Source: Verrucomicrobiaceae bacterium
Lineage (GTDB): Bacteria; Verrucomicrobiota; Verrucomicrobiia; Verrucomicrobiales; Verrucomicrobiaceae
Direction: 5' to 3'
DNA: 64,000 bases
Assembly: GCA_027486585.1 (NCBI GenBank)
Contig: JAIXOU010000020.1
Location: 1-64,000, forward strand
This document shows, in pieces, positions 1 to 64,000 of this stretch. The position numbers and the translations under genes were made by a program. Numbering within the stretch: position 1 is the first letter of the stretch; each line of letters begins with the position of its first letter. The notes beneath the pieces were generated by a model. The model worked only from the letters and a program-made list of their open reading frames with translations. It was not told the origin of the DNA and made no database searches.

Positions 1-84
1 ATTTCTCCCGACATTTCTCCCGACATTTCTCCCGACATTTCTCCCGACATTTCTCCCGACATTTCTCCCGACATTTCTCCCGAC
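1..84. repeat. 12-bp tandem repeat, 7 copies visible
   Basis: Seven perfect head-to-tail copies of ATTTCTCCCGAC fill the first 84 bases and run off the left edge. They lie in the frame of the minus-strand ATPase gene, where each unit encodes Met-Ser-Gly-Glu. The period is a multiple of three, so copy-number change would not break the frame. The identity between copies points to recent expansion or slippage. Confidence 0.95.
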
Positions 85-1325
85 ATTTTCGTCTTATAAG
101 CCTTACTATCAACACCTTTCGAACGCCACACAGTTAACACAAACCCATCTTCAATTCTGAATTGAGGTTCCTTCAATCCAGACTCACGACAACGACGGAT
201 CATATCCCCAGTGCCGGTGCCCATTCTTTCGATGTATTGTGTCAGATAAAGCGGCTCTGCTAGGAGTGGATTATGCGGCACAGATCCATGAGGTCCACGC
301 AGACGAGCCAGCGTAAGAGATGAGGGCAACCCGCCCGGATTCCACACCTCCAGACGATCCGCAAAAAGCATCACTTGGACGCTCGCGTTGCTGGCGTAAT
401 CTCGATGAGCAATGGCATTGACGATCCCCTCAGCAACGACTTCACGAGGAATCTCATAGGAGACAGGTGCCTTGGCCGAACGCCCCCGAGTCCCGACCCT
501 CAAGGCCAACTTGGACATCACAAAATCGACCGCCTGATCCACCAGAGAAAAAACCGTCCCCCGATAGACTTGATAGGAAGGGATGGGCTTAGCGACCTCG
601 GTGCCGTGAAAGTGCGCGCATTTGATTTCTGAGGAGGGCAAAAAGCGCTGTGGTTCATGGCCAAACAAAAGCACTGCCGCATGAGTAGGCTTCCCCTCCT
701 CCAATAAGTTCAGATGCGTCAAAAGAGACGCAATCGACGCCGTTTCCTTCAATGGGAAGCCGCGTGATGCACGAGCATCACGAACAAACGCCCTCATGCC
801 CGCAGCATTGAGATCTTTGAGTGTAGCCCCCTTACACGGTGCTGCATCAAAAGGCCCATTTAAGATCAGCTTATGCTCCTCTAAATAAGTCACCAGAGAA
901 GCATACACAGCAGGCAACAAACCCGCAGCATCGGTAAACCGACGACGTATCAATTCACCTCCTGCGCACTGAATCAATGCACGCATTTTCGGATGTTTTT
1001 TAGCATCAGAGACACCTTTCACGTAGATAAGCCGCTGTTTACCCAACTTTGAAGCTAACTGAAACTCCCGCTCAGTGGGTGAGACTCCGGCCTTGTCTTC
1101 ATAGCCATACTCATCACCAAAAAGACCAATATAGACATCACAATGCTCGACCTTTTGAAGATACAAATCATCGACACGGCGATCCGCAGCAGGCACTTCC
1201 TCAAAAAGAAATACATCGAAAAAACGCCGCATCAAAGCATCTCCACGCAGGTAATCCCGCAGAGCCATGCGCTCGACGGAGAACTCCTTCTGGACACTGC
1301 TGATGAATAGACGGATGGCAGACAC
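1..1325 (-). CDS. DUF4062 / RecG-C-like ATP-binding protein, 3' end beyond the window
   Basis: The minus strand is open from a GTG at 1325 to the left edge. The N-terminus (SAIRLFISSVQKEFSVER) matches the DUF4062 pattern, including the later CDVYIGLFGDEYGYED segment. The second half carries the GHKL-like/RecG C-terminal signature EGIVNAIAHRDY followed by ADRLEVWNPGGLPSSL. After KAYKTK the protein enters an MSGE repeat. Upstream of GTG the frame closes at TGA within three codons, so the start is well bounded. The DUF4062 plus AlbA/RecG-C architecture is common in accessory regions and is sometimes listed near defence genes, but its function is unproven. The missing C-terminus is normally a winged-helix region (family knowledge). 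Confidence 0.85.
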   Translation of the reverse strand, partial: MSAIRLFISSVQKEFSVERMALRDYLRGDALMRRFFDVFLFEEVPAADRRVDDLYLQKVEHCDVYIGLFGDEYGYEDKAGVSPTEREFQLASKLGKQRLIYVKGVSDAKKHPKMRALIQCAGGELIRRRFTDAAGLLPAVYASLVTYLEEHKLILNGPFDAAPCKGATLKDLNAAGMRAFVRDARASRGFPLKETASIASLLTHLNLLEEGKPTHAAVLLFGHEPQRFLPSSEIKCAHFHGTEVAKPIPSYQVYRGTVFSLVDQAVDFVMSKLALRVGTRGRSAKAPVSYEIPREVVAEGIVNAIAHRDYASNASVQVMLFADRLEVWNPGGLPSSLTLARLRGPHGSVPHNPLLAEPLYLTQYIERMGTGTGDMIRRCRESGLKEPQFRIEDGFVLTVWRSKGVDSKAYKTKMSGEMSGEMSGEMSGEMSGEMSGEMSGE

Positions 1326-1452
1326 AATGAGTCATCAAAGCTGAGTCCTCAACTTTTGGCAAGAAAAGGCTGCTTGTATCCTATGACATCAGCATCTCGC
1401 GAGAATCTCAGTTGCACTTAGACTAGGGCGTGATGAAGTCCGCCGCACACTG

Positions 1453-4041
1453 ATGGACTGGGCCTCACCAAAACTGCTACTGCTGGCGCTACCTGCCTTT
1501 GCGCTCCTGCTGTGGTTTGAAAACAACTCAGCACACCCGATGGAGGGGCTGCGCAAACGCTTGCTGCTCGTCGTGCGCGCCCTGATTATCCTGCTCGTAT
1601 TAGCGGCACTTGCAGGGCCTGCGCGTGTTTCACAGACAGGCAAAAAAGCCCTCGGCATCCTCGTGGATACCAGCCAGAGCATGGGAACGGAAGGGCTGGA
1701 GAAGGCCTTAAAAGCTGCGCAAACCTTGCAATCCAAAATCGGCAGTAACGCAGAAACATTCATGGTAAGGATCGGTGATCAACCAGAGCTCTTCTCCTCA
1801 GTTGTCCCGACCACTCCCGAGCAATCCAAAACCTGGCAAACCAACCATGGTGGCGACAGCCAGTACAGCGCTGCCGTAGAGTACGCCCTGGCGCTCTTCC
1901 CCGCCGGAACCAGCCGCGATCTGGTGATCATCGGAGATGGTCAGGAGACACGCGGCAGCCTGCTAGAAGCCGCACGCGAAGCCGCCGTCTCAAACACCAA
2001 ACTGCATGCCATCTCGGTCGCCGGACCACGAAAACCCGATGCGCGAGTGCTGGATCTTGTGCCCAACCGATCACGACTCAATGAAGGGGCCACGCTGAAA
2101 CTCACCACACGGATTGAATCCACGCTCGAAGCCCAAGGCATGCTCAAGCTCTATGAAAACGGCGTTCAGGTCGATCAGCGTGCCGTTTACCTCAAACCTG
2201 GAATCACCCGAACAGAGACCTTTACACGCACTCCGGCTCTGCGGAACATCTACAAATACCGTGCAGTGCTGGAAGGTGTGACGGACGATGCTTTGCCCGC
2301 CAATAACGATGCTCTAGCACTCGTGGATGTCCGTGGAAAGTTACGACTACTCTACATCGAGAGCGATGCCGCTGAGGGGCAATACCTCATGCAAGCCATG
2401 GAAAAAGAAGGCGTCCAACTCGAATTGCGCCAACCGGGCAACATCCCCAGCAGACTGGATCAACTGGCAGGCTATGACGGCATCATCCTCAGTGACGTGC
2501 CAGCCCACCAACTCGGCGAGCCCACCATGAACGCCATGCGTGACTACGTGGATAAACTCGGCGGCGGACTCATCATGCTCGGCGGTCCGCAGAGCTTTGG
2601 TGTTGGCGGTTATTACCGCACCCCGATCGAAGAAATCCTCCCAGTGAGACTGAAATCACCCGATGAAGAGGAAAAGCAAAGCGCTGCTGTCGCTCTCGTC
2701 ATCGACCGCTCAGGATCCATGGCAGGCGAAAAGCTAGAGATGGCCAAAAGTGCTGCCATCGCCACGAGCGAGGTGCTAGGGCGCAATGACTTCATCGGCG
2801 TCTATGCTTTTGATAGCGAGGCCCACGTCGTCGTCCCCATGACCCGGCTGACCTCAGTCGCCGTCGTTGCCGGACAGATCGCTGCTGTGGCCTCCGGAGG
2901 TGGCACCTATCTCCAGCCCGCCTTTGAGCAGGCCCGCGCCGCCCTGCAACGAGTCAAAGCCAAGGTCAAACACATGATCATCCTGACCGACGGACAAACC
3001 TCTGGCGGCGGCTATGAAGCCCTAGCCTCCCAGTGCCGTGGCGAAGGCATGACCATCTCCACTGTCTCCATTGGTGAGGGCTCCCATGTGGCGCTTTTAC
3101 AAGCCATCGCCAGCGCTGGTGGCGGACAATCCTACAGCACCATGGACGCCAGCACCATGACGCGTATCTTCACTCAAGACACCCTCATGCATACTGGTCG
3201 CATGATCCGCGAAGAACCCTTCACGCCTGAATTTGTCGAAAAGCACCCCATGCTGGCAGGCTTCGAAAAATGGGACTCCCCTGCCCTGCTCGGCTACGTC
3301 AAAACCCTGCGTAAAGCCACAGCACAAATTCCACTCGTCACCGATCTCGGCGATCCCCTGTTAGCCCATTGGCGCTTTGGCCTGGGAAAAGTCACCGCGT
3401 TTACCAGTGATGCTAAAAGCCGCTGGGGTTCCCTCTGGATCACACGCTGGCCAGGCTTCAGCCGCTTCTGGTCCCAGGTCCTGCGTGAGACCGCACGCCC
3501 ACCGCAGGGCCGCCACATGGATCTGGCCACACAGATGCAGGGAGATGATGCCCTGCTGCGTGTCGATCTCCAGGAAGACGCTGGCACGCGCGCCAACGAT
3601 GCGCGTGTCGAGGCGGAGATTTTCTTTGTCGCCGCAGATGCACTCGGCGCGCCTTTGAAGTCGGTGCAAAAAATCACCCTCGGTCAAAGCGGCCCTGGCC
3701 TTTATGAAGGCAGCTTCCGGCCCGATCAAGCCGGCGTCTATCTCATCCGCGCCCAGAGTGGAGCCGAGATGGTCTCAGCTGGCATCGTGCACAATCCTAG
3801 TTCAGAAGCCAGCCTCGGCACTGTCAATGAAACCCTGCTTAGCGAAGCCACCAGCATCACAGGCGGAGGGCTACTCAAAGAAGGCCAAGTCCCCGATCTC
3901 AGCACGACCAAAGCCGTCCAATACATTGAAATGTGGCCGCCCATTATCATCGCCATGCTGTTTCTCTTTCTCATCGACATCGCCATCCGCCGCTGGGAGC
4001 ATGTCACCGGCATCTGGGAGATCATCACCCAGCGTGGCTGA
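1453..4041 (+). CDS. Membrane VWA-domain protein with glutaminase-like domain (862 aa)
   Basis: Two N-terminal membrane helices (about 7-21 and 38-55) precede a first VWA domain with a MIDAS motif VDTSQS (about 71). A glutamine-amidotransferase-like segment follows (residues about 290-390, with GYDGIILSDVPAHQLG and GGLIMLGGPQSFG). A second VWA domain has MIDAS VIDRSGSM (about 417). A C-terminal helix (MWPPIIIAMLFLFLIDIAI) anchors the end. This order is typical of large membrane proteins of Planctomycetota/Verrucomicrobiota often found near BatA/MoxR operons; no MoxR ATPase is present here. The role is unknown, probably metal-dependent protein binding at the envelope. There is no clear SD before the ATG, and an upstream 6-codon ORF ends with TGATG at the start. 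Confidence 0.85.
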   Translation: MDWASPKLLLLALPAFALLLWFENNSAHPMEGLRKRLLLVVRALIILLVLAALAGPARVSQTGKKALGILVDTSQSMGTEGLEKALKAAQTLQSKIGSNAETFMVRIGDQPELFSSVVPTTPEQSKTWQTNHGGDSQYSAAVEYALALFPAGTSRDLVIIGDGQETRGSLLEAAREAAVSNTKLHAISVAGPRKPDARVLDLVPNRSRLNEGATLKLTTRIESTLEAQGMLKLYENGVQVDQRAVYLKPGITRTETFTRTPALRNIYKYRAVLEGVTDDALPANNDALALVDVRGKLRLLYIESDAAEGQYLMQAMEKEGVQLELRQPGNIPSRLDQLAGYDGIILSDVPAHQLGEPTMNAMRDYVDKLGGGLIMLGGPQSFGVGGYYRTPIEEILPVRLKSPDEEEKQSAAVALVIDRSGSMAGEKLEMAKSAAIATSEVLGRNDFIGVYAFDSEAHVVVPMTRLTSVAVVAGQIAAVASGGGTYLQPAFEQARAALQRVKAKVKHMIILTDGQTSGGGYEALASQCRGEGMTISTVSIGEGSHVALLQAIASAGGGQSYSTMDASTMTRIFTQDTLMHTGRMIREEPFTPEFVEKHPMLAGFEKWDSPALLGYVKTLRKATAQIPLVTDLGDPLLAHWRFGLGKVTAFTSDAKSRWGSLWITRWPGFSRFWSQVLRETARPPQGRHMDLATQMQGDDALLRVDLQEDAGTRANDARVEAEIFFVAADALGAPLKSVQKITLGQSGPGLYEGSFRPDQAGVYLIRAQSGAEMVSAGIVHNPSSEASLGTVNETLLSEATSITGGGLLKEGQVPDLSTTKAVQYIEMWPPIIIAMLFLFLIDIAIRRWEHVTGIWEIITQRG

Positions 4042-4191
4042 TTCAGATCCCACCTCAGACCTGAATTGCGAGTTGCCAAAGACCAGTGCGTGATCGAAAG
4101 GGCCGCCTGCGATGAAACGTGGTTATTATTTGGCAGCCTGTGTGCTCGCATGAAATAGTCACCCGCTTATCACACAACCTGATTAAAAACT

Positions 4192-5304
4192 ATGATTGAA
4201 GGCCTCTTACCATTTCTCACCAAGCTTCCCGTCGCCATCGCGATCACGGCAGTCATCTTCTTTGTTCTTGGTTGGTGGCTACGCTCAAAGAAAAAGAAAC
4301 CTGCTCAAGCAAACACTGAGCTTCAGTTTGAGCGCAACCGCACCAAAGCCCTGGAAGACAAACTTAAAGAGGCCAAAGAGCGCGCTACGGCAGCGGAAAG
4401 CAGCATCGTTCAAGCTCAGGCAGAGGCCAAAGCCCAACTCGTCGGCATGGTGCCCCAAGCTGAAGTTGGCAAAGCCCAAAGCCTACTGGCCGAAGAACAA
4501 CGCAAAGCCCGCGACCTTAGCGCCCAGATTCAGCGTTCTGAAGATGGATACAAAGCGCTTCGTAACGCTGAAGCCAAGATGATCGAAGTTCAAAACGAAC
4601 TCTCCCGTAGCCGCGAAGAAGTGGCTAGAATGAAGCTAGCCGCCATCACACCAGCGGCGCAACTCCCCGACTCCGAATCCGCACGGATCAAGGAGTCCAT
4701 GAAAACTGCTGAAACCCTGGCTGGCAACGAGCGCCGCCGCGCCAACGATTTGGAAAAGGAAAAAAACGCCCTCACAGAGCAGCTTGAAAAAGCCAAAGAA
4801 CAGCTAGCCATCCTGAAGCCTGTTGTCCCCGACTCAGACCTCAAGGCGAAAGCCAAACTGGAAGCCGACCTAGCCGAAGCCCTAGCAGCACAACAGGCCA
4901 GCGAAGCAGCCCTAGCCACAGAAAGACAGCGCCTAACGGCTATGGATCGCGAGTTTAAGCTCAACAAAGCTCAACTCTCCATTGCCCGTCTAGAAGCAGA
5001 AAAACTCAAAGGCACTAACAGCAAAGCACCCGCCATCGTTGAAGCACCTGCCGTCGTCGAAGCTCCTGCCGTCGTCGAAGCTCCCGCAGTCGTCGAAGCT
5101 CCCGCAGTCGTCGAAGCTCCCGCAGTCGTTGAAGCCCCCGCAGTCGTCGAAGCTCCCGCAGTCGTCGAAGCACCCGCTGTCGTTGAAGCACCCGCTGTCG
5201 TCGAAGCACCCGCAGTCGTCGAAGCTCCCGCTGTCGTCGAAGCTCCCGCTGTCGTCGAAGCTCCCGCTGTCGTTGAAGCACCCGCCGTCGTTGAACCAGC
5301 ATAG
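4192..5304 (+). CDS. Membrane-anchored coiled-coil protein with APAVVE repeats
   Basis: One N-terminal helix (LPVAIAITAVIFFVLGWWL, about 12-30) is followed by KKKK and a long Glu/Lys/Ala-rich coiled coil (about 45-275). The end is 15 six-residue repeats (one APAIVE, fourteen APAVVE) and a TAG stop. The next gene starts 12 nt later in the same reading frame and encodes a helix-hairpin-helix domain. Related proteins that I recall carry the membrane helix, coiled coil and HHH domain in one chain, so this gene looks like the front part of a split or interrupted gene. Function is unknown; an inner-membrane scaffold is a guess. Confidence 0.8.
   Translation: MIEGLLPFLTKLPVAIAITAVIFFVLGWWLRSKKKKPAQANTELQFERNRTKALEDKLKEAKERATAAESSIVQAQAEAKAQLVGMVPQAEVGKAQSLLAEEQRKARDLSAQIQRSEDGYKALRNAEAKMIEVQNELSRSREEVARMKLAAITPAAQLPDSESARIKESMKTAETLAGNERRRANDLEKEKNALTEQLEKAKEQLAILKPVVPDSDLKAKAKLEADLAEALAAQQASEAALATERQRLTAMDREFKLNKAQLSIARLEAEKLKGTNSKAPAIVEAPAVVEAPAVVEAPAVVEAPAVVEAPAVVEAPAVVEAPAVVEAPAVVEAPAVVEAPAVVEAPAVVEAPAVVEAPAVVEAPAVVEPA
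5026..5295 (+). repeat. 18-bp tandem array encoding (APAVVE)15
   Basis: Fifteen in-frame 18-bp units (consensus GCTCCCGCAGTCGTCGAA) differ mainly at wobble positions. The protein repeat is almost perfect while codons have drifted, which suggests selection on the peptide. The array sits between the coiled coil and the TAG stop and would form an extended Pro-rich linker. Its antisense strand makes long spurious ORFs. Confidence 0.95.
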
Positions 5305-5316
5305 CCCACAGCCCAG

Positions 5317-5634
5317 GTGAAGCGTGAAAAGCTTGAGAGCGCTACCATTATTCTCGGCAAACGAGTCGTGGTGGACGACCTCAAAATCATCGAAGGCATT
5401 GGCCCTAAGATTGAAGAACTCCTTCAAACCGACGGTATCACCACCTGGCAAAAACTCGGAGAAACCAGCGCTGAACAGATCAAAGAAATCCTCACTCGCG
5501 CAGGCGAGCGCTTTGTCATGCACGATCCGACCACCTGGCCACGTCAAGCTGCCCTAGCTCACGAATCCAAGTGGGACGAACTGCGCGCTTGGCAGGACCA
5601 GCTTGAGGGCGGCAAGCTTCCCGAAACCGTCTGA
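5317..5634 (+). CDS. Helix-hairpin-helix domain protein (105 aa), likely split from the upstream gene
   Basis: Starts at GTG 5317 in the same frame as the preceding coiled-coil gene, 12 nt past its TAG. The core DDLKIIEGIGPKIEELL is a classic HhH motif (GIGPK), followed by GITTWQKLGETSAEQIKEIL, a second helical hairpin of the DUF4332-like type. The C-terminal MHDPTTWPRQAALA segment is typical of this family. The domain usually binds DNA or mediates protein contact. It may be made by reinitiation, by read-through, or not at all if the TAG is a nonsense mutation. A strong terminator follows. Confidence 0.75.
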   Translation: MKREKLESATIILGKRVVVDDLKIIEGIGPKIEELLQTDGITTWQKLGETSAEQIKEILTRAGERFVMHDPTTWPRQAALAHESKWDELRAWQDQLEGGKLPETV

Positions 5635-5656
5635 TCCAAAGACCGCCTTAACTCCA

Positions 5657-5691
5657 AACGCCCGCGCAGACTCTGTGCGGGCGTTTTGTTT
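5657..5691 (+). terminator. Rho-independent terminator
   Basis: A 13-bp stem (AACGCCCGCGCAG / CTGTGCGGGCGTT, one G-T pair) with a 3-nt loop is followed by TTTTGTTT. It ends the rightward unit and overlaps the stop codon of the convergent ABC gene, so it may act in both directions. Confidence 0.92.
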
Positions 5692-7483
5692 AGGCCGCAC
5701 CCTTCAGTTCCCAACTCCCTGAGCGGTCTAGCACAAGCAAACGATCATGATACTGAGTCAATGTTGTTCGGTGCCCGACGCTGATGAATCCAACGCCTGA
5801 ATTCTTTAACAAGGCGTATAGATGATCTTGATTCGCTTCATCCAGTGCGCTGGTAGCTTCATCCAAAAAAGCAAACTTTGGCAAACGCAGAAACAAACGT
5901 GCAAAAGCGATGCGTTGCTGCTCGCCAAGGGATAAAACGTTTGTCCAGTCCAGCACCCTTTCTAGATCACCTTCAACACGGGCAAAGACATCAGCAAGGT
6001 TCACTTGCTCTACAGCGGCACGCAGCTCATCATCACTCACACCATGCAAAGGGTGCGGATAGAGCAGCTGATCTCTAAGAGAGCCTTCCACCATATAAGG
6101 CCGCTGTGGGAGGAACATCAGATCATTGAGTGCAGGGCGCTCCAGCAGACCACTACCGCCATACCAAAGGCCAGCGATGGTGCGCAGCACGGAGCTTTTT
6201 CCGGTGCCACTGGCCCCCATGATGAGTAGGCTTTGCCGGCGCTTGATCACAAAGGACAACTCGTTCACCAAAATGTGCGCTTCCAAGCCTGGCGTGCGCA
6301 CAGTCAGCTTATCAAGTTTCACAATTCGGCTGTCATCATCCAGTTGCTGAGTGGATTCTCGCGCGATGCGCTCTTCTTCAGCATCATGCTCGTCAAGACA
6401 ATCCCACAAACTGCCTAGACGCTGAACACCGGCAAGATAATCACTCAATCCGCCGAACTGAGTAATAATCAATGATACGGCTGCCAGCACCTGAGCAAAG
6501 GCACCTGCGGCCTGTGTCACGACGCCAAACTCAATCTTTCCCTGCATAAACATCGGCGCAACGATGAGCACCGGTAACACGAGCGCTGCGTAATTGTAGC
6601 TATTGGCGAAGAAGCCTAGATTACGATTCCATAAAATGACTGCGCGCCAATTTAACACGGCAGCTGAGAGCCGTTTAACAAGGTCAAGGTGCTCACGCTT
6701 TTCACCCCGGTAAAAGGCGATTGACTCTGCATTATCTCTAACACGGACTAGTCCGTAGCGGAAGTTCGCCTCTTTTTGATACTGATGAAAGTGCAGCCCC
6801 ACAAGCCTGCGGCCGATCAGGATGCTAATACTCGTGCCTGCCGCCGCATAAACGAACAATAACCCCACCAGCGTGCTAGATATCGCCCAAAGCACGCTAA
6901 TGAAAGCGACGAGCGTGACCAGGGAGTTCAACGCAATCAGCATAAAAGACAGGGAGCTAATGCTGAAGTTCCGTGCATCTTCACTGATGCGCTGATCTGG
7001 ATTGTCGATACTGGGAGATCCACGCAGTCTATAATAAGCGCGGTTATTAAAGTAGCGTTTAATCAAATGCTGCGCCAGCCACTCACGCCACAACAGCGCT
7101 AACCTCTCCTCCATCCAGCGGTAATAAACCCCGATAGGAACTGCGAGGGCAAAGGTCCCGAGATACCAGGCTAAGGCCCGCCAATAAGCTTGCGCATCCT
7201 TTTTTGAGATAGCTGTAAAAAAGTCACGCCCCGCATAACTCATCAGCACCTGTACTGCGCCCACAGCCAGGGAGAGAACCAAGAGCGTCAGCAAATAGCC
7301 ACGCGCTTTATGCCGCCGCTCAGAGGCAAACAACGCCTTCGTGATGCGCCAAAACTGGCGCATCGTCGTCTGGAAGGTGGCCGCCGATTCTGCAGAACCA
7401 AGGTCATTTTCCTCCGGTAAAGCGATGCCATCAGCGTATGGCTCCGGTTCTGCTGCCTTGACTGGCGTCTGCTGCCTAACCAT
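5690..7483 (-). CDS. SbmA/YddA-like ABC transporter, fused permease-ATPase (597 aa)
   Basis: The N-terminal half holds about six membrane helices of the ABC_membrane_2 (SbmA/BacA-like, ABCD) type. The C-terminal nucleotide-binding domain has Walker A GASGTGKSS (about 420), signature LSLGEQQRIAF (about 518) and Walker B FAFLDEATSALD. Family members import peptides or export fatty-acid-like substrates; the substrate here is unknown. The start codon directly abuts the stop of the 70-aa gene upstream, suggesting translational coupling in a leftward operon with lpxR and the lmo0937-type gene. Confidence 0.88.
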   Translation of the reverse strand: MVRQQTPVKAAEPEPYADGIALPEENDLGSAESAATFQTTMRQFWRITKALFASERRHKARGYLLTLLVLSLAVGAVQVLMSYAGRDFFTAISKKDAQAYWRALAWYLGTFALAVPIGVYYRWMEERLALLWREWLAQHLIKRYFNNRAYYRLRGSPSIDNPDQRISEDARNFSISSLSFMLIALNSLVTLVAFISVLWAISSTLVGLLFVYAAAGTSISILIGRRLVGLHFHQYQKEANFRYGLVRVRDNAESIAFYRGEKREHLDLVKRLSAAVLNWRAVILWNRNLGFFANSYNYAALVLPVLIVAPMFMQGKIEFGVVTQAAGAFAQVLAAVSLIITQFGGLSDYLAGVQRLGSLWDCLDEHDAEEERIARESTQQLDDDSRIVKLDKLTVRTPGLEAHILVNELSFVIKRRQSLLIMGASGTGKSSVLRTIAGLWYGGSGLLERPALNDLMFLPQRPYMVEGSLRDQLLYPHPLHGVSDDELRAAVEQVNLADVFARVEGDLERVLDWTNVLSLGEQQRIAFARLFLRLPKFAFLDEATSALDEANQDHLYALLKNSGVGFISVGHRTTLTQYHDRLLVLDRSGSWELKGAA

Positions 7484-7696
7484 CTAGCTTTTTTTCAGAA
7501 GTAACAAAATACCCCCAACTAAACAAATACCGCCAACCAACGGCGGTAGCGGTAGCGTGTGTTCCTTTTCGGTTGTGACTTGGATTGGTCCGAGATCGAC
7601 AGCTTTTTCAGTGGTGGTGTAAGTGAACCCCTGGTAGGAGAAGGCGATAATGCCAATGATAATTAGTAGGCTGCCAGCCATGGTGGTAGGTTTCAT
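7484..7696 (-). CDS. Small two-helix membrane protein (DUF3185-like)
   Basis: The 70 residues have an N-terminal helix (GSLLIIIGIIAFSYQGF), a polar stretch with DLGPIQVTTEKEH, and a second helix (GGICLVGGILLLL) ending in Lys-Lys-Ser. This two-helix layout resembles DUF3185-type proteins, from memory. It lies directly before the ABC gene and after lpxR, probably cotranscribed. Function unknown. Confidence 0.75.
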   Translation of the reverse strand: MKPTTMAGSLLIIIGIIAFSYQGFTYTTTEKAVDLGPIQVTTEKEHTLPLPPLVGGICLVGGILLLLKKS

Positions 7697-7716
7697 AAAA
7701 TTAAGTTAATCGCAGG

Positions 7717-8742
7717 TTAAAAAGTCCAATTCACGGAGACCGTGCCAAACACTTGAGCAGCGATTTGCTGATCAAATTCTTTTGTGCGATACACAAAAGC
7801 ATAGGCAATCTTGGTATTCTTATAGTTCATGGCAATACCGGCACTAAGATCTGCCACAAACAGACAATGCCCGACCGAATGACTGTCACCAAAGGTATTC
7901 CCATCGACAAAGACATTTCGACCAACTGCGCGTCCATCAGCACGTGCAAAGAAATAAGTGCCCAAAGGGAACCAAGATCGGCTAGCGCCCATGGTGCCAT
8001 CCACTGGAGTAGAAGTGCTGCTGGCTGGGCCGATCACTCCCGTGCCAAAGTCATCTGGGAGATTAAATCCAAAGCGAAACTCGCCACCAAAATTAGCATG
8101 CGTTTTCACATTCCCCACCACAGCACCTGCGTGTGGCAGCAGTTCCCATTCAAACCCGCTTCGGCGCACGATGTGCGGGATGCGCCAAGTGCGCTCATAG
8201 GCCAACATGACACCCAACTCATTATGGAGCTGATTATCCCAACCATTAGGATGGTCAAAACCACGAGCGTCGTGAATGTAGCGCTGTGTCTCCTGAGCAT
8301 AGCTATAAGACCCCACAACGCCGACGTCTAAGATGAGGGAGTTTCTAACCCGCTCATTCTTCCACACTGCGCCCACCCCTACATACAGCCACCCCGCATA
8401 AGGTCGGTCGTTTCGGCTCAACGCATAAGACTCGGTGTTATCAGGAGTGTAGATGCTCTGGCCAATAGCGAAGACCAAGTTCTTTTGATAAGCCGTTTCA
8501 TTGATGTATGGAAGCAGATCAAACAGAGGTAGAAAGGGACTAGCATAGGGCGAGTCACGGTATTCAGAAAGATCTGGGGAACTCCAGCTAAGCTTGGTGC
8601 CATTGGTATAATAGCGGTCCGTGCCAGCAAAAAGGTCATTTTCGAAATAGACGCCAAGCGTGCCATTATTGGTCGGAGCGGCAGCGTTTGCGGGTTGCGC
8701 TAAAAGGCATAATGAAAGAGAGACGAGAAGGAAAGATTTCAT
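7717..8742 (-). CDS. Lipid A 3-O-deacylase-like outer membrane protein (LpxR/DUF2219)
   Basis: The chosen ATG at 8742 gives a clean signal peptide (KSFLLVSLSLCLLAQPANAA). A longer in-frame start at 8883 would overlap the small gene upstream and has no signal sequence. The mature protein opens with GVYFENDLFAGTDRYYTNG, the LpxR motif carrying the conserved Asn-Asp and Thr, and later has HNELGVMLAYERTW with the candidate catalytic His; the rest is beta-barrel-like and ends in VNWTF. LpxR removes the 3'-acyloxyacyl group of lipid A in the outer membrane. This suggests LPS remodelling within an envelope-stress operon. Confidence 0.85.
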   Translation of the reverse strand: MKSFLLVSLSLCLLAQPANAAAPTNNGTLGVYFENDLFAGTDRYYTNGTKLSWSSPDLSEYRDSPYASPFLPLFDLLPYINETAYQKNLVFAIGQSIYTPDNTESYALSRNDRPYAGWLYVGVGAVWKNERVRNSLILDVGVVGSYSYAQETQRYIHDARGFDHPNGWDNQLHNELGVMLAYERTWRIPHIVRRSGFEWELLPHAGAVVGNVKTHANFGGEFRFGFNLPDDFGTGVIGPASSTSTPVDGTMGASRSWFPLGTYFFARADGRAVGRNVFVDGNTFGDSHSVGHCLFVADLSAGIAMNYKNTKIAYAFVYRTKEFDQQIAAQVFGTVSVNWTF

Positions 8743-8768
8743 GATTCGGGAGTGAGATGAATAAAACG

Positions 8769-8918
8769 CTAGATCACCCGCCGCCCCTGGATGATGCGCA
8801 ACAGCACCATGATGATGGCAACCACGAGAAGGATGTGGATGAATCCACCGATCGTGTAACTGGTAACCAGGCCTAACAGCCAAAGGATGACGAGGATAAA
8901 AGCAATAGTAGTTAGCAT
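8769..8918 (-). CDS. lmo0937-family small membrane protein (49 aa)
   Basis: A 49-residue protein, MLTTIAFILVILWLLGL followed by VTSYTIGGFIHILLVVAIIM and a basic RRVI end. The two-helix pattern with the central GGFIH is the signature of the lmo0937/DUF5670 family found in many stress loci. It starts at ATG 8918 and precedes lpxR by 26 nt. A weak copy of the regulatory palindrome (GAGGTGAATAACCCCAG in gene sense, 8964-8980) lies 45 nt upstream, inside the loop of the terminator. Confidence 0.88.
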   Translation of the reverse strand: MLTTIAFILVILWLLGLVTSYTIGGFIHILLVVAIIMVLLRIIQGRRVI

Positions 8919-8950
8919 AATATTTGATTATTTAGATTCTGTTCAGAACT

Positions 8951-8989
8951 AAAAAATGCCGCCCTGGGGTTATTCACCTCAAAGCGGCA
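8951..8989 (-). terminator. Terminator downstream of the BON gene
   Basis: On the minus strand TGCCGC ... GCGGCA is followed by TTTTTT. The stem is 6 bp with a long loop that also carries a degenerate form of the palindromic element (8964-8980). Confidence 0.7.
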
Positions 8990-9004
8990 GATCTAGTGAA
9001 GGGT

Positions 9005-9796
9005 TTAGTTCGCTGCCGTGATAGGCTTGATGATCATATTATTGACGACGCTTTTGACGCCGTGAATGTCGGAAACAAGCTTCGTCACCAAGTTTTTCTC
9101 AGCTTCATTTTTAGCAATTCCGCCCACAGTCACGATACCATTGCTTGTCAAGACACTGGTCTGGAAGGCGCTGGTGGAGCGATGAGTGAAAAGCGCTGCG
9201 CGCACCTGAGCAGAGATAGACGCATCATCAATCATGACACTGAGGGATAAAGGTTCCGGCTCACCTTGGGTGCTGACGGTCATTTCATTCCTCACTGCTT
9301 TGACCCCTTCGACATCAGACGCATACTCCGCAGTCAGTTCTTTTTGTGCTTCGCTGCTAGCCTCACCTGTAAGTGTGACAACGGCTTCCTTGAGCACCAC
9401 AGTCGTGTTCAGTGCACTGACACTGCGATGAAAGGCCAGGGTATTTTTTACTTTAAGGTAGAGCCATGTGTCCGAATACTTTTCTGGAGTTTCTTTGATC
9501 TCGATTTGGTTATCTACGCTTTTCACCCCTGGCAGGCCAGCCACAGTGTCTTGGGCTAACTGCTTGTGATCGGCTTCTTTCACTGAACCACTCAGCGTGG
9601 TAATACCGTCTTTGGTCTTCGTGGTGACAGAGTCTTCCACCAAGAAAGTTTTAAAGACGTAGGTTGACTTTGCAGCAGCATCGATGCGGTCATCATTCTC
9701 ATCAGCTCTGAGTACTGCTGGGGTCAGTAGCATGGACAAAGCCAAGGTGATGAATGTGATGCGACGCGTGATGACGGGTATGTTTTTTGTTTTCAT
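9005..9796 (-). CDS. Periplasmic protein with three BON domains (263 aa)
   Basis: Start at ATG 9796 gives a signal peptide (ITFITLALSMLLTPAVLRADE). Three BON repeats follow, each with the V-x-L-x-G core: GITTLSGSVKEADHKQ, AVVTLTGEASSEAQKE and GIVTVGGIAKNEAEKN, with GVKSVxN-type ends. OsmY-like BON proteins bind phospholipid surfaces and protect the envelope in osmotic stress. The regulatory palindrome sits 38 nt upstream, so the 10-aa longer start (9826) is unlikely. Confidence 0.92.
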   Translation of the reverse strand: MKTKNIPVITRRITFITLALSMLLTPAVLRADENDDRIDAAAKSTYVFKTFLVEDSVTTKTKDGITTLSGSVKEADHKQLAQDTVAGLPGVKSVDNQIEIKETPEKYSDTWLYLKVKNTLAFHRSVSALNTTVVLKEAVVTLTGEASSEAQKELTAEYASDVEGVKAVRNEMTVSTQGEPEPLSLSVMIDDASISAQVRAALFTHRSTSAFQTSVLTSNGIVTVGGIAKNEAEKNLVTKLVSDIHGVKSVVNNMIIKPITAAN

Positions 9797-9834
9797 AATG
9801 GACCTTATGTTAGGTGACCACCGCATCTCTAACC

Positions 9835-9850
9835 ATGGGGTGAAGCCCTA
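9835..9850 (-). promoter_or_regulatory. Stress palindrome, BON gene
   Basis: Gene-sense TAGGGCTTCACCCCAT followed by GG; 38 nt before the ATG at 9796. Confidence 0.75.
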
Positions 9851-9883
9851 CCTTTGCGGGCATTTCATCGAGTGAATTGACAT

Positions 9884-9927
9884 AAAAAAACGCCAATACA
9901 GAACCTTTGAGGTCACTGCATTGGCGC
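9884..9927 (-). terminator. Terminator of the CsbD-entericidin unit
   Basis: On the minus strand GCGCCAATGCAG pairs with CTGTATTGGCGT and is followed by seven T. It lies downstream of the entericidin-like gene and upstream of the next palindrome. Confidence 0.88.
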
Positions 9928-9951
9928 TTCGTTGGGCCTTCTAATGGGTAA

Positions 9952-10095
9952 TTAGTTGGCTGCCCGTTCGATTTTGTGGCCTGCGTGCTCCACATCTTGG
10001 CCAAAGCCTCTGAAGGTGCGGCAACTTGTGAATGCCACGCCGATGATTGCAGCAGCAGTTAAAATGAGACGGAGGTGAATGGTGGTCTTTTTCAT
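9952..10095 (-). CDS. Entericidin EcnA/B-like lipoprotein (47 aa)
   Basis: A 47-residue protein with a short basic start (MKKTTIHLRL), a hydrophobic stretch ending in the lipobox AFTSC, then FRGFGQDVEHAGHKIERAAN. The GQDVEHAGHKIE pattern matches entericidin family lipoproteins. It starts 32 nt after the CsbD stop and ends before a strong terminator, so CsbD and this gene form one stress unit. Confidence 0.88.
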   Translation of the reverse strand: MKKTTIHLRLILTAAAIIGVAFTSCRTFRGFGQDVEHAGHKIERAAN

Positions 10096-10127
10096 GATGT
10101 TAATTTATTTGGGTTGTGAGTGAGTGA

Positions 10128-10331
10128 TTAGAGACCGACGGCAGTCAGCTCTGTTTTAAAGGCTTCGACAATCGCTTCCTTGGTTGCGCCAGTGCGCTTT
10201 TGAATGCGCCCAAGAAGCTCCTCTTGCTGGCCCTCTTTGTATTGAAGATCATCCTCAGTGAGCGTGGCCCACTTTTGCTTCAGATTGCCTTTGATGATGT
10301 TCCAGTCGCCTTTGATTTGTAGTGTTGTCAT
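10128..10331 (-). CDS. csbD: CsbD-family stress protein (67 aa)
   Basis: MTTLQIKGDWNIIKGNLKQK followed by WATLTEDDLQ and GQQEELLGRIQKRTG is the CsbD pattern; the last helix carries TKEAIVEAF. The start at ATG 10331 is preferred over the GTG at 10352 because the palindrome is then 36 nt upstream, as for its neighbours. CsbD proteins are general-stress-induced with unknown mechanism. A second CsbD gene lies at 46900-47115. Confidence 0.93.
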   Translation of the reverse strand: MTTLQIKGDWNIIKGNLKQKWATLTEDDLQYKEGQQEELLGRIQKRTGATKEAIVEAFKTELTAVGL

Positions 10332-10367
10332 AGGTCTGGACGTTCGTTGCACTGACGTGCTTAAACC

Positions 10368-10383
10368 ATGGGGTGAATTGCTA
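10368..10383 (-). promoter_or_regulatory. Stress palindrome, csbD
   Basis: Gene-sense TAGCAATTCACCCCAT, followed by GGTTTAA; 36 nt before the ATG at 10331. The distal half site is degenerate, the proximal ACCCCAT perfect. It abuts the stop codon of the 124-aa gene upstream. Confidence 0.75.
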
Positions 10384-10385
10384 CC

Positions 10386-10760
10386 TTAGGAGTGAAACAG
10401 GTTCTTGATCCCGTGGCTAAGCCTACCAAGCTTGCGCTCAAGGTGTAGATCGCTGATACGCTCCACGCCCTGGCCAAGTGACTGGGCTCCGCCTTCCGCT
10501 ATTTCAGACAGCCTTTGTTGAATATCTTCCAGAAGCTGCGCAGCACGGTGCCTTGGTGGTGGTGGTGTCAATGCACGCACAGCAAGCATGGTAATAATGC
10601 CAAGACCTGCTGCCGCAAGTAGCATGGCTCCAGGATGCTTTTGCACGCAGATTTCCAGTCGGGCAGTGGTGCTTTTGCAGAGGTTGCAGGTGTTTGTTGT
10701 CGCCGCTGAAATGTCGGCGGCAAGGTCAGATTGTGGAGGAATGATGTTGGGGGTGTTCAT
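10386..10760 (-). CDS. Membrane-anchored protein, DUF883/YqjD-like (124 aa)
   Basis: A hydrophilic N-terminus with NTCNLCKS is followed by CVQKHPGAMLLAAAGLGIITMLAVRAL (one helix) and a Pro-rich PPPPRH stretch. An amphipathic tail (LLEDIQQRLSEIAEGG) ends the protein. The HPGAxLLAAAGLG pattern recalls ElaB/YqjD-type proteins, which have the helix C-terminal rather than central, so the assignment is loose. It overlaps the 99-aa gene by 4 bp (ATGA). Confidence 0.7.
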   Translation of the reverse strand: MNTPNIIPPQSDLAADISAATTNTCNLCKSTTARLEICVQKHPGAMLLAAAGLGIITMLAVRALTPPPPRHRAAQLLEDIQQRLSEIAEGGAQSLGQGVERISDLHLERKLGRLSHGIKNLFHS

Positions 10761-11056
10761 GGTTTTAGGGTGAGTGGGGTGACGTTGCAGGTGAGTTCGA
10801 TGGCCTTGGCAATGCCGAGAGAAATAAGGATCGGCCGTAATACGGCGGCACCAACTGTCGAGACCGTTCCGGCTACCACACGGGTCGGCAGTAGATTGAC
10901 CATCAGTCCCACCCCAAGAGCTGCGGCTAGAGCCTGTGTGGGTTCACGCCGCGCATAGGCTTTCATCTCCTGGAGTTTACATCGAAGAAAGCAGGCAAGG
11001 TTGCGGTTAGGTGCAGGAGTGGGGGTTGTTAGGGTGGGTAATTCGTCAGGGGTCAT
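10757..11056 (-). CDS. Small membrane protein of unknown function (99 aa)
   Basis: After a Thr/Pro-rich start the protein has FLRCKLQEMKAYARREPTQ followed by two hydrophobic segments (ALAAALGVGLMVNLLP and VAGTVSTVGAAVLRPILISLGI). The REPTQALAAALGVG pattern resembles YqjD/ElaB membrane anchors. It is the first gene of a two-gene unit with a palindrome 33 nt upstream. Confidence 0.75.
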   Translation of the reverse strand: MTPDELPTLTTPTPAPNRNLACFLRCKLQEMKAYARREPTQALAAALGVGLMVNLLPTRVVAGTVSTVGAAVLRPILISLGIAKAIELTCNVTPLTLKP

Positions 11057-11089
11057 GGCTCAATCTCGCGCCTCATCACCGCAGCTTCC

Positions 11090-11105
11090 ATGGGGTAAAA
11101 GCCCA
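11090..11105 (-). promoter_or_regulatory. Stress palindrome, 99-aa/124-aa unit
   Basis: Gene-sense TGGGCTTTTACCCCAT, followed by GGAAGC; 33 nt before the ATG at 11056. Confidence 0.7.
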
Positions 11106-11704
11106 CTTCCTTTATCTGCGCTGCCGATCATGGTTCTGTACTCGCCGGCGTTCCCACTTTGATATTTCTGAAGAAGGCCTCAGCCATACAAGGTGGCATT
11201 CGGATGCAACCTTGTATGGCTGCGTAACCTGGCAGATAACCTGGGTGCATGACTGTTCAGCCAGTGTTCGCATCCAGTAAGGCATGTCTGCTCCCAAATA
11301 GATCGCCCCATTTGGAGTTACTCCATCTCGCGTGCTGACATCTCTCTTCATTACCATACCGTCACCCTTAACATAGCTACTAAAAAGGGAGGACCTGTGC
11401 TCGGGGTCTTTTTACAAGATTCGATAATTCCACGTGACCGTGTCCAATCCCTCACGCCCAGATGAAATTTGCGAAACACCCGCAAGCTACTCACTTTTAT
11501 AAAATATGCGCGCTGTTCCGAAAAGCTGATACGCACTCGTGCTCGACCTGTGAGATAATCCCCTTTCCAATAAGACTCCGTTATTGGCTTTGCTGCCTGC
11601 CTGAATCGGAACTAATCAGTGGCAGGCTGAAAAGTAGAGCTAAAGCGGATACAATAAGAGATTTATCCTGACCCACGTGCTGAGCGGAAAATGGTTCCCA
11701 GGGT
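11106..11704. other. About 600-bp region without a supported gene
   Basis: Short ORFs on both strands lack family features. The region holds a perfect 12-bp inverted repeat (11183-11220) and a weak GGACC/GGTC hairpin followed by T5 near 11388-11410. No other feature is seen. Confidence 0.5.
11183..11220. repeat. Perfect 12-bp inverted repeat
   Basis: GCCATACAAGGT at 11183 and ACCTTGTATGGC at 11209 are exact inverse complements with a 14-nt spacer. No T-run follows on either strand, so it is not a normal terminator. It could be a regulator site or a structured RNA. Confidence 0.8.
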
Positions 11705-11722
11705 ATGGAGTCTTTACCCCAT
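11705..11722 (+). promoter_or_regulatory. Stress palindrome, 73-aa gene
   Basis: ATGGAGTCTTTACCCCAT in the plus sense, 35 nt before ATG 11758. Confidence 0.75.
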
Positions 11723-11757
11723 AGATACACTGGATAAGGCACGCTTAGTGTGCCGAC

Positions 11758-11979
11758 ATGAGCTTTCAAGCACGCATCCACGACCTGAACACCGGTAAGT
11801 TTCTTCTAGCGTGCCAAGTAGAAGCCGCTGACCTGCATGAGGCAGAAAAAAACGCCATTTTTCATGCCGCTCATGCTTTGACCAGCAACCCACAGAACAT
11901 GGACGTCAGGCATCTGCACGAGCGGGGCAAAAAGCCAGAATCCCCCGTCTCAGATGAGCTGCGTTGGTCCTCGATCTAA
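11758..11979 (+). CDS. Hypothetical 73-aa protein in the stress regulon
   Basis: I do not recognise a family. The protein begins MSFQARIHDLNTGKFLLAC and contains an Ala/His-rich helix (DLHEAEKNAIFHAAHAL). It is probably soluble, with no signal or membrane segment. The start is supported by the palindrome 35 nt upstream, the same geometry as on the minus-strand genes. It converges on the lipoprotein gene at 11988. Confidence 0.65.
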   Translation: MSFQARIHDLNTGKFLLACQVEAADLHEAEKNAIFHAAHALTSNPQNMDVRHLHERGKKPESPVSDELRWSSI

Positions 11980-11987
11980 GTCTTTCA

Positions 11988-12242
11988 TCAAAGACCCAGC
12001 ACGCACGCCGTCTCCCCATCGAAAGGGGCTGCGCGACCCTCTTGCAATAAAGGCTGCTCGCCATGAGCCGAAGACCTGCGGGTGTTGCAGCCAACTTGAG
12101 GCTGCGTAGCATCAGTCGTTAGACTATCTGATTCCGTGATTGTCCTTAGCGACCAGAAATCTGAAGTCTGACAAGGCGAGCTCCGATGCGTGCAGCCAGT
12201 CAGGACAAGCAGATTCGTGAGAAGCAAATGCCGTGTATTCAT
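11988..12242 (-). CDS. Putative small lipoprotein (84 aa)
   Basis: The N-terminus MNTRHLLLTNLLVLTGCTHR is a lipoprotein signal with the lipobox VLTGC; the rest is polar with three further Cys. The start overlaps the stop of the 245-aa gene by 4 bp (ATGA), which supports translation. Function unknown. Confidence 0.6.
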   Translation of the reverse strand: MNTRHLLLTNLLVLTGCTHRSSPCQTSDFWSLRTITESDSLTTDATQPQVGCNTRRSSAHGEQPLLQEGRAAPFDGETACVLGL

Positions 12243-12973
12243 GATGCAAATTCAAGGGGACGTGTCAGAGCGCGATCATGACTTTTAAGAAGTCGCTCTT
12301 CCGGTGACTCCACCCACATGAAGAGTGCCTTCATGCCGTCGGCCAGACCTAGAGCTTGGTGTTGCTCCTCCGCAATCTCAATGGCAGCCTGATCAAACTC
12401 CCAGTCATTGCTGCTTGGACTCATGTCATCCACTTCTTCAATTTTCCATAGAGGCTCTTGACGAGACCTCGTGATGCTTACCGAAACTTCATTTTGTGAT
12501 TCTTGCACGATCCAGGATTGCAGTTGGGCATGCATTTTCTGGATATCTGTCTGAACAATTTTTCGATGGCTCGCAACCATAATGACAAGCGTGTTCCATT
12601 CTCTTCCTGCGACCTCATTCAGATGCGCCGCATGAGAGTGCAGCCCGCCAAGGGCAAACGCGAGTCGCGCTTCCTGACGCAACAGTTCCTCCCACATTTT
12701 CAGTGCCCCACTAGGCTGGCTGCTCTCCACCGCTTCGTATAACTTTGCCTCAAGCCGATGGATACGCCGAAGCACTGCCTTCACGTGATCCCAGTGGTGC
12801 TGACACCCAATGTTCCAATCACTGGGTGCCCCCTCAACGCTTTCCAACTCAGAAGATTCTTCCAGTGAATGCACCAGTTCTTCCTCAAATTCCATTAAGC
12901 GCAGACAACCGCCACAGAGACAGATTTCAAGAGTGGAAATGACAGGATAGGTGAGAGAGAGATGTATGTTCAT
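12239..12973 (-). CDS. Hypothetical protein with CLCGGC motif (245 aa)
   Basis: I do not recognise a family. The N-terminus contains CLCGGCLRLMEFEEEL, a possible metal or redox Cys cluster, followed by a mostly helical, acidic protein with IHRLEAKLYEAVESS and EAAIEIAEEQHQ-like stretches and several His. The start at ATG 12973 is chosen over 12997 because the palindrome then lies 37 nt upstream. It is coupled to the downstream lipoprotein gene. Confidence 0.7.
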   Translation of the reverse strand: MNIHLSLTYPVISTLEICLCGGCLRLMEFEEELVHSLEESSELESVEGAPSDWNIGCQHHWDHVKAVLRRIHRLEAKLYEAVESSQPSGALKMWEELLRQEARLAFALGGLHSHAAHLNEVAGREWNTLVIMVASHRKIVQTDIQKMHAQLQSWIVQESQNEVSVSITRSRQEPLWKIEEVDDMSPSSNDWEFDQAAIEIAEEQHQALGLADGMKALFMWVESPEERLLKSHDRALTRPLEFAS

Positions 12974-13010
12974 AGCGCTGTCACGGTCACCATCCATTAC
13001 CTTTTAAACC

Positions 13011-13026
13011 ATGGGGTGAACTGCTA
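13011..13026 (-). promoter_or_regulatory. Stress palindrome, 245-aa gene
   Basis: Gene-sense TAGCAGTTCACCCCAT followed by GGTTTAAAAGG; 37 nt before the ATG at 12973. It abuts the stop codon of the MacB-like permease. Confidence 0.75.
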
Positions 13027-13027
13027 C

Positions 13028-14242
13028 TCACTCATGTCGCAACGCATCAATCGGGTTCAGCTTCGCCGCCCTTCGAGCTGGCGTGTAGCCAAACAGCACG
13101 CCGACAATCGCAGAGAAAGCGAAGGCGATCACGTTGATCTGCGTGTTGAAGTTGAACGGCACTTTGATGACCTGCGCGAGGCCGTAGCAGAGGCCCAAAG
13201 CGATCAAAATACCCACAATGCCGCCGATGCAGGACAGCGTGACGGCTTCGACGAGGAACTGCAACAGCACTTCGCTCGCTGTGGCGCCGATGGCGAGGCG
13301 GATGCCGATCTCGTGCGTGCGCTCGGTCACGGAGACGAGCATGATGTTCATGATGCCGATGCCGCCGACCAGTAGCGACACACCGGCCACCGCAGCGAGC
13401 AGCATGGTCATGAGTTGCGTCGTGGAGCCCAGAGTCTCGGCGATCTGGCGCGTGTCGAAGATGTTGAAGTCGTTGTCCTGGTTGCTTTGCAAGTTCCGCC
13501 GCTGGCGCATGATCTGCGTGATCTCGGCGATCAGTTCCAGGCTGTTCGTGCCTTCCACGGCGGAGATGGAAATTTGATTGATGTCATGCGACGACGTTTT
13601 GCCGATCAGCCGACGTTGCAGCGAGGAGAGCGGCATGATGATGGTGTCATCTTGATCGCCCATGCCCGCCTGGCCTTTCGTCGCCAGCAGCCCGATGACC
13701 TCGCACGACGCACGCCCAATGCGAATGCTCGCCCCGATGGGATTCTCGGTGCCAAACAGCTCCACACGCACCGTGTTGCCGATCACGCACACTGCGCTGC
13801 CGGAGCGCACATCCAAGTCCGTGAAGAGTCGCCCCTCCGCGAGGCTCCACTTGTTGATTTGAAAATAGATCGGCGTGGTGCCGGTGATGGTGCTCGCTCG
13901 CGCATTGCCGAGGTAAATCGTGCTCAGCGAGGCCGTGCGCACCGGCGCGATGGCGGCGATACTCGCGATCTGCTCGCCGAGCGTTTCCGCGTCTCTCTCC
14001 GTGAAACTCGGCACGCCTGCCGATGAGCCGCGTTGGCCAAAACCCGCCCCAGGTCGCAGCGTGAGCAGGTTGCTCCCCAGGCTGGAAATCTGCGCCTTTA
14101 CCGCCAGCGTGGCTCCTTCGCCCAGCGTGACCATGGTGATGATCGACGCCACGCCGATGAAGATGCCTAACACGGTCAAAAAAGCCCGCGTGAGGTTGCG
14201 GCCGATCTCCCGCACGGCGATGGCAAAGGCATTCCAGATCAT
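13028..14242 (-). CDS. MacB/FtsX-type ABC transporter permease (404 aa)
   Basis: Start ATG 14242 overlaps the ATPase stop (ATGA). The N-terminal helix (RAFLTVLGIFIGVASIITMV) is followed by a large periplasmic MacB-PCD domain (SLGSNLLTLRPGAG ...) and three C-terminal helices in FtsX order. The last loop has the EIGIRLAIGATxxxVLxQFLVEA signature and the end is YTPARRAAKLNPIDALRHE, the normal MacB permease tail. The ATPase is on a separate polypeptide. The cognate adaptor and outer-membrane factor appear to lie 9 kb away at 23933-26645. Confidence 0.92.
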   Translation of the reverse strand: MIWNAFAIAVREIGRNLTRAFLTVLGIFIGVASIITMVTLGEGATLAVKAQISSLGSNLLTLRPGAGFGQRGSSAGVPSFTERDAETLGEQIASIAAIAPVRTASLSTIYLGNARASTITGTTPIYFQINKWSLAEGRLFTDLDVRSGSAVCVIGNTVRVELFGTENPIGASIRIGRASCEVIGLLATKGQAGMGDQDDTIIMPLSSLQRRLIGKTSSHDINQISISAVEGTNSLELIAEITQIMRQRRNLQSNQDNDFNIFDTRQIAETLGSTTQLMTMLLAAVAGVSLLVGGIGIMNIMLVSVTERTHEIGIRLAIGATASEVLLQFLVEAVTLSCIGGIVGILIALGLCYGLAQVIKVPFNFNTQINVIAFAFSAIVGVLFGYTPARRAAKLNPIDALRHE

Positions 14243-14985
14243 GGCGAGGTGGAATCGGATTCGACGAGGCCGTCTTTGATCACCACGCGTCGTTTCGCAC
14301 ACGCAGCCACGTTTTCATCATGCGTGACCATCAGCACCGTGATGCCACGATCCACATTCAGCCGGGTGAGGATCTCGATGATGTCCCGCGTCGTCACCGA
14401 GTCGAGATTGCCCGTCGGTTCATCAGCAAACAGCGTGCTCGGCTCCGTCACGATGGCCCGCGCGATCGCCACTCGCTGCTGCTGCCCGCCCGAAAGCTCT
14501 CCCGGCGTGCTGTCGAGCTTCGTCGGCAAACCCACCGCCGTCAGCGCCGCCGTGGCCTTTTCATGTCGCTCCTTCCGCGACATGCCGCGATACAGCAACG
14601 GCAGTTCCACATTCTCCAGCGCACTCGTCCGCGCCAGCAGGTTGAAACCCTGAAAAATAAACCCCAGCGCATACCGCCGCAGCAGTGACCGCTGATCCGC
14701 ATCCAGCGTCTCCACCGCGATGCCCTCATACAGGTAATGCCCGCTCGTCGGCGTATCCAGACACCCCAGCACATTCATCAACGTCGATTTCCCCGACCCA
14801 CTCGGCCCCATGATCACCACAAACTCCCCCTTCCGAATCGTCAGATCGATCCCCTTCAACGCCTGAAACGCCGCATCGCCGAGACCATACGTCTTCGTTA
14901 GCCCATTCAGTTCGATGAGCGGAGAATCCTGCACGCCTCCAGCGAGCTTTTCAGGTGTGAGTTCAGTTTGAATGGCAGCAGGCAT
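14239..14985 (-). CDS. MacB/LolD-type ABC ATPase (248 aa)
   Basis: Walker A GPSGSGKSTLMN (about 58), Q-loop FQGFNLL, signature LSGGQQQRVAIARAIV, Walker B LFADEPTGNLD and switch His VMVTHDEN are all present; this is the MacB/LolD subfamily. It pairs with the overlapping permease for tripartite efflux or mechanotransmission. A palindrome lies 46 nt upstream, somewhat farther than usual. Confidence 0.93.
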   Translation of the reverse strand: MPAAIQTELTPEKLAGGVQDSPLIELNGLTKTYGLGDAAFQALKGIDLTIRKGEFVVIMGPSGSGKSTLMNVLGCLDTPTSGHYLYEGIAVETLDADQRSLLRRYALGFIFQGFNLLARTSALENVELPLLYRGMSRKERHEKATAALTAVGLPTKLDSTPGELSGGQQQRVAIARAIVTEPSTLFADEPTGNLDSVTTRDIIEILTRLNVDRGITVLMVTHDENVAACAKRRVVIKDGLVESDSTSP

Positions 14986-15031
14986 CGTGGCGGGTTTGAC
15001 GCTAGTTTAATCGATGACTGCTCAACGCTTA

Positions 15032-15045
15032 ATGGGGTAAACACC
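15032..15045 (-). promoter_or_regulatory. Stress palindrome (weaker), MacB-like ATPase
   Basis: Gene-sense GGTGTTTACCCCAT followed by TAAGCG; 46 nt before the ATG at 14985. The distal half is partial. Confidence 0.55.
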
Positions 15046-15162
15046 TGCTTTTGATGCGCTCGCCCTCCACGACGCCGTCAATAAGCCGGTATTGGCATCA
15101 ACGTTTATGGCCTGTGACAATGCCACTGTCCTGCACCTCCTGCGTGATCTGCCCGTGAGCAT

Positions 15163-16458
15163 TCAACGACGGCTTGCCCGCTGCCCCGCCCACCAAGTCG
15201 CCACACCAGCTGCGCCGACGACGAGCATCAAGATCACATGCTCCTGATTCAATCGGGATGCTAACAGACAGCAGATGCCGATTCCCAGCACCGGGATCAT
15301 AATGCCAAAGGGAGCACGCCAGGCATCGCGGGTGGGATGGGAAAGGCGAAGTCGAATCGCTGCGGCGCACATGGTCGAATAGACAACGAGACGAGCAGCC
15401 ACAGAGAGCACGACGTTCCAGATAAAGTTACCGTAGCTTGCCAGGGCGATCACGAGGCCAGCCCAGAGCAGAATCGACACCCATGGCGTGCGGTAGGCAC
15501 CGTGAACACGGCCACAGACAGAGGGAAAGTCGCCTTGCTCGGCCATGGCATACGTCAGGCGCGGGGCTGTGACCACCGCTGCGCTTAGCCAGCCAAAGGT
15601 GGAGACAATCGCCGCGATGGCGATCACCGTTCTGCCGGTCTCGCCCATGTAGATAGCGGCGGCATCGCTTAGCGGGCGTTCACTGGCAGACATGCCGGGG
15701 ACGGCCCGCATCACCACCAGATGCAGACAGACATAGAGGGTGGAAACGACCAGCAAAGCGGTGAAGGCAGCGATGGGATTGTCGCGGCGTGGATTCTTGA
15801 GTTCACTACCTGGAATCATCGCGCTCTCAAAGCCGCTGTAGGCAAACACCATCGCCACAAGGGCGTCCGTCCATGCTTTCCAGTCGGGCATCGCCGTCTG
15901 GGGGGCGGAGGGCACCGGATAACTCCAGTGCAGCGCTCCGAGAATCACCAAGACGATCAGTGGGAGCAGCTTCACAGCGGTGAAGACATTTGAGATCGCT
16001 GTTCCGTGCTTCACCCCTCGGACATTCACGGCAGCCAGCCCGCCCACGATCAATAGCACTCCCAGGCTCCGCGCTCCCGTGCTCGATAACATCGGCCAGA
16101 AGCCCGCAAGGTAGCTCATCAGCAGATTGGCAATGGCAGCCGCCGTGGTCACACGCGCCAGCCATGAGAACCATCCCGTCTGAATGCCCACCATCGGACC
16201 AAAGGCCTCCCTCACATAAAGATAGGCACCGCCGGGCTTCTCGAACTGCGAACTCAGCTCCACCACCACCGCCGTCGTTACCATAGTCATCACCGCACCC
16301 AGCACATAGGCCCACGGCGCATAGTCACCGACCTGCTTGGCGATGCTGCTGGGCAGTCCGAAGATACCCGCGCCCACCACGCTGTTAACGATCAGACCGG
16401 CGAGGGTCCAGCGGCCAATGGCCTTGGCGAGGGAAGGTTGTGATGAGGCTACACTCAT
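15163..16458 (-). CDS. APC-family amino acid permease (431 aa)
   Basis: About twelve membrane helices. The first carries the APC motif LIVNSVVGAGIFGLPS, followed by GAVMTMVTTAVVVELSSQFEKPGGAYLYVREAFG, the usual signature of the APC superfamily. It imports an amino acid or amine by proton symport (family knowledge); the substrate is not predictable. It starts 25 nt after the FAD oxidoreductase gene ends, so they may form one unit and the oxidoreductase may act on the imported compound. Confidence 0.9.
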   Translation of the reverse strand: MSVASSQPSLAKAIGRWTLAGLIVNSVVGAGIFGLPSSIAKQVGDYAPWAYVLGAVMTMVTTAVVVELSSQFEKPGGAYLYVREAFGPMVGIQTGWFSWLARVTTAAAIANLLMSYLAGFWPMLSSTGARSLGVLLIVGGLAAVNVRGVKHGTAISNVFTAVKLLPLIVLVILGALHWSYPVPSAPQTAMPDWKAWTDALVAMVFAYSGFESAMIPGSELKNPRRDNPIAAFTALLVVSTLYVCLHLVVMRAVPGMSASERPLSDAAAIYMGETGRTVIAIAAIVSTFGWLSAAVVTAPRLTYAMAEQGDFPSVCGRVHGAYRTPWVSILLWAGLVIALASYGNFIWNVVLSVAARLVVYSTMCAAAIRLRLSHPTRDAWRAPFGIMIPVLGIGICCLLASRLNQEHVILMLVVGAAGVATWWAGQRASRR

Positions 16459-16483
16459 AAAGCTTTAGAACGGTGTGCTCCGC

Positions 16484-17995
16484 TTACGGTTGGAACAGGG
16501 GCAAATCTTCCTGGACGATTCGTTCTGGCAGGCGGGCCATGCGGGCGTAGTGCTTGGCGTCCTCCACGTCAGCTTTGAGGTCGCGGAAGTTGAACATCCG
16601 GCTGATCTTCCCCACATCTAGCTTCGTCGGTCCACAGCCCGCCTTATCGCACTTTGGCAGCGGTTCCATGCCGCTCTGCTGGAGCACATAGTCCACCGCC
16701 ATCAGCGCGGTCAGCTCGGCATTCGTCCACTTCGGGCCAGTCCAGCCACTGACGCGGCCATCTTGAGTGAGAGCATGAAAATTGGGGCTCAGTTCTCGCA
16801 CACGGCGGTCCTGTCCGCAGTCACTCCCCGGCACTCCGATGTTGAAAACCGTTCGGCACACTGCATTGCGAATTTTCGCGTAACCTCGGAGGAAGGGATG
16901 CAGCCTGCACGCCTGCTCCAAGCACTTCTGTACATTCTTATGCTCGGGAGGAAGGCCGTCGCGGATGATGTTGTCCCATTCCTCCGGCGGTCGGGAGATT
17001 TCTCCAGCCAAGCAAACATGCTTTTTCAACTGGCTGCCATCCTCGTGCGGGTAATACACAGCCGCCAGCCCATCCTCCTCTGGAGTCGGCGGGACAATTG
17101 GTGCGAACATGCAGCCGTGTTTTTCCATAAGTGTGAAGGTGATCTTGCGGGTGAGCCTCATAGTTTCTGAATCATCAGTCTTCGGCAGGCGCAGAAAGAC
17201 CATGCAATTCAGGTAATAGGTGCCTGGGAACTCCGCCCGCACCGCCTCAGCTTCGATGTTTGATACCAGCTCTGGAATGTGGTGGGAGCTGCACACCAGT
17301 ACATGGTCGGCTTCCCAGATCTGCCCGTTGCCATGCACTTCGTAACGACTTTCAGCGACCTTCCGAATAGATTCCACCTTCACTCCCAAATGGCAGGCGA
17401 CACCTTTCTCCCGCAGAGCGGCTCTAAGCAGGGCGTAGTAATGAGGCATGTTGATTCCGAAGCCGACCCCATAGGCCCCGGCAACGACGCCATCCATATC
17501 GCTGAATTCAGCCTCTTCTACGGGACGCATAAAAGAATGCGGAGCACGGACAAAGATCTCACTGGCTTCTTCAGCACTAAGACCTGCTGAATCGCTCAAT
17601 GCCCTGAGCTTACCCCCATAGTGATCGCGCAAGTGCACAGCATTGAGCATGAAGTCCTTCTGCGTAATTGGCCCAGTATCCACAGCCCCCTTGGCGACCA
17701 TAAAGCGAATCGGATTACTCTCATAGCAGATCCCAGTCGTGAGGGATGAGAGTGGATACAGGAGTGCTTTGGCAAGAGAGCCTTCCACACAGTATTCACC
17801 AGTTCTCGTATGCTCTGGCTTAAAATATTCGAAGCCGTCAGCGTGGTTAATAAACGTTACCTGAGGCGCTCCCTGAAGAATGTCGTGATTTGCTTCAACT
17901 ATCGACACTTTCAGCCCAAGGCTGCGCAAGATAACCGCACTATTAACGCCTACCGATCCTGCACCGATAACAAGGACTGAAGTGGGAAGAGACAT
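16484..17995 (-). CDS. FAD-dependent oxidoreductase, DAO type (503 aa)
   Basis: The N-terminus SVLVIGAGSVGVNSAVILRS has the Rossmann GxGxxG for FAD, with the acidic VEANHD at the end of strand 2. A DAO-like substrate domain follows. The C-terminal region has VSGWTGPKWTNAELTALMAVDYVL, like the FAD-closing end of such enzymes, and then a Cys-rich PKCDKAGCGPTK tail. Amine or amino acid oxidation is the family role. It begins 14 nt after the TIR-protein gene ends, an unusual partnership. Confidence 0.82.
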   Translation of the reverse strand: MSLPTSVLVIGAGSVGVNSAVILRSLGLKVSIVEANHDILQGAPQVTFINHADGFEYFKPEHTRTGEYCVEGSLAKALLYPLSSLTTGICYESNPIRFMVAKGAVDTGPITQKDFMLNAVHLRDHYGGKLRALSDSAGLSAEEASEIFVRAPHSFMRPVEEAEFSDMDGVVAGAYGVGFGINMPHYYALLRAALREKGVACHLGVKVESIRKVAESRYEVHGNGQIWEADHVLVCSSHHIPELVSNIEAEAVRAEFPGTYYLNCMVFLRLPKTDDSETMRLTRKITFTLMEKHGCMFAPIVPPTPEEDGLAAVYYPHEDGSQLKKHVCLAGEISRPPEEWDNIIRDGLPPEHKNVQKCLEQACRLHPFLRGYAKIRNAVCRTVFNIGVPGSDCGQDRRVRELSPNFHALTQDGRVSGWTGPKWTNAELTALMAVDYVLQQSGMEPLPKCDKAGCGPTKLDVGKISRMFNFRDLKADVEDAKHYARMARLPERIVQEDLPLFQP

Positions 17996-18009
17996 AACTG
18001 ATATTTGCT

Positions 18010-19164
18010 TTAAATTGCCTTAGATATCCGCTGCATCTCATGAGCTTCCCAAAGCGAATTGAAGCGTCTAACATAGTTGCCTATTTCAACATGATCCGTC
18101 GTAATATAACCATCATGTCCTTCGCTCTCTGATCGCGACATGAATTTTCCATCACAGATGAGAACATTAGATGCTGAGACTTGCCAAGCACTAAGCAGTG
18201 CGTTCATGTTTTTTCTCGTTATCCACCGAATGTGAATTCCTTTCGCTTCCTGCTCACCCAACAATTCACCAGACCTTTTCAGGTCGCTCTTTTTGTCGAC
18301 TACGAAAATGCGACGAATAACCGGAGGCGAATCTTTGGACATGGCCTTTAGATTCTCGAGGTGATACTCACTTCCGCGCCCCCTTCTAAACCACAAATCC
18401 TCTTTCAGAACGCTTATCGCATCAATTTGTTTTTCGGCTCGTTTAACAAGTTCGACTGCTACATTTTTTCGGGCTTCACTTCTAAGTGGGATTTCTTTCC
18501 GGCTGCTTACTGCACTCTCAATTGCTACGATATATGGGCGCCAAACGTCATTCAGGAAGTGCCGTGCCAAAAAGTATTCCTCCATGCTGAACTTCTGCAC
18601 CACCTCATGATCATGTCGCAGCGGCGAATGCTTTAGCAAGTGCTTAAAGAAATCATCTTCATTGTCTGCCCATTTTTTCTTTGGTGGTCGGTAATCCTTC
18701 CCAAATGAAGGCACTTCCCAGTCAATTTTAGGTATCCCAAGGCGAGATGCAATATCATCGAGAATGGATTCCCAATTCTGAGACCAATCTCCGTCCTGAT
18801 TCACTTCGAACAAAACCTTATTGAGCGGCAGTTGTGCGGTTGCGCGTTCCACCTTGCGTATAATCTTGATTGGCTTTCCATAAGCAGTTAGAAGTCCAAG
18901 CTCAAAGGTGACCCATAAACTTGCTGAGCTGCTATGTGAAAGAATCAAGATTCCCAAGTCACAAGCCGATGCTTTTTGGATGATTACCTCCTTAATTGCG
19001 TCGCCAGATTGAATTGAACTAGCAGCCAAAAAACAGTCTATTTTGTATCCCTTTAGATACTCCTGTAATCGCTGGGCCTCATATCGGTCTTCTTCAGAAT
19101 AGCTTATAAATATGCGCTCATTTTGATTGGTCGAAACATCACTGGTTTGCACTCGCGCGGTCAT
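18010..19164 (-). CDS. TIR-domain protein with C-terminal sensor-like domain (384 aa)
   Basis: Residues about 17-105 are a TIR domain. RIFISYSEEDRYEAQ is the first strand and A loop. DAIKEVIIQKASACDLGILILS leads to SSSASLWVTFELGLL, where Glu88 fits the catalytic Glu of bacterial TIR NADases. The remaining 280 residues are a helical region and an alpha/beta domain (RRIFVVDKK, IHIRWITRKN, NVLICDGKFMS) that I do not recognise and that might sense a ligand or damage. Base composition is more AT-rich than the flanking stress genes, suggesting acquisition. It sits downstream of a TIR remnant and a TIR-like gene, all leftward. Confidence 0.85.
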   Translation of the reverse strand: MTARVQTSDVSTNQNERIFISYSEEDRYEAQRLQEYLKGYKIDCFLAASSIQSGDAIKEVIIQKASACDLGILILSHSSSASLWVTFELGLLTAYGKPIKIIRKVERATAQLPLNKVLFEVNQDGDWSQNWESILDDIASRLGIPKIDWEVPSFGKDYRPPKKKWADNEDDFFKHLLKHSPLRHDHEVVQKFSMEEYFLARHFLNDVWRPYIVAIESAVSSRKEIPLRSEARKNVAVELVKRAEKQIDAISVLKEDLWFRRGRGSEYHLENLKAMSKDSPPVIRRIFVVDKKSDLKRSGELLGEQEAKGIHIRWITRKNMNALLSAWQVSASNVLICDGKFMSRSESEGHDGYITTDHVEIGNYVRRFNSLWEAHEMQRISKAI

Positions 19165-19199
19165 AATTTACTCAAATTGCTTCAAAGTTTAGTTTGCAT

Positions 19200-19444
19200 T
19201 TACTTTATAGCCAATAGGCGGCGGCGATCATCCTCAGTCAATTTTTCCAACATTTCCTCGAAAGTTGGTGCTTGCTTCGAGACGAAGCGAACATGTGCGA
19301 GCAGCCAAGCCCTAGAGGAATGCTTTTTGTGTTCATGAAAATATAGAGTCCTAACACCCGTTCAATCCAAGCATGAAAATGCTTCGCGACGTCTTCACCT
19401 GATAGAGCATAGCTCAAAAAGACATCGTATTTGGGTTCATTCAT
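19200..19444 (-). pseudogene. Remnant of a second TIR-domain gene
   Basis: An ATG at 19444 opens MNEPKYDVFLSYALSGEDVA, a TIR domain start. The frame then runs through IFMNTKSIPLGL without the rest of the TIR fold. Another frame of the same stretch ends in APTFEEMLEKLTEDDRRRLL and a TAA at 19200, a natural-looking C-terminus. The simplest reading is a TIR gene with most of its middle deleted and the frame lost. Confidence 0.6.
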
Positions 19445-19475
19445 TCTGCTTTCCGACATGGGAGGAGTGAATCTT

Positions 19476-20206
19476 CTAAGTTGGACCGGAGGATGTCTTT
19501 TTCGGCGCAATGAAACGACTTTCAGCATTCATCACTCCGGCCACCTTAGCGAAGTCACGAGCCCGCTCTCGAAGCGAAGCTTGAAGTTCACGAAGCCCAT
19601 TTCTAAAATTCGTGTGCTCACCCCACAGCAACGAATCCACAGACTCGTCAGCCTTTTCTTGTGATCGTTTCCAAGAATCCCACTTGGGATGCCAAGCCGA
19701 CAAGAACGGTGCCAACTGGCTGCTCAGCATTTCCAGAGTGTATGTCTCAACAGTTTCTGTTTTGGGAATAAAATCGTCCTCCAATCCACAAACAATCTTC
19801 CTGCACTCGTCGAACAAATTCTTTAGCGAGGTGAGTGCGGCCCCATCATCGCCCAGATCATCGTCCATCGGGCGGATGGCGATGCGGCTGACCATTTCGA
19901 AGAAGATGCGCCACGCAGCTCGGCGCTGATGCGAATCACAAGTGATGGTGATCGGTCCACAAGGGATCTCCTTGATGCCCCAGTGTCCGAGGCGGAGCTT
20001 GCGCCAGGCGCCATGCAGGCTCGGCCAAGCCAAAAAAGATGCAGAACCAAAAACTGCTCCCACCATGCACCATAAATAAACAGGCGAGAGTTGAAATAGC
20101 CAAAAGGCAACTCCTCCCAATACCCCGCCGAGCAATCCCCCCCGAAGAATGCAGTGACGCGATGTTCCGGATCATCGGGGGACGTGAAGTCGTGATCGTC
20201 ACACAT
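19476..20206 (-). pseudogene. Two-helix membrane protein gene with a frameshift in a G7 tract
   Basis: The frame from ATG 20206 (MCDDHDFTSPDDPEHRVTAF) goes out of phase at a run of seven G (20137-20143). The downstream frame, open from TTG 20135, encodes two membrane helices (GGVLGGVAFWLFQLSPVYLW and CMVGAVFGSASFLAWPSL) and a cytosolic domain of about 170 residues. One extra G would join both parts through FFGGGLLGG, a sensible glycine-rich helix. This may be a true mutation, phase variation or a sequencing error. It starts 3 nt after the TIR-like gene, so it is probably its partner, perhaps a membrane effector. I recognise no family for the cytosolic part; it has no macro or SIR2 features. 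Confidence 0.6.
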
Positions 20207-20209
20207 AAG

Positions 20210-20854
20210 TCAGTGGGTAACACCATGAATTCGGCACTCGCGATTGTATCCCCACATGTCGCGAGAATTCGAAATTAGGTGGGAGTGCGTCCTCCGGCGG
20301 GCATAAGCCCCTTCGATCCAGATTCGGAGCTGTTCTTTAGATGCAGGGTAAGGCTGGAAGTGAGCGTAGCAGTTCGAGTTCCATTGCTTCCAATTCTGCT
20401 CGAATCGCTCAGGCAAGACGGCGTTACCATTGGTGGAAGGTAACGTGATTCCGAGCAGCCCGTTCGGTAATGAATCAGCACCTTGGCGCAGGGATGCTTT
20501 GATTTCCAAGTCGATGTAACGGCGGCTATGAACACAGGAACCTATCAGGACAATCGTCACCGTTGAGTCCTGGACGTAGCGGGAACGCACACACTGCATG
20601 ACGTAGTTTGTGTCAGTGCTGTTGATAAAGTCCTCGTTTCCGAAAATGCCGAGCTGTTTGGCAATGAAGACATCGCCGAAGTCGCGCAGAAAGGCGGCGT
20701 TCTCCCGCTCATGGATGTGGCTATGCGACAGGAACACCTTCCGCCGGACAGGCTGATTGAAGATGGTTTGCCATGAGGGAGTGCTGCCGGGGTAACCCAT
20801 GTGTAAGACATCGATTGTGGGCAGGAGTTGCAGAGTTGGCAATAGGAAAGTCAC
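20210..20854 (-). CDS. TIR-like protein, DUF1863/ThsB-like (214 aa)
   Basis: RRKVFLSHSHIHERENAAFLRDFGD matches the first part of the DUF1863 (MTH538) TIR-like fold, followed by INSTDTNYVMQCVRSRYVQDSTVTIVLIGSCVHSRRYIDLEIKASL, the typical nucleotide-binding half. In Thoeris systems such proteins (ThsB) make the signal nucleotide. The adjacent gene is not a recognisable ThsA, so a Thoeris label would be premature. The start may be 20854 or Met19 at 20800. Confidence 0.75.
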   Translation of the reverse strand: MTFLLPTLQLLPTIDVLHMGYPGSTPSWQTIFNQPVRRKVFLSHSHIHERENAAFLRDFGDVFIAKQLGIFGNEDFINSTDTNYVMQCVRSRYVQDSTVTIVLIGSCVHSRRYIDLEIKASLRQGADSLPNGLLGITLPSTNGNAVLPERFEQNWKQWNSNCYAHFQPYPASKEQLRIWIEGAYARRRTHSHLISNSRDMWGYNRECRIHGVTH

Positions 20855-21003
20855 TAATTAACCCGAGTGAAAATACTGGATCTACTCCTTAACCCTGGGG
20901 AAACGCGGTCTATGGGATGACGGATAAATACGAGACGGGAATGCCGTCCCGCATTCTGGTCTCGTGCACGGCACTCCGACATCCTCTATTGATGGTGCAT
21001 ATA

Positions 21004-21030
21004 AAATGCGGGCCGATGTGGCCCGCATTT
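21004..21030 (-). terminator. Strong hairpin terminator
   Basis: AAATGCGGGCC, a GATGT loop, GGCCCGCATTT: a perfect 11-bp stem downstream of the 229-aa gene. On the minus strand ATTTTAT follows. The upstream segment 20855-21003 shows no gene. Confidence 0.82.
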
Positions 21031-21062
21031 CGTGTTGAAGATGTCGTTGGTGGTTTCGGCTA

Positions 21063-21752
21063 CTATTTCACAGGCGGTGTGGGCGCGGCGGGATCAGCGC
21101 TGTCCTTTTTGTCCTCACCTTTGCGGGTGCGGCGGCGGATGTGGGAGGCGGTTTGCCATTCGGCGAGGAGGGTGGGCTGGTCGCGGAATTTGTTGGTGAC
21201 GGAGGTGTCGAGGGTGCCGAATAGGGCTTTGCCTTCTTTGATGAGGACGCGAATTTTTTCGGTGCTACCAGAGGCCTCGCGCTTGTCTTCGTCCTGCTCC
21301 TCACCGGTCCCGCTTATGGCAGCGAGGTCGGTCTGGAGGTCGGCGACAAAGTCGGCGGGCAGGTCGTAAGCGATGAATTTGGCAGCGACGCCGGACTTGG
21401 CGAGTTCCTTAAGGAAGTCGTTGGCGGTCTGGATGGTGGCCCGCTGGGTGTCATCGCCCATTTTGTAGGCGGTGCTGAAGCCTGGCTCGTCCTCCGCAAT
21501 GCTGCGGGCAGTTTTGGCGATGGCGAGCAGGTCGATGCGGACCTCATCGATCTGGCTCTGCTTTTTGGCCGTGGCAGGGCTGGCGGCGGTGCCGGGCTTG
21601 GTATCGACTTGGCCGATCTCTGCTAGGAGAATAGGCAGGCGTGCGAAGGCGGTCTTGGCCTTGCTGGTGTCGGGGAACTGGGCGGCGTATTTGCTACCGA
21701 ATTCCTGGGTGCTTTTGAGGGCTTCGTAGATGGAGTATTCGTGGTCTGTCAT
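21063..21752 (-). CDS. Hypothetical helical protein (229 aa)
   Basis: Starts at Met 21752 (MTDHEYSIYEALKSTQEFG); the 12-aa longer form is not supported. The protein is largely helical with LPILLAEIGQ and EVRIDLLAIAKTARSIA, then a flexible acidic/basic C-terminus with RRRTRKGEDKKDSADP. I recall similar MTDHEYxIYE proteins as multi-copy families of Verrucomicrobia with no known function. It stands alone between a terminator and a repeat array. Confidence 0.75.
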   Translation of the reverse strand: MTDHEYSIYEALKSTQEFGSKYAAQFPDTSKAKTAFARLPILLAEIGQVDTKPGTAASPATAKKQSQIDEVRIDLLAIAKTARSIAEDEPGFSTAYKMGDDTQRATIQTANDFLKELAKSGVAAKFIAYDLPADFVADLQTDLAAISGTGEEQDEDKREASGSTEKIRVLIKEGKALFGTLDTSVTNKFRDQPTLLAEWQTASHIRRRTRKGEDKKDSADPAAPTPPVK

Positions 21753-21825
21753 ATGCGTAGTCGTTTTGGGTTTTGATGTAAGTCGCAAGGGACTTGGACG
21801 AGGCGATTTCTGTCAAAATCGTCAC

Positions 21826-22190
21826 ACAAAGTCAATCTTATTTCTATCGAACCTAATGTGTCTAGTCTCGGGGGTGGTTCAGCAATTCCCTGATGCAATC
21901 CTAGCAGCTTCTGGAGTGATTGTTGGCACCAGTCGGACCTATTGTTCACACATGCCGGACCCAATCTTGCACGTCTGGGAGTAAATCTTGCCAGTGAATG
22001 GGCAAGTGTGGCTGTGGTCGGAGTCAATCTTGAGCTAGGTCGGACTCAATCTTGCACCATGCCGAACCTAATCTTTGACGACATGGAGTGAGCCTTAGCG
22101 GCTCCCGCGCAGGGGTGGCAGATGTCTGGGGTAATGTTGTAGCCTGCCGGAGTGATTGTTGTGCGGTGCCGAGGAAGATGTTCTGCGAGG
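21826..22190. repeat. Degenerate tandem array with 22-bp period
   Basis: A core like CAATCTT/TAATCTT/GATTGTT recurs at 21833, 21854, 21896, 21918, 21940, 21962, 21983, 22003, 22025, 22047, 22069, 22132, 22154 and 22176. Most steps are 20-22 bp and the largest gaps are near-multiples of 21-22. The best units start GTCGGACTCAATCTTGC or GCCGGACCCAATCTTGC. The period is not a multiple of three and both strands are closed, so it is non-coding. It fills the gap between the 229-aa gene and the toxin-like genes; the rest of 22190-22275 shows nothing. Confidence 0.7.
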
Positions 22191-22275
22191 CTGAAGGGGT
22201 GGCTGTTGTCGTCAGGTTTGCTTCTGGCATCTACCGGAACGATACGGCGTCTTCGCGACCCACAGTCGGTGAAAA

Positions 22276-22473
22276 CTAGGAGTGACGCATGAGAGAAAGA
22301 CTTTTGCCGATTGTCACCGGGTTCGCAGGTTTCGGTGGACACGTGGTGCTGATGGTTTTCGCAGCGGCGACCATCTCTTCCTGCATCCGCAGTTTTTCAA
22401 CCATCGGCAGCGCAGCGAGCTGGCGACGATGTTCCACCTTGCGCGCGGTGAGCAGTTTCATCAGGTTGGTCAT
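22276..22473 (-). CDS. Small helical protein next to the ART-like gene (65 aa)
   Basis: MTNLMKLLTARKVEHRRQLA is followed by ALPMVEKLRMQEEMVAAAK; the (K)xxxRxxLAALPxxEKLRM pattern is one I have seen in small proteins encoded beside toxin-like genes. It could be an antitoxin or part of the preceding module. The C-terminal 25 residues look poorly structured. Translation is not certain. Confidence 0.5.
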   Translation of the reverse strand: MTNLMKLLTARKVEHRRQLAALPMVEKLRMQEEMVAAAKTISTTCPPKPANPVTIGKSLSLMRHS

Positions 22474-22538
22474 GAGTCGAGGTGGCCGAGCGCACTTGGC
22501 TTGGTCAAAGAGCAGGTGGAACCCGTGGACCGTGAAAA

Positions 22539-22772
22539 TTATTCCCTCGGCCCGTAGGGCACATGATCCATTGGATAGACGGGGAGTTTGCCCTCGGGGG
22601 TGAGGGCACCGCGGCGGATGAGTTCGGCGCGTTGCTTGGCGAGGGGCATTTTGCGGAATTTGATGCCATCAGCCTCAAGGCTATCAAGGAGCGCATGCGT
22701 GGCGGCAGAAAGTCCAAACGCACGCTTGGGAGTGACGAATTTCGAACTGGTGACGGATGTCTTGGTTTTCAT
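22539..22772 (-). CDS. Possible antitoxin of the ART-like protein (77 aa)
   Basis: Located 14 nt downstream of the ART-like gene. MKTKTSVTSSKFVTPKRAFG is followed by LSAATHALLDSLEADGIKFRKMPLAKQRAELIRRGALTPEG: a basic N-terminus and helical core like many small antitoxins. No known antitoxin motif is recognised; the pairing is inferred from spacing and size. Confidence 0.55.
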   Translation of the reverse strand: MKTKTSVTSSKFVTPKRAFGLSAATHALLDSLEADGIKFRKMPLAKQRAELIRRGALTPEGKLPVYPMDHVPYGPRE

Positions 22773-22786
22773 GGAGCTTGGTTTAG

Positions 22787-23380
22787 TTAAGTGGTTTCTG
22801 GATTGAAATAACCGATGATCGCAGCCGGGGAACGCACGGCGATCTGGATGTGGGACTTGAGTTTGATGCCCGCCCCCTCGAACGCCTGATCCCCTTCCTG
22901 GAAAACGCCACGCACGGAATGGTAGGTGAGGTGTGCCCGGCGTTCGATTTCAGGGATCACATAGTTGAGGACATAACAATCGCGTTCACGCCGCAGCCAG
23001 TCAAAATCGTTTGTTCCGGCGCTTTGATTTGCTGGCAGGGAGATGCCTTGAGCGGCAAGACCATCCTCCAAATCGCGGGCAGCACTGGCGAGCTTTTGCG
23101 TGAACTCGACATCGAGCAAATCGAAGCAGTTGCCAAGCTGGATCACGGCTCCAAGCACAGCGGGTTCTTTGATCTTGGTGCCTTTGCGCTTTGATTGCTG
23201 GATAGCCCATTCTAGAGCGCGGCCTGCACCATGCTCCCAGAAGTAGATACCAGTGCCGAGCCAGTCGTAGGTGTTGAGACTGGCAAGGAGCTTCTGCTTG
23301 CCCAAAAGCACGGCATCTCGCACACGGCGATCACAGCCGTGGAAGGCGAAGACGGTGCGTTGGTAGTTGAGCAGGTCCAT
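22787..23380 (-). CDS. ADP-ribosyltransferase-fold toxin-like protein (197 aa)
   Basis: The N-terminus RTVFAFHGCD places a His at the ART 'H' position (about 14). NTYDWLGTGIYFWEH supplies the Tyr of the second motif (about 46), followed by GRALEWAI. Near the end, IQIAVRSPAAIIGYF resembles the last conserved strand. This H-Y pattern is that of PARP/Tpt1-like ART toxins and DUF3990 proteins; the third catalytic residue is not assigned. The start may be ATG 23380 or 23413. Two small genes follow in the same direction. Confidence 0.65.
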   Translation of the reverse strand: MDLLNYQRTVFAFHGCDRRVRDAVLLGKQKLLASLNTYDWLGTGIYFWEHGAGRALEWAIQQSKRKGTKIKEPAVLGAVIQLGNCFDLLDVEFTQKLASAARDLEDGLAAQGISLPANQSAGTNDFDWLRRERDCYVLNYVIPEIERRAHLTYHSVRGVFQEGDQAFEGAGIKLKSHIQIAVRSPAAIIGYFNPETT

Positions 23381-23444
23381 GACTTGATAGTAATCAGATG
23401 CGGTGGATTGCAAAGCGTGGATTCACCTTTATCAGACGGGCGGA

Positions 23445-23464
23445 CTCGGCTTTAGAAAGCCGAG
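23445..23464. repeat. Short perfect palindrome, REP-like
   Basis: CTCGGCTTTAGAAAGCCGAG has an 8-9 bp stem around AGA. It lies in the 23381-23562 gap between divergent genes and resembles dispersed palindromic elements I recall from related genomes. Confidence 0.5.
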
Positions 23465-23562
23465 CTACGTCACAGAATGCCAGCACCAAATCTATTTCTG
23501 ACAGCCATTGGCAGACTTACTCTAGAAGTTGCCGCTTCCGAGCAATGACATATTCTCTGTAC

Positions 23563-23802
23563 ATGACGATTGCTACATCACCGCCGATTGAGATGCCGTT
23601 GGAACTGCTTTCTGTGAAAGAGAAGTGGCAACTGGTGCAGACACTCTGTGATGACATCGCTGGTTATCCTCAGGAGGAGCTGGATCTGCCCGACTGGCAC
23701 CAGGGTGTCTTGCAGGAGCGAGAGGAAAGGATCGCCAAGGGTGACGCATCCTGGATACCGATAGAAGATGCCATTCGCTCTTTGGAGGCAAAGTTTGCAT
23801 GA
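23563..23802 (+). CDS. Addiction module component, antitoxin-like (79 aa)
   Basis: MTIATSPPIEMPLELLSVKE then KWQLVQTLCDDIAGYPQEELDLPDWHQGVLQEREERIAKGDASW matches the short 'putative addiction module component' family (TIGR02574-like), in which WHxxxLxxRxxxxxxG and a W near the end are conserved. The upstream in-frame extension to 23398 lacks family similarity. Its stop overlaps the start of a truncated toxin by ATGA. Confidence 0.78.
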   Translation: MTIATSPPIEMPLELLSVKEKWQLVQTLCDDIAGYPQEELDLPDWHQGVLQEREERIAKGDASWIPIEDAIRSLEAKFA

Positions 23803-23912
23803 AGGTGGTCATTGAGGCTGCCGCATATCATGACGTGGACCTCGTTTCTGACTTTTACGAGGAGCAAGAATCCGGTGTCGGCGCAGCCCAAAATGGATCA
23901 GTGGGCAGTTGA
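23799..23912 (+). pseudogene. Truncated RelE/ParE-type toxin
   Basis: The 37-codon ORF begins MKVVIEAAAYHDVDLVSDFY then EEQESGVGAA, the start of a ParE/RelE toxin (DLxxxxxFYEEQxxGxG), but stops at TGA 23912 before the catalytic half. The antitoxin upstream is therefore an orphan. The 20-bp gap to the adaptor gene stop suggests a deletion at this island edge. Confidence 0.7.
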
Positions 23913-23932
23913 AGAGACTCTAACTCCATCAC

Positions 23933-25234
23933 TCATGATGCAGGTGTGTTATTGCGCAAAATCACCAGCATTCCCTCAACCAAAGCTTCCCCAGATACCT
24001 CCGTGTATCGCCCATCGGTGAGGCCGGTTTTGATGGGGATGGAATCGGCTTTGCCGTCGCGGAGGATGTAGAGGTGGGCGGCGGGTTTGGTTTTGTCGTC
24101 TTTATCGCTGGCTTCGGGGCGGCTGCGGTTGCGGGTGGGCATGGGGATGAGGCTTTGGACGAAGGATTTCTTCGCCGGGCCGGATTTGGCGGCGGTGGCG
24201 GGATTGAAGCGTAACGCGGCAGTGGGCACACGGAAGACGTTCTTGCTCGCGGCGACGCCGATGTCGGCGGTGGCGGTCATGCCGGGACGCAGGCTGAGGT
24301 CGTCGTTGCTGACATCGAGATCGGCTTCGTAGGTCACCACGTTTTGTGTGACGGCGGAGCCGTAGGACACGACGGAAACGACGGCGCTGTAACTGCGATC
24401 CGGCCAGGCATCGACGGTGAAGGTGGCCTTCTGACCTTTCTCGACGCGACCGATATCAGCCTCGGCGATGGTGACTTTCAAAATCATGCGCTCCAGCTTC
24501 TCGGCGATGACGAACAACTGCGGCGCGGTGAAGCTGGCGGCGACGGTCTGACCGGGCTCGATGCTGCGCTTGAGCACGATGCCGTCGATGGGCGATTTGA
24601 TGATGGCGCGGCCGAGATCGTTCTCGTTGATGCGCACCTGGGCCTCGGCAGTGCCGACTCCGGCCTGCGTGTTGAGCAGATCGGCCTTCGCCCGCTCAGC
24701 GGTGGCGATGGCGGTGTCGATGATGGCTTTGGAGGGCACTTTGCCGCCGCTGATGCGCTGCAACTCTTGCTGGCGTGTGAGCAGCGCGGCGCTTTCCTTC
24801 ACCGTGGCCTCGGCGAGCGTGACGCGGGCCTGCGCGGCTCTCACTGCGGCGCGGTTGCTCTCGGTTTGTTGCAAAAGCTTGCTGGTGTCGAGCTTGGCGA
24901 GCTGTTGGCCTTTGGTGACGCGGTCGTTGATGTCGGCATTCACTTCGAGCGTGATACCGGAAAGCTCGCTGCCGACGGTGACTTCATTTGTCGGCTCCAG
25001 ATTGCCGGTGGCTGTGATGGTGAGGAAGACATCGCCGCGCGTGAGCGGCTCCGTGACATAGAGCGGCACTTGTTGTTTTGCCTTTTCGATGCGGCTTCGC
25101 CAAAACCATCCGCCAAGGCCGAGCGCGATGACGATGAGGCCGAGGATGGCGTTGCGTTTGAAGTGCCCCTTGGTTCCGCTGGCCTGGATGGTTTTAGCGA
25201 GATCGACTGGGGCCAATGGCGTGGTGGTTTTCAT
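23933..25234 (-). CDS. HlyD/MacA-type periplasmic adaptor (433 aa)
   Basis: Start ATG 25234 lies 1 nt after the stop of the outer-membrane factor gene. One N-terminal helix (RNAILGLIVIALGLGGWFW) is followed by a barrel-sandwich hybrid (ATGNLEPTNEVTVGSELSG), a coiled-coil hairpin with many Ala/Glu (AAQARVTLAEATVKESAALL), then the second half of the lipoyl domain (IIKSPIDGIVLKRSIEPGQTV) and beta-barrel. These are the MacA features. The matching MacB-type ATPase and permease are at 13028-14985, beyond an intervening 9-kb island. Confidence 0.92.
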   Translation of the reverse strand: MKTTTPLAPVDLAKTIQASGTKGHFKRNAILGLIVIALGLGGWFWRSRIEKAKQQVPLYVTEPLTRGDVFLTITATGNLEPTNEVTVGSELSGITLEVNADINDRVTKGQQLAKLDTSKLLQQTESNRAAVRAAQARVTLAEATVKESAALLTRQQELQRISGGKVPSKAIIDTAIATAERAKADLLNTQAGVGTAEAQVRINENDLGRAIIKSPIDGIVLKRSIEPGQTVAASFTAPQLFVIAEKLERMILKVTIAEADIGRVEKGQKATFTVDAWPDRSYSAVVSVVSYGSAVTQNVVTYEADLDVSNDDLSLRPGMTATADIGVAASKNVFRVPTAALRFNPATAAKSGPAKKSFVQSLIPMPTRNRSRPEASDKDDKTKPAAHLYILRDGKADSIPIKTGLTDGRYTEVSGEALVEGMLVILRNNTPAS

Positions 25235-25235
25235 G

Positions 25236-26645
25236 TCAAAAGGGCGACCAACCTCCACCGAGGGCTTTGTAGAGTTGCACGCAAGCATTGGCGCTCTGCG
25301 CGGTAGTGGTGACTTCCTGCTGCTCCAGCGTGAGCAGCGTGCGCTGCGCATCGAGCGACACGAGCAGATCCACCTGACCGGCCTCGTATTGCCAGGCGGC
25401 GAGCGTGACGGCCTCTCGCGCCGCATCTGCGGCTTTCAAGACGATGCGATGCTGCTCGGCATACCGACGCATCGCAGCGAGCGCGTTTTCGACCTCGGCG
25501 AGCGCCGTGAGCACGATGGCCTCATAGGCGATGAGCGCCTGTCGCTCGCGTGAACTCACGGCACGGATGTTTTGCCGAATGCGGCCCGCATCGATCACCG
25601 GCGTGGCCAAACCAGCAAGGATGCTCGCAATGGCAGATTCAGGCGAAAAAATATTTCCCGACTTGAGTGCGTCGATGCCGATTGAGCCGCTCAAGGTCAG
25701 CGAAGGCAGCCGCGCACGCTTGGCCGACTGTGTGCGGGCAAACGCAGCCTCCAGCACATGCTCAGCCGCACGCACATCGGGTCGCTGACGCAGAGCCTCA
25801 GCTGGAACGCCAGCCGCAATGCGCGAAATCATCTCCGGCACGCGGCGCGAGCCCGCGAGCCGCGAATCGAGCGCTCCCGGCGTGCGACCCGAGAGCAACG
25901 CGAGCTGGTTTTTGCTCTGCACGACGCTGAGTTGCAGCGCAGGCATGGAGGCCCGCGCCTGCTCCAGCGTGCTGATGGAGCGTTGCGTGTCGAGCGCATC
26001 GCCCGTGCCAGCCTGTTCGCGCCATTGCGTGAGCTGCACTGTCTCGCCCCGTGTGCCGAGACTGCGCTGCACCACGCTCAACTGCGCCTCCGCCGAGCGC
26101 AGCGCGACATACGCCGTCGCCACATCGGCGGCGAGCGTGACCTGCGCTCCATAAAAATTCTCGCCGATCTGTTCAAGGTCCGCCGTGGCCGCTTTGAGCG
26201 TCTGATACTGCTTCCCAAACAAATCCACCTGCCAGCTCACATCAAACGAGGCCTTGTAGCTCTCGCTCGTGGTGATGATGTCCGTGATGCCGTTCTTCGT
26301 GCGTGCGCCGCGACCCGATTGATTGGCATAAAGAGATGGAAATAAGTTTGCCGACTCCACGCCACGCCGCGCCCGATATTCCGTCACCTTCTCCAACGCC
26401 GAACGCACCGTTGGGCTCGCCTTCAGCGCCTCCGCGATCAAGTCATTCAACACCGGATCACGGAACCGCCGCCACCAAAGCGTCACATCGAGTGGTTTCG
26501 ACGAAGATGAGCCCTGCTGCCACCTCGCATGCACCACGACGGCATCCGCCGCCATTTCACGCGTGCCTTTGCCGACGCACGAGGCCGTGATCATCATCGC
26601 AATAGCGACTGACACGGCTTGAGTTATGGGTAAAGCGAGTTTGAT
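25236..26645 (-). CDS. TolC/NodT-type outer-membrane efflux lipoprotein
   Basis: The mature protein shows the OEP repeats: ALKASPTVRSALEKVTEYRA, QTLKAATADLEQIGENFYGAQVTLAADVATAYVALRSAEAQL, GVPAEALRQRPDVRAAEHVLEAA and AYEAIVLTALAEVENALAAMR. The signal ends in ITASC, a lipobox, as in NodT-family factors. Start is unclear: the only in-frame ATG far enough upstream (26699) is inside the palindrome. ATC at 26645 has a GGAG 7 nt before it, gives a normal signal peptide beginning Lys-Leu-Ala, and lies 36 nt from the palindrome. GTG at 26615 is the conventional alternative but leaves a very short signal. Confidence 0.85.
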   Translation of the reverse strand: MKLALPITQAVSVAIAMMITASCVGKGTREMAADAVVVHARWQQGSSSSKPLDVTLWWRRFRDPVLNDLIAEALKASPTVRSALEKVTEYRARRGVESANLFPSLYANQSGRGARTKNGITDIITTSESYKASFDVSWQVDLFGKQYQTLKAATADLEQIGENFYGAQVTLAADVATAYVALRSAEAQLSVVQRSLGTRGETVQLTQWREQAGTGDALDTQRSISTLEQARASMPALQLSVVQSKNQLALLSGRTPGALDSRLAGSRRVPEMISRIAAGVPAEALRQRPDVRAAEHVLEAAFARTQSAKRARLPSLTLSGSIGIDALKSGNIFSPESAIASILAGLATPVIDAGRIRQNIRAVSSRERQALIAYEAIVLTALAEVENALAAMRRYAEQHRIVLKAADAAREAVTLAAWQYEAGQVDLLVSLDAQRTLLTLEQQEVTTTAQSANACVQLYKALGGGWSPF

Positions 26646-26681
26646 CGCGCATCTCCTACACGCGGTGAAGCTGGTTTGACT

Positions 26682-26699
26682 ATGGGGCAAAGACCCCAT
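26682..26699 (-). promoter_or_regulatory. Stress palindrome, efflux outer-membrane factor and adaptor
   Basis: A perfect 7-bp palindrome in gene sense: ATGGGGTCTTTGCCCCAT. It precedes the efflux operon (26645 leftward). Confidence 0.75.
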
Positions 26700-27167
26700 G
26701 TTTGCTTCAATGTCCTGCGATAGACTGATTGTGACTTACAGATTGGCCGACAGCAGCTGAGGCCACGTCCACGGAGGGGGTAAGCTATTAGGTGATAAAT
26801 TTAGACAGCGCTGGATGGGGTTAGTTCTGGATGTGCGTCGGCGACGTGACATCAAAGGTGGTGGTTAAAAAATTGAGTTAACCCTTATTATAATTAGATA
26901 CTCTTAACATATCTCTCATACATATGATAATGAGTATAGAAACCAACTCGTTATATGCGACTGAAACAAATCGGATCATTCCAAATTCATGATGATTACC
27001 TTTGCCAATTTATGGAGAGCGGAGCCAGCTGCAGCCGCCGGCAGGCCTAGATCGCAGCCAGACTCTCCAGGTTAATTCAATCCATTCAAAGCATCACTGG
27101 GTCACGTCTCCCATGAGCGCCTCACTTCCTCCCGCAACGACAAAACAACCCCCAAAACCCACCGAAC
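26700..27167. other. Intergenic region with AT-rich promoter-like stretch
   Basis: No gene is supported. 26870-26970 is strongly AT-rich (AATTGAGTTAACCC, TTATAATTAGATAC) and probably holds the promoter of the secreted-protein gene at 27168. The last about 100 bp before the ATG are similar to the leader of the paralogue at 28862. No palindromic element is seen. Confidence 0.5.
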
Positions 27168-28526
27168 ATGAAAAACGATAGGAATCGCCTTGGTAGAAAT
27201 CGTCGCAATTACATCAATCGAGCGATGATCGCCGCTCTAGCCGCTTTCGTCTCTCTGGTTACTTTGACCCATGCGCAGGTCGCTTTACCGATCGCTGAGC
27301 CTGTTTCCAGAGCAGTAATGCTGGATGGACGTGTGCTCACCCAAAAGGTCCCCCTGCAGTTATTTTCAACAGAAGGACCGATCTGGAACTTAGACTTAGC
27401 CAATCAGGGCATTTACGTCACCGGTAAAAAGGTAACCATACCCGCCACGGTCAACGGTGCGCCGCTCTTGATCGAAGGCTCATCCGTGATCGGGCCGGAT
27501 GGCCAAACACTGACCGCTATCAGCGCCGCAGACTTTGATCGCCTCACCGACACTCGTGCCGCAGGCTCTGACCGTGTTCCCTCTGTGGTCTCAACCAATC
27601 TCGGACCACGTCGTCTAGGTGCCACACGCTCCATATTCAACACCTTGGAAGCTCGCCGATATTCGGACGAGGACCCCAGTTTGGTGCGTGACCGCGCAGC
27701 CAAGGCTGAAATCGAACAGAACTACTTCGATATCGTCAAGCAATGCTATGAAGCCAACGCAGCAGCTCTGCCAGCAAACTTCCTTCACCGGGTGGGCTTC
27801 CGTGGCACGGATCCGTCTCATTGGATCTATCCGGTAACTTTTGGCGGCACGCTGAAGTCAGCGGGTCATGTTTACGTCGATGGACAGGGTAACGAATACT
27901 TTGTGCCTGACATTGGGCTCGTGGTCGAACTCTCCGAAAATGTCGCCTCCGGCGTGATCACCTCAATAGCACGGGGGAATAGCACGCGCCCAGACTCCTT
28001 CGTGATTGGTGATTTACTGCTGATTTTCAACCAAGATCCACGATTCGGCGCCGATGTGCATGGTATCGGGGAAGCGGTGATTCCTCGCGAGGAGTTCTTC
28101 AAGCAAGTCGTCGCAGGCCAAACCGATATTAGTGTGGGTGGCTATATGGTGAGCGAGCATGTGATTTTTGTGAATGAAGTCCTGACCGAGTTCACCGACC
28201 CTAACGCTGGTATTAATATCACTGCGGATCGTTTTAACATTCGTGTTGGCGCGAATGAATCGCGCTGGCGTGGCACGGTGGACAAGCCACAGGGTATCAA
28301 TCTCGTCGCTGTTCTGATCAATACGCTTCCTAGCGGTGCTCAAACGAGTCGCGTATTCCCCATTCCGATGGCGATTGATCCACTGAGTAGTGCAGCGACG
28401 TACAATGCGAGGATCCGCGGCTTTAACATAACCAACCTCACTCACATTGAGATGCAGGCCCGCAACTCAGCAACCGGCGCAATCGAGGCTAAAGAACTAT
28501 TCGATATCACAGCCTTTAGGAATTGA
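27168..28526 (+). CDS. Secreted protein of unknown function, tandem paralogue A (452 aa)
   Basis: A basic N-terminus (KNDRNRLGRNRRNYINR) and helix (MIAALAAFVSLVTLTHAQ) form a signal peptide cleaved near THAQ. The mature protein shares about three quarters of its residues by eye with the next gene. Examples are AVMLDGRVLTQKVPL, IWNLDLANQGI, KKVTIPATVNG, GGTLKSAGHVY, NEYFVPDIG and DSFVIGDLLLIFNQDPRFGAD. I know no family name. The beta-rich pattern and RDFxEIEQNYF segment do not reveal an enzyme. Possibly an outer-surface or biofilm protein. Confidence 0.8.
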   Translation: MKNDRNRLGRNRRNYINRAMIAALAAFVSLVTLTHAQVALPIAEPVSRAVMLDGRVLTQKVPLQLFSTEGPIWNLDLANQGIYVTGKKVTIPATVNGAPLLIEGSSVIGPDGQTLTAISAADFDRLTDTRAAGSDRVPSVVSTNLGPRRLGATRSIFNTLEARRYSDEDPSLVRDRAAKAEIEQNYFDIVKQCYEANAAALPANFLHRVGFRGTDPSHWIYPVTFGGTLKSAGHVYVDGQGNEYFVPDIGLVVELSENVASGVITSIARGNSTRPDSFVIGDLLLIFNQDPRFGADVHGIGEAVIPREEFFKQVVAGQTDISVGGYMVSEHVIFVNEVLTEFTDPNAGINITADRFNIRVGANESRWRGTVDKPQGINLVAVLINTLPSGAQTSRVFPIPMAIDPLSSAATYNARIRGFNITNLTHIEMQARNSATGAIEAKELFDITAFRN

Positions 28527-28861
28527 TTCATCCATGGCAGCGGCTGCATAAGGAAGCGCCACTGACCTGCTCAATCGAATGCATCCTCACAAATCATAAA
28601 TCAGCCATGGTTAGAACGCCGCGCGCAAGTGAATCAACTCAGCTAGGTCATCAAGCGCCTCATGCACGACGGCTTAGCTGACAGGCCTGAGATGGCCGTT
28701 GGCGACGAAGGTCATCGAGAGGGTGGCGACACCCCCAACCTCGGACCACGGCCATACTCTCCAGATCAGTCCAAGCCAATCACAGCATCGACTGCTCGCG
28801 CCTGTCCATGAGCGTCTCAATTCCTCCCACAACGGCAAAACAAACCCAAAATAAATCAAAC
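28527..28861. other. Intergenic region between tandem paralogues
   Basis: No gene is supported. The last about 120 bases (CCATACTCTCCAGATCAGTC through the ACGGCAAAACAAAC stretch) align by eye with the leader of the first paralogue (27050-27167), so the duplication unit includes the 5' leader and probably a promoter. Confidence 0.55.
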
Positions 28862-30190
28862 ATGAAAAACAGTAGGAAACGCTTTGCCCGAAATCATCGT
28901 CATTATATCAATCAAGCGAGGACCGCAGTACTAGCCGCACTCTTTTCTCTAAGTTCTTTGGCCTTCGCGCAGACCGCAGTGATGCTGGATGGACGTGTGC
29001 TTACGCAAAAGGTACCCCTGTCGCTATTTGCGACGGAAGGACCGATCTGGAATCTCGACCTCGCCAATCAGGGCATCTTCGTCACTGGTAAGAAGGTAAC
29101 CATCCCCGCCACAGTCAATGGAACACCGCTTTTGATCAGCGGTTCGTCCGTGATCGGGCAAGATGGCGAAGCGCACACCGGCATCGGTGCAGCAGACTTT
29201 AACCGACTTGCTGATACCCACGCCATCGGTCTTGGTCGTGATTTAGCTCGGGTTTCCGAGACTCTCGGACCGCGCCGTCTAGGTGCCGCGCGTTCCGTTT
29301 TCAGCACCTCGGAAGCTCGCCGACATGCAGTCGACGCGCCTGGGCTGGTGCGTGACCGTGCGGCACAGGCTGAGATCGAGCAGAACTACTTCGAAATCGT
29401 GCAGCAGTGCTACCAAGCCAACGCAGCAGCTCTACCAGCCGACTTCCTCGACCGAGCGGGTTTCCGTGGCACTGATCCAGGGGCTTGGACCTATCCAATG
29501 TCCACTGGCGGCACGCTGAAGTCAGCGGGTCATGTTTACCTCGATGGGCAGGGCAACGAATACTTTGTGCCTGACATTGAGGTGGTGATCGAGCTAGCCG
29601 AAAATGTCGCAGCAGGCGTGGTCACCTCACTTGCACGTGGTACTAGCACGCGCCCAGACTCTTTCGTCATTGGTGATTTACTGCTGATTTTCAACCAAGA
29701 TCCACGGTTCGGCGCCGATGTGCTTGGACTCGGCGACGCGGTGATCCCTCGCGAAGAGTTTTTTAGGCAGGTCGTCAGGGGCCAAACCCACCTTGATGTG
29801 GTCGGCCACATGGTGAGCGAGCATGTGATTTTTGTGCAGGAAGTCCTGACCGAGTTCACCGATCCAAACGCCGGTATCCACATCACTGCGGATAGGTTCA
29901 GAATCACTGTTGGTGCAAATGAATCGCGCTGGCGCGGCACGGTTGACAAGCCCCAGGGCGTCCGCCTCGTTGCAGTCCTGATTAGCACACCTCCTTCCGG
30001 TCTTCAGACAAGACGCGAATTTAACATTGCGATGGCGATTGATCCACTGACCGGTGGGGCGACCTATGATGCGAGGATCCGCGGCTTCAACGTGACCAAC
30101 CTCACCCACATTGAGATGCAGGCACGGAGCCTAGCAACCGGCGCGATCGAGGCGAGCGAGCTATTTGATATCAGAGAATTCAGACAATAA
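28862..30190 (+). CDS. Secreted protein of unknown function, tandem paralogue B (442 aa)
   Basis: Start chosen at ATG 28862 (MKNSRKRFARNHRHYINQAR), which matches the paralogue; the ORF extends 18 codons farther upstream without signal features. A signal peptide ends near SLAFAQ. It has the same conserved blocks as the first copy, but lacks the eight-residue ALPIAEPV insertion after the signal. Divergence is spread evenly, so the duplication is not recent. Ends before a GC-rich hairpin. Confidence 0.8.
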   Translation: MKNSRKRFARNHRHYINQARTAVLAALFSLSSLAFAQTAVMLDGRVLTQKVPLSLFATEGPIWNLDLANQGIFVTGKKVTIPATVNGTPLLISGSSVIGQDGEAHTGIGAADFNRLADTHAIGLGRDLARVSETLGPRRLGAARSVFSTSEARRHAVDAPGLVRDRAAQAEIEQNYFEIVQQCYQANAAALPADFLDRAGFRGTDPGAWTYPMSTGGTLKSAGHVYLDGQGNEYFVPDIEVVIELAENVAAGVVTSLARGTSTRPDSFVIGDLLLIFNQDPRFGADVLGLGDAVIPREEFFRQVVRGQTHLDVVGHMVSEHVIFVQEVLTEFTDPNAGIHITADRFRITVGANESRWRGTVDKPQGVRLVAVLISTPPSGLQTRREFNIAMAIDPLTGGATYDARIRGFNVTNLTHIEMQARSLATGAIEASELFDIREFRQ

Positions 30191-30200
30191 TTCATGCAGG

Positions 30201-30226
30201 GCGGCGGCTCTAGATGGAGCTGCCGC
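30201..30226 (+). terminator. Possible terminator hairpin after paralogue B
   Basis: GCGGCGGCTC and GAGCTGCCGC form a 10-bp stem with one mismatch and a 6-nt loop; only a weak T-rich end (TACCTTATT) follows. Confidence 0.45.
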
Positions 30227-30250
30227 TACCTTATTCATTCGAATGTACCC

Positions 30251-32125
30251 TCACAAATCATGAATCACCTTTGGCGGGAACGCCGCTCGCAGCGCGTTCA
30301 GCACCGCTAGCACATCAATGATCTCCTGTGCAATCGCGCCGCTCACAGGGCTCAGGTGACCGGTGGCAGCGAAGGCCATGCCGATGAGGCTGAGGGCCAT
30401 GCCGCCGACGGCGCTTTGCAGGGCGATGACTCGCATGCGGCGACTGATGTGCATGAATTCGTCCACTTTTTTGAGTGAGTTGTCCATGATGACGACTCCG
30501 GCGGCTTCGGCGGTGACATCGCTGTTTTGGCCGATGGCCATGCCGACGGTGGCGGCCATCATGGCGGGGGCGTCGTTGATGCCGTCGCCAACATAGAGCG
30601 TCTTGGCTTTGGCGGTTTCGGCGCGGACAAGGGTGAGTTTTTCCTCGGGACTCTTCTGCGCGTGGATCTCGGTGATGCCGACTTGATCGGCGAGGTAGCG
30701 GACTTCGGATTCGCGGTCACCAGAGATGATCATGACGTGGTCGAAGTGATGCTTCGGCGCGAGGTGATTGACGAAGCTGCGGCTTTCGGCTCGCGGGGCA
30801 TCGCGGAAGCGCAGCGCGGCGGCGTAGTGGCCGTCGATGACGACGACGCACTCGAGTCCACCTGCGATAGGCGGGAGTTGATCGGTGCCGGGAAGGTTCT
30901 GCGGGATGAGTTTGTTGCGGCTGGTGATCTGGAGTTCATGACCAGACACGGTGCCAACCAGACCTTTGCCTGGCTGCTCGCTGACGGCACTGGCTTCGGG
31001 CAAGATGAGGCTTTGCGCCTTCGAGGCGGCGAGGATGGCGCGTGAGAGCGGATGCTTCGAGTAACGCTCCAGGCTGGCGACGAGGGTGAGCACTTCCTTG
31101 GGATCAAAACCGGTGGCGACGAGCTGATCGGTGAGCGCGGGCTCGCCATAGGTGAGCGTGCCGGTTTTATCAAAGATGGCGGTGCGGCATCCGGCGATCT
31201 GTTCGAGCACGACGGGGCTTTTCACGATGATGGCGCGTCGTGCGCAGAGCGAGATGGAGCTGATGATGGCAATGGGAATGCCCAGCAGCAGCGGGCATGG
31301 CGTGGCAATGACGAGTACGGCGAGGAAGCGCAATGAATCGCCGCTGAGGAACCACGCGAGTAGCGCCACGACGAGCGCGACGGGTGTGTAGATGGCTCCG
31401 AGCTGATCACCGAGGCGCTGGAGCTGTGGGCGCTTGCTCTCGGACTCACGCATGACCTCCATGATCTTCACGTAGCGTGAATCGGCGGCGAGCTTTGTGG
31501 TGCGAATGGTGAGCGCGGTCTCGCCATTGATCGCGCCAGAGATGACGAGTGAGCCGGTGGTTTTGGTGATCTGGAAGGGCTCGCCAGTGAGGTAGGACTC
31601 ATCCATGACGCCGTGGCCTTCGGTGACTTCGCCATCGGCGGGGCAGATCTCATGCGGGTAGATGACCAGCGTGTCGCTCACCGCGATCTCGGCCAAATCG
31701 GCATCCGCGATGTCCGCGCCCGTTTTGCGATGCGCGATGGAAGGCATGCGTTTCGCCAGTGCTGCGAGCACCGACGAGGCACTGCGCAAGGCGTAGCTCT
31801 CCAAGGCCTCACCGCCCGCGAGCATGAGCACGATGATGGAGCCTGCGAGGTATTCACCAAGCACGATCGAGGTGATGATGGAGACTCCGCCGAGCAGATC
31901 AGAACCAAACTCACGCTTCAGCAGCTTTCGCAGCAGATCGTAGAGCATGGGCAGACCGCCGATGACGAGAGTGATGAGCAGCGGAAGATGCTGCGTGCCC
32001 GTTTTGGCATCGAAACCGAAGCGCAGCACGAGATGCGTAACGATGCCTGTGAGGGCGAGGATAGTGATCAGCGTCGATTTGCGCCGCCAGAGCGTCGAGA
32101 GCCGCGATGGTGTATCTGAGGCCAT
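30251..32125 (-). CDS. Heavy-metal P1B-type ATPase (624 aa)
   Basis: Conserved sites are the CPC motif ATPCPLLLG in the metal-binding helix, phosphorylation motif FDKTGTLTYGEP, actuator SYLTGEP, and hinge VGDGINDAPAM, with the final helix-rich end. There is no N-terminal HMA domain or His-rich stretch. CPC is typical of Cu or Zn/Cd/Co pumps; specificity is not predicted. It starts 9 nt after the 159-aa membrane protein gene, in one operon behind a palindrome. Confidence 0.93.
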   Translation of the reverse strand: MASDTPSRLSTLWRRKSTLITILALTGIVTHLVLRFGFDAKTGTQHLPLLITLVIGGLPMLYDLLRKLLKREFGSDLLGGVSIITSIVLGEYLAGSIIVLMLAGGEALESYALRSASSVLAALAKRMPSIAHRKTGADIADADLAEIAVSDTLVIYPHEICPADGEVTEGHGVMDESYLTGEPFQITKTTGSLVISGAINGETALTIRTTKLAADSRYVKIMEVMRESESKRPQLQRLGDQLGAIYTPVALVVALLAWFLSGDSLRFLAVLVIATPCPLLLGIPIAIISSISLCARRAIIVKSPVVLEQIAGCRTAIFDKTGTLTYGEPALTDQLVATGFDPKEVLTLVASLERYSKHPLSRAILAASKAQSLILPEASAVSEQPGKGLVGTVSGHELQITSRNKLIPQNLPGTDQLPPIAGGLECVVVIDGHYAAALRFRDAPRAESRSFVNHLAPKHHFDHVMIISGDRESEVRYLADQVGITEIHAQKSPEEKLTLVRAETAKAKTLYVGDGINDAPAMMAATVGMAIGQNSDVTAEAAGVVIMDNSLKKVDEFMHISRRMRVIALQSAVGGMALSLIGMAFAATGHLSPVSGAIAQEIIDVLAVLNALRAAFPPKVIHDL

Positions 32126-32134
32126 GATTTGAGC

Positions 32135-32614
32135 TTAATCGCGGTCTTTGCTGGTCGTCGGCGAGGTCGCTGCACCGACTCGGATTTCAGTGTGGCGGAT
32201 CTGGCCGCCGATGTTCGCCGTCCAAGCCATAAGGCCGCTGACCGTGAGCGATGCAATGACCATGAGGCCTACGAACCACAATGGGACGGCTTTGCCGCGT
32301 CGCAGTGCGAGCAAACCGAGGAGAGCAATCACGCCAAGTGCTCCGATGCTGGCAAAGGCCACGCCTGCCGCTTCCTCATGCTGCTCGGTGATCGCCTCCG
32401 AGACTCCAGGAAGGCCTTCGACTCCATCTTCCGCAGGCTCACCAGTAAAATAAGCTGGCACGGCCATGATGGCGATAACGACGAAGGCGCAGAGCGCTGT
32501 TTTCTTGAGTTCGTTGCTCTTCCGCCAGATGCCAAAGATGAGCAAAGCCAGTCCAAAGGCCGTGCCGAGAACAGGGACGTGATTGAGGGCGAGATGCAGG
32601 TGTGTGAGGTTCAT
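32135..32614 (-). CDS. Five-helix membrane protein (159 aa) cotranscribed with the P-type ATPase
   Basis: Start at Met 32614 (MNLTHLHLALNHVPVLGTAF) is supported by the palindrome 38 nt upstream. Helices lie at GTAFGLALLIFGIW, TALCAFVVIAIMAV, VAFASIGALGVIALLGLLAL and WFVGLMVIASLTVSGLMAW. The early HLHLALNHVPVLG with three His is a common pattern of a conserved Verrucomicrobia/Bacteroidetes membrane protein ('HLHLxxNHxP'). Function unknown; the context suggests metal transport. Confidence 0.75.
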   Translation of the reverse strand: MNLTHLHLALNHVPVLGTAFGLALLIFGIWRKSNELKKTALCAFVVIAIMAVPAYFTGEPAEDGVEGLPGVSEAITEQHEEAAGVAFASIGALGVIALLGLLALRRGKAVPLWFVGLMVIASLTVSGLMAWTANIGGQIRHTEIRVGAATSPTTSKDRD

Positions 32615-32652
32615 GAAGGCCCCGAGCATTGAGCAAGCGATGCCTTTTCGCC

Positions 32653-32670
32653 ATGGGGCGTATTCCCCAT
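32653..32670 (-). promoter_or_regulatory. Stress palindrome, metal ATPase operon and pseudogene
   Basis: ATGGGGAATACGCCCCAT (minus sense), followed by GG; 38 nt before ATG 32614. On the plus side the same palindrome precedes the decayed stress-gene copy by 66 nt. Confidence 0.75.
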
Positions 32671-32736
32671 CGTAATCGGCAAGGAATTCCGCAGCGCGGG
32701 TGCGAGATTATTGATCCAATAAACACCAAGCAACGG

Positions 32737-33062
32737 ATGAAAATCAAAAAACACCGACGCCGTTATAGCCATTTTTATAAATTCACAGAGAGGCTGAGAT
32801 AGCCATTAGGGAACTGTAACCTATGGATTTCGACCTGAAGAAACTATCAATCGTTGGACGAGACTGACATAGCGACGGGCATGTGGTCGGCTACTGCAAC
32901 TCGGGCGACCGCATGAAGTGATGGGGCACCCAGACTGTTTTTTGGAACGGGGTGTGGGGCTGGCTTTTTGTTCATTCCAGTAATTGGGCCGCTGCTTTTT
33001 GCTGAGCCGATTGTAATCTGGATGCTTGGCGCAGTGGAGGGGACCAGTGCATCAGGGGCTTA
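32737..33062 (+). pseudogene. Decayed copy of the stress gene at 39890
   Basis: The plus strand aligns by eye with 39890-40226, beginning ATGAAAATCA and keeping GACCTGAAGAAACTATCAAT, GGGCGACCGCATGAAG and TGGGGCACCCAGA. Stops interrupt the frame (GAC TGA CAT; AAG TGA TGG) and the segment corresponding to GSAFLF is deleted. The 3' part is lost at 33062, where another gene begins on the other strand. Even the promoter region (ATGGGGC...CCCCATCGTAATCGGC) is copied, so the whole unit was duplicated. Confidence 0.85.
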
Positions 33063-33317
33063 TTAACTCACCAGGTTATCGGCGCTTACGCGTTGTTCGA
33101 GTTCAGCTTCTTCATTGCCAGCATTGACGAGCAACTCGGAGATGGAGATGTCACCCTCAACATTGGCTAGTGACTCCGTGCTGGCTGAAGACTCCGTCCA
33201 GACAGGCACCATTGGAAATTCAGTTTCCTCTGCAGATTGGGCAGCTTCTTCCATGACCCATTCATTCATGTCGTCGGTCTGCCAGCGGATATCTTGGGTG
33301 TCGATTTTTGGTTTCAT
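33063..33317 (-). CDS. Hypothetical acidic protein in the stress regulon (84 aa)
   Basis: MKPKIDTQDIRWQTDDMNEW is followed by a strongly acidic Glu/Ser/Ala-rich chain (EEAAQSAEETEFPMVPVWTE and LVNAGNEEAELEQRV). I recognise no family. It is intrinsically disordered in appearance. It is supported by a palindrome 39 nt upstream of the ATG and by size similar to other regulon members. Confidence 0.65.
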   Translation of the reverse strand: MKPKIDTQDIRWQTDDMNEWVMEEAAQSAEETEFPMVPVWTESSASTESLANVEGDISISELLVNAGNEEAELEQRVSADNLVS

Positions 33318-33356
33318 AAGTGATCCCTATCATGTTGGGGTGCGTGCCACGAAACT

Positions 33357-33373
33357 ATGGGGTGTTACCCCAC
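33357..33373 (-). promoter_or_regulatory. Stress palindrome, 84-aa gene
   Basis: Gene-sense GTGGGGTAACACCCCAT followed by AGTTTC; 39 nt before ATG 33317. Confidence 0.75.
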
Positions 33374-33393
33374 GGAACAGACAAGCTCATTGC

Positions 33394-33807
33394 TCAATCG
33401 AGAACTAGGGTAACGGTAGCCCCACCGCGCACGAGTTTGGAGTAAGGGCAGGTTTCATGTGCTTTTTCCATGATCCTCTTTGCCAGATCACGCTCAATTC
33501 CTGCCAATTCGGCGTGAAGCTCTAACGAGAGTCCGTAGCCGCCCTGATCATCTTCGACGAGGCTAACCAAGACACGCACAGTCGAGTCCTTGACCTCTGT
33601 TCCCAGCGTTTGCGCTGCATTGACCAAAGCACCATTATAACAGGCAGCGTAGGCCCCGGCAAACATGAGCTCGGGGTTCAATCCGTGAGACTCTACACCC
33701 CGCTCCAGGGGATTCCCCAGAGTGACATCCAGTGTGCCTTCCGGTGACTTGACAGTTCCTGATCTACCACCTTTAGAAACGGCTTCAGTCGTGAATAATG
33801 TTTTCAT
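33394..33807 (-). CDS. Ohr/OsmC-family organic hydroperoxide reductase (137 aa)
   Basis: Start at Met 33807 (MKTLFTTEAVSKGGRSGTVK); a 23-aa longer form is not supported. The two redox Cys appear in YAACYNGAL (peroxidatic) and AHETCPYSKLVRG (resolving), and the length of 137 is normal for Ohr. The enzyme reduces organic peroxides in the cytosol with lipoylated partners. A palindrome lies 36 nt upstream. Its place next to oleate hydratase suggests protection of membrane lipids. Confidence 0.93.
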   Translation of the reverse strand: MKTLFTTEAVSKGGRSGTVKSPEGTLDVTLGNPLERGVESHGLNPELMFAGAYAACYNGALVNAAQTLGTEVKDSTVRVLVSLVEDDQGGYGLSLELHAELAGIERDLAKRIMEKAHETCPYSKLVRGGATVTLVLD

Positions 33808-33843
33808 AGGAGGCCTATTAAGCACACTCCAATCTTCTTTGAG

Positions 33844-33860
33844 ATGGGGTGTATCCCTAC
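33844..33860 (-). promoter_or_regulatory. Stress palindrome, Ohr/OsmC gene
   Basis: Gene-sense GTAGGGATACACCCCAT followed by CTCAAAG; 36 nt before ATG 33807. Confidence 0.75.
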
Positions 33861-33872
33861 GGTGCGGATGAA

Positions 33873-35444
33873 TCATTTAAATGCCTTGATCAACGCCTCA
33901 AACTGCACACGCAGATTTTTGTCATGCCGAGTCACCGCCGGAATCTGTCGGTCGATCCCAAGCAGCTGATAGACGGCCATCTGGGCTGCGCGCACAGAGT
34001 ACTCAACGGTGAAAACAACATCATCGGGGATCTCGACAAACTGGCTGATGAACGCAAAGTTCTTTGAACCTGCAGGCACAGGTAATGGTCGATCACTGAG
34101 CTGCCTCGGCATGAACATGCTGGTGATGTAAGGCGTGGCACAGGGAATGCAGTTAGCGAAAGCGATGACATCCAGATCAAAGCGTAGATGCCCGCAAAGC
34201 TCCTGCAAAATCTCCGCGCCATTGCAGGCAGACATGGATTTTGCTACGAAGTTACCAATCCGATCTGGAAACAGTGCGTATCCCCAGAACACCTGAACAT
34301 CCGCAGGTTGATTGAGAAAATGCGGCTGGTGAGCCAGAACGATGGACATCATCCAGTTTGAATCTTTAAACGTGACCAGCCCACCAGTGCCAGCCTCATT
34401 ACCGCTGAGCTTCTGCATCATGTCAAAGAATGCCGGATTCTTTAGCGTCACGGTGAAGGACTCCCAATTGGATTGCGCGATGCAGCTATTGAAGGCTGCT
34501 GGATTGCCAAAGTGTGGCCTACCCTCTGCAAGTTTCTCCCAAAGCGCCCAGCCACCACTATCGTTCTTGGTTAGTTGCTTTGGTGCACTGGTCATGGATC
34601 CAAGACTAGAGGCATCTGTCATTGATCCATTTTGTAAGAAGACGAAATCGCCATCGTGAACCGTGATCACCACAGTCGCTCCTGCACGTTGGTATTGTAT
34701 GGCCGTGACGATGTATTCACCTTCAGCAAATTGGTTTGTAAGATTCGTGACCTTACAATCATTGATGAGGTGAACGCCTTCATCTTTGAGCCATTTCTGC
34801 AAAGGCAACACCAGCGAATCATATTGGTTATAAACAGTGCGCTTCACACCCGCGAGTGTCTCAATGCGTGTGAACTCCATCATGAAGCGTAGCAGGTAGC
34901 GCTTAAACTCAACCGCGCTATGCCATGGCTGGAAGGCGAAGGTGGTGGACCACATGAACCAGAACTCAGTCTCGAAGAACGCTGGAGAGAGATGATCCGT
35001 AATCGCAGTAATGCCAAGCGTCTCTTCGTCAGCTTGGCTGAGCTTGAGAAGCTCCATTCGATCCTGCATGGAGAAGCCCATTGAAGTAACCGGCACTTTC
35101 GCACGGCGTCGGTCGACGAGCCGTGCCATTGAATTCGCTTGATGCTTCTCATTGAACGCCACTGTCTCCTCGTACACCGACACCCTCTGTGAAGTGAGCG
35201 ATGGAATGGTTTTGAAGAGATCCCAGGTGCACTCATAGTTATCAGTGGTCAACATTCGTCCCCCACGTAGCGAGTAGCCGCGCTGAGCATCCCCTGCCCC
35301 GTCCAGACTGCCCCCCATAAGTGAGTTAGCTTCTAGAATGACGATGTTGTCAGCTGGGACATCGCCATCGCGAATCATGAAGGCAGCGGCAGCCATGGAT
35401 CCAATACCGCCGCCGATGAGATAAAATTTAGAGTTTGGGTTCAT
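33873..35444 (-). CDS. ohyA: Oleate hydratase (523 aa)
   Basis: YLIGGGIGSMAAAAFMIRDG is the FAD-binding GGGIGSM motif of the myosin-cross-reactive-antigen family; ANSLMGGSLDGAGDAQRGYSLRGGRM is its diagnostic second block. WSTTFAFQPWHSAVEF and the C-terminal NFAFISQFVEIPDDVVFTVEYSVRAAQMAVY blocks are also present. Oleate hydratase adds water to cis-9 unsaturated fatty acids to give 10-hydroxy acids. Length is slightly short of the usual 560-590 aa. A palindrome lies 34 nt upstream. Confidence 0.93.
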   Translation of the reverse strand: MNPNSKFYLIGGGIGSMAAAAFMIRDGDVPADNIVILEANSLMGGSLDGAGDAQRGYSLRGGRMLTTDNYECTWDLFKTIPSLTSQRVSVYEETVAFNEKHQANSMARLVDRRRAKVPVTSMGFSMQDRMELLKLSQADEETLGITAITDHLSPAFFETEFWFMWSTTFAFQPWHSAVEFKRYLLRFMMEFTRIETLAGVKRTVYNQYDSLVLPLQKWLKDEGVHLINDCKVTNLTNQFAEGEYIVTAIQYQRAGATVVITVHDGDFVFLQNGSMTDASSLGSMTSAPKQLTKNDSGGWALWEKLAEGRPHFGNPAAFNSCIAQSNWESFTVTLKNPAFFDMMQKLSGNEAGTGGLVTFKDSNWMMSIVLAHQPHFLNQPADVQVFWGYALFPDRIGNFVAKSMSACNGAEILQELCGHLRFDLDVIAFANCIPCATPYITSMFMPRQLSDRPLPVPAGSKNFAFISQFVEIPDDVVFTVEYSVRAAQMAVYQLLGIDRQIPAVTRHDKNLRVQFEALIKAFK

Positions 35445-35478
35445 TCCGCCAGCTTAAAAAGTGGCAGGAATTCAATCT

Positions 35479-35494
35479 ATGGGGTGAAACCCTA
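35479..35494 (-). promoter_or_regulatory. Stress palindrome, oleate hydratase
   Basis: Gene-sense TAGGGTTTCACCCCAT followed by AGATTG; 34 nt before ATG 35444. It lies 4 nt beyond the stop of the next gene. Confidence 0.75.
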
Positions 35495-35497
35495 TGA

Positions 35498-36499
35498 TCA
35501 TAATTTAACCACCATCTTACCGACGTTTTTGCCATCAAAAAGACCGATGAAAGCCTCTGGAGCTTGATCGATCCCCTCGACTACGGTTTCCATGCTTTTG
35601 ATTTTGCCTGACTGGTAAAGAGTGCCAACTTCTTTTTCAAACTCGCATCGACGCTCCAACCAGTCACCCACAATCAAGCCTTTCATGGTGAGCCGCTTCG
35701 TCGTCATGTTGAAAAGATTAGATGGGCCGGGCTTTGGCTTTTCCTCATTATAACCAGCGATGCCGCCACAAGCGATGATGCGACCGTGTATCCTCAAGGC
35801 TGACAATGCAGCTTGAAGAGAATCTCCCCCAACGTTGTCAAAATACACATCAATGCCTTCTGGTGCAGCTTTGTTGAGTTGATCAAGCACGGGACCTGAC
35901 TTGTAGTTGAAGGCCGCGTCAAATCCGCATTCCTCAAGCAGACGTTTCACTTTCTCATCGGAACCCGCAGAGCCAATCACACGACAGCCCCGCAGCTTTG
36001 CCAATTGACCGGCCACATTGCCAACAGCACCTGCGGCACCTGAGATGTATATCACATCTCCAGCTTTCACCGCAGCCATTGACAGTCCGGCCCAAGCCGT
36101 CATGCCTGTCATACCAAGGGTGCCTAAATAGACGGAGAGTGGTTGGGCCGAGCTATCGACGCGATTCAACTCTTTGGGTTCTGTCATAAATACCTCACGC
36201 CAGCCGTATCTGGAAGTGACGGCATCACCGACTTTAAAATTGCTAGAGCGCGACTCGATCACCTCACCCACGGCTCCGCCTTCGAGCACCTTGCCGATCT
36301 CGAAGGGCGGCACATACGACTTCCGATCATTCATGCGGCCACGCATGTAGGGATCCACGGACATGAACAGATTGCGCACGAGCACGTGCCCGTCTTGAAG
36401 TGGCTCCAAGGTAGTTTCTGCCAAAGTAAAGTTGCTTGCAGTTGGAACGCCTGTCGGACGTGAGGCAAGGCGTATCTCGCGGCTGGTTAAATTTAACAT
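35498..36499 (-). CDS. NADP-dependent medium-chain oxidoreductase, CurA/PGR-like (333 aa)
   Basis: LFMSVDPYMRGRMND is the signature of the leukotriene B4 dehydrogenase/CurA branch. The nucleotide fold is DVIYISGAAGAVGNVAGQLAKLRGC with YFDNVGGDSLQAALSAL after it; no zinc Cys are present. These enzymes reduce the C=C bond of alpha,beta-unsaturated carbonyls such as 4-hydroxynonenal or curcumin. It is the last gene of the leftward operon starting at 39654, 12 nt after the alcohol dehydrogenase gene. Confidence 0.88.
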   Translation of the reverse strand: MLNLTSREIRLASRPTGVPTASNFTLAETTLEPLQDGHVLVRNLFMSVDPYMRGRMNDRKSYVPPFEIGKVLEGGAVGEVIESRSSNFKVGDAVTSRYGWREVFMTEPKELNRVDSSAQPLSVYLGTLGMTGMTAWAGLSMAAVKAGDVIYISGAAGAVGNVAGQLAKLRGCRVIGSAGSDEKVKRLLEECGFDAAFNYKSGPVLDQLNKAAPEGIDVYFDNVGGDSLQAALSALRIHGRIIACGGIAGYNEEKPKPGPSNLFNMTTKRLTMKGLIVGDWLERRCEFEKEVGTLYQSGKIKSMETVVEGIDQAPEAFIGLFDGKNVGKMVVKL

Positions 36500-36511
36500 A
36501 GGGCTATCAAG

Positions 36512-37564
36512 TTATTGGGCTTGCTTGAGAGAAGCCATGTCGATGACAAAGCGGTATTTTACATCCCCCTTCACGAGGCGGTCATAGGCCTCGTTAATCA
36601 TCTGGATCGGGATGAGTTCAATGTCGGAGGTGATGCTGTGCTGACCGCAGAAGTCGAGCATTTCCTGGGTTTCTTTGAGGCCGCCAATGAGAGATCCGCT
36701 AAGGCTTCGGCGTCCGAAGATAAGGCTGCTGACATCTAGGTCGAGCGCTTCGGAAGGCACACCGACTTGCGTGAGATTACCGTCGCGCCTGAGCAGGATG
36801 AGATAGGCATTGATGTCATGTTTGGCCGCCACGGTATCGAGAATAAAATGGAAGCTATTGAGGTGCTTTTTCATCGCGGCCTCGTCTTTTGAGTGAACGA
36901 CTTCATCCGCACCCAACCGCAACGCGTCTTCGACCTTGTTCAAGGAGGTCGTGAAGACCACGACATGAGCACCGAGAGCCTTCGCCAATTTAACCCCCAT
37001 GTGCCCAAGTCCACCCAACCCCACAACGCCTACCTTTTGACCTTTCGTGACCCCGTGATGCCGAAGAGGTGAATAGGTCGTGATGCCAGCGCAAAGCAGC
37101 GGTGCCGTGGCCGCTAGATCAAGGTTTTTGGGGATGCTCAGCACGAAGGCCTCATCCACCACGATGCTTTCCGAGTAACCGCCAAAGGTCAGACCACCGC
37201 TGTGCTTGTCAGGCGAGTTGTAGGTGAAGATGGCTCCCTTTTCGCAAAACTGTTCCAGATGTCCTTCACAATTTCCGCATGTCCGACAAGAATCCACAAG
37301 GCAACCGACACCGGCAATGTCACCTGCTTTGAACTTTTTCACCTGTGCTCCGACGCTGGTAACTCGGCCAATGATTTCATGCCCTGGAACGCAGGGGTAA
37401 GTGGTGCCATGCCACTCATCACGCACGGTATGCACGTCTGAGTGGCAGACGCCGCAAAAGAGAATTTCGATTTGAACATCTCGCTCTCCGGGAATGCGGC
37501 GTTCGAGGTTGAATGGAGCAAGAGGTTTAGTGGCCGAAGCAACGGCATAGGATTTGGTTTTCAT
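36512..37564 (-). CDS. Zinc-dependent alcohol dehydrogenase, YahK/CAD-like (350 aa)
   Basis: Start at Met 37564 (MKTKSYAVASATKPL). FCGVCHSDVHTVRDEW and GHEIIGRV carry the catalytic zinc ligands, and GCLVDSCRTCGNC with EQFC the structural zinc. VGVVGLGGLGHMGVKLAKALGA is the NAD(P) fold. This is the YahK/cinnamyl alcohol dehydrogenase branch, which reduces aldehydes with NADPH. 98 nt separate it from the wrbA-like gene, with no palindrome between. Confidence 0.93.
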   Translation of the reverse strand: MKTKSYAVASATKPLAPFNLERRIPGERDVQIEILFCGVCHSDVHTVRDEWHGTTYPCVPGHEIIGRVTSVGAQVKKFKAGDIAGVGCLVDSCRTCGNCEGHLEQFCEKGAIFTYNSPDKHSGGLTFGGYSESIVVDEAFVLSIPKNLDLAATAPLLCAGITTYSPLRHHGVTKGQKVGVVGLGGLGHMGVKLAKALGAHVVVFTTSLNKVEDALRLGADEVVHSKDEAAMKKHLNSFHFILDTVAAKHDINAYLILLRRDGNLTQVGVPSEALDLDVSSLIFGRRSLSGSLIGGLKETQEMLDFCGQHSITSDIELIPIQMINEAYDRLVKGDVKYRFVIDMASLKQAQ

Positions 37565-37662
37565 GGGCGATTGATTATTGAGTTTGTGAAGTTTGTGTTT
37601 TGGGATCAGCACCCTTCTTTTTTAAGATGCATTGGCTTTTTCTGTCGTAATGCGCACACGGG

Positions 37663-38262
37663 TTAAGGCTGCGCTCTCCCCCGCACGAACTGCAAGGTGA
37701 TCTCGGCAACACGGCGGCCATACATCTCCGCCGTCTCGATATCGCCGATGCAGGGTGCTCCGGGAGGATCGATCTGGAAGCTTGCGGCCATGGGACCAAT
37801 GAAGGAGCCGACCCGATTGTGCGCCTCCGGGCCTGGGCCGGTGACCTGCTTCATTTCATCGGGTCTGTTTGACGATGGCATGATACCAAGGCCAACAAAG
37901 ATCATGCCATGCTGCATGGCGTTGATGAACAGGCCCGTCAACGTGTTGATTTTATCGCCAGAATAGGACGAAGAGTTGGTGAAGGCACCAGCAATCTTAT
38001 CCTTCCAAGCAAAGGTGAACCATTTCTTGGCGGCGACTTCAATGAAGGTCTTCATGCCAGCGGACATGCTACCCATGTAAGTTGGGCAGCCAAAGATGAT
38101 GGCTTCGGCAGAGTCGAGTTCATCAAGGCATTTGGCGGCTTCCTCCGCGCTGTAGAGCTTGGCATTGATACCCACAATACTTTCTGCTCCGCGATGGACG
38201 GCCTCGGCTTGAAGCTTTGTATGACCGTAGCCGGAGTGGTAAATAATAGCGATGTTGTTCAT
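37663..38262 (-). CDS. wrbA: WrbA-like NAD(P)H:quinone flavodoxin (199 aa)
   Basis: MNNIAIIYHSGYGHTKLQAE gives the FMN phosphate loop (YHSGYGHT), AIIFGCPTYMGSMSAGMK the second FMN loop, and AGAFTNSSSYSGDK the third. WrbA reduces quinones by two electrons and is stress-induced. It starts 9 nt after the aldehyde dehydrogenase gene in the operon. Confidence 0.88.
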   Translation of the reverse strand: MNNIAIIYHSGYGHTKLQAEAVHRGAESIVGINAKLYSAEEAAKCLDELDSAEAIIFGCPTYMGSMSAGMKTFIEVAAKKWFTFAWKDKIAGAFTNSSSYSGDKINTLTGLFINAMQHGMIFVGLGIMPSSNRPDEMKQVTGPGPEAHNRVGSFIGPMAASFQIDPPGAPCIGDIETAEMYGRRVAEITLQFVRGRAQP

Positions 38263-38271
38263 GATGGGTGT

Positions 38272-39654
38272 TTATGCGGATGCGTTGATGTCGGCGACTC
38301 GGACAAGTTTTTTGTTCACAAACTCCTGGATGCCGAGGCTGGAGAGTTCACGTCCGTAACCTGAGTTTTTGATACCGCCAAAGGGTAGGTCTGCGGCGGT
38401 CCAGGTGGGGTGATTGACGAAGACCATACCGGTGTCGATGCGACTCGCGACGCGCTTGCCACGCTCGATGTCCTGAGTGAAGACGGAGCCGCCCAGGCCA
38501 TAATCAGAATCATTGGCTAGGGTAATGGCCGCCTCTTCATCTTTGACGCGAAAGAACAGCGCTACGGGGCCGAAGAACTCCTCACGATAGGCCGGATTGT
38601 CAGGCCATATGTCTGTCAGGATCGTCGGCTGCATGAATGAACCAGGGCGGTCCAAACGCTTCCCACCAAGTACAACGGTGGCACCATGATCGATGGCTTG
38701 ATCGACCTGCTGGAGTAGTTGAAGCAATGCAGCCTCGGTCGAAAGTGGGCCAAGCGTGGTACTCTTATCCATCGGATCACCTGGCTTGAGTGTTTCCATG
38801 GCAGATTTGAATTTTGCTAGAAAGCGATCAGCCAACGCCTCGACGACGATAAATCGTTTCCCTGCGATGCAGCACTGGCCCATGTTGTTCATCTTGGCCC
38901 ACATTGCCCAAGTGACGGCCTTGTCCAGATCAGCATCCTCCAGTACGATGAAGGCATCACTTCCGCCTAGCTCCATGGTAGTCTTTTTGACATTCTTTCC
39001 CGCTCTCTCCGCCACGCCTCTCGCTGCCGCCACACCGCCTGTCAGCGCCACGCCACGGATGCGTGAGTCGTCGATCACAGCCAGCACCTGTTCATGCGAG
39101 ATAAGCAGATTTGTATAGGCACCCTTCGGCGCACCAGCATCAAGCCAAAGCTTCTCAAAGGCAATGGCGCACTGTGGCACCGTGCCTGAATGCTTCACCA
39201 TCACAACATTGCCTACCATCAGATTCGGCCCCGCAAAACGAGCGAGTTGATAGTATGGGAAGTTCCACGGCTGCACACCAAACAGCACGCCAAGTGGGCT
39301 GCTTTCAATCACAGCCGTACCAGAGTCCGGATTTAGATGTTCAGGTGCGAGGAATCGCTCCGCATGTTTGGCATAGTAATCAAGAATGTCCGCACTCAGC
39401 ATCACCTCACCAACCGACTCCGCGAAGAGCTTGCCCATCTCCAGCGTTACCAGCCTAGCCAATTCCTCCGCACGCTCACGCATGAGAGCTGCTGCTTTGG
39501 AGACAATTCTGGCCTTCTGAGCATAGGTGTGCTTTCGCCAGTCTTCAAAGCACTTCGCCGCCGTGGCAATGGCTTCGTCAAGCTGATGGTCGGAGTGTTC
39601 GTCGAAGCTCTTCACTAGCTCGCCGTTGAATGGATTGATGCTTTGGTAACTCAT
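38272..39654 (-). CDS. Succinate-semialdehyde-type aldehyde dehydrogenase (460 aa)
   Basis: Full-length ALDH: GVLFGVQPWNFPYYQLAR (nucleotide-binding start), MELGGSDAFIVLEDAD with the general-base Glu, NMGQCCIAGKRFIV with the catalytic Cys, and EFFGPVALFFRVKDEEAAITLAN. The sequence resembles the SSADH/GabD2 branch. Oxidises aldehydes to acids, which fits with the downstream aldehyde and quinone enzymes. It is the first gene of the operon and has a palindrome 35 nt upstream. Confidence 0.93.
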   Translation of the reverse strand: MSYQSINPFNGELVKSFDEHSDHQLDEAIATAAKCFEDWRKHTYAQKARIVSKAAALMRERAEELARLVTLEMGKLFAESVGEVMLSADILDYYAKHAERFLAPEHLNPDSGTAVIESSPLGVLFGVQPWNFPYYQLARFAGPNLMVGNVVMVKHSGTVPQCAIAFEKLWLDAGAPKGAYTNLLISHEQVLAVIDDSRIRGVALTGGVAAARGVAERAGKNVKKTTMELGGSDAFIVLEDADLDKAVTWAMWAKMNNMGQCCIAGKRFIVVEALADRFLAKFKSAMETLKPGDPMDKSTTLGPLSTEAALLQLLQQVDQAIDHGATVVLGGKRLDRPGSFMQPTILTDIWPDNPAYREEFFGPVALFFRVKDEEAAITLANDSDYGLGGSVFTQDIERGKRVASRIDTGMVFVNHPTWTAADLPFGGIKNSGYGRELSSLGIQEFVNKKLVRVADINASA

Positions 39655-39689
39655 AGCGCGCAGAATATCGCGTCACTGTCGCCGTAGCG

Positions 39690-39705
39690 ATGGGGTGTAA
39701 CCCGA
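39690..39705 (-). promoter_or_regulatory. Stress palindrome, aldehyde-detoxification operon
   Basis: Gene-sense TCGGGTTACACCCCAT followed by CGCTACGG; 35 nt before ATG 39654. It should drive four genes down to 35498. Confidence 0.75.
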
Positions 39706-39806
39706 CTTCGCTGGACCTTGTTTCATGAGTCGATCCGTAAGATCGCCAAGTTCAGCGCAGCAACAAAAGTGACCTAAGCGAGTTAGGGCTGCTGCAAGAC
39801 TTCATG

Positions 39807-39824
39807 ATGGGGCTAACACCCCAT
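39807..39824 (+). promoter_or_regulatory. Stress palindrome, DUF1269-like stress gene
   Basis: ATGGGGCTAACACCCCAT in plus sense; 65 nt before ATG 39890. The same distance is kept in the pseudogene copy. Confidence 0.75.
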
Positions 39825-39889
39825 CGTAATCGGCCACTGAGTTTCCCAAAGTGCTGGTGTTCCCAAATTACCGAACATCAAGCACACCA

Positions 39890-40447
39890 ATGAAAATCAC
39901 ACACAACAACGCCGTCGTAGCCGTCTATAACACACACGCAGCGGCTGAGACAGCCATCAAGGAATTGCAACACGCCGATTTCGACATGAAAAAACTGTCG
40001 ATCATTGGGCGAGATTATCACACTGACGAGCATGTGGTAGGCTACTACAACACGGGCGACCGCATGAAGTACTGGGGCACCCAGGGAGCTTTTTGGGGCG
40101 GAATCTGGGGCTGGCTGTTTGGCTCCGCGTTCCTTTTCATACCTGGTGTTGGGCCGCTGCTCTTTGCGGGGCCGGTTGTAGGCTGGATCATCGGCGCAAT
40201 GGAAGGTGCCATCGTTGTAGGGGGCTTAAGTGCTCTTGGCGCGGCGCTTTACAGTCAGGGCATCCCCAAGAACAGCGTCCTGCAATATGAGACAGCCATC
40301 AAGACGGGCAAGTTTGTCGTGATTGCCCATGGCACAGATGCTGAGGTGATAAACGCTAGGAAGATCATTGATCATACCAGTGCTGAAACTTTCGAGCAGC
40401 ACGAACTCTCCGACAATAGTTTGGTCGGTCAGTTGCTAGCCGTGTGA
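39890..40447 (+). CDS. General stress membrane protein (185 aa), DUF1269-like
   Basis: Start at ATG 39890; the GTG 39 nt upstream is not conserved in the pseudogene copy. NAVVAVYNTHAAAETAIKEL is a ferredoxin-like domain like that of general stress protein 17M/YflT. A two-helix, glycine-rich membrane region (GGIWGWLFGSAFLFIPGVGP then GPVVGWIIGAMEGAIVVGGL) and a short stress domain (VLQYETAIKTGKFVVIAHG) follow. The function is unknown in this family. It is the intact parent of the pseudogene at 32737. Confidence 0.85.
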   Translation: MKITHNNAVVAVYNTHAAAETAIKELQHADFDMKKLSIIGRDYHTDEHVVGYYNTGDRMKYWGTQGAFWGGIWGWLFGSAFLFIPGVGPLLFAGPVVGWIIGAMEGAIVVGGLSALGAALYSQGIPKNSVLQYETAIKTGKFVVIAHGTDAEVINARKIIDHTSAETFEQHELSDNSLVGQLLAV

Positions 40448-40497
40448 AATTATTTGCAGAAGCCACTGAGGCTCAGCGGTAGCACGTGATAGCTCAG

Positions 40498-40515
40498 ATG
40501 GGGTCTTTACCCCAT
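40498..40515 (+). promoter_or_regulatory. Stress palindrome, Mla-like operon
   Basis: A perfect ATGGGGTCTTTACCCCAT followed by GGCTTAA; 58 nt before ATG 40574. Confidence 0.75.
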
Positions 40516-40573
40516 GGCTTAAGCTGACGACGCAGCCGATGCTCTTCGGGTCCATCATGTTACCAAATTCCGG

Positions 40574-41710
40574 ATGACCACGAAACCTCATCATCCACCC
40601 TCTGCTGCTTGGAAACAAGATGGGGAAGAGCTTACCTTAGAACTAGCAGGCGATTGGAAACGTGATGGACCTGAGGTGAAAGTAAGCGGCAAGTCACCGG
40701 AGGTAAGGCTTCCAACGCGCTACAATCTAAACCAGCTCGGCGCTTACGACTCCTCTTTGCCGGCGTTCCTTTTCGCACACTTTCGTAGTATTGCCTCGTC
40801 CGCGAAGGATAAGACAGAGCAGCCCACACTGGATGGATTACCTGCAAAGCTGCGCGGCTTGTTGGCGCTGGCACTCGCCGTGCCGGAGGAGAGCGAAACA
40901 AGTCTGCCAACTGATGCTGATTCTGTCCTAGGCAAACTTGGGCTAATGACTTTGTCATTCTTTGGCAAGGTTCAATCTTTCCTCGACTTTGCTGGGCTCA
41001 CCGTGCTTTCAGTAGCCCGCTTCTGTGTAGGGCGCGCCCGTTTCCGCACCTCCGATTTCTGGATGGTTTTGCAGCAATGCGGCGCGGACGCATTGCCGAT
41101 TGTTGCTCTCATCAGTTTCCTCATCGGCCTCATCCTCGCGTTTGTTGGAAATGTGCAACTCACTCACTTTGGAGCAAACTTGTATGTCGCTGATCTGGTC
41201 GGCATCGCGATGGTGAGGGAAATGGGCGTGGTCATGACGGCCATCATCATGAGTGGTCGAACAGCCGCAGCATTCGCGGCTCATATCGGCAGTATGAAGG
41301 CGAATGAAGAGATCGATGCACTACGCACCTTTGGCTTCAATCCCTTCGATTTTCTGGTGCTGCCACGACTGCTGGCCCTAGTGCTGATGATGCCGCTCCT
41401 GACAATCTATGCGGACGTCATCGGCATTCTTGGCGGCATGTTGGTCGGCTCATTTGTGGGCATTCCACCGGAGTTGTATTGGAATGAAACGCTTGCCTCC
41501 CTGGACATGACAAACTCATCGCTCGGCGTCATCAAGAGCGTGTTTTTCGGTGCCACCATTGCCATGAGTGGCTGCATGATGGGCATGCAGGCGGGCAAAT
41601 CCTCCGCTGCGGTGGGTGAGGCCACCACTCAGGCTGTCGTGGCCTCCATCACAGCCATTGTGGTTCTAGACTCTGCTTTTGCCGCTATCTTCACCCTTCT
41701 GGACATCTGA
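40574..41710 (+). CDS. mlaE: MlaE-type ABC permease with N-terminal STAS-like domain (378 aa)
   Basis: Residues 1-110 resemble a STAS domain (AAWKQDGEELTLELAGDWKR). The rest is MlaE: LVALISFLIGLILAFVGNVQLTHFGAN, then MVREMGVVMTAIIMSGRTAAAFAAHIGSMKANEEIDAL, the MlaE motif, and a C-terminal pair of helices. The protein exchanges phospholipid between the membranes with MlaF and MlaD. It ends 2 nt before the mlaF-like start, so the four genes form one operon under a palindrome. Confidence 0.92.
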   Translation: MTTKPHHPPSAAWKQDGEELTLELAGDWKRDGPEVKVSGKSPEVRLPTRYNLNQLGAYDSSLPAFLFAHFRSIASSAKDKTEQPTLDGLPAKLRGLLALALAVPEESETSLPTDADSVLGKLGLMTLSFFGKVQSFLDFAGLTVLSVARFCVGRARFRTSDFWMVLQQCGADALPIVALISFLIGLILAFVGNVQLTHFGANLYVADLVGIAMVREMGVVMTAIIMSGRTAAAFAAHIGSMKANEEIDALRTFGFNPFDFLVLPRLLALVLMMPLLTIYADVIGILGGMLVGSFVGIPPELYWNETLASLDMTNSSLGVIKSVFFGATIAMSGCMMGMQAGKSSAAVGEATTQAVVASITAIVVLDSAFAAIFTLLDI

Positions 41711-41712
41711 GC

Positions 41713-42477
41713 ATGACCGCCAAAATAACCGTCCGCGACCTGACCATGGCCTATGGCGACCTGGTGGTCATGCACGACCTGAATTTCGAGATCCAAGACA
41801 AAGACATCTTTGTCATCATGGGTGGCAGCGGTTGTGGCAAAAGCACCCTTTTGCGCCATCTGATCGGCCTGCAGGAACCAGCGAAAGGCAGCATCTTCTA
41901 TGGCGAGGAAGATTTCACCGCCAGCAATCCAGATGAACGCAGTGCCTTCATACGGCGCTTTGGTGTCATGTATCAGTCTGGCGCATTGTGGTCATCGCTA
42001 ACGCTCGGCGAAAACATCTCCATGCCTTTGGAAGAGTCTGGCAAAATGAATGCGGCGAGCGTGCGCGACCTCGTAGCTTATAAACTGGCACTGGTAGGTC
42101 TTTCCGGCTTTGAGGATTTTTATCCGGCACAGATCAGTGGCGGCATGAAGAAGCGAGCAGCCATCGCACGGGCCATGGCACTGGACCCGGACATCCTATT
42201 TCTAGATGAACCCAGCTCGGGCCTTGATCCACTCAGCTCCCGCCGCCTAGACGACCTGATCCTCGGCCTGCGGGACAGTCAGGGCTCCACCATCGTCATC
42301 GTCACGCACGAACTGGCCAGTATCTTCAGTATCGGCACCAAAGCTCTCTTTCTCGACACCGCTACGAAAACGCAGGGAGCCATCGGCCCGCCGTGTGAAT
42401 TGCGTGAACATTCGGAGAACCCAGCCGTGCGGCGCTTTCTCAATCGCGGCGACACCCCCGAATCAAAATCGTCATGA
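41713..42477 (+). CDS. mlaF: MlaF-type ABC ATPase (254 aa)
   Basis: Walker A IMGGSGCGKSTLLRHL, Q-loop MYQSGALWSSLTLGENISMPLEE (the MlaF form), signature ISGGMKKRAAIARAM, Walker B LFLDEPSSGLDPLSSRRLD and switch IVTHELAS. These are the MlaF hallmarks, including the MKKR replacement. It overlaps mlaD by 4 bp (ATGA). Confidence 0.93.
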   Translation: MTAKITVRDLTMAYGDLVVMHDLNFEIQDKDIFVIMGGSGCGKSTLLRHLIGLQEPAKGSIFYGEEDFTASNPDERSAFIRRFGVMYQSGALWSSLTLGENISMPLEESGKMNAASVRDLVAYKLALVGLSGFEDFYPAQISGGMKKRAAIARAMALDPDILFLDEPSSGLDPLSSRRLDDLILGLRDSQGSTIVIVTHELASIFSIGTKALFLDTATKTQGAIGPPCELREHSENPAVRRFLNRGDTPESKSS

Positions 42478-43484
42478 GTAAACAAGCCAGCCCCACACTC
42501 ATCGGCTTATTCACCCTCATGGGGCTACTACTCGGCGGTACCGCGCTCGTGCTTTTTGGTGCGGGTAAGTTTTTCGAAAAGACCAGCTATATTCAACTCT
42601 ACTTTGAAAAGAGTGCAGATGGGTTGCTGGTCGGCTCTGAGGTGCGCTTTGGCGGCGTGCCCATCGGGCGCGTCAGGTCCATCAAGGTGATCATCGACGA
42701 GGACCTGAACCGTCGAATCATTCCCGTGCTCATCGAGTTGTCGGAGAAGGAATTGCGCGGCGTTAGTTCGACATCAGGTGGCGGCATCGACCTATCGACC
42801 GAGACCGGCGTCATGAAAGCCGTGGCCGATGGGCTGCGCGCACGCATGAAACAGCAAAGCTTCGTGACCGGCCAGCTCACCATCGAGTTTGACATCTCGC
42901 CAGATGCCAAGGTGCTGGACTTTAAGTCGCAAGTGAAGTCCCCCTACCCCGTGGTGCCCAGCATCGGCACGGAACTCGATGCACTGCTCGCAAGCATCCA
43001 AGAGGGGATAAAAAAACTCGATGGGATCGACCTCGCGGGCCTAGTAAAGGAACTGCAAGGCACGCTGGCAGGGGCAAAGACGCAGATCAGCGCGATGAAG
43101 ATGAAGGAGATCAACGACAACCTCGTCGTCATCACGGACAACGTCCGCGTGCTCACCGGCAATTCAAAACTCTCCACCGCCATCGACAATATGAATGCGG
43201 CGATGGCGAGCTTTGATAGCTTCGCTAAAAAGGCTGATACTGGGGTTGATCGCGTGCTGGAGGACTTCAAGAAAGCTATCCAGCAAGCGTCCACCGCGCT
43301 GGCTAAACTTGAAGAAGCATCCACTGAAATCTCCAAAGTCACCAACCCGCGCGCGCCTGTTTTGATGCGCCTGCAAAACGTCTTGGAAGAGGCTGAACGA
43401 GCTTCACGAGCCATCAAAGAACTCGCCAATGACCTCCAACAAAACCCGAACGCCCTTCTGCTCGGTAAAGACAACAAACCATGA
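42474..43484 (+). CDS. mlaD: MlaD/MCE-domain protein (336 aa)
   Basis: One N-terminal helix (IGLFTLMGLLLGGTALVLFG) and an MCE domain (SYIQLYFEKSADGLLVGSEVRFGGVPIGRVRSI, with the typical GxxVxFxGxxxGxV). A long C-terminal helical tail (NLVVITDNVRVLTGNSKLST ...) follows, as in PqiB/YebT or longer MlaD types. The protein ferries lipid across the periplasm. Overlaps its neighbours by ATGA on both sides. Confidence 0.92.
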   Translation: MSKQASPTLIGLFTLMGLLLGGTALVLFGAGKFFEKTSYIQLYFEKSADGLLVGSEVRFGGVPIGRVRSIKVIIDEDLNRRIIPVLIELSEKELRGVSSTSGGGIDLSTETGVMKAVADGLRARMKQQSFVTGQLTIEFDISPDAKVLDFKSQVKSPYPVVPSIGTELDALLASIQEGIKKLDGIDLAGLVKELQGTLAGAKTQISAMKMKEINDNLVVITDNVRVLTGNSKLSTAIDNMNAAMASFDSFAKKADTGVDRVLEDFKKAIQQASTALAKLEEASTEISKVTNPRAPVLMRLQNVLEEAERASRAIKELANDLQQNPNALLLGKDNKP

Positions 43485-44056
43485 ACTGCCCCTCAATCTC
43501 CGCCTTTGCTCTGCTGGCGCTCACAGCTTGCAGCACGTTCAAGCCTGTCAAGGATAGCGCTGTTCATCACCTTTTGGAGCCTCTGATTCCTCAGCGTGCA
43601 CTCACTTACGCGACACCTGCCATTGCGATCAATCGCCCTTCCATTCCCAGCTATTTAGACCGCATGCAACTCGTCACGCGCAAAGAAGGCCAGCTCGTAA
43701 GAAGCCGTCTTCACTTATGGGCTGAATCGCTTGATGTAGCCATATCACGCGTCTTAGCGATCAACCTGAGCCGTCTCACAGGCTCCATGAACATTCAGCC
43801 TGTGGAGAGCTTCACGACGCTGGATTACGATCAACTCCTCGAAGTAAAGATCACGCAGTTTGAGCCCGAAACTGCGAATCAAATGGTCCTCCAAGGCACA
43901 TGGAAACTCCAGGCGGTTTCGGGCAAGGAGACGCGCTCACATTTTTTCCGCATCATCGTACCGATCCCCAGCATTAAACCAGCCATGAACGCACGAGTCA
44001 CCTCAATGAATGAAGCCTTGGTCGATCTATCTCAGCAGATTGCACGTCAACGATAG
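43481..44056 (+). CDS. PqiC-like ABC transport auxiliary lipoprotein (191 aa)
   Basis: A lipoprotein signal with lipobox ALTACS, then the DUF330/ABC_trans_aux pattern: AIAINRPSIPSYLDRMQLVTR (the PxYLDR motif) and LHLWAESLDVAISRVLAINL. PqiC-type lipoproteins link MCE proteins to the outer membrane. It completes a four-gene Mla/Pqi-type set. The convergent PRC-barrel gene ends 6 nt downstream. Confidence 0.9.
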   Translation: MNCPSISAFALLALTACSTFKPVKDSAVHHLLEPLIPQRALTYATPAIAINRPSIPSYLDRMQLVTRKEGQLVRSRLHLWAESLDVAISRVLAINLSRLTGSMNIQPVESFTTLDYDQLLEVKITQFEPETANQMVLQGTWKLQAVSGKETRSHFFRIIVPIPSIKPAMNARVTSMNEALVDLSQQIARQR

Positions 44057-44062
44057 TTTGGT

Positions 44063-44806
44063 CTAATCAAGCCAGTAGCCAGGGCGATCGTAGTGCTTAT
44101 GCAGACCGATCTCATAGTCCCGTGACGGCAGGCTATCCTTAGTAAATTCGGGAGACTCCCTGATCTCTGCGCAAGATAGAGTGATCGAAACATTTAAATC
44201 CTTCCAATTCGCGCTTTTGACCCATTCAGGCGATATAAGAACTTTTTTACCAGGCAGCCAATTCCGAGTCGCGATCACGAGATAGCGGATGGCCCAGGTT
44301 TCATCGTCGATGATGAAATCATCAATGTGTCCTATCTCGCCGTCGATTGCCAAAATGTTGTAACCAGTGACATCCTGACTGCTGCGCAGGTGTGGATCCC
44401 AAGTCCGCTCATTGTTAGCAGGAAAGTCGATTTGTTCATGGTCACGCTGGATAGTGGGATAGTTTCCCCACATGTCCGTACCACTCCAGTAATTTGGCCA
44501 GCCATAGTAGCCGTAGTAATCTTCTTCGTATTGGCGAGAGACGGATTTGTCGGTGTCCAATGAGGGTGATTCCTGAATCTGCTTTTTAGTCAGATTCACA
44601 ACAATCTTTCCCTCATCAGACATAACACCGACAAGCGCATACGGTGAGAGTAAAACCTGATGGCTAGCCAGCCAATTGCCCGTGTCAGCCACCAGATAAC
44701 GCACTGTCCAGTGCCGATCATCGAAGTAAAATTCTCGGGCTTTGCCAATGTGGCCGTCGAGGCATTCAAGCCGATAGCCTTTGAGTGATTTAGCAGAGTT
44801 TAACAT
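44063..44806 (-). CDS. Double PRC-barrel domain protein (247 aa)
   Basis: Two PRC-barrel units, each beginning with (L)KGYRLECLDGHIGKAREFYFDDRHWTVRYLV and VTGYNILAIDGEIGHIDDFI with DDETWAIRYLVIATRNWLPGKKVL. The Gly-x-Ile-Gly and W-x-I/VRYLV cores are classic. PRC domains in bacteria are RNA-binding or stress-associated modules. It is the last gene of the CsbD-YXWGXW-dodecin operon. Confidence 0.9.
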   Translation of the reverse strand: MLNSAKSLKGYRLECLDGHIGKAREFYFDDRHWTVRYLVADTGNWLASHQVLLSPYALVGVMSDEGKIVVNLTKKQIQESPSLDTDKSVSRQYEEDYYGYYGWPNYWSGTDMWGNYPTIQRDHEQIDFPANNERTWDPHLRSSQDVTGYNILAIDGEIGHIDDFIIDDETWAIRYLVIATRNWLPGKKVLISPEWVKSANWKDLNVSITLSCAEIRESPEFTKDSLPSRDYEIGLHKHYDRPGYWLD

Positions 44807-44833
44807 GGAGATGAACTTCTTTGGTAAGGTTAA

Positions 44834-45013
44834 TCATGCATCCGAGACGAGCACTGGCGTGACTCGAAATTCAGCACTGTTGAGTGCTTTCTCCCAGATG
44901 GCGAAGTCAGCGATGATATCGATCAGATTAAAGATGGCCGAGGCTTCAAGCACGAGTTGATTGATGTCCTCCGTGCTCTGGGGATCGGAAAGTTTGTTTT
45001 GGATAGGAATCAT
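44834..45013 (-). CDS. Small protein of unknown function (59 aa)
   Basis: MIPIQNKLSDPQSTEDINQL is followed by VLEASAIFNLIDIIADFAIW and EKALNSAEFRVTPVLVSDA. The ORF overlaps dodecin by 4 bp (ATGA), which supports translation. The helix VLEASAIFNLIDIIADFAIW looks amphipathic or membrane-proximal. No family recognised. Confidence 0.65.
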   Translation of the reverse strand: MIPIQNKLSDPQSTEDINQLVLEASAIFNLIDIIADFAIWEKALNSAEFRVTPVLVSDA

Positions 45014-45249
45014 GAGTCCTCCACGTTGAAGCCAACTTTCAGTGTCACCTGCCAGCGATCGACTTTTCCTTGCTCAATGCTGCCGCGCGTCTCGATGACT
45101 TGGAACCACTTCAAATTCTTAACCGTCTTGTCGGCACGTTTAATGGCTTTTTGGACAGCGTCCTCCATTGATGTTTTGGAGGTGCCGGTGAGTTCGATGA
45201 GTTTATAGACTTGGTCTTTAATGTTAGTGATGGTGGGCATATCATTCAT
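45010..45249 (-). CDS. Dodecin family flavin-binding protein (79 aa)
   Basis: YKLIELTGTSKTSMEDAVQKAIKRADKTVKNLKWFQVIETRGSI, then GKVDRWQVTLKVGFNVED, matches dodecin closely (the W residues that stack on flavin are WFQVIET and RWQV). Dodecamers store and protect riboflavin/FMN. The start ATG 45249 overlaps the upstream stop (ATGA). Confidence 0.92.
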   Translation of the reverse strand: MNDMPTITNIKDQVYKLIELTGTSKTSMEDAVQKAIKRADKTVKNLKWFQVIETRGSIEQGKVDRWQVTLKVGFNVEDS

Positions 45250-46883
45250 GGCTTGGATTTAATTTGCGGGTTTTGTCCGTCGCTGGACTTGGTCTTGCCT
45301 TGGCTTTTTTGAGGCTTGGGGACATCTGGGGCCGAAGGTTTCGGAACGCGTGGGGCAGGTTTGATCACCTGCGGAGGTCTCGGCACGGGAACGGGCTTGG
45401 GTGGTGCTATTTTTGGTATTACCGCCTTTGGCTTTTCAGGCGCGGGGCGTGGCTTCGGAGGTGTGATTTGTGGCACCTTCTCTCGTTCACGAACCTTTGG
45501 CTCGACTGCAACGGGTGGCCGAATTTCACTGCGTGGCAATTGCGGTACCTCTACCTTGTTTCTGCCGCCACGATTCGGTATGCCAGGTGTTGATTGTGGA
45601 ATGACTGGGCGACTTGGCTTTTCAATATCCTTGCCTTTTGGGCTCCCCGTAGGGGGACGATCTTCTGGACGAATCTGACGCTCTGGAAACCCAGGCGGCA
45701 GGTCTGGACGCATTGGCTTCTCAGGTCCCTTATTCTTTCGTGTATCGACGGGTGGACGGTCATCCTGGCGCATCGGCTTTTCAGTGACCCCAGGTGGCAG
45801 CACTGGAGTGGTTGTTTTCTCCGACCCCTTCTCTTTTGGCTTCGACTGACGATCAGCCGGCAACATAGGACGGCCTTCCGTGCTGCGCTCCTCACCGACG
45901 GAGACTTTGTCGGTGACTTTTCTAAAAGTGTTCGCAGGTGGCAGTTTATCCGGTGCCTTCTTTTTGCTTTTCATTCCAGCACGCATCGCCGCGATCTCAT
46001 CCTGCGTGCCTGCATTTTTCCAGCCGTGATTCACTTCGACACGCTCCACTTTATCGCGAAGCTTTTTGGGAGATGAGGCGGATCGACCAGTGAATGGCAG
46101 AGCCAGCACGCTCATCGAGTCACCTTCAATGCGGGACCTTAAAAACTCGGGGGATTGCCTTTGCAATTCACCTCCGTGATCTTGACGGCGATCAAGCCTG
46201 AAGCGCTGGATGGGTTCATTACTTTGGCGCAACTGCTGGTCATAAACAGGTCCTCCGTTAAAGACCACGTTGTTGACGTAGCTGATGTTGGTGATGTTCG
46301 TTGTTTGATGAATGATCGAAACATTCCTGCTCTGGTCGATGAAGACGGAGTTTAGACGATGAACTCCAAAGTTTTGATTTTCAACAAAGCGATAATGACT
46401 TGGCCCGATGTCATAGTAGTCGTCCACCCATGCACTCAGACCAATGGCTTGAAATAGCCGAGCCTCCGGTGGTAAGGGTGCCCACCCAACATACTGCGGA
46501 CTACGCCGCCATGAAACCCAGCCTGGCCCCCATTCCGTTCCAGGCACCCACACCCAACCGACCTGACTGACATCTACCCAACGTCCGTAGTGATATACGG
46601 CCCAACCAAAAGGTTCGTTAGAGTCCCAAGTCCAACCTGCGTCGGTATAGACCCAGCGGCCGTCACTGTAAGGACGCCAGTCCGAACCAACGTCGCGCGG
46701 CTGCCAGCAGTAACCGTAGCCGCCAACCTCACGCCAATCACCGTGCGGTTGAAGATTATCATAAAAAAAATCCACTGACACGGCTTCACGAGCGTGCCCA
46801 CAGGTGGCGGCGACACTCATAAAAAGGGCCGTGGTAAAAATGATAAAAAGGAGTTTCATAAAGTATTTAAGGTTGATTCGCAT
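45246..46883 (-). CDS. Secreted YXWGXW/DUF6600 protein with Pro-rich tail (545 aa)
   Basis: A signal peptide (KLLFIIFTTALFMSVAATCG) is followed by aromatic repeats DWRPYSDGRWVYTDAGWTWDS, EPFGWAVYHYGRWVD, GWVWVPGTEWGPGWVSWR and YVGWAPLPPEA, the YXWGXW signature. A long Pro/Lys/Arg/Glu-rich tail with RPEDRPPTG-like blocks follows. Probably an envelope or surface scaffold; in family members the role is unknown. The start may be 46883 or 46859. It is downstream of CsbD in the operon. Confidence 0.85.
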   Translation of the reverse strand: MRINLKYFMKLLFIIFTTALFMSVAATCGHAREAVSVDFFYDNLQPHGDWREVGGYGYCWQPRDVGSDWRPYSDGRWVYTDAGWTWDSNEPFGWAVYHYGRWVDVSQVGWVWVPGTEWGPGWVSWRRSPQYVGWAPLPPEARLFQAIGLSAWVDDYYDIGPSHYRFVENQNFGVHRLNSVFIDQSRNVSIIHQTTNITNISYVNNVVFNGGPVYDQQLRQSNEPIQRFRLDRRQDHGGELQRQSPEFLRSRIEGDSMSVLALPFTGRSASSPKKLRDKVERVEVNHGWKNAGTQDEIAAMRAGMKSKKKAPDKLPPANTFRKVTDKVSVGEERSTEGRPMLPADRQSKPKEKGSEKTTTPVLPPGVTEKPMRQDDRPPVDTRKNKGPEKPMRPDLPPGFPERQIRPEDRPPTGSPKGKDIEKPSRPVIPQSTPGIPNRGGRNKVEVPQLPRSEIRPPVAVEPKVREREKVPQITPPKPRPAPEKPKAVIPKIAPPKPVPVPRPPQVIKPAPRVPKPSAPDVPKPQKSQGKTKSSDGQNPQIKSKP

Positions 46884-46899
46884 GATCGCTAACCACGAC

Positions 46900-47115
46900 T
46901 CATGGGATTGCTCTTTTGCTCAAGGCAGCACGACACTCCTTGATAGCGATTTCAACGACTTCCCGACTTTCTCCAGTCCGCTTCTGGATGCGTCCTAACA
47001 GTTCGTCTTGCTTGCCTTCGATGAGCTGGAGATCATCGTCCGTGAGCTTGGCCCACTTTTGCTTGAGGCTACCTTTGATGATGTTCCAGTCGCCCTTGAT
47101 TTCGAATGTTGTCAT
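46900..47115 (-). CDS. csbD: CsbD-family stress protein, second copy (71 aa)
   Basis: MTTFEIKGDWNIIKGSLKQK, then WAKLTDDDLQLIEGKQDELLGRIQKRTG: a close paralogue of the gene at 10128. The C-terminus differs (ESREVVEIAIKECRAALSK). First gene of a five-gene leftward operon with a palindrome 35 nt upstream. Confidence 0.93.
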   Translation of the reverse strand: MTTFEIKGDWNIIKGSLKQKWAKLTDDDLQLIEGKQDELLGRIQKRTGESREVVEIAIKECRAALSKRAIP

Positions 47116-47150
47116 AGGCCTCCACTTTGCCCATGGCCTGAAACGCTGCC

Positions 47151-47166
47151 ATGGGGTGTATCCCTA
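47151..47166 (-). promoter_or_regulatory. Stress palindrome, second csbD operon
   Basis: Gene-sense TAGGGATACACCCCAT followed by GGCAGCG; 35 nt before ATG 47115. Confidence 0.75.
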
Positions 47167-47186
47167 GTTAAACAGCCTGCACCGAA

Positions 47187-47909
47187 CTATTTGAGACTTG
47201 TTAGAGTCAACTCGGCATCGGTAAACGTCACGTCATGCTTGAGCTTTGAACCATCAAGCTCAGTGACAGTATTAGACCTCAGATCGGTCACGGTCAGGCC
47301 CAATGGGACATAGCGGCCAATGTCATCTGTAACCACACGCCCAGAATCAATGCGCCGTATCACTTTGCCTACAGCATTATGCTTCTCAATTCGTAATGGC
47401 ACAAGGCGCTGAACGTCCACCCAAGTGCGGGCGATTGTGTAATTGGAAGCGTCGCTTTTTCCAGGCTTTGATTCCAGGATCTGACAACTAATGCGATTCA
47501 CGAATCCCACTCCCACAAGGGCTTGATTTGGCCAGGCGAAGAAGTTATCGAGCACATCGGCACAAAGTAAGTCACTACCGAAAAGCGCCTCATTCATGTC
47601 AATCTTACGCAGCGATTCTGGCGGAACAAAAACGGTGCCGGTGGCGGCCTGATTGCCGATTTTCTTCAGCAACACGGATTCACCGAGGCGCTCTTTAGGC
47701 CAGAGGACTTGATACAGAACCTCGGTGGATTTGGCAGTCCGGCGTTGTTTGATCTGAAGTTGCAGGGTGAGTCCTTTGGTCAACATTTTCAGACGCACAA
47801 GAGATGAGCCATCTTGCTGCAATGCGCTTAGTTTGGCAGCTAGATCAATGGCTGTGTCGGCGGCATTGACGGAAAGAGCAAAGGCAAATAGGGCAAGGAT
47901 AGTCTTCAT
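47187..47909 (-). CDS. LolA-like outer membrane lipoprotein-sorting protein (240 aa)
   Basis: A signal peptide (KTILALFAFALSVNAAD) is followed by an LolA-type barrel: SSLVRLKMLTKG, WPKERLGESVLLKK, TVFVPPESLRKIDMNEALFGSDLLCADVLDNFF, then SNYTIARTWVDVQRLVPLRIEKHN. This fits the LolA_like family PF17131, whose fold resembles LppX/LprG lipid carriers. It is the last gene of the PKS operon, after the ABC permease. I infer transport of the polyketide lipid to the outer membrane. Confidence 0.82.
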   Translation of the reverse strand: MKTILALFAFALSVNAADTAIDLAAKLSALQQDGSSLVRLKMLTKGLTLQLQIKQRRTAKSTEVLYQVLWPKERLGESVLLKKIGNQAATGTVFVPPESLRKIDMNEALFGSDLLCADVLDNFFAWPNQALVGVGFVNRISCQILESKPGKSDASNYTIARTWVDVQRLVPLRIEKHNAVGKVIRRIDSGRVVTDDIGRYVPLGLTVTDLRSNTVTELDGSKLKHDVTFTDAELTLTSLK

Positions 47910-47923
47910 AATAATTCATTCGT

Positions 47924-49039
47924 TCAACCTTGCAGTGCGAGCGCCGGAGTGATGCGCGAGCTGCGCCAGGCGGGGTAGAGGCCGCTCAGCACACCGACAA
48001 CAACCGCGATGACAATCGAAGAAAGCAGCAGACCGATACCAAGGTCAGGCTCCAACAAGCCACGAATGGCCTCGGTCTTTTGGAGCATCTTGATTCCCGC
48101 GACGCCAATGATCACTCCTGCAACACCGCCGAGGAAGCCAAGCAGCGCAGACTCCCACAGTACCATGCGCACAATGCGACTTGGCTTCCAACCAAGCGCG
48201 AGCAGCACGCTGATCTCTTGTTTGCGCTCAAAGACTGTCATGAGCATCGTGTTCATGACGCCCAGCACACCAACGAGCACGGCCAACAGCGAGGTTCCCC
48301 AACTCATAGCTTTCACCATGCGGAAGCTCTGGCTGTTGCTCAAATGATCTCCCGCAGCTAACGCCGTCACATCTGGGGCCGAACGGACGATTTCAGTGCA
48401 GAGCTGCTTTAGCTCAGCCTCGCTGGTGCCTGGGGTGACGCGCACGTCGATGACATTGATCCGGCCCTGCTCGCCCATGATTTCTTGCAGCAAGGGTAGC
48501 GCGAGAACAGCCGAGCCGTTCTCTACCACCGCTCCGCCATCGACGATGCCAACGACGGTCAGCTCTGCGGCCTCGATTTGCAGCGGGTCGCCGACTTTTT
48601 TCTTGAGCGCATCTGCCGCCGTCTGCCCGAGCACCACAGCCTGCTCTTTGGCATCGAGCGGCATTCGGCCTGAGATCAGCTTGAGATTCTTCCACGCGTA
48701 GCCGTCCCATTGACGGCCAGAGAGCATCATCATCTGCGAGCTTTCGATGCTCAGTAATTCTACAAACTGCGAGCTGATGGCCGCCACGTGCGGGAGCTTC
48801 AAGATCACTGCGGCTACAGCGTCGCTGAATGGCTTGGGTGCCAGCGAGCTGCCCATCTTGCTAACGACAATGTCCGTGCCGCGTGCCTTTAATCCAGTCT
48901 CCCAACTCTTTTCAAAACCACGCGAGATGCCAACAAGCGCCACCACAGCAGCAATACCGATGGAAATGCCCAAGAGGGTGAGTCCAGTGCGGACCGGGCG
49001 TCGCGTAAGACCGCGAACGATGATGAAAAAGAAGGTCAT
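47924..49039 (-). CDS. MacB/LolCE-like ABC permease (371 aa)
   Basis: N-terminal helix VRTGLTLLGISIGIAAVVALVG, large periplasmic domain (GTDIVVSKMGSSLAPKPF), then three helices in FtsX order with VFERKQEISVLLALGWKPSRIVRMVLWESALLGFLGGVAGVIIG. The end is LSGLYPAWRSSRITPALALQG. Overlaps the ATPase gene by ATGA. With the ATPase it should form a LolCDE/MacB-like exporter. Confidence 0.92.
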   Translation of the reverse strand: MTFFFIIVRGLTRRPVRTGLTLLGISIGIAAVVALVGISRGFEKSWETGLKARGTDIVVSKMGSSLAPKPFSDAVAAVILKLPHVAAISSQFVELLSIESSQMMMLSGRQWDGYAWKNLKLISGRMPLDAKEQAVVLGQTAADALKKKVGDPLQIEAAELTVVGIVDGGAVVENGSAVLALPLLQEIMGEQGRINVIDVRVTPGTSEAELKQLCTEIVRSAPDVTALAAGDHLSNSQSFRMVKAMSWGTSLLAVLVGVLGVMNTMLMTVFERKQEISVLLALGWKPSRIVRMVLWESALLGFLGGVAGVIIGVAGIKMLQKTEAIRGLLEPDLGIGLLLSSIVIAVVVGVLSGLYPAWRSSRITPALALQG

Positions 49040-49728
49040 GGTGTGGGTGCGCCATCAAAGACAATGCGCCCGTCCAGCATCCGTAAATTCCGGCCAGCCT
49101 TGCGAGCAATGATCATGTCATGCGTGACCAGCACGAGTGTCATTTTTTGCTCCTCGTGCAGCCGCACAAGAAGATCGAGGATGATCCGCGCGTTCTCGCT
49201 GTCGAGATTGCCCGTGGGTTCATCCGCCAGCAGCACTGACGGTCCATTAGCTAAGCTGCGGGCGATGGCGACACGCTGCCGCTCACCGCCAGAGAGCTTG
49301 GAAGGACAATGCTGCGCTCGATGCTCCAGCCCAACCGACCTCAACAGTGTGAGTGCCCGCCCGCGACGCTCGGAGGCAGGCAGATCGCTTTCGAGCATTG
49401 GGATCTGAATGTTCTCTAGCGCGGTGAAGGTTGGCAGCAGATGAAACGACTGGAAAATGAAGCCTATCTCACGCGCACGATAGGCTGATGGATCATTCAT
49501 CTCTAGCAGTGACTGACCACGATAGAGCAGGCTTCCTGTGCTTGGCTTATCCAGTGCGCCGAGCATTTGCAGCAAGGTTGTTTTGCCACAGCCGCTGCTG
49601 CCGACGATGGAGACAAACTCCCCCTCATCGATGCGGAAATCCACACCGCGCAAAGCCTGCACATGGCCGCCTTCGTATTCCTTTTTCAGCGCCACAGCTT
49701 CATAGACGCAGGTGTTTGAGTTCTTCAT
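49036..49728 (-). CDS. LolD/MacB-like ABC ATPase (230 aa)
   Basis: Start at Met 49728 (MKNSNTCVYEAVALKKEYEG) overlaps the desaturase stop by ATGA; a longer ORF to 49779 is less likely. Walker A IVGSSGCGKTTLLQML, Q-loop FQSFHLL, signature LSGGERQRVAIARSLA, Walker B LLADEPTGNLD, switch LVLVTHDMI. This is the LolD/MacB subfamily, cotranscribed with the permease and the lipid-carrier gene. Confidence 0.92.
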   Translation of the reverse strand: MKNSNTCVYEAVALKKEYEGGHVQALRGVDFRIDEGEFVSIVGSSGCGKTTLLQMLGALDKPSTGSLLYRGQSLLEMNDPSAYRAREIGFIFQSFHLLPTFTALENIQIPMLESDLPASERRGRALTLLRSVGLEHRAQHCPSKLSGGERQRVAIARSLANGPSVLLADEPTGNLDSENARIILDLLVRLHEEQKMTLVLVTHDMIIARKAGRNLRMLDGRIVFDGAPTP

Positions 49729-50651
49729 GGCTTCATGGCCTTCCACTGCGCTCCAACCCGTGGGTTTGACAGGCTGCAAAGCATATGGGTGGCTGCATGA
49801 CGATAACTCGGAAAGGGCACATGCTCGTCTGCGGTCATTGGCTGAAGCTCATCGACATGTAGCGGCAGCTCCGCATGTGGCAGACTGAGATGCAGATGAT
49901 GCACGCCGTGAAACGGCTCGTGAAGTAGCGTGAAGGCCACCAGTCGTCCCCACCAGCCATCCGCGATGATATTCCTCGTCGCGCTATTCACCGTGCCGCC
50001 AGTCAAACCGACGTGTTCGATGTATTTGCGCCACGTCTGCAGGTTCGCGGCCAGAAAGGCTGGCGCCAGGTACATCGACAGAAAATAGCGCCACACGCCC
50101 GCATAAGAGACTGCTGCTAGGATGCCGCTCCACACCACGACCATCAGCGCCAGCTCAATCCAGATGCGCCGCCGCACTTTCTTGCTGCGAATCGGTGAGC
50201 CGCTGCGCAAGAAGGAACGCAGAAACAAAAACGGCGTGTAAAACAACCCCAGCGTCAGTTCCAGCACTGCCGCCAGAACTCGCACCCATCGTGGCTTGCT
50301 GGTGAAAACAAATGGCCATAGCTCCTCATCGCGCTCCGTGGCAAAGTAAGCGTGATGCGACTGGTGCGCCGCCCGGTAGAGACTGAAGCTCATGAAGCTG
50401 AAGACGCCCAGCAGCACGCCATCAAATTCATTGAAGCGCCTGTTCTTCCTCAGCAGGCCGTGCGTCGCCTCATGCAGTCCTACCGCCGCTCCATGCATGA
50501 AATGGCTCGCCAGCAGCACTAACGGCACCACGATCCAAAGTGAGGCTTCACGATACAAGGCCACGCCGAGTGCGATCTCGGTGAAGAGAACGAGAAAGAC
50601 TAATATTTGGAAGGCTGAGCGGCTCAGCCAGTTCGGTACAGGTGTGGTCAT
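49725..50651 (-). CDS. Membrane fatty acid desaturase/hydroxylase (308 aa)
   Basis: Three His boxes define the di-iron membrane family: HEATHG, HQSHH (ALYRAAHQSHHAYFATERDEE) and HGVHHLH (FHGVHHLHLSLPHAE), separated by about four membrane helices. The enzyme uses O2 and reduced ferredoxin or cytochrome to desaturate or hydroxylate an acyl chain or carotenoid. It lies between the acyltransferase and the ABC genes, so the substrate is probably the polyketide or its partner acyl chain. 6 nt separate it from the acyltransferase gene. Confidence 0.9.
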   Translation of the reverse strand: MTTPVPNWLSRSAFQILVFLVLFTEIALGVALYREASLWIVVPLVLLASHFMHGAAVGLHEATHGLLRKNRRFNEFDGVLLGVFSFMSFSLYRAAHQSHHAYFATERDEELWPFVFTSKPRWVRVLAAVLELTLGLFYTPFLFLRSFLRSGSPIRSKKVRRRIWIELALMVVVWSGILAAVSYAGVWRYFLSMYLAPAFLAANLQTWRKYIEHVGLTGGTVNSATRNIIADGWWGRLVAFTLLHEPFHGVHHLHLSLPHAELPLHVDELQPMTADEHVPFPSYRHAATHMLCSLSNPRVGAQWKAMKP

Positions 50652-50657
50652 CAGGGG

Positions 50658-52010
50658 TCAGATAAAGGTCCGGCTGTCTGGCGAGGCGCAGACGGCGGTA
50701 AGGACGGTGAGAAAGAGGCGATGCAGCTCTTCGATCTCCGCTTGCGAAAAACGAGTCCAGCGGAACAGCCAGACGACCTCCAGGCCATCACCTGCCTCGG
50801 TGATTTCGCAGGCGAGATCGAAGCGCGGCGTTCCTGTGGAACGTACCTTGAGCTGAACTGAAAACCCAGCCACCGCCAGATCCGGCACGGGCTGGTTTTG
50901 CAGCGCGAAACGCACCACATAGATTGGATTACGTCCCGGAAGTCGAGGTGGATCGAGCGCGCTCACGAGTTCGGCAAAGGGCATGGCATTGGCAAAGCAA
51001 TCCATCGTCGATTGATGCACAGCGCGGAGGCTGTCTGAAAAGGTGCGACTATCATCCACCTGTCCGCGCAAAGGCACGATGCTGGAGAAGTAGCCCATTG
51101 TCTCGCGCACTTCCTGACGTGCTCGATTTGCCACCGGAGTTCCCACCACGATGTCCGCCACACCTGTCCAGCGCGACAGCGTGATTTGAAAGGCGGCGAG
51201 CAGAGTGCTGAACAGTGTCGCGCTGGTTCGTCGCGCCAATTCACGCACGGCGAGACCCAGTTCGGCGGACACTCCTGCAATGCGCCGCTGCAATTGATCT
51301 GATTCATCCAGTGCATCCGCGCGATCATCCCAAAGCCTTGTGGAACCAGCGAGACATGCTTTCCAAAACGTCGCTCGTTGTTCCAGCAGTGCTGGTTGCC
51401 AAAGAGTCCGCTCAGAAGCACCCCAGGCCGTGTAGGAAAGCGCCACAGGCGGCAACTCGCCGCTGGAACCCAACAGCACCTGCGCATAAGCCAAATACAA
51501 ATCCTGCACTAAAACGCCGAGTGACCAGCCATCGGCAATCGCATGATGAATCGCCACCACGAGCACATGATCCGTCGGCGAGCGCCGCAGCACCTCCACG
51601 CGATACAGCGGCCCTTGCACGAGATCGAAAGGCGCATCAAAGGTTTCACGCGCGGCGGCATCCAGGGCTTCAGAGCTTGTGGATGATGATGGCAGGTCAC
51701 GAAATCGCATCACCGGCTCGCTCTGTGCCTGAATCATCTGCACCGCCTGGCCTTTGCTCGGCAAGAAGGACAGCCGCAGCACCTCATGCCGGTTCACCAC
51801 ACGCTGCATCGCAGCAATGCAGTCCTGCGCGGTGATCGCACCTTTGATTTCGATGAGGCAGCAAATCGTGTTTGTCTGATCCGCCACAGGCACCGGAGAT
51901 GCCTCCCACATCTCCCTCTGCGGAAAAGTCAGCGGATGCAGCGAAGCCTTGCCACTATCGAGCCAACGCTTCAGTCGCGTGCGCTTGTCCTCAATGACCA
52001 TCTCGATCAA
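50658..52010 (-). CDS. HHxxxDG acyltransferase/condensation-domain protein (450 aa)
   Basis: Residues 155-161 read HHAIADG, the catalytic motif of NRPS condensation domains and PapA-type acyltransferases (VVAIHHAIADGWSLG). Other blocks match the fold: HPLTFPQREMWEAS, VNRHEVLRLSF, VADIVVGTPVANRARQEVRETMGYFSSIVPLRG (the C-domain bridging motif), and ATLFSTLLAAFQITLSRWTG. The length of 450 is a single stand-alone domain, with no A or T domain. It starts by ATGA overlap with the PKS, which has no thioesterase, so this protein probably moves the polyketide onto an alcohol or amine acceptor, as PapA5 does for PDIM. Acceptor unknown. Confidence 0.88.
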   Translation of the reverse strand: MIEMVIEDKRTRLKRWLDSGKASLHPLTFPQREMWEASPVPVADQTNTICCLIEIKGAITAQDCIAAMQRVVNRHEVLRLSFLPSKGQAVQMIQAQSEPVMRFRDLPSSSTSSEALDAAARETFDAPFDLVQGPLYRVEVLRRSPTDHVLVVAIHHAIADGWSLGVLVQDLYLAYAQVLLGSSGELPPVALSYTAWGASERTLWQPALLEQRATFWKACLAGSTRLWDDRADALDESDQLQRRIAGVSAELGLAVRELARRTSATLFSTLLAAFQITLSRWTGVADIVVGTPVANRARQEVRETMGYFSSIVPLRGQVDDSRTFSDSLRAVHQSTMDCFANAMPFAELVSALDPPRLPGRNPIYVVRFALQNQPVPDLAVAGFSVQLKVRSTGTPRFDLACEITEAGDGLEVVWLFRWTRFSQAEIEELHRLFLTVLTAVCASPDSRTFI

Positions 52011-55000
52011 ACGCGCACCTCCAGCACTTCTGCCTGAATGTGAATGGGGCGATCCGTGGTCGTAGATCCAAGCAACTGATCCAAATCATCATCAGAGATC
52101 GAATCCAGGTCCACGTCTTCAGCGGCGACTGGCTCGGCGACGATCTTTATTGTTTTCGATGGGGCCGCGCCCATGTGTTCGGCAATCAGAGTCGCGATCT
52201 GGCCGATGGTGCGGGCTTTCATCAGACTGGCGGGTGGTAATGCGACGCCGATGGAGCTTTCGATGGAGTTTTCGATCTCGACAGCCATCAGCGAATCGAG
52301 GCCGAGGTCGGTGAGGGGTTGATCGAAGCGCAGACCTTCGGGTTTCACACGTAACACGGAACCTACGACATCGCGCACGGCTTGGCCGATGACTTCGGTG
52401 CGGTCTGCGGGAGCGGCGGACTCGATTTTGAGCCGCCAATCGCTTTTGGCACCGCTTGTTTCGGGTGCATCGACTCCAGCGGCGTAGATGCGTTCCAGCA
52501 GCGGACTTTCCTGGCCGCCACGATAGGATTGACGCCACTTCGACCAGTCCACACGCATCGCCAGCGCCTGCGTGGCTCCGGCATTCAGGAAGGACTCCAC
52601 CAATGTGACAACTTGGACGGGTGAAAGCGGTGTCGTGCCGTGAAGGGCAAGATATTCGGCCACGCGTTCGTTGCGGGCCACATAGCCTTCGCCGCCGAGT
52701 GCACCCCAATTGATCGACAGCGCAGGCAGACCGAGAAAATGGCGGTGATGAGCAAGAGCATCGAGAAAAGCATTTGCGGCGGCATAGTTGGCCTGCGCGG
52801 AATTGCCAAAGACACTCGCCAGCGAGGAGAACATCACAAAGCAATCCAAGTCCATGCCAAGCGTGCCTTCATGCAGCAGCCAAGCTCCGTGCGCTTTAGG
52901 TGCGATGACTTTCATCATTCGATCACGCGTAAGCGAAGCCATGGGCGCATCGTCGATGACCATCGCAAGATGGAACACACCTCTTAAAGGATGCCCGAGC
53001 GATGCGATGTCTCCAAGCACACGCTTCACATCCATCGCTGAGCCAGCATCGGCCTTAATGACCTGCACATTGACGCCACGAGCACGCAATTTGGTCACGA
53101 AGGCTGTGGCTGCGGGTGTGGAAGCCCCGCTGCGGCTGGTGAGCACGAGGTGTTTGGCACCACAGTCAGCCAACCATTCGGCCATGACTTTACCAAAACC
53201 ACCAAAGGCTCCGGTGATCAGATAAGCGCCGTCTGGATTCACTTCAAAGGCTGGGACCAGCGGTTCGCCACGCCTTGCGACGAAAGGTTCGGGGAAGGAC
53301 ACGATGACTTTGCCGGTGTGTTTGCCCTGCGCCATCAGGCGGAAGGCGGAGTCGATGCGGCAAGCTGGGAAGGAGCGGAAGGGCAGCGGTTGCAGCGCCT
53401 TTTGCTCAACCAACTCGGCGATGGTTTCCAAGATCTGACGCGTGCGTTTTTCATCGCCACTGAAGATCGCGTCCATCGCGACGACATGGAAAGAGGCGTT
53501 CTTCCGCAACGGCCACAGCGGGATGCGGCTGTTTTGGTAGATGTCGCGTTTGCCGATCTCGATGAAGCGTCCGAACTGCGCGAGACAGGAAAGGCCCATC
53601 GGGATGGCTTCGGCGGCGAGTGCGTTCAGCACCACATCCACGCCTTTGCCATCGGTGAGTTCCATAACGGCTTCCGCAAAGTCAGCGCGACGCGAATCGA
53701 TGACGTGCTTCACGCCAAGGACGGTGAGCAGCGAGCGTTTGGCCGCGCTGCCAGCACTGGCAATGACTTCCGCGCCGAGATGGTGCGCGATTTGAATCGC
53801 CGCCATGCCCACGCCGCCTGCGCCTGCATGAACGAGCACTCGCTCGCCCGGTTGCAACTGCGCCACGGTTTTCAGTGCATGCCAGGAGGTCATAAAGACC
53901 ACGGGCAGCGTCGCTGCTTCTTCAAACGACAAGCCATCGGGGATGATGCGCACATCACCAGCACGCGCCATGGAGTCAGTTGCGAGTCCGAACACGGCGA
54001 GGCCAAACACGCGGTCGCCAGCCTTCACATGGGTGACTCCAGCACCGACGGTTTTCACCACACCGGCCACTTCATCGCCAAAAATGCGAGCATCGGCTGT
54101 CTCAGCCGGATAAAGCGCCAGCGCCTTGAGCACATCGCGGAAATTCATGCCAGCGGCCTTCACATCGATCACCACCTCACCTACGCCACAGGGCGGCAGC
54201 GCGAATGGCACGAGACGCAAGGCATCAAGCAAGCCGCGCTCGCGAGATTCGAGTCTTAGAGGCACGTTGCGATCCAAGACCTGCTCTCGCGGTTCCAAAC
54301 CGCGAGTGACGCGGCGGACATAGCGTGCTTCGCCTCGGAAGGCGATCTCACGCTCGGTGTCTTGTTGCAGCAGCTCATTCCAAAGCAGTGCAGTGTCCGT
54401 GGTCGTCGTTTCGGACGGCAGATCAATGCTGCGGCAAGTGAAGTTGTTGTGCTCATTGGCGATCACACGCATCAGGCCGATGGATGGAGCTTGAGAGAGG
54501 GAGATGTCGTTGTTTCTACCTATAGGCTGGGCAGAACGTGTAATGACATCGAGATGCAGTTTAGCTGTTGGATGGATAAGCTCGATGGCCTGTGTCAGAT
54601 TAAACAAGGCGTCGGTGCCGAGCATGGCGTCGCCTGGATCGGACTCATCGAGACTCCACAGGAAGACAAAGCGCTCAGGGGCTTCATCGGCGCAGGCTTG
54701 CAGGAGTTGTTTCCAATCTTCGGACGCTTCGCCCCGCAGGGTGAATGCGTCTGCTGCTTCGGACTCGAACGCACCACCACGATAGGCGATGCGACAGCGA
54801 ACACCGCTGTGGCGCAACTGCATGGCGAGTTTTTCGCCAAGACCAGACGAATCAGCGAATACGAGCCAGGACTTCTCGGCAGGCGCTTCGACAATCACTG
54901 GTGCTATCGTGATTGGCTCGCTCCATGGTTTGCGAGCCATGAGGCCGATGAGGCTTTCACCGCCTTGGGAGCGGATCAGGCCCGAAAGCGAGGCTGTTTC

Positions 55001-58000
55001 GCTGAATCCAGTTTCGCCGAGCACTTTCTGCCATTGCTCGCGCTCCAACAGCGGATGATGCGGACGGAGGTCGCGATCTGTGAAGCGCCACCAACCGCTG
55101 GTGAGGCCAAAGACGGCGTTTAGCCACAAGTGGGGCGTGGCGACATCGACAAAGAGCAAGCTGCCACCAGAGGCGAGAAGGTCATTGATGTTGCGAAGTG
55201 CGACGCGCACATCGCTGACAGCATGGATCACATTGGTGCCGAGAATGATGTCAAAAGAGCCGAGATCGAACTCTTGTTCGTTGCCTGGCTTTTCGAGATC
55301 GAAGGTGTGAAACTCGACTTCGGGATAAGCGGCCAGCTTTTGACGCGCAGCTGGGAAGAAGGCGGCGGAAACATCGCTGAAGACATAGGAATGCACGCCG
55401 CGCTCAATGATCGGCAGCACCTGAGAGGCGAGGCCGCCGGTGCCGGCGCCGATTTCCAGAATGCGCAGGCCGCGTCCTTCAGGAAGCTGACGCGCAGCCT
55501 CGGCCACCGCGCTGCCGATGGCGGCAAGCCAGGGACTCGTGACGAGGCCATCGCCATAAAATTGATCAAGCAAATCAGCGCCGCCGCTGGTGAACAAGAC
55601 CTGCACGGCCTCTTTTTCGCCACGCATGATGGGACCGAGTTCCGCGCATGTGGCACCGCAGAGCAAGGCCTCCGGCAGATGGCCTGGATACTTGCCGAGA
55701 CTCTCACTGAGCAGTTCATCCGCGCTGTCAGCTGCTTCCGTGAACTCAGGCGTGGTTTGATAGCTACCCTGTTCTTTGGTGAGCAAATTCAATAACACCA
55801 AATTGTCTGCGAGTTGCTCAAATGAGCGATGCATGGACTGCGCTACGCTGAGCGATTCGGCAGTGAAGAATTCATCTTCGGTGCAGCCAGCGCCCATGTC
55901 TCGCAGACCATTCGCGACTTGCGCGGCAGTGAGTTTGTCGCCTGCGGCACTGGCGGCATCCAGATTGCCACGGCCACGCATGTCGAGCACTTCATCCAGC
56001 GCATGCTGTGCCGCTTCATGCAGACGACTCAATGCCACAGGTGCAGGAGAAGCGGCGCGAGGACTTGTGGGACGCTTTTCCCAAGCAACGTGGTAAGTCA
56101 CATCGCGGCCTTTGCCGGTTTTACCCGTGCGTTTGGCCCCTTCCACGCTGATGGCGCGGAAGCCGTCGATGCGCACGCAGGGCTTGCCGGATTCATCAAA
56201 GAGTTCGATACCGCCTTCGACAAACTCATCGTTGGCCTGCTTCACACCGGCACGCACGAGACTCGATGCTCCGGGCGAACGTAGGAATAAGATGCGGGCA
56301 AAGCGCACAGGCAACCGCAGCCCGGCGGTGCGGCCCTCAATCGTCGCGGCACCGGCGGAGAAGATTTGCAGCGCACCGTCAAAGAGCACGGGATGCAGCG
56401 GATACTCGGACGCACGCGACGCAATCGCTTGGCCCAATGAAACACGACCAGAGGACTTGCCAGCGCCTGCGGACAGCTCGCGGATGGGGCGGAATTCCTC
56501 GCCGTAGCGCAGGCCCATGTCGGCCATGTGACCGTAGAAGGTATCGAGGCCGACGTTTGGCAAAGTGGATGTCTCCCAAGCCGATGTGGCGAAAGATGAC
56601 TCGGTGCGTTCGCCGCGCATGCAGCCGACGACATGTGTGGACCATGAAGCCCCGGCTTCAAATTTGCTCTGAATCGAGAACGTGCGCTCCGCGATATCAT
56701 AACTCAGCTCAAGCAGCAGGCCGGACGGTGGATCGGGCAGAATGAGAGGCTTGCGGATCTCGAAGTCCTCAATGACGAAGGCTTTGCCCTCAAACAACTG
56801 CACACCGGCTTCGAGCACCATTTCGACAAAGCCTGCGGCGGGAAAGATGATGAGGTTTTCGACACGATGATCCTTCAGGAAGGCCATGTGGCGATTGTCG
56901 AGTCGTGTGATCCATGTCGGCATGGCACGCGCGAGCTGGACATCAAGCAATCCGCGACCACCAGGAGCCAGACGACCCTCGCGCATGTCGGCGGATTCAT
57001 TCCACCAGCGTGCTTTGTCCCATGAGTATGTCGGCAGCGTAAGAAGACGACGTGATGGCGTTAGCGCCTTGAAGTCGAGCACGACACCGGCAAGGTGCAG
57101 ATCCATCGCGGTTTCGAGCAAGGATTCGTGCTCGCGTTCGCGCCGTGTCGATGCCAGCACGGTGCTTTCGCCGAGACATTCCTGAATGGAACGTACCAGC
57201 GCAGGATGAGCGCCGATTTCGAGCCAGGCATCGACGCCAAATTCTGACAATGCGGCAATCGCCGAGGCGAACTCGACTGGTTGCCGCACGCCGCGCGACC
57301 AGTGGCCCGCATCGCATGATGCGCCATCAAGACGCTGACCCGTGACGGTGCTGAAGAACGGAAGTCTCTCGGGCGTGGGCGTGAGATCAGCCATCGCTGT
57401 CTTTAAGGCATCAGCGGCGGGCTGCATCATCGCGTGATGGAAGGGATGACTGACTTGCAAGAAGCGGGCAAAGACGCCTTTTGATTCCAGTTCGGCAGCA
57501 ATGACTTCCAGCGAGGTCTTCAAGCCCGACAACGTCAACGAGCGAGGGCCATTGAACGCGGCGATGCTCACTGTGCGATCGTGTTTGGCGATCACCGCAC
57601 GAGCTTCGTCGGGACTCATGCCGACGGCGAGCATGGTGCCACCAGCAGCCTCACACTCATCCATGAAACGACCGCGCAGCACGATGATCTTCGCGGCCTG
57701 ATCAAGGGTGAGGATGCCAGCGATACAAGCTGCGGCGACTTCACCCACACTGTGCCCGACGACAGCCGCAGGCTGAACTCCCCAAGACTGCCAAAGCGCT
57801 GCTTGTGCCATCTGCATGGCGAAGATCGCAGGCTGCGAGATCTCGGTGCGCTGCATCTTTGTTTCGGTCTCGGGGCGATTGAGTTCGTCCATCAGTGAGA
57901 ACTTGGCCCAAGGACGCATGGCCTTGTCGCAGGCCTCGATCATGCGTTTGAAGACCGGTTCATGCTGCATGAGTTCACGGCCCATGCCCTGCCATTGCGG

Positions 58001-59695
58001 TCCTTGACCGCTCATGACAAAGACTACACGCGTGGCTTGTTCGGGACGCGGTGTGAAGGCGGTGCGCATACGCGGGCCGGGCTGTCCGGTCGAGAAGGCG
58101 CTGAGCTCCTGCACCATCTCGCCAATTGTGCGGGAGGTGAGCGCGAGGCGATGCGAGTGATGGTTCCGCCGCACACCGAGCATGTAGGTCAGATCAGGGA
58201 GCAGTGGCGAGCTGCCATTGAGCTTCGAGTGATCATCCAGCCACACGCTCAATTGCCACGCCGAGGCACGCAATGCCTCCTCGGAGCGTGCAGACAACGT
58301 CAAAGGCCAAGCTCGGCTTGTATCAGGTGTCACGTGAGCCCTTGGTGCCAACTTCGGGGCTTCAGAGAGAATCACATGTGCATTGGAACCTCCGAAGCCG
58401 AAGGAATTGATGCCAGCAAGCCGCGTGGCACCATTTCCGGGAAAGGTTTCATTCGCCACAGGCATGCGCAGTTTCAGCGCGGTGAAATCAATGTGTGGAT
58501 TTGGCGTGTCAAAGTGGAGACTGGCCGGGATGCGTCCGTGTTTGAGCACTAACGCAGCTTTGACAAGGCCAGCGACGCCAGAGGCGGTTTCCAAGTGACC
58601 GAGGTTCGTCTTCACCGAGCCAATGACAAGCGGATTGGCATCGGTGCGGTCGGCGCAGAGTGCTTCAGCCAGTGCGTGCGCTTCAATGGGGTCGCCCACG
58701 GCGGTTCCGGTGCCGTGAGCTTCGACGTAACCGATTTGTGAAGGTTTGACGCCTGCAAAGACACACGCATCGCGAACGAGACGCGCTTGCGCTTCTGGGC
58801 TTGGCAAAGAGATGCCATTCGTGTGGCCATCCGAATTCACCGCTGAGCCGACGATAACCGCATGAATGGGATCGCCATCGGCGATGGCTTCGGAGAGCTT
58901 TTTCAAGAGCACCATCCCCGCGCCTTCACCACGCACGAAGCCATTAGCCGAGGCATCGAATGCTTTGCATTTGCCTTCGGGAGAAAGCATTCCGGCTTGC
59001 GAGAAGCCGATGAAACCATCCGGCGTGATCATCACAGTCACGCCGCCCGCCATCGCGGTTTTGCAATGACCGGCCAGGATGTGCTCACAGGCCACATGCA
59101 CGGCGGTGAGCGCAGAGGAGCAAGCTGTGTCCATCGCGATGCTCGGTCCGGTGAGGTTTAGGCAATAGGAGATGCGATTCGCCGCGATGCTGTGCGCACT
59201 CCCTGTGGGTGTGTGTGCACTGATGCCCGCACGATCCGTGGCAGTGTGTTGCAAGCCTTGGTAATCATTGTGCGAGATGCCAACGAAAACACCGATGTCC
59301 GTGCCCTTGTCGAGATCGAGCACCACGCCAGCATCTTCGATGGCTTCATACGCTGTTTCGAGCAACAAGCGCTGCTGCGGATCGATGTAAGGTGCCTCAC
59401 GTGGCGAGATGCCGAAGAACTGTGGATCGAACTGGTCAATGCCATCAATAAAGCCGCCGCGTTTGGCGACTGTCTTGCCGACGATGCCAGGTTCCGCATC
59501 GTAGAAGCGCTCCACATTCCAGCGATCCGCTGGCACATCGCCCACGGCCTCGCGCCCATCTTCCAGCAGCTTCCAGAACGACTCTGCGTCTTTCACCCCA
59601 CCAGGGAAACGGCAGCCGATGCCAATGATCGCGATGCCCTCCTTGTTTGGCGTTGCAGACTGGGTCGGTGAAGCTGGATGGGCGAGTGTAGGCAT
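52007..59695 (-). CDS. Single-module highly reducing type I polyketide synthase, KS-AT-DH-MT-ER-KR-ACP (2562 aa)
   Basis: Domains by motif (residues approximate): KS 17-440 with DTACSSAL (Cys about 188), VEAHGTGTAVGDP and KTNLGHLE; AT about 550-870 with GHSVGE (Ser about 648) and SHPFHH, a malonyl-type loop. DH about 920-1200 starts LKDHRVENLIIFPAAG, with a second motif HPVLFDGALQ. C-methyltransferase about 1370-1600 has LEIGAGTGGLAS and a TDRDLRPHH end. ER about 1785-2110 has VLVHAGAGGVGMAAIQIA. KR about 2130-2310 has LITGAFGGFGK and NYAAANAFLDAL. ACP about 2455-2525 has LGLDSLMAVE. All reductive domains plus MT suggest a saturated, methyl-branched chain, possibly iterative. No thioesterase: release is likely by the downstream acyltransferase. 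No phosphopantetheinyl transferase is in the window. Confidence 0.93.
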   Translation of the reverse strand: MPTLAHPASPTQSATPNKEGIAIIGIGCRFPGGVKDAESFWKLLEDGREAVGDVPADRWNVERFYDAEPGIVGKTVAKRGGFIDGIDQFDPQFFGISPREAPYIDPQQRLLLETAYEAIEDAGVVLDLDKGTDIGVFVGISHNDYQGLQHTATDRAGISAHTPTGSAHSIAANRISYCLNLTGPSIAMDTACSSALTAVHVACEHILAGHCKTAMAGGVTVMITPDGFIGFSQAGMLSPEGKCKAFDASANGFVRGEGAGMVLLKKLSEAIADGDPIHAVIVGSAVNSDGHTNGISLPSPEAQARLVRDACVFAGVKPSQIGYVEAHGTGTAVGDPIEAHALAEALCADRTDANPLVIGSVKTNLGHLETASGVAGLVKAALVLKHGRIPASLHFDTPNPHIDFTALKLRMPVANETFPGNGATRLAGINSFGFGGSNAHVILSEAPKLAPRAHVTPDTSRAWPLTLSARSEEALRASAWQLSVWLDDHSKLNGSSPLLPDLTYMLGVRRNHHSHRLALTSRTIGEMVQELSAFSTGQPGPRMRTAFTPRPEQATRVVFVMSGQGPQWQGMGRELMQHEPVFKRMIEACDKAMRPWAKFSLMDELNRPETETKMQRTEISQPAIFAMQMAQAALWQSWGVQPAAVVGHSVGEVAAACIAGILTLDQAAKIIVLRGRFMDECEAAGGTMLAVGMSPDEARAVIAKHDRTVSIAAFNGPRSLTLSGLKTSLEVIAAELESKGVFARFLQVSHPFHHAMMQPAADALKTAMADLTPTPERLPFFSTVTGQRLDGASCDAGHWSRGVRQPVEFASAIAALSEFGVDAWLEIGAHPALVRSIQECLGESTVLASTRREREHESLLETAMDLHLAGVVLDFKALTPSRRLLTLPTYSWDKARWWNESADMREGRLAPGGRGLLDVQLARAMPTWITRLDNRHMAFLKDHRVENLIIFPAAGFVEMVLEAGVQLFEGKAFVIEDFEIRKPLILPDPPSGLLLELSYDIAERTFSIQSKFEAGASWSTHVVGCMRGERTESSFATSAWETSTLPNVGLDTFYGHMADMGLRYGEEFRPIRELSAGAGKSSGRVSLGQAIASRASEYPLHPVLFDGALQIFSAGAATIEGRTAGLRLPVRFARILFLRSPGASSLVRAGVKQANDEFVEGGIELFDESGKPCVRIDGFRAISVEGAKRTGKTGKGRDVTYHVAWEKRPTSPRAASPAPVALSRLHEAAQHALDEVLDMRGRGNLDAASAAGDKLTAAQVANGLRDMGAGCTEDEFFTAESLSVAQSMHRSFEQLADNLVLLNLLTKEQGSYQTTPEFTEAADSADELLSESLGKYPGHLPEALLCGATCAELGPIMRGEKEAVQVLFTSGGADLLDQFYGDGLVTSPWLAAIGSAVAEAARQLPEGRGLRILEIGAGTGGLASQVLPIIERGVHSYVFSDVSAAFFPAARQKLAAYPEVEFHTFDLEKPGNEQEFDLGSFDIILGTNVIHAVSDVRVALRNINDLLASGGSLLFVDVATPHLWLNAVFGLTSGWWRFTDRDLRPHHPLLEREQWQKVLGETGFSETASLSGLIRSQGGESLIGLMARKPWSEPITIAPVIVEAPAEKSWLVFADSSGLGEKLAMQLRHSGVRCRIAYRGGAFESEAADAFTLRGEASEDWKQLLQACADEAPERFVFLWSLDESDPGDAMLGTDALFNLTQAIELIHPTAKLHLDVITRSAQPIGRNNDISLSQAPSIGLMRVIANEHNNFTCRSIDLPSETTTTDTALLWNELLQQDTEREIAFRGEARYVRRVTRGLEPREQVLDRNVPLRLESRERGLLDALRLVPFALPPCGVGEVVIDVKAAGMNFRDVLKALALYPAETADARIFGDEVAGVVKTVGAGVTHVKAGDRVFGLAVFGLATDSMARAGDVRIIPDGLSFEEAATLPVVFMTSWHALKTVAQLQPGERVLVHAGAGGVGMAAIQIAHHLGAEVIASAGSAAKRSLLTVLGVKHVIDSRRADFAEAVMELTDGKGVDVVLNALAAEAIPMGLSCLAQFGRFIEIGKRDIYQNSRIPLWPLRKNASFHVVAMDAIFSGDEKRTRQILETIAELVEQKALQPLPFRSFPACRIDSAFRLMAQGKHTGKVIVSFPEPFVARRGEPLVPAFEVNPDGAYLITGAFGGFGKVMAEWLADCGAKHLVLTSRSGASTPAATAFVTKLRARGVNVQVIKADAGSAMDVKRVLGDIASLGHPLRGVFHLAMVIDDAPMASLTRDRMMKVIAPKAHGAWLLHEGTLGMDLDCFVMFSSLASVFGNSAQANYAAANAFLDALAHHRHFLGLPALSINWGALGGEGYVARNERVAEYLALHGTTPLSPVQVVTLVESFLNAGATQALAMRVDWSKWRQSYRGGQESPLLERIYAAGVDAPETSGAKSDWRLKIESAAPADRTEVIGQAVRDVVGSVLRVKPEGLRFDQPLTDLGLDSLMAVEIENSIESSIGVALPPASLMKARTIGQIATLIAEHMGAAPSKTIKIVAEPVAAEDVDLDSISDDDLDQLLGSTTTDRPIHIQAEVLEVRV

Positions 59696-59801
59696 GTAAA
59701 TAAAAGAAAAAGTTCACGGCCCCGCTGCATGAAGCCGCCACCACCGTTCGATCCGAATCAGCTGTGGTTTGCCTAGTTACCCGACCCGCCATTTATCTGC
59801 C

Positions 59802-59817
59802 ATGGGGTGAAACCCTA
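59802..59817 (-). promoter_or_regulatory. Stress palindrome, PKS operon
   Basis: Gene-sense TAGGGTTTCACCCCAT, identical to the oleate hydratase copy, then GGCAGATAAATGG. It is 106 nt from the PKS ATG 59695, longer than usual; no smaller gene is seen in between. Confidence 0.7.
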
Positions 59818-59954
59818 CCTGGTGCGTTGGCTCGCACAGGGTAGCTCCAAGAGACGTAGTGCTCGGTTGTATTGGAACGCAGGCCGTCGGGCGCAAGGAC
59901 GAGGACAAAAGCCGCCCCATCTAAAGCTCTGGTAGCGTAGCTCCGATGGCATGG

Positions 59955-59972
59955 ATGGGATATAAACCCCAT
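59955..59972 (+). promoter_or_regulatory. Stress palindrome, arsDA operon
   Basis: ATGGGATATAAACCCCAT followed by GGCTTTCC in plus sense; 44 nt before ATG 60017. It diverges from the PKS palindrome 137 nt away; the rest of 59696-60016 holds no supported gene. Confidence 0.7.
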
Positions 59973-60016
59973 GGCTTTCCGATTTTGAATCGATAACGAC
60001 TCACCTTTCAACCACC

Positions 60017-60346
60017 ATGAAAACCATCCAAGTCTATGACCCGCCCATGTGCTGCTCCACCGGCATCTGCAGCACCGATATTGATCCTGATCTCGTTAAC
60101 TTCGCCGCGATGCTTTCCCAGCTCAGCACGCATGGGATCAAGGTCGAGCGCTTCAACCTCGGACAACAGCCCATGGCCTTTGTGCAAAACCCGGCGGTGA
60201 AGGTTTTGCTGAACACCGAAGGCGCGGAGGCGCTGCCTCTGATCTTCTGGGATGGTGAGGTGCATCTCAAAGGTCGCTACCCGACGAAGGACGAACGCCC
60301 CGGCTGGTTCCGCGCGGCACTTGGCAAAGCGGAGGTGGCACCATGA
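60017..60346 (+). CDS. arsD: ArsD-like arsenite metallochaperone (109 aa)
   Basis: MKTIQVYDPPMCCSTGICST has the Cys12-Cys13-Cys18 triad of ArsD, followed by SQLSTHGIKVERFNLGQQPMAF and LPLIFWDGEVHLKGRYPT, the usual C-terminal blocks. ArsD hands arsenite or antimonite to ArsA. It overlaps arsA by ATGA. No ArsR or ArsB is visible nearby. Confidence 0.93.
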   Translation: MKTIQVYDPPMCCSTGICSTDIDPDLVNFAAMLSQLSTHGIKVERFNLGQQPMAFVQNPAVKVLLNTEGAEALPLIFWDGEVHLKGRYPTKDERPGWFRAALGKAEVAP

Positions 60347-62142
60347 AAATGCCATTTTATCAGCCCGATGTCGCGACCATGACGCGCTTTCTCTTTTTTA
60401 CTGGCAAAGGCGGCGTCGGTAAGACTTCGCTCTCCTGTGCCACGGCGCTGAAGCTCGTCGATGCTGGTAAACGTGTGCTGCTAGTCAGCACTGACCCTGC
60501 TTCCAATCTCGACGAGGTCCTCGACACAAAGCTCACCAACAAGCCTACACCCATTCTTGGCGCGCTGGGTCTGGATGCTCTGAACATCAATCCCGTCGAA
60601 GCCGCTGCGGCGTATCGCGAGCGGCTCATCGGCCCCATGCGCGGCCTGTTGCCTGAGGCCGCTTTGCGCAGCATGGAGGAGCAACTTTCAGGCTCCTGCA
60701 CAGTAGAGATCGCGGCGTTTGATGAGTTCTCAGGACTCATCGGGAATCCAGAATCGGCGAAAGATTACGACCATGTCATCTTCGACACCGCGCCAACGGG
60801 TCACACGCTACGCTTGATGAGTTTGGCGAAGGCCTGGGATCAGTTTCTGGACAAGAACACCAGCGGCACGTCCTGTCTCGGACCGCTGGCGGGTTTGGAA
60901 AAGCAGCGCGTGATTTATGAAGCCACGGTCAAGACGCTCGCCGATGCAAAAGCCACGACGCTCGTGCTTGTGAGCCGCCCACAAGGTGCTGCGCTGCGTG
61001 AAGCGGAACGCACTTCCAAGGAACTGCGTGCCATCGGCGTGGGCAATCAATGCCTCGTGGTGAACGGCACCTTTGAAACCCAGTGCCCGGAAGACGTGAC
61101 CGCACAGGCCATGCAGCAGCGTGGTTTGGCCGCTTTGAAGGCATCCGCAGAATTCATCAGCTCCATGCCGAGCTTCATCGTGCCTCTGCGGCCCATCAAC
61201 ATACTCGGCATCAGCGGTCTGCGAGTGCTGCTCAGCGGCGATGCGCAGGGAAAATGCGTGAAGGCAGATGAAAGCGGCTGGACACCTCCTGAGATGGAAA
61301 GTCTCGAAGACCTCGTCAGCACCATCGAGCAGCAGGGCCATGGTGTGATCATGACCATGGGCAAGGGCGGCGTGGGTAAGACCACCGTTGCTGCTGCCAT
61401 CGCGGTAATGCTCGCACGTCGCGGACATTCGGTGCATCTCAGCACCACGGATCCCGCAGCGCATGTGGCTCAGACTTTGCATGGCAAGGTGGATGGCCTT
61501 ACGCTCAGCAAGATCGATCCCGCAGCGGAAACCGCCGCCTATCAAGGCGAGGTCATGCAGGCCCAAGGTGCGGCCATGGATGATGCAGGCCGCGCCTTGC
61601 TCGAAGAAGACCTGCGCTCGCCCTGCACGGAAGAAATCGCCGTGTTCCGTGCCTTTGCGCGTGAAGTGGGCCGAGGCACAGGTCGCTTCGTCGTTCTCGA
61701 CACCGCCCCCACGGGACACACGCTTCTTTTACTCGATGCCAGCGAGGCCTATCAGCGAGAACTCGAACGCCAAGCCCGCAGCACGCAGCCTGAGGAAGTG
61801 CTCAAACTCCTCGAACGCCTTCGCGATCCTGAGTACACCCGCATCCTCCTCGTTACCCTGCCTGAGGCCACGCCCGTGCATGAAGCCGCCGCGTTGCAGG
61901 ACGACCTGCGCCGTGCGCGCATTGAGCCCTTTGCTTGGGTCATCAATCAAAGCCTGCTCAACAGCGGCTCCTGCGACCCTTTGCTGAAATGCCGTGAAGC
62001 CTCTGAGCACCGCTACCTGAGTGAGGTTGTGGAGAAACAGGCCAAGCGGACCGCCTGGCTGCCGTGGCAAGCCGAAGAACCCATCGGCCCCGATGCGCTC
62101 GCACGGCTTGCTTCTTCGAATCTCCATTCCTTAAAATCGTGA
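60343..62142 (+). CDS. arsA: ArsA-type anion-pumping ATPase, two-domain (599 aa)
   Basis: Two P-loops, FTGKGGVGKTSLS (about 20) and TMGKGGVGKTTVAAA (about 340), with DTAPTGHTLRLM and DTAPTGHTLLLL (DTAP) in each half. Arsenite-binding Cys of the E. coli enzyme have counterparts: SGSCTVEIA, GTSCLGPLAG and SPCTEEIAVF. The full-length two-domain form is arsenical-pump type. With no ArsB in the window, a pump partner must lie elsewhere if it acts in resistance. Confidence 0.93.
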   Translation: MKMPFYQPDVATMTRFLFFTGKGGVGKTSLSCATALKLVDAGKRVLLVSTDPASNLDEVLDTKLTNKPTPILGALGLDALNINPVEAAAAYRERLIGPMRGLLPEAALRSMEEQLSGSCTVEIAAFDEFSGLIGNPESAKDYDHVIFDTAPTGHTLRLMSLAKAWDQFLDKNTSGTSCLGPLAGLEKQRVIYEATVKTLADAKATTLVLVSRPQGAALREAERTSKELRAIGVGNQCLVVNGTFETQCPEDVTAQAMQQRGLAALKASAEFISSMPSFIVPLRPINILGISGLRVLLSGDAQGKCVKADESGWTPPEMESLEDLVSTIEQQGHGVIMTMGKGGVGKTTVAAAIAVMLARRGHSVHLSTTDPAAHVAQTLHGKVDGLTLSKIDPAAETAAYQGEVMQAQGAAMDDAGRALLEEDLRSPCTEEIAVFRAFAREVGRGTGRFVVLDTAPTGHTLLLLDASEAYQRELERQARSTQPEEVLKLLERLRDPEYTRILLVTLPEATPVHEAAALQDDLRRARIEPFAWVINQSLLNSGSCDPLLKCREASEHRYLSEVVEKQAKRTAWLPWQAEEPIGPDALARLASSNLHSLKS

Positions 62143-62157
62143 CCATCAGCACCTACC

Positions 62158-62847
62158 ATGAGACACTTTGAAAGACATAGGACACACCGAGTCGGCTGGC
62201 TTCGTGCTGCTGTGCTCGGTGCCAATGACGGCATCGTTTCCACCGCCAGCTTGATTGTTGGTGTAGCCGCCGCAGACGCTACACGCAGCAGCGTGCTGGT
62301 AGCCGGACTGGCTGGTCTTGTCGCTGGAGCTATGTCCATGGCTGCTGGCGAATATGTCTCTGTCAGTTCGCAAGCCGACACTGAGGGCGCTGATTTGGAG
62401 CGTGAGCGACAAGAGTTGGCCAACGACGGTGACAACGAACTCGCCGAACTCGCCGCCATCTACGTCACTCGTGGACTCGAGCCTGACCTCGCTAAACAGG
62501 TGGCCACTCAACTAACGGCCAAAGACGCACTCGGTGCCCATGCTCGAGATGAACTGGGCATCTCCGACACCTTGAGCGCACGGCCCGTGCAGGCAGCCTT
62601 CGCGTCAGCGGGCAGCTTTACAGTCGGTGCGGTATTGCCACTGCTGCTGGTCTTCTTCGTGCCGCATGCAGCGCTGACTTGGGTGGTTTCCGGCAGTTCG
62701 TTGCTATTTCTTGCTCTGCTAGGTGCGGTGGCCGCTCACGCAGGAGGTTCGTCCATTGGTAAGTCCGTCGTCCGTGTCACTTTTTGGGGTGCGCTGGCCA
62801 TGGCCCTCACTGCTGCCGTGGGAGCTTTGTTTGGAACGACCCTTTGA
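62158..62847 (+). CDS. VIT1/CCC1-family membrane transporter (229 aa)
   Basis: RTHRVGWLRAAVLGANDGIVSTASLIVGVAAA is the VIT1/CCC1 start, with AGAMSMAAGEYVSVSSQADTE, the conserved metal-coordinating segment. LERERQELANDGDNELAELAAIY is the cytosolic helix, and a C-terminal three-helix region follows. These transporters move Fe(II) or Mn(II). It starts 15 nt after arsA and is probably cotranscribed. Confidence 0.92.
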   Translation: MRHFERHRTHRVGWLRAAVLGANDGIVSTASLIVGVAAADATRSSVLVAGLAGLVAGAMSMAAGEYVSVSSQADTEGADLERERQELANDGDNELAELAAIYVTRGLEPDLAKQVATQLTAKDALGAHARDELGISDTLSARPVQAAFASAGSFTVGAVLPLLLVFFVPHAALTWVVSGSSLLFLALLGAVAAHAGGSSIGKSVVRVTFWGALAMALTAAVGALFGTTL

Positions 62848-62876
62848 CCCAATCCATCAACCTTACGAAGCCTGCG

Positions 62877-62895
62877 ATTGGGGTTTACACCCCAT
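62877..62895 (+). promoter_or_regulatory. Stress palindrome, katG remnant
   Basis: ATTGGGGTTTACACCCCAT in plus sense; 73 nt before ATG 62969. Confidence 0.65.
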
Positions 62896-62968
62896 AGCGA
62901 TTGAACCCCTGTCTCATTGAAAGAGCTTCAGAGTTTCCGACATCGCGAAAACAACCTGCCCCTGGACC

Positions 62969-64000
62969 ATGAAAATGACACGCTTGCCGATCTTCCTTAT
63001 CCCCTGGAGACTTTTCTGGACTCTCGGTGCAGAGAAGGCTCACGCCCAATCCGCGCCTGATAAGGGCACCGTGCCCGATGCTCACGATCCGCTGAAGAGT
63101 CACCCGCCGATGATGTTCACGACGGATATGTCGCTGAAAATGGACCCCGTTTATGCGAAGATCTCGAAGAACTTCCACGAGAACCCGGAACTGTTTCAGA
63201 AAGCGTTCTCCAAGACGTGGTATAAGCTCACGCACCGCGACCTCGGTCCTGTTACGAGATGCCTGGGACCGTTGGTTGCAGAGCCACAGCTGTGGCAGGA
63301 CCCCGTGCCCGCCGTTGATCATCCGCTGATCGGGGACAAGGACATCGCCACCCTCAAGACAAAGTTGCTGGCCTCGAAACTGTCGATCTCCCAACTCATA
63401 TCAACCGCTTGGGCGTCGGCCTCCACTTTTCGCGGCAGCGACAATCGTGGCGGAGCCAATGGAGCCCGCATCCGCCTCGCACCGCAGAAAGACTGGGAGG
63501 TCAACCAACCGGCAGAACTCGCGAAGGTTCTGCCGATCTTTGAGGACATCCAGAAGGAGTTCAATGCCGCACAGAGCGGCGGTAAGAAGGTCTCGCTCGC
63601 TGATTTGATCGTGCTGGGCGGGTGCGCTGCTGTCGAAGTCGCTGCAAAAAACAGAGGACATGAAGTGATCGTCCCATTCTCACCGCAACGGACTGATGCA
63701 TCCCAAGAGATGACCGACGTGGCGGCTTTTGCCGTTCTTGAACCAAAGGCAGACGGCTTCCGCAACTCCCTCGGTCACGAACTCGACCGACCTGCCCCAG
63801 AGACGCTAATTGACCGCACCCAACTGCTCACGCTCACAGCACCCGAGATGAGCGTGCTCATCGGCGGCATGAGGGCGCTGAATACCAACGTCGGGGTTCC
63901 AGAGCTCGGAGTCTTTACCAAGCAGCAAGAGTCCTTGAGCAACGACTTTTTTGTGAACCTCTTGGACACGGGCACAGCGTGGGAAAAGTCGCCCAAGTGC
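62969..64000 (+). pseudogene. katG: Truncated katG (C-terminal domain only), runs off the right edge
   Basis: From ATG 62969 the frame is open to the edge. After a short basic-hydrophobic start ([20 protein letters not shown] ... [10 protein letters not shown]) it aligns with the C-terminal half of catalase-peroxidase: [69 protein letters not shown] and [21 protein letters not shown]. The catalytic haem domain (RxxWHxAGTYR and proximal His region) is missing, so it cannot be an active KatG. The leader looks like a signal peptide, so an in-frame internal deletion of a periplasmic KatG is likely. It is not frame-broken, so a non-catalytic role is possible. Confidence 0.75.

Follow-up and report, generated by a model that had tools for sequence, protein, structure and literature searches.

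Gene content and reading frame of the katG fragment

The window, meaning the whole stretch of 64,000 nucleotides analyzed here (positions 1 to 64,000 of contig JAIXOU010000020.1, Verrucomicrobiaceae bacterium, assembly GCA_027486585.1), ends inside a katG-like gene that follows arsD, arsA and a transporter gene on the same strand. The features of this region are:

60017..60346, + strand: arsD (NF033727, above cut-off), with a one-mismatch palindrome in front at 59956-59971
60343..62142, + strand: arsA, arsenical pump-driving ATPase (TIGR04291, above cut-off)
62158..62847, + strand: VIT1-family transporter, the upstream neighbor (Pfam PF01988, E 9.6e-69)
62879..62894, no strand: palindrome TGGGGT-TTAC-ACCCCA (TGGGGTTTACACCCCA), candidate operator by its recurrence in the genome, centered 82 bp before the ATG
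62969..63058, + strand: leader of the ORF, residues 1-30, signal-peptide-like and of unproven origin (similarity tests, own-genome search)
63059..63067, + strand: junction codons GAT AAG GGC (D-K-G), start of clear KatG homology (DNA alignment, anchored tests)
63068..63322, + strand: remaining tail of the KatG haem domain (N-terminal), residues 34-118, which includes the TTD motif (from alignment with solved KatG chains)
63332..64000, + strand: KatG C-terminal (haem-free) domain, running past the window as far as the stop that ends at contig position 64225 (Pfam PF00141, NCBIfam, full ORF)

On the far side of the ars genes, a look at the sequence suggests an adjoining 2562-aa modular polyketide-synthase-like gene (52007-59695, minus strand).

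The katG-like frame starts with the ATG at 62969, is still open at the window edge and closes with a TAA whose last base is contig position 64225, encoding 418 aa. Its interior holds zero stops, and its tail is the normal KatG ending NKVMNLDRFDL followed by eight residues. An earlier, sequence-only reading had described, from 62969 onward, a C-terminal half of KatG in an open frame with the catalytic domain absent, and profile matches, alignment and the full ORF bear out both the description and its coordinates. Decay or stops just past the right edge, the mark of a simple pseudogene, are absent and the frame reaches the natural KatG C-terminus. NF011635 matches ORF residues 20-410 (E 2e-180) from model position 333 to the model end and TIGR00198 matches residues 23-412 (E 7e-157), with scores below the whole-protein cut-offs for KatG (523.5 vs 770.25 bits for TIGR00198 and 601.6 vs 981 bits for NF011635). 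Pfam places PF00141 at residues 139-384 (E 6.8e-28). This match, together with the 113 of 117 near-invariant columns that are kept, identifies the peroxidase-like haem-free C-terminal domain of KatG, which here lies in a complete frame with its own start and stop, as a stand-alone C-domain protein demands.

Alignment to solved structures defines what was lost. ORF residues 19-410 pair with residues 351-742 of the 743-residue chain 1sj2_A, given as M. tuberculosis KatG in a table of PMC4232752. A passage of PMC8355310 names Arg104, Trp107 and His108 on the distal side of KatG, His270 and Trp321 on the proximal side, and Asp381. Assuming three extra residues at the start of 1sj2_A, the first five all fall upstream of the junction, and Asp381 alone of the residues in that passage lies inside the ORF, at about residue 53 (TTD) by the 1sj2_A offset. 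The distal Arg/Trp/His and proximal His/Trp that characterize the N-terminal haem domain are thus missing, as is the model sequence before position 333. If made, the product should neither bind haem in the fashion of KatG nor act as a catalase. The domain border of two fungal KatGs, located at residues 428/429 and 448/449 in a passage of PMC10376177, maps very roughly to ORF residues 112-132. By these alignments, about 80 residues of the haem-domain end are kept along with the whole C-terminal domain; the earlier description as a C-terminal half of KatG consequently stands, while that of a C-terminal domain alone does not. A cut about 80 residues before the domain border, instead of at the border, makes an accident look likelier than a designed domain. 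An AlphaFold2 model built from a shallow alignment of 30 rows has a mean pLDDT of 62, with block means of about 35 for residues 1-30, 46 for residues 31-120 and 71 for residues 121-410. With the caveat of the shallow alignment, these values fit a C-terminal domain that folds and a haem-domain tail that does not.

The fragment is followed by a GH130-family gene, whose candidate ATG at L004:1507 or 1546 (coordinates of locus L004) overlaps the fragment end by 20 bp or follows it by 19 bp, the fragment stop ending at L004:1526. Next come a 1110-aa type IIG-like restriction-methylation protein and a 224-aa protein (L004:2800-6810, contig C61 65499-69509), the latter having no PADLOC or Pfam match. 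The spacing to GH130 would suit a translated spacer, i.e., a fragment persisting mainly because its translation feeds the downstream gene, and the neighbors of GH130 differ in the four relatives read. Such coupling, however, selects for an open frame and not for KatG residues, and yet 113 of the 117 near-invariant columns are retained, so that we consider this explanation quite unlikely.

VIT1, GH130 and katG do not occur together in nine stretches from relatives (four chosen for VIT1, four for GH130 and one for katG; in one of the VIT1 stretches, VIT1 itself was not recovered by ORF picking). The sole match to the neighboring genes among 109 katG loci is a distant GH130 (27%) in one of them. 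In the relatives L144 (G028:C83) and L145 (G058:C33), GH130 is accompanied, by sequence look, by fructose-bisphosphate-aldolase-like and phosphoketolase-like genes, with the palindrome nearby. A local gene order unseen in the relatives read, in a draft assembly of 147 contigs, could point to an assembly or binning error that fused two genomes into one chimera or collapsed a repeat. Against this, the frame is intact across the join, the fragment is no copy of the other katG of the genome, and the contig has 11 copies of the palindrome, which lie between 11.7 and 107.5 kb and flank the junction on either side. We regard such an artifact as highly improbable.

Leader and candidate operator

KatG-like DNA is recognizable from GAT AAG GGC ACC at 63059 onward, placing the edge of clear homology at 63059-63068. 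The preceding leader, with its charged start, a mostly hydrophobic stretch containing one Arg and an A-x-A end, resembles a signal peptide by eye. Leaders are frequent on KatGs of the genus and often end in A-S-A-Q or A-L-A-Q. In semi-global comparison of the fragment leader with these KatG leaders, 1.3% of shuffles reach the mean score and 31% the best score; in local comparison the corresponding figures are 27% and 82%.

Two origins of the leader were considered and rejected. A copy taken from another gene found no counterpart, as a second copy is absent from the own genome at E 0.001; a search of the genus gave short matches only, the best of which (E 1.8e-4) falls on the palindrome with its flanking sequence and not on the leader. 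Decayed KatG interior was likewise rejected on tests that are not unanimous, the rejection depending on the omission of D-K-G. With D-K-G included, the mean score over 33 residues is reached by 2% of shuffles and the best score by 0.7%; for the 49-residue upstream extension the figures are 0.7% and 0 of 300. Without D-K-G the anchored test gives no KatG-interior signal (13% of shuffles reach the mean and 13% the best score). Neither the upstream protein in three stretches (20-60% for the mean, 21-68% for the best score) nor the upstream DNA in five lengths (24-45% and 19-47%) stands out from shuffles when compared with the KatG interior. Some tblastn alignments extend back to residue 8, with few identities in the leader part.

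The palindrome TGGGGTNNNNACCCCA upstream of the ATG is one of many. Its sites with at most one mismatch are:

11706, 26683, 39808, 40499, 59956, 62879: in the window
74712, 84719, 93294, 105896, 107498: on the contig beyond the window

The recurrence exceeds chance. Six sites in the window compare with 0.09 expected, a number reached by 0 of 100 shuffles. The own genome holds seven exact copies vs zero in the reversed control, and 19 vs 3 when one mismatch is allowed; 11 of these 19 lie on the 124.5-kb contig (binomial 8e-15, a post hoc value as the motif was first noticed there). Across the genus, 30 of 47 genomes, own genome included, contain at least one exact site, with a total of 125 sites vs 9 in the control.

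Every one of the 11 sites of the contig lies between -70 and +170 bp relative to the start of a mechanical ORF, compared with 19.5% of random positions. Two of these placements are doubtful: the ORF counted for 59956 is short and reverse, arsD itself starting 53 bp downstream of that site, and the site at 74712, which is internal to an alpha-amylase-family gene in its longest reading, was counted through a reverse ORF. Genes near the sites encode ArsD, an aldehyde dehydrogenase, a YflT-type stress protein, a ferritin-like (Dps-type) protein and the KatG fragment, and further an outer-membrane efflux protein, an MlaE permease and an RsbU_N protein; three of the ten site-adjacent genes scanned have no Pfam family. 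Within the genus, 12 of 36 loci examined have the site inside a mechanical ORF, so not every site stands at a promoter. The earlier proposal of a stress-type element is strengthened by this recurrence near the starts of stress-type genes, and the palindrome looks like a candidate operator of a stress regulon. To our knowledge, and judged by eye, it does not resemble OxyR or DosR boxes. A sigma-70-like site was not found within 62700-63200. Only one of the 109 katG loci has the palindrome, located there downstream of katG and before the next gene; the fragment therefore appears to be wired to the regulation of this contig and not to that of katG itself.

Relatives and evolutionary rate

The earlier suggestion to look for an N-terminal half or a full katG elsewhere in the genome yielded one complete katG on contig C144 (732 aa, 64% identical over the shared part), with no orphan N-terminal half at E 0.001. 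The complete gene begins MNDISKCPVMG, without a leader, and adjoins a LysR-like gene by sequence look. The closest relative of the fragment in a search of 56 genomes is a full-length KatG in G012 (76% identity), and the full-length KatGs of this search align with fragment residues 34-412 nearly end to end at 58-76% identity.

A second gene of this kind did not appear in three overlapping genome sets, each including the own genome. In the set of 56 genomes, 32 had matches, own included, and the other C-half matches sit in frames of at least 614 aa, the frame of 614 being cut by a contig end. A genus search matched 33 of 48 genomes, the smallest frame again having 614 aa. The phylum search (threshold E 1e-60, at most six candidates scored per genome) matched 64 of 288 genomes; the four shortest frames (578, 592, 621 and 678 aa) belong to G170, which is frameshifted, G275, which is cut by a contig end, G324, which lacks the first ~116 residues, and G148, which is full length. 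Accordingly, a stand-alone C-terminal half was found in none of the 55, 47 and 287 other genomes of these overlapping sets, for the last set at the threshold and candidate number given, and conservation as a stand-alone C-domain gene in more than one genome is absent from the searched sets. Two damaged genes were noted along the way. L201 (G324:C1:861500-865500) encodes a KatG without match to about the first 116 residues, whose distal haem residues would be gone, and L204 (G170:C2:58500-62500) carries an apparent katG pseudogene, distributed over three reading frames.

Named genomes contain at least 592 confirmed relatives, of which the best 80 were used; the best-listed ones are mostly MAGs labelled as Verrucomicrobiota- or Planctomycetota-type. 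Together with 29 from further genomes, these 80 form the set of 109 katG loci (L007-L115). Frames were measured in 97 of them, and the other 12, checked by tblastn, span KatG from residue 1-29 to residue 730-731. Four of the 97 frames are shorter than 700 aa: those of L027, L069 and L097 start at a contig end, and a run of N interrupts the fourth. No locus among the 109 could be shown to carry a stand-alone C-terminal half, L069, which starts at a contig end, being the one without a visible N-terminal half. In a tree of 94 C-terminal halves, the fragment branches next to 22 sequences that form a clade (support 0.81; 0.97 with the fragment), mostly from its own genus and including the complete katG of the same genome.

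Four of the 117 near-invariant columns are broken in the fragment, compared with a median of one over the 94 sequences; four or more are broken in three sequences, the fragment among them. Its 385 codons are free of stops, whereas neutral change would be expected to introduce about 38 for each substitution per site; any neutral phase was therefore short (below ~0.08 substitutions per site, an estimate from zero events). In a relative-rate test that used L036 and L011 as outgroups and covered 15 of the 22 sisters, the fragment is less protein-altering than its sister in 12 of 15 pairs and has more unique amino-acid changes in three of 15. An earlier test against L007 with six outgroup sets gave Fisher p >0.05 in five sets and 0.041 in one, with the fragment more protein-altering, and more unique amino-acid changes in the fragment in all six; according to the tree, L007 is slow and one set (L009, L013) is not an outgroup. 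Among the 94 sequences, the fragment ranks 56 in root-to-tip distance and 18 in terminal branch length. Faster change in the orphaned haem-domain tail was considered and found unconvincing, the tail/C-domain ratio of 1.18 being exceeded in nine of 93 other sequences. By these comparisons, the fragment appears to evolve at a normal rate, being either young or still constrained. A young relic fits this rate as well as a working protein does; the test with 15 sisters speaks against an old relic and does not separate a young relic from a constrained gene.

Interpretation and comparison with known systems

The explanation that we favor (probability roughly 0.57) is a young, catalytically dead truncation of katG, fused to a leader under the operator of this island and most likely a non-functional passenger that is probably co-transcribed with GH130. 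By deletion or recombination, the last ~385 KatG residues would have come to follow a promoter region, a candidate stress operator and a short leader. Transcription of the resulting unit probably starts at its own operator-bearing promoter, with the fragment as first gene and the GH130-family gene behind it. The event would be young relative to the divergence of the gene, and the fragment most likely a passenger without function whose decay is still to come. Transcription, youth and lack of function are what we infer here; the truncation itself is apparent from the catalytic residues lying upstream of the junction. The reading further draws on the complete katG elsewhere in a genome without an orphan N-terminal half at the threshold used, the lack of a stand-alone C-terminal half in the genome sets and among the katG loci, the position of the cut before the domain boundary, the gene order absent from the nine relative stretches, the four broken columns vs a median of one, and the occurrence of damaged katGs in the phylum (G324, G170). 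Counting against a non-functional truncation are the lack of stops, a codon-position pattern that is not relaxed and the unremarkable tree ranks, as well as the possession of an own candidate operator, whereas katG loci have next to none.

These same points would suit a working protein, namely a haem-free KatG C-terminal protein that is produced under stress, is exported and acts non-enzymatically in the periplasm as folding or binding partner of a peroxidase or of its own dimer. Its frame is intact and its rate normal, the leader looks like a signal peptide by eye, and the candidate operator 82 bp upstream is common to stress-type genes; moreover, the E. coli KatG C-terminal domain has been solved alone (1U2J, table in PMC4232752). 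On the other hand, the searched sets contain no second genome with a stand-alone C-terminal half, the only complete katG of the genome lacks a leader, so that no exported KatG partner is seen, and the retained N-domain tail is poorly modelled. We regard a working protein as possible though unlikely. Very doubtful is the stronger proposal of a new gene, in which the fusion of an operator-bearing stress promoter and a signal-peptide leader to the KatG C-terminal half would have created a periplasmic, haem-free and non-enzymatic partner or scaffold.

According to a passage of PMC8355310, it is not clearly understood what role the C-terminal domain plays in KatG, and a natural gene for a nearly lone C-terminal domain behind an apparently regulated promoter would allow an in vivo test of this role. 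Should the fragment be a relic, as we judge likelier, its main value lies in cautioning against annotation as a catalase. The recurring operator is a more general lead than the fragment.

Compared with known systems, the fragment is closest to bacterial KatG, with which it shares nearly end-to-end alignment over residues 34-412 and a normal C-terminus. It differs from full KatG in that just under half of the protein is absent at the front, and with it the distal Arg/Trp/His and the proximal His/Trp, hence also the Trp-Tyr-Met adduct. Its leader likens it to exported KatGs, 18 of the 22 sequences of its sister clade carrying a signal-peptide-like leader (by eye). Such exported forms we take to be KatP-like. 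The damaged katGs of G324 and G170 in the same phylum have likewise lost part of the gene, but the former misses only ~116 residues and the latter is broken by frameshifts, neither combining a leader with a C-terminal half. Separate KatG-like C-terminal domains are mentioned in one sentence of PMC4232752, which points to PeroxiBase and presents them as evidence on early peroxidase evolution; by this mention, the kind is already known. Going by that description and not by sequence, the fragment shares with them a KatG-like C-terminal domain encoded without the haem domain, to which it adds a haem-domain tail of ~80 residues, a leader and a candidate operator.
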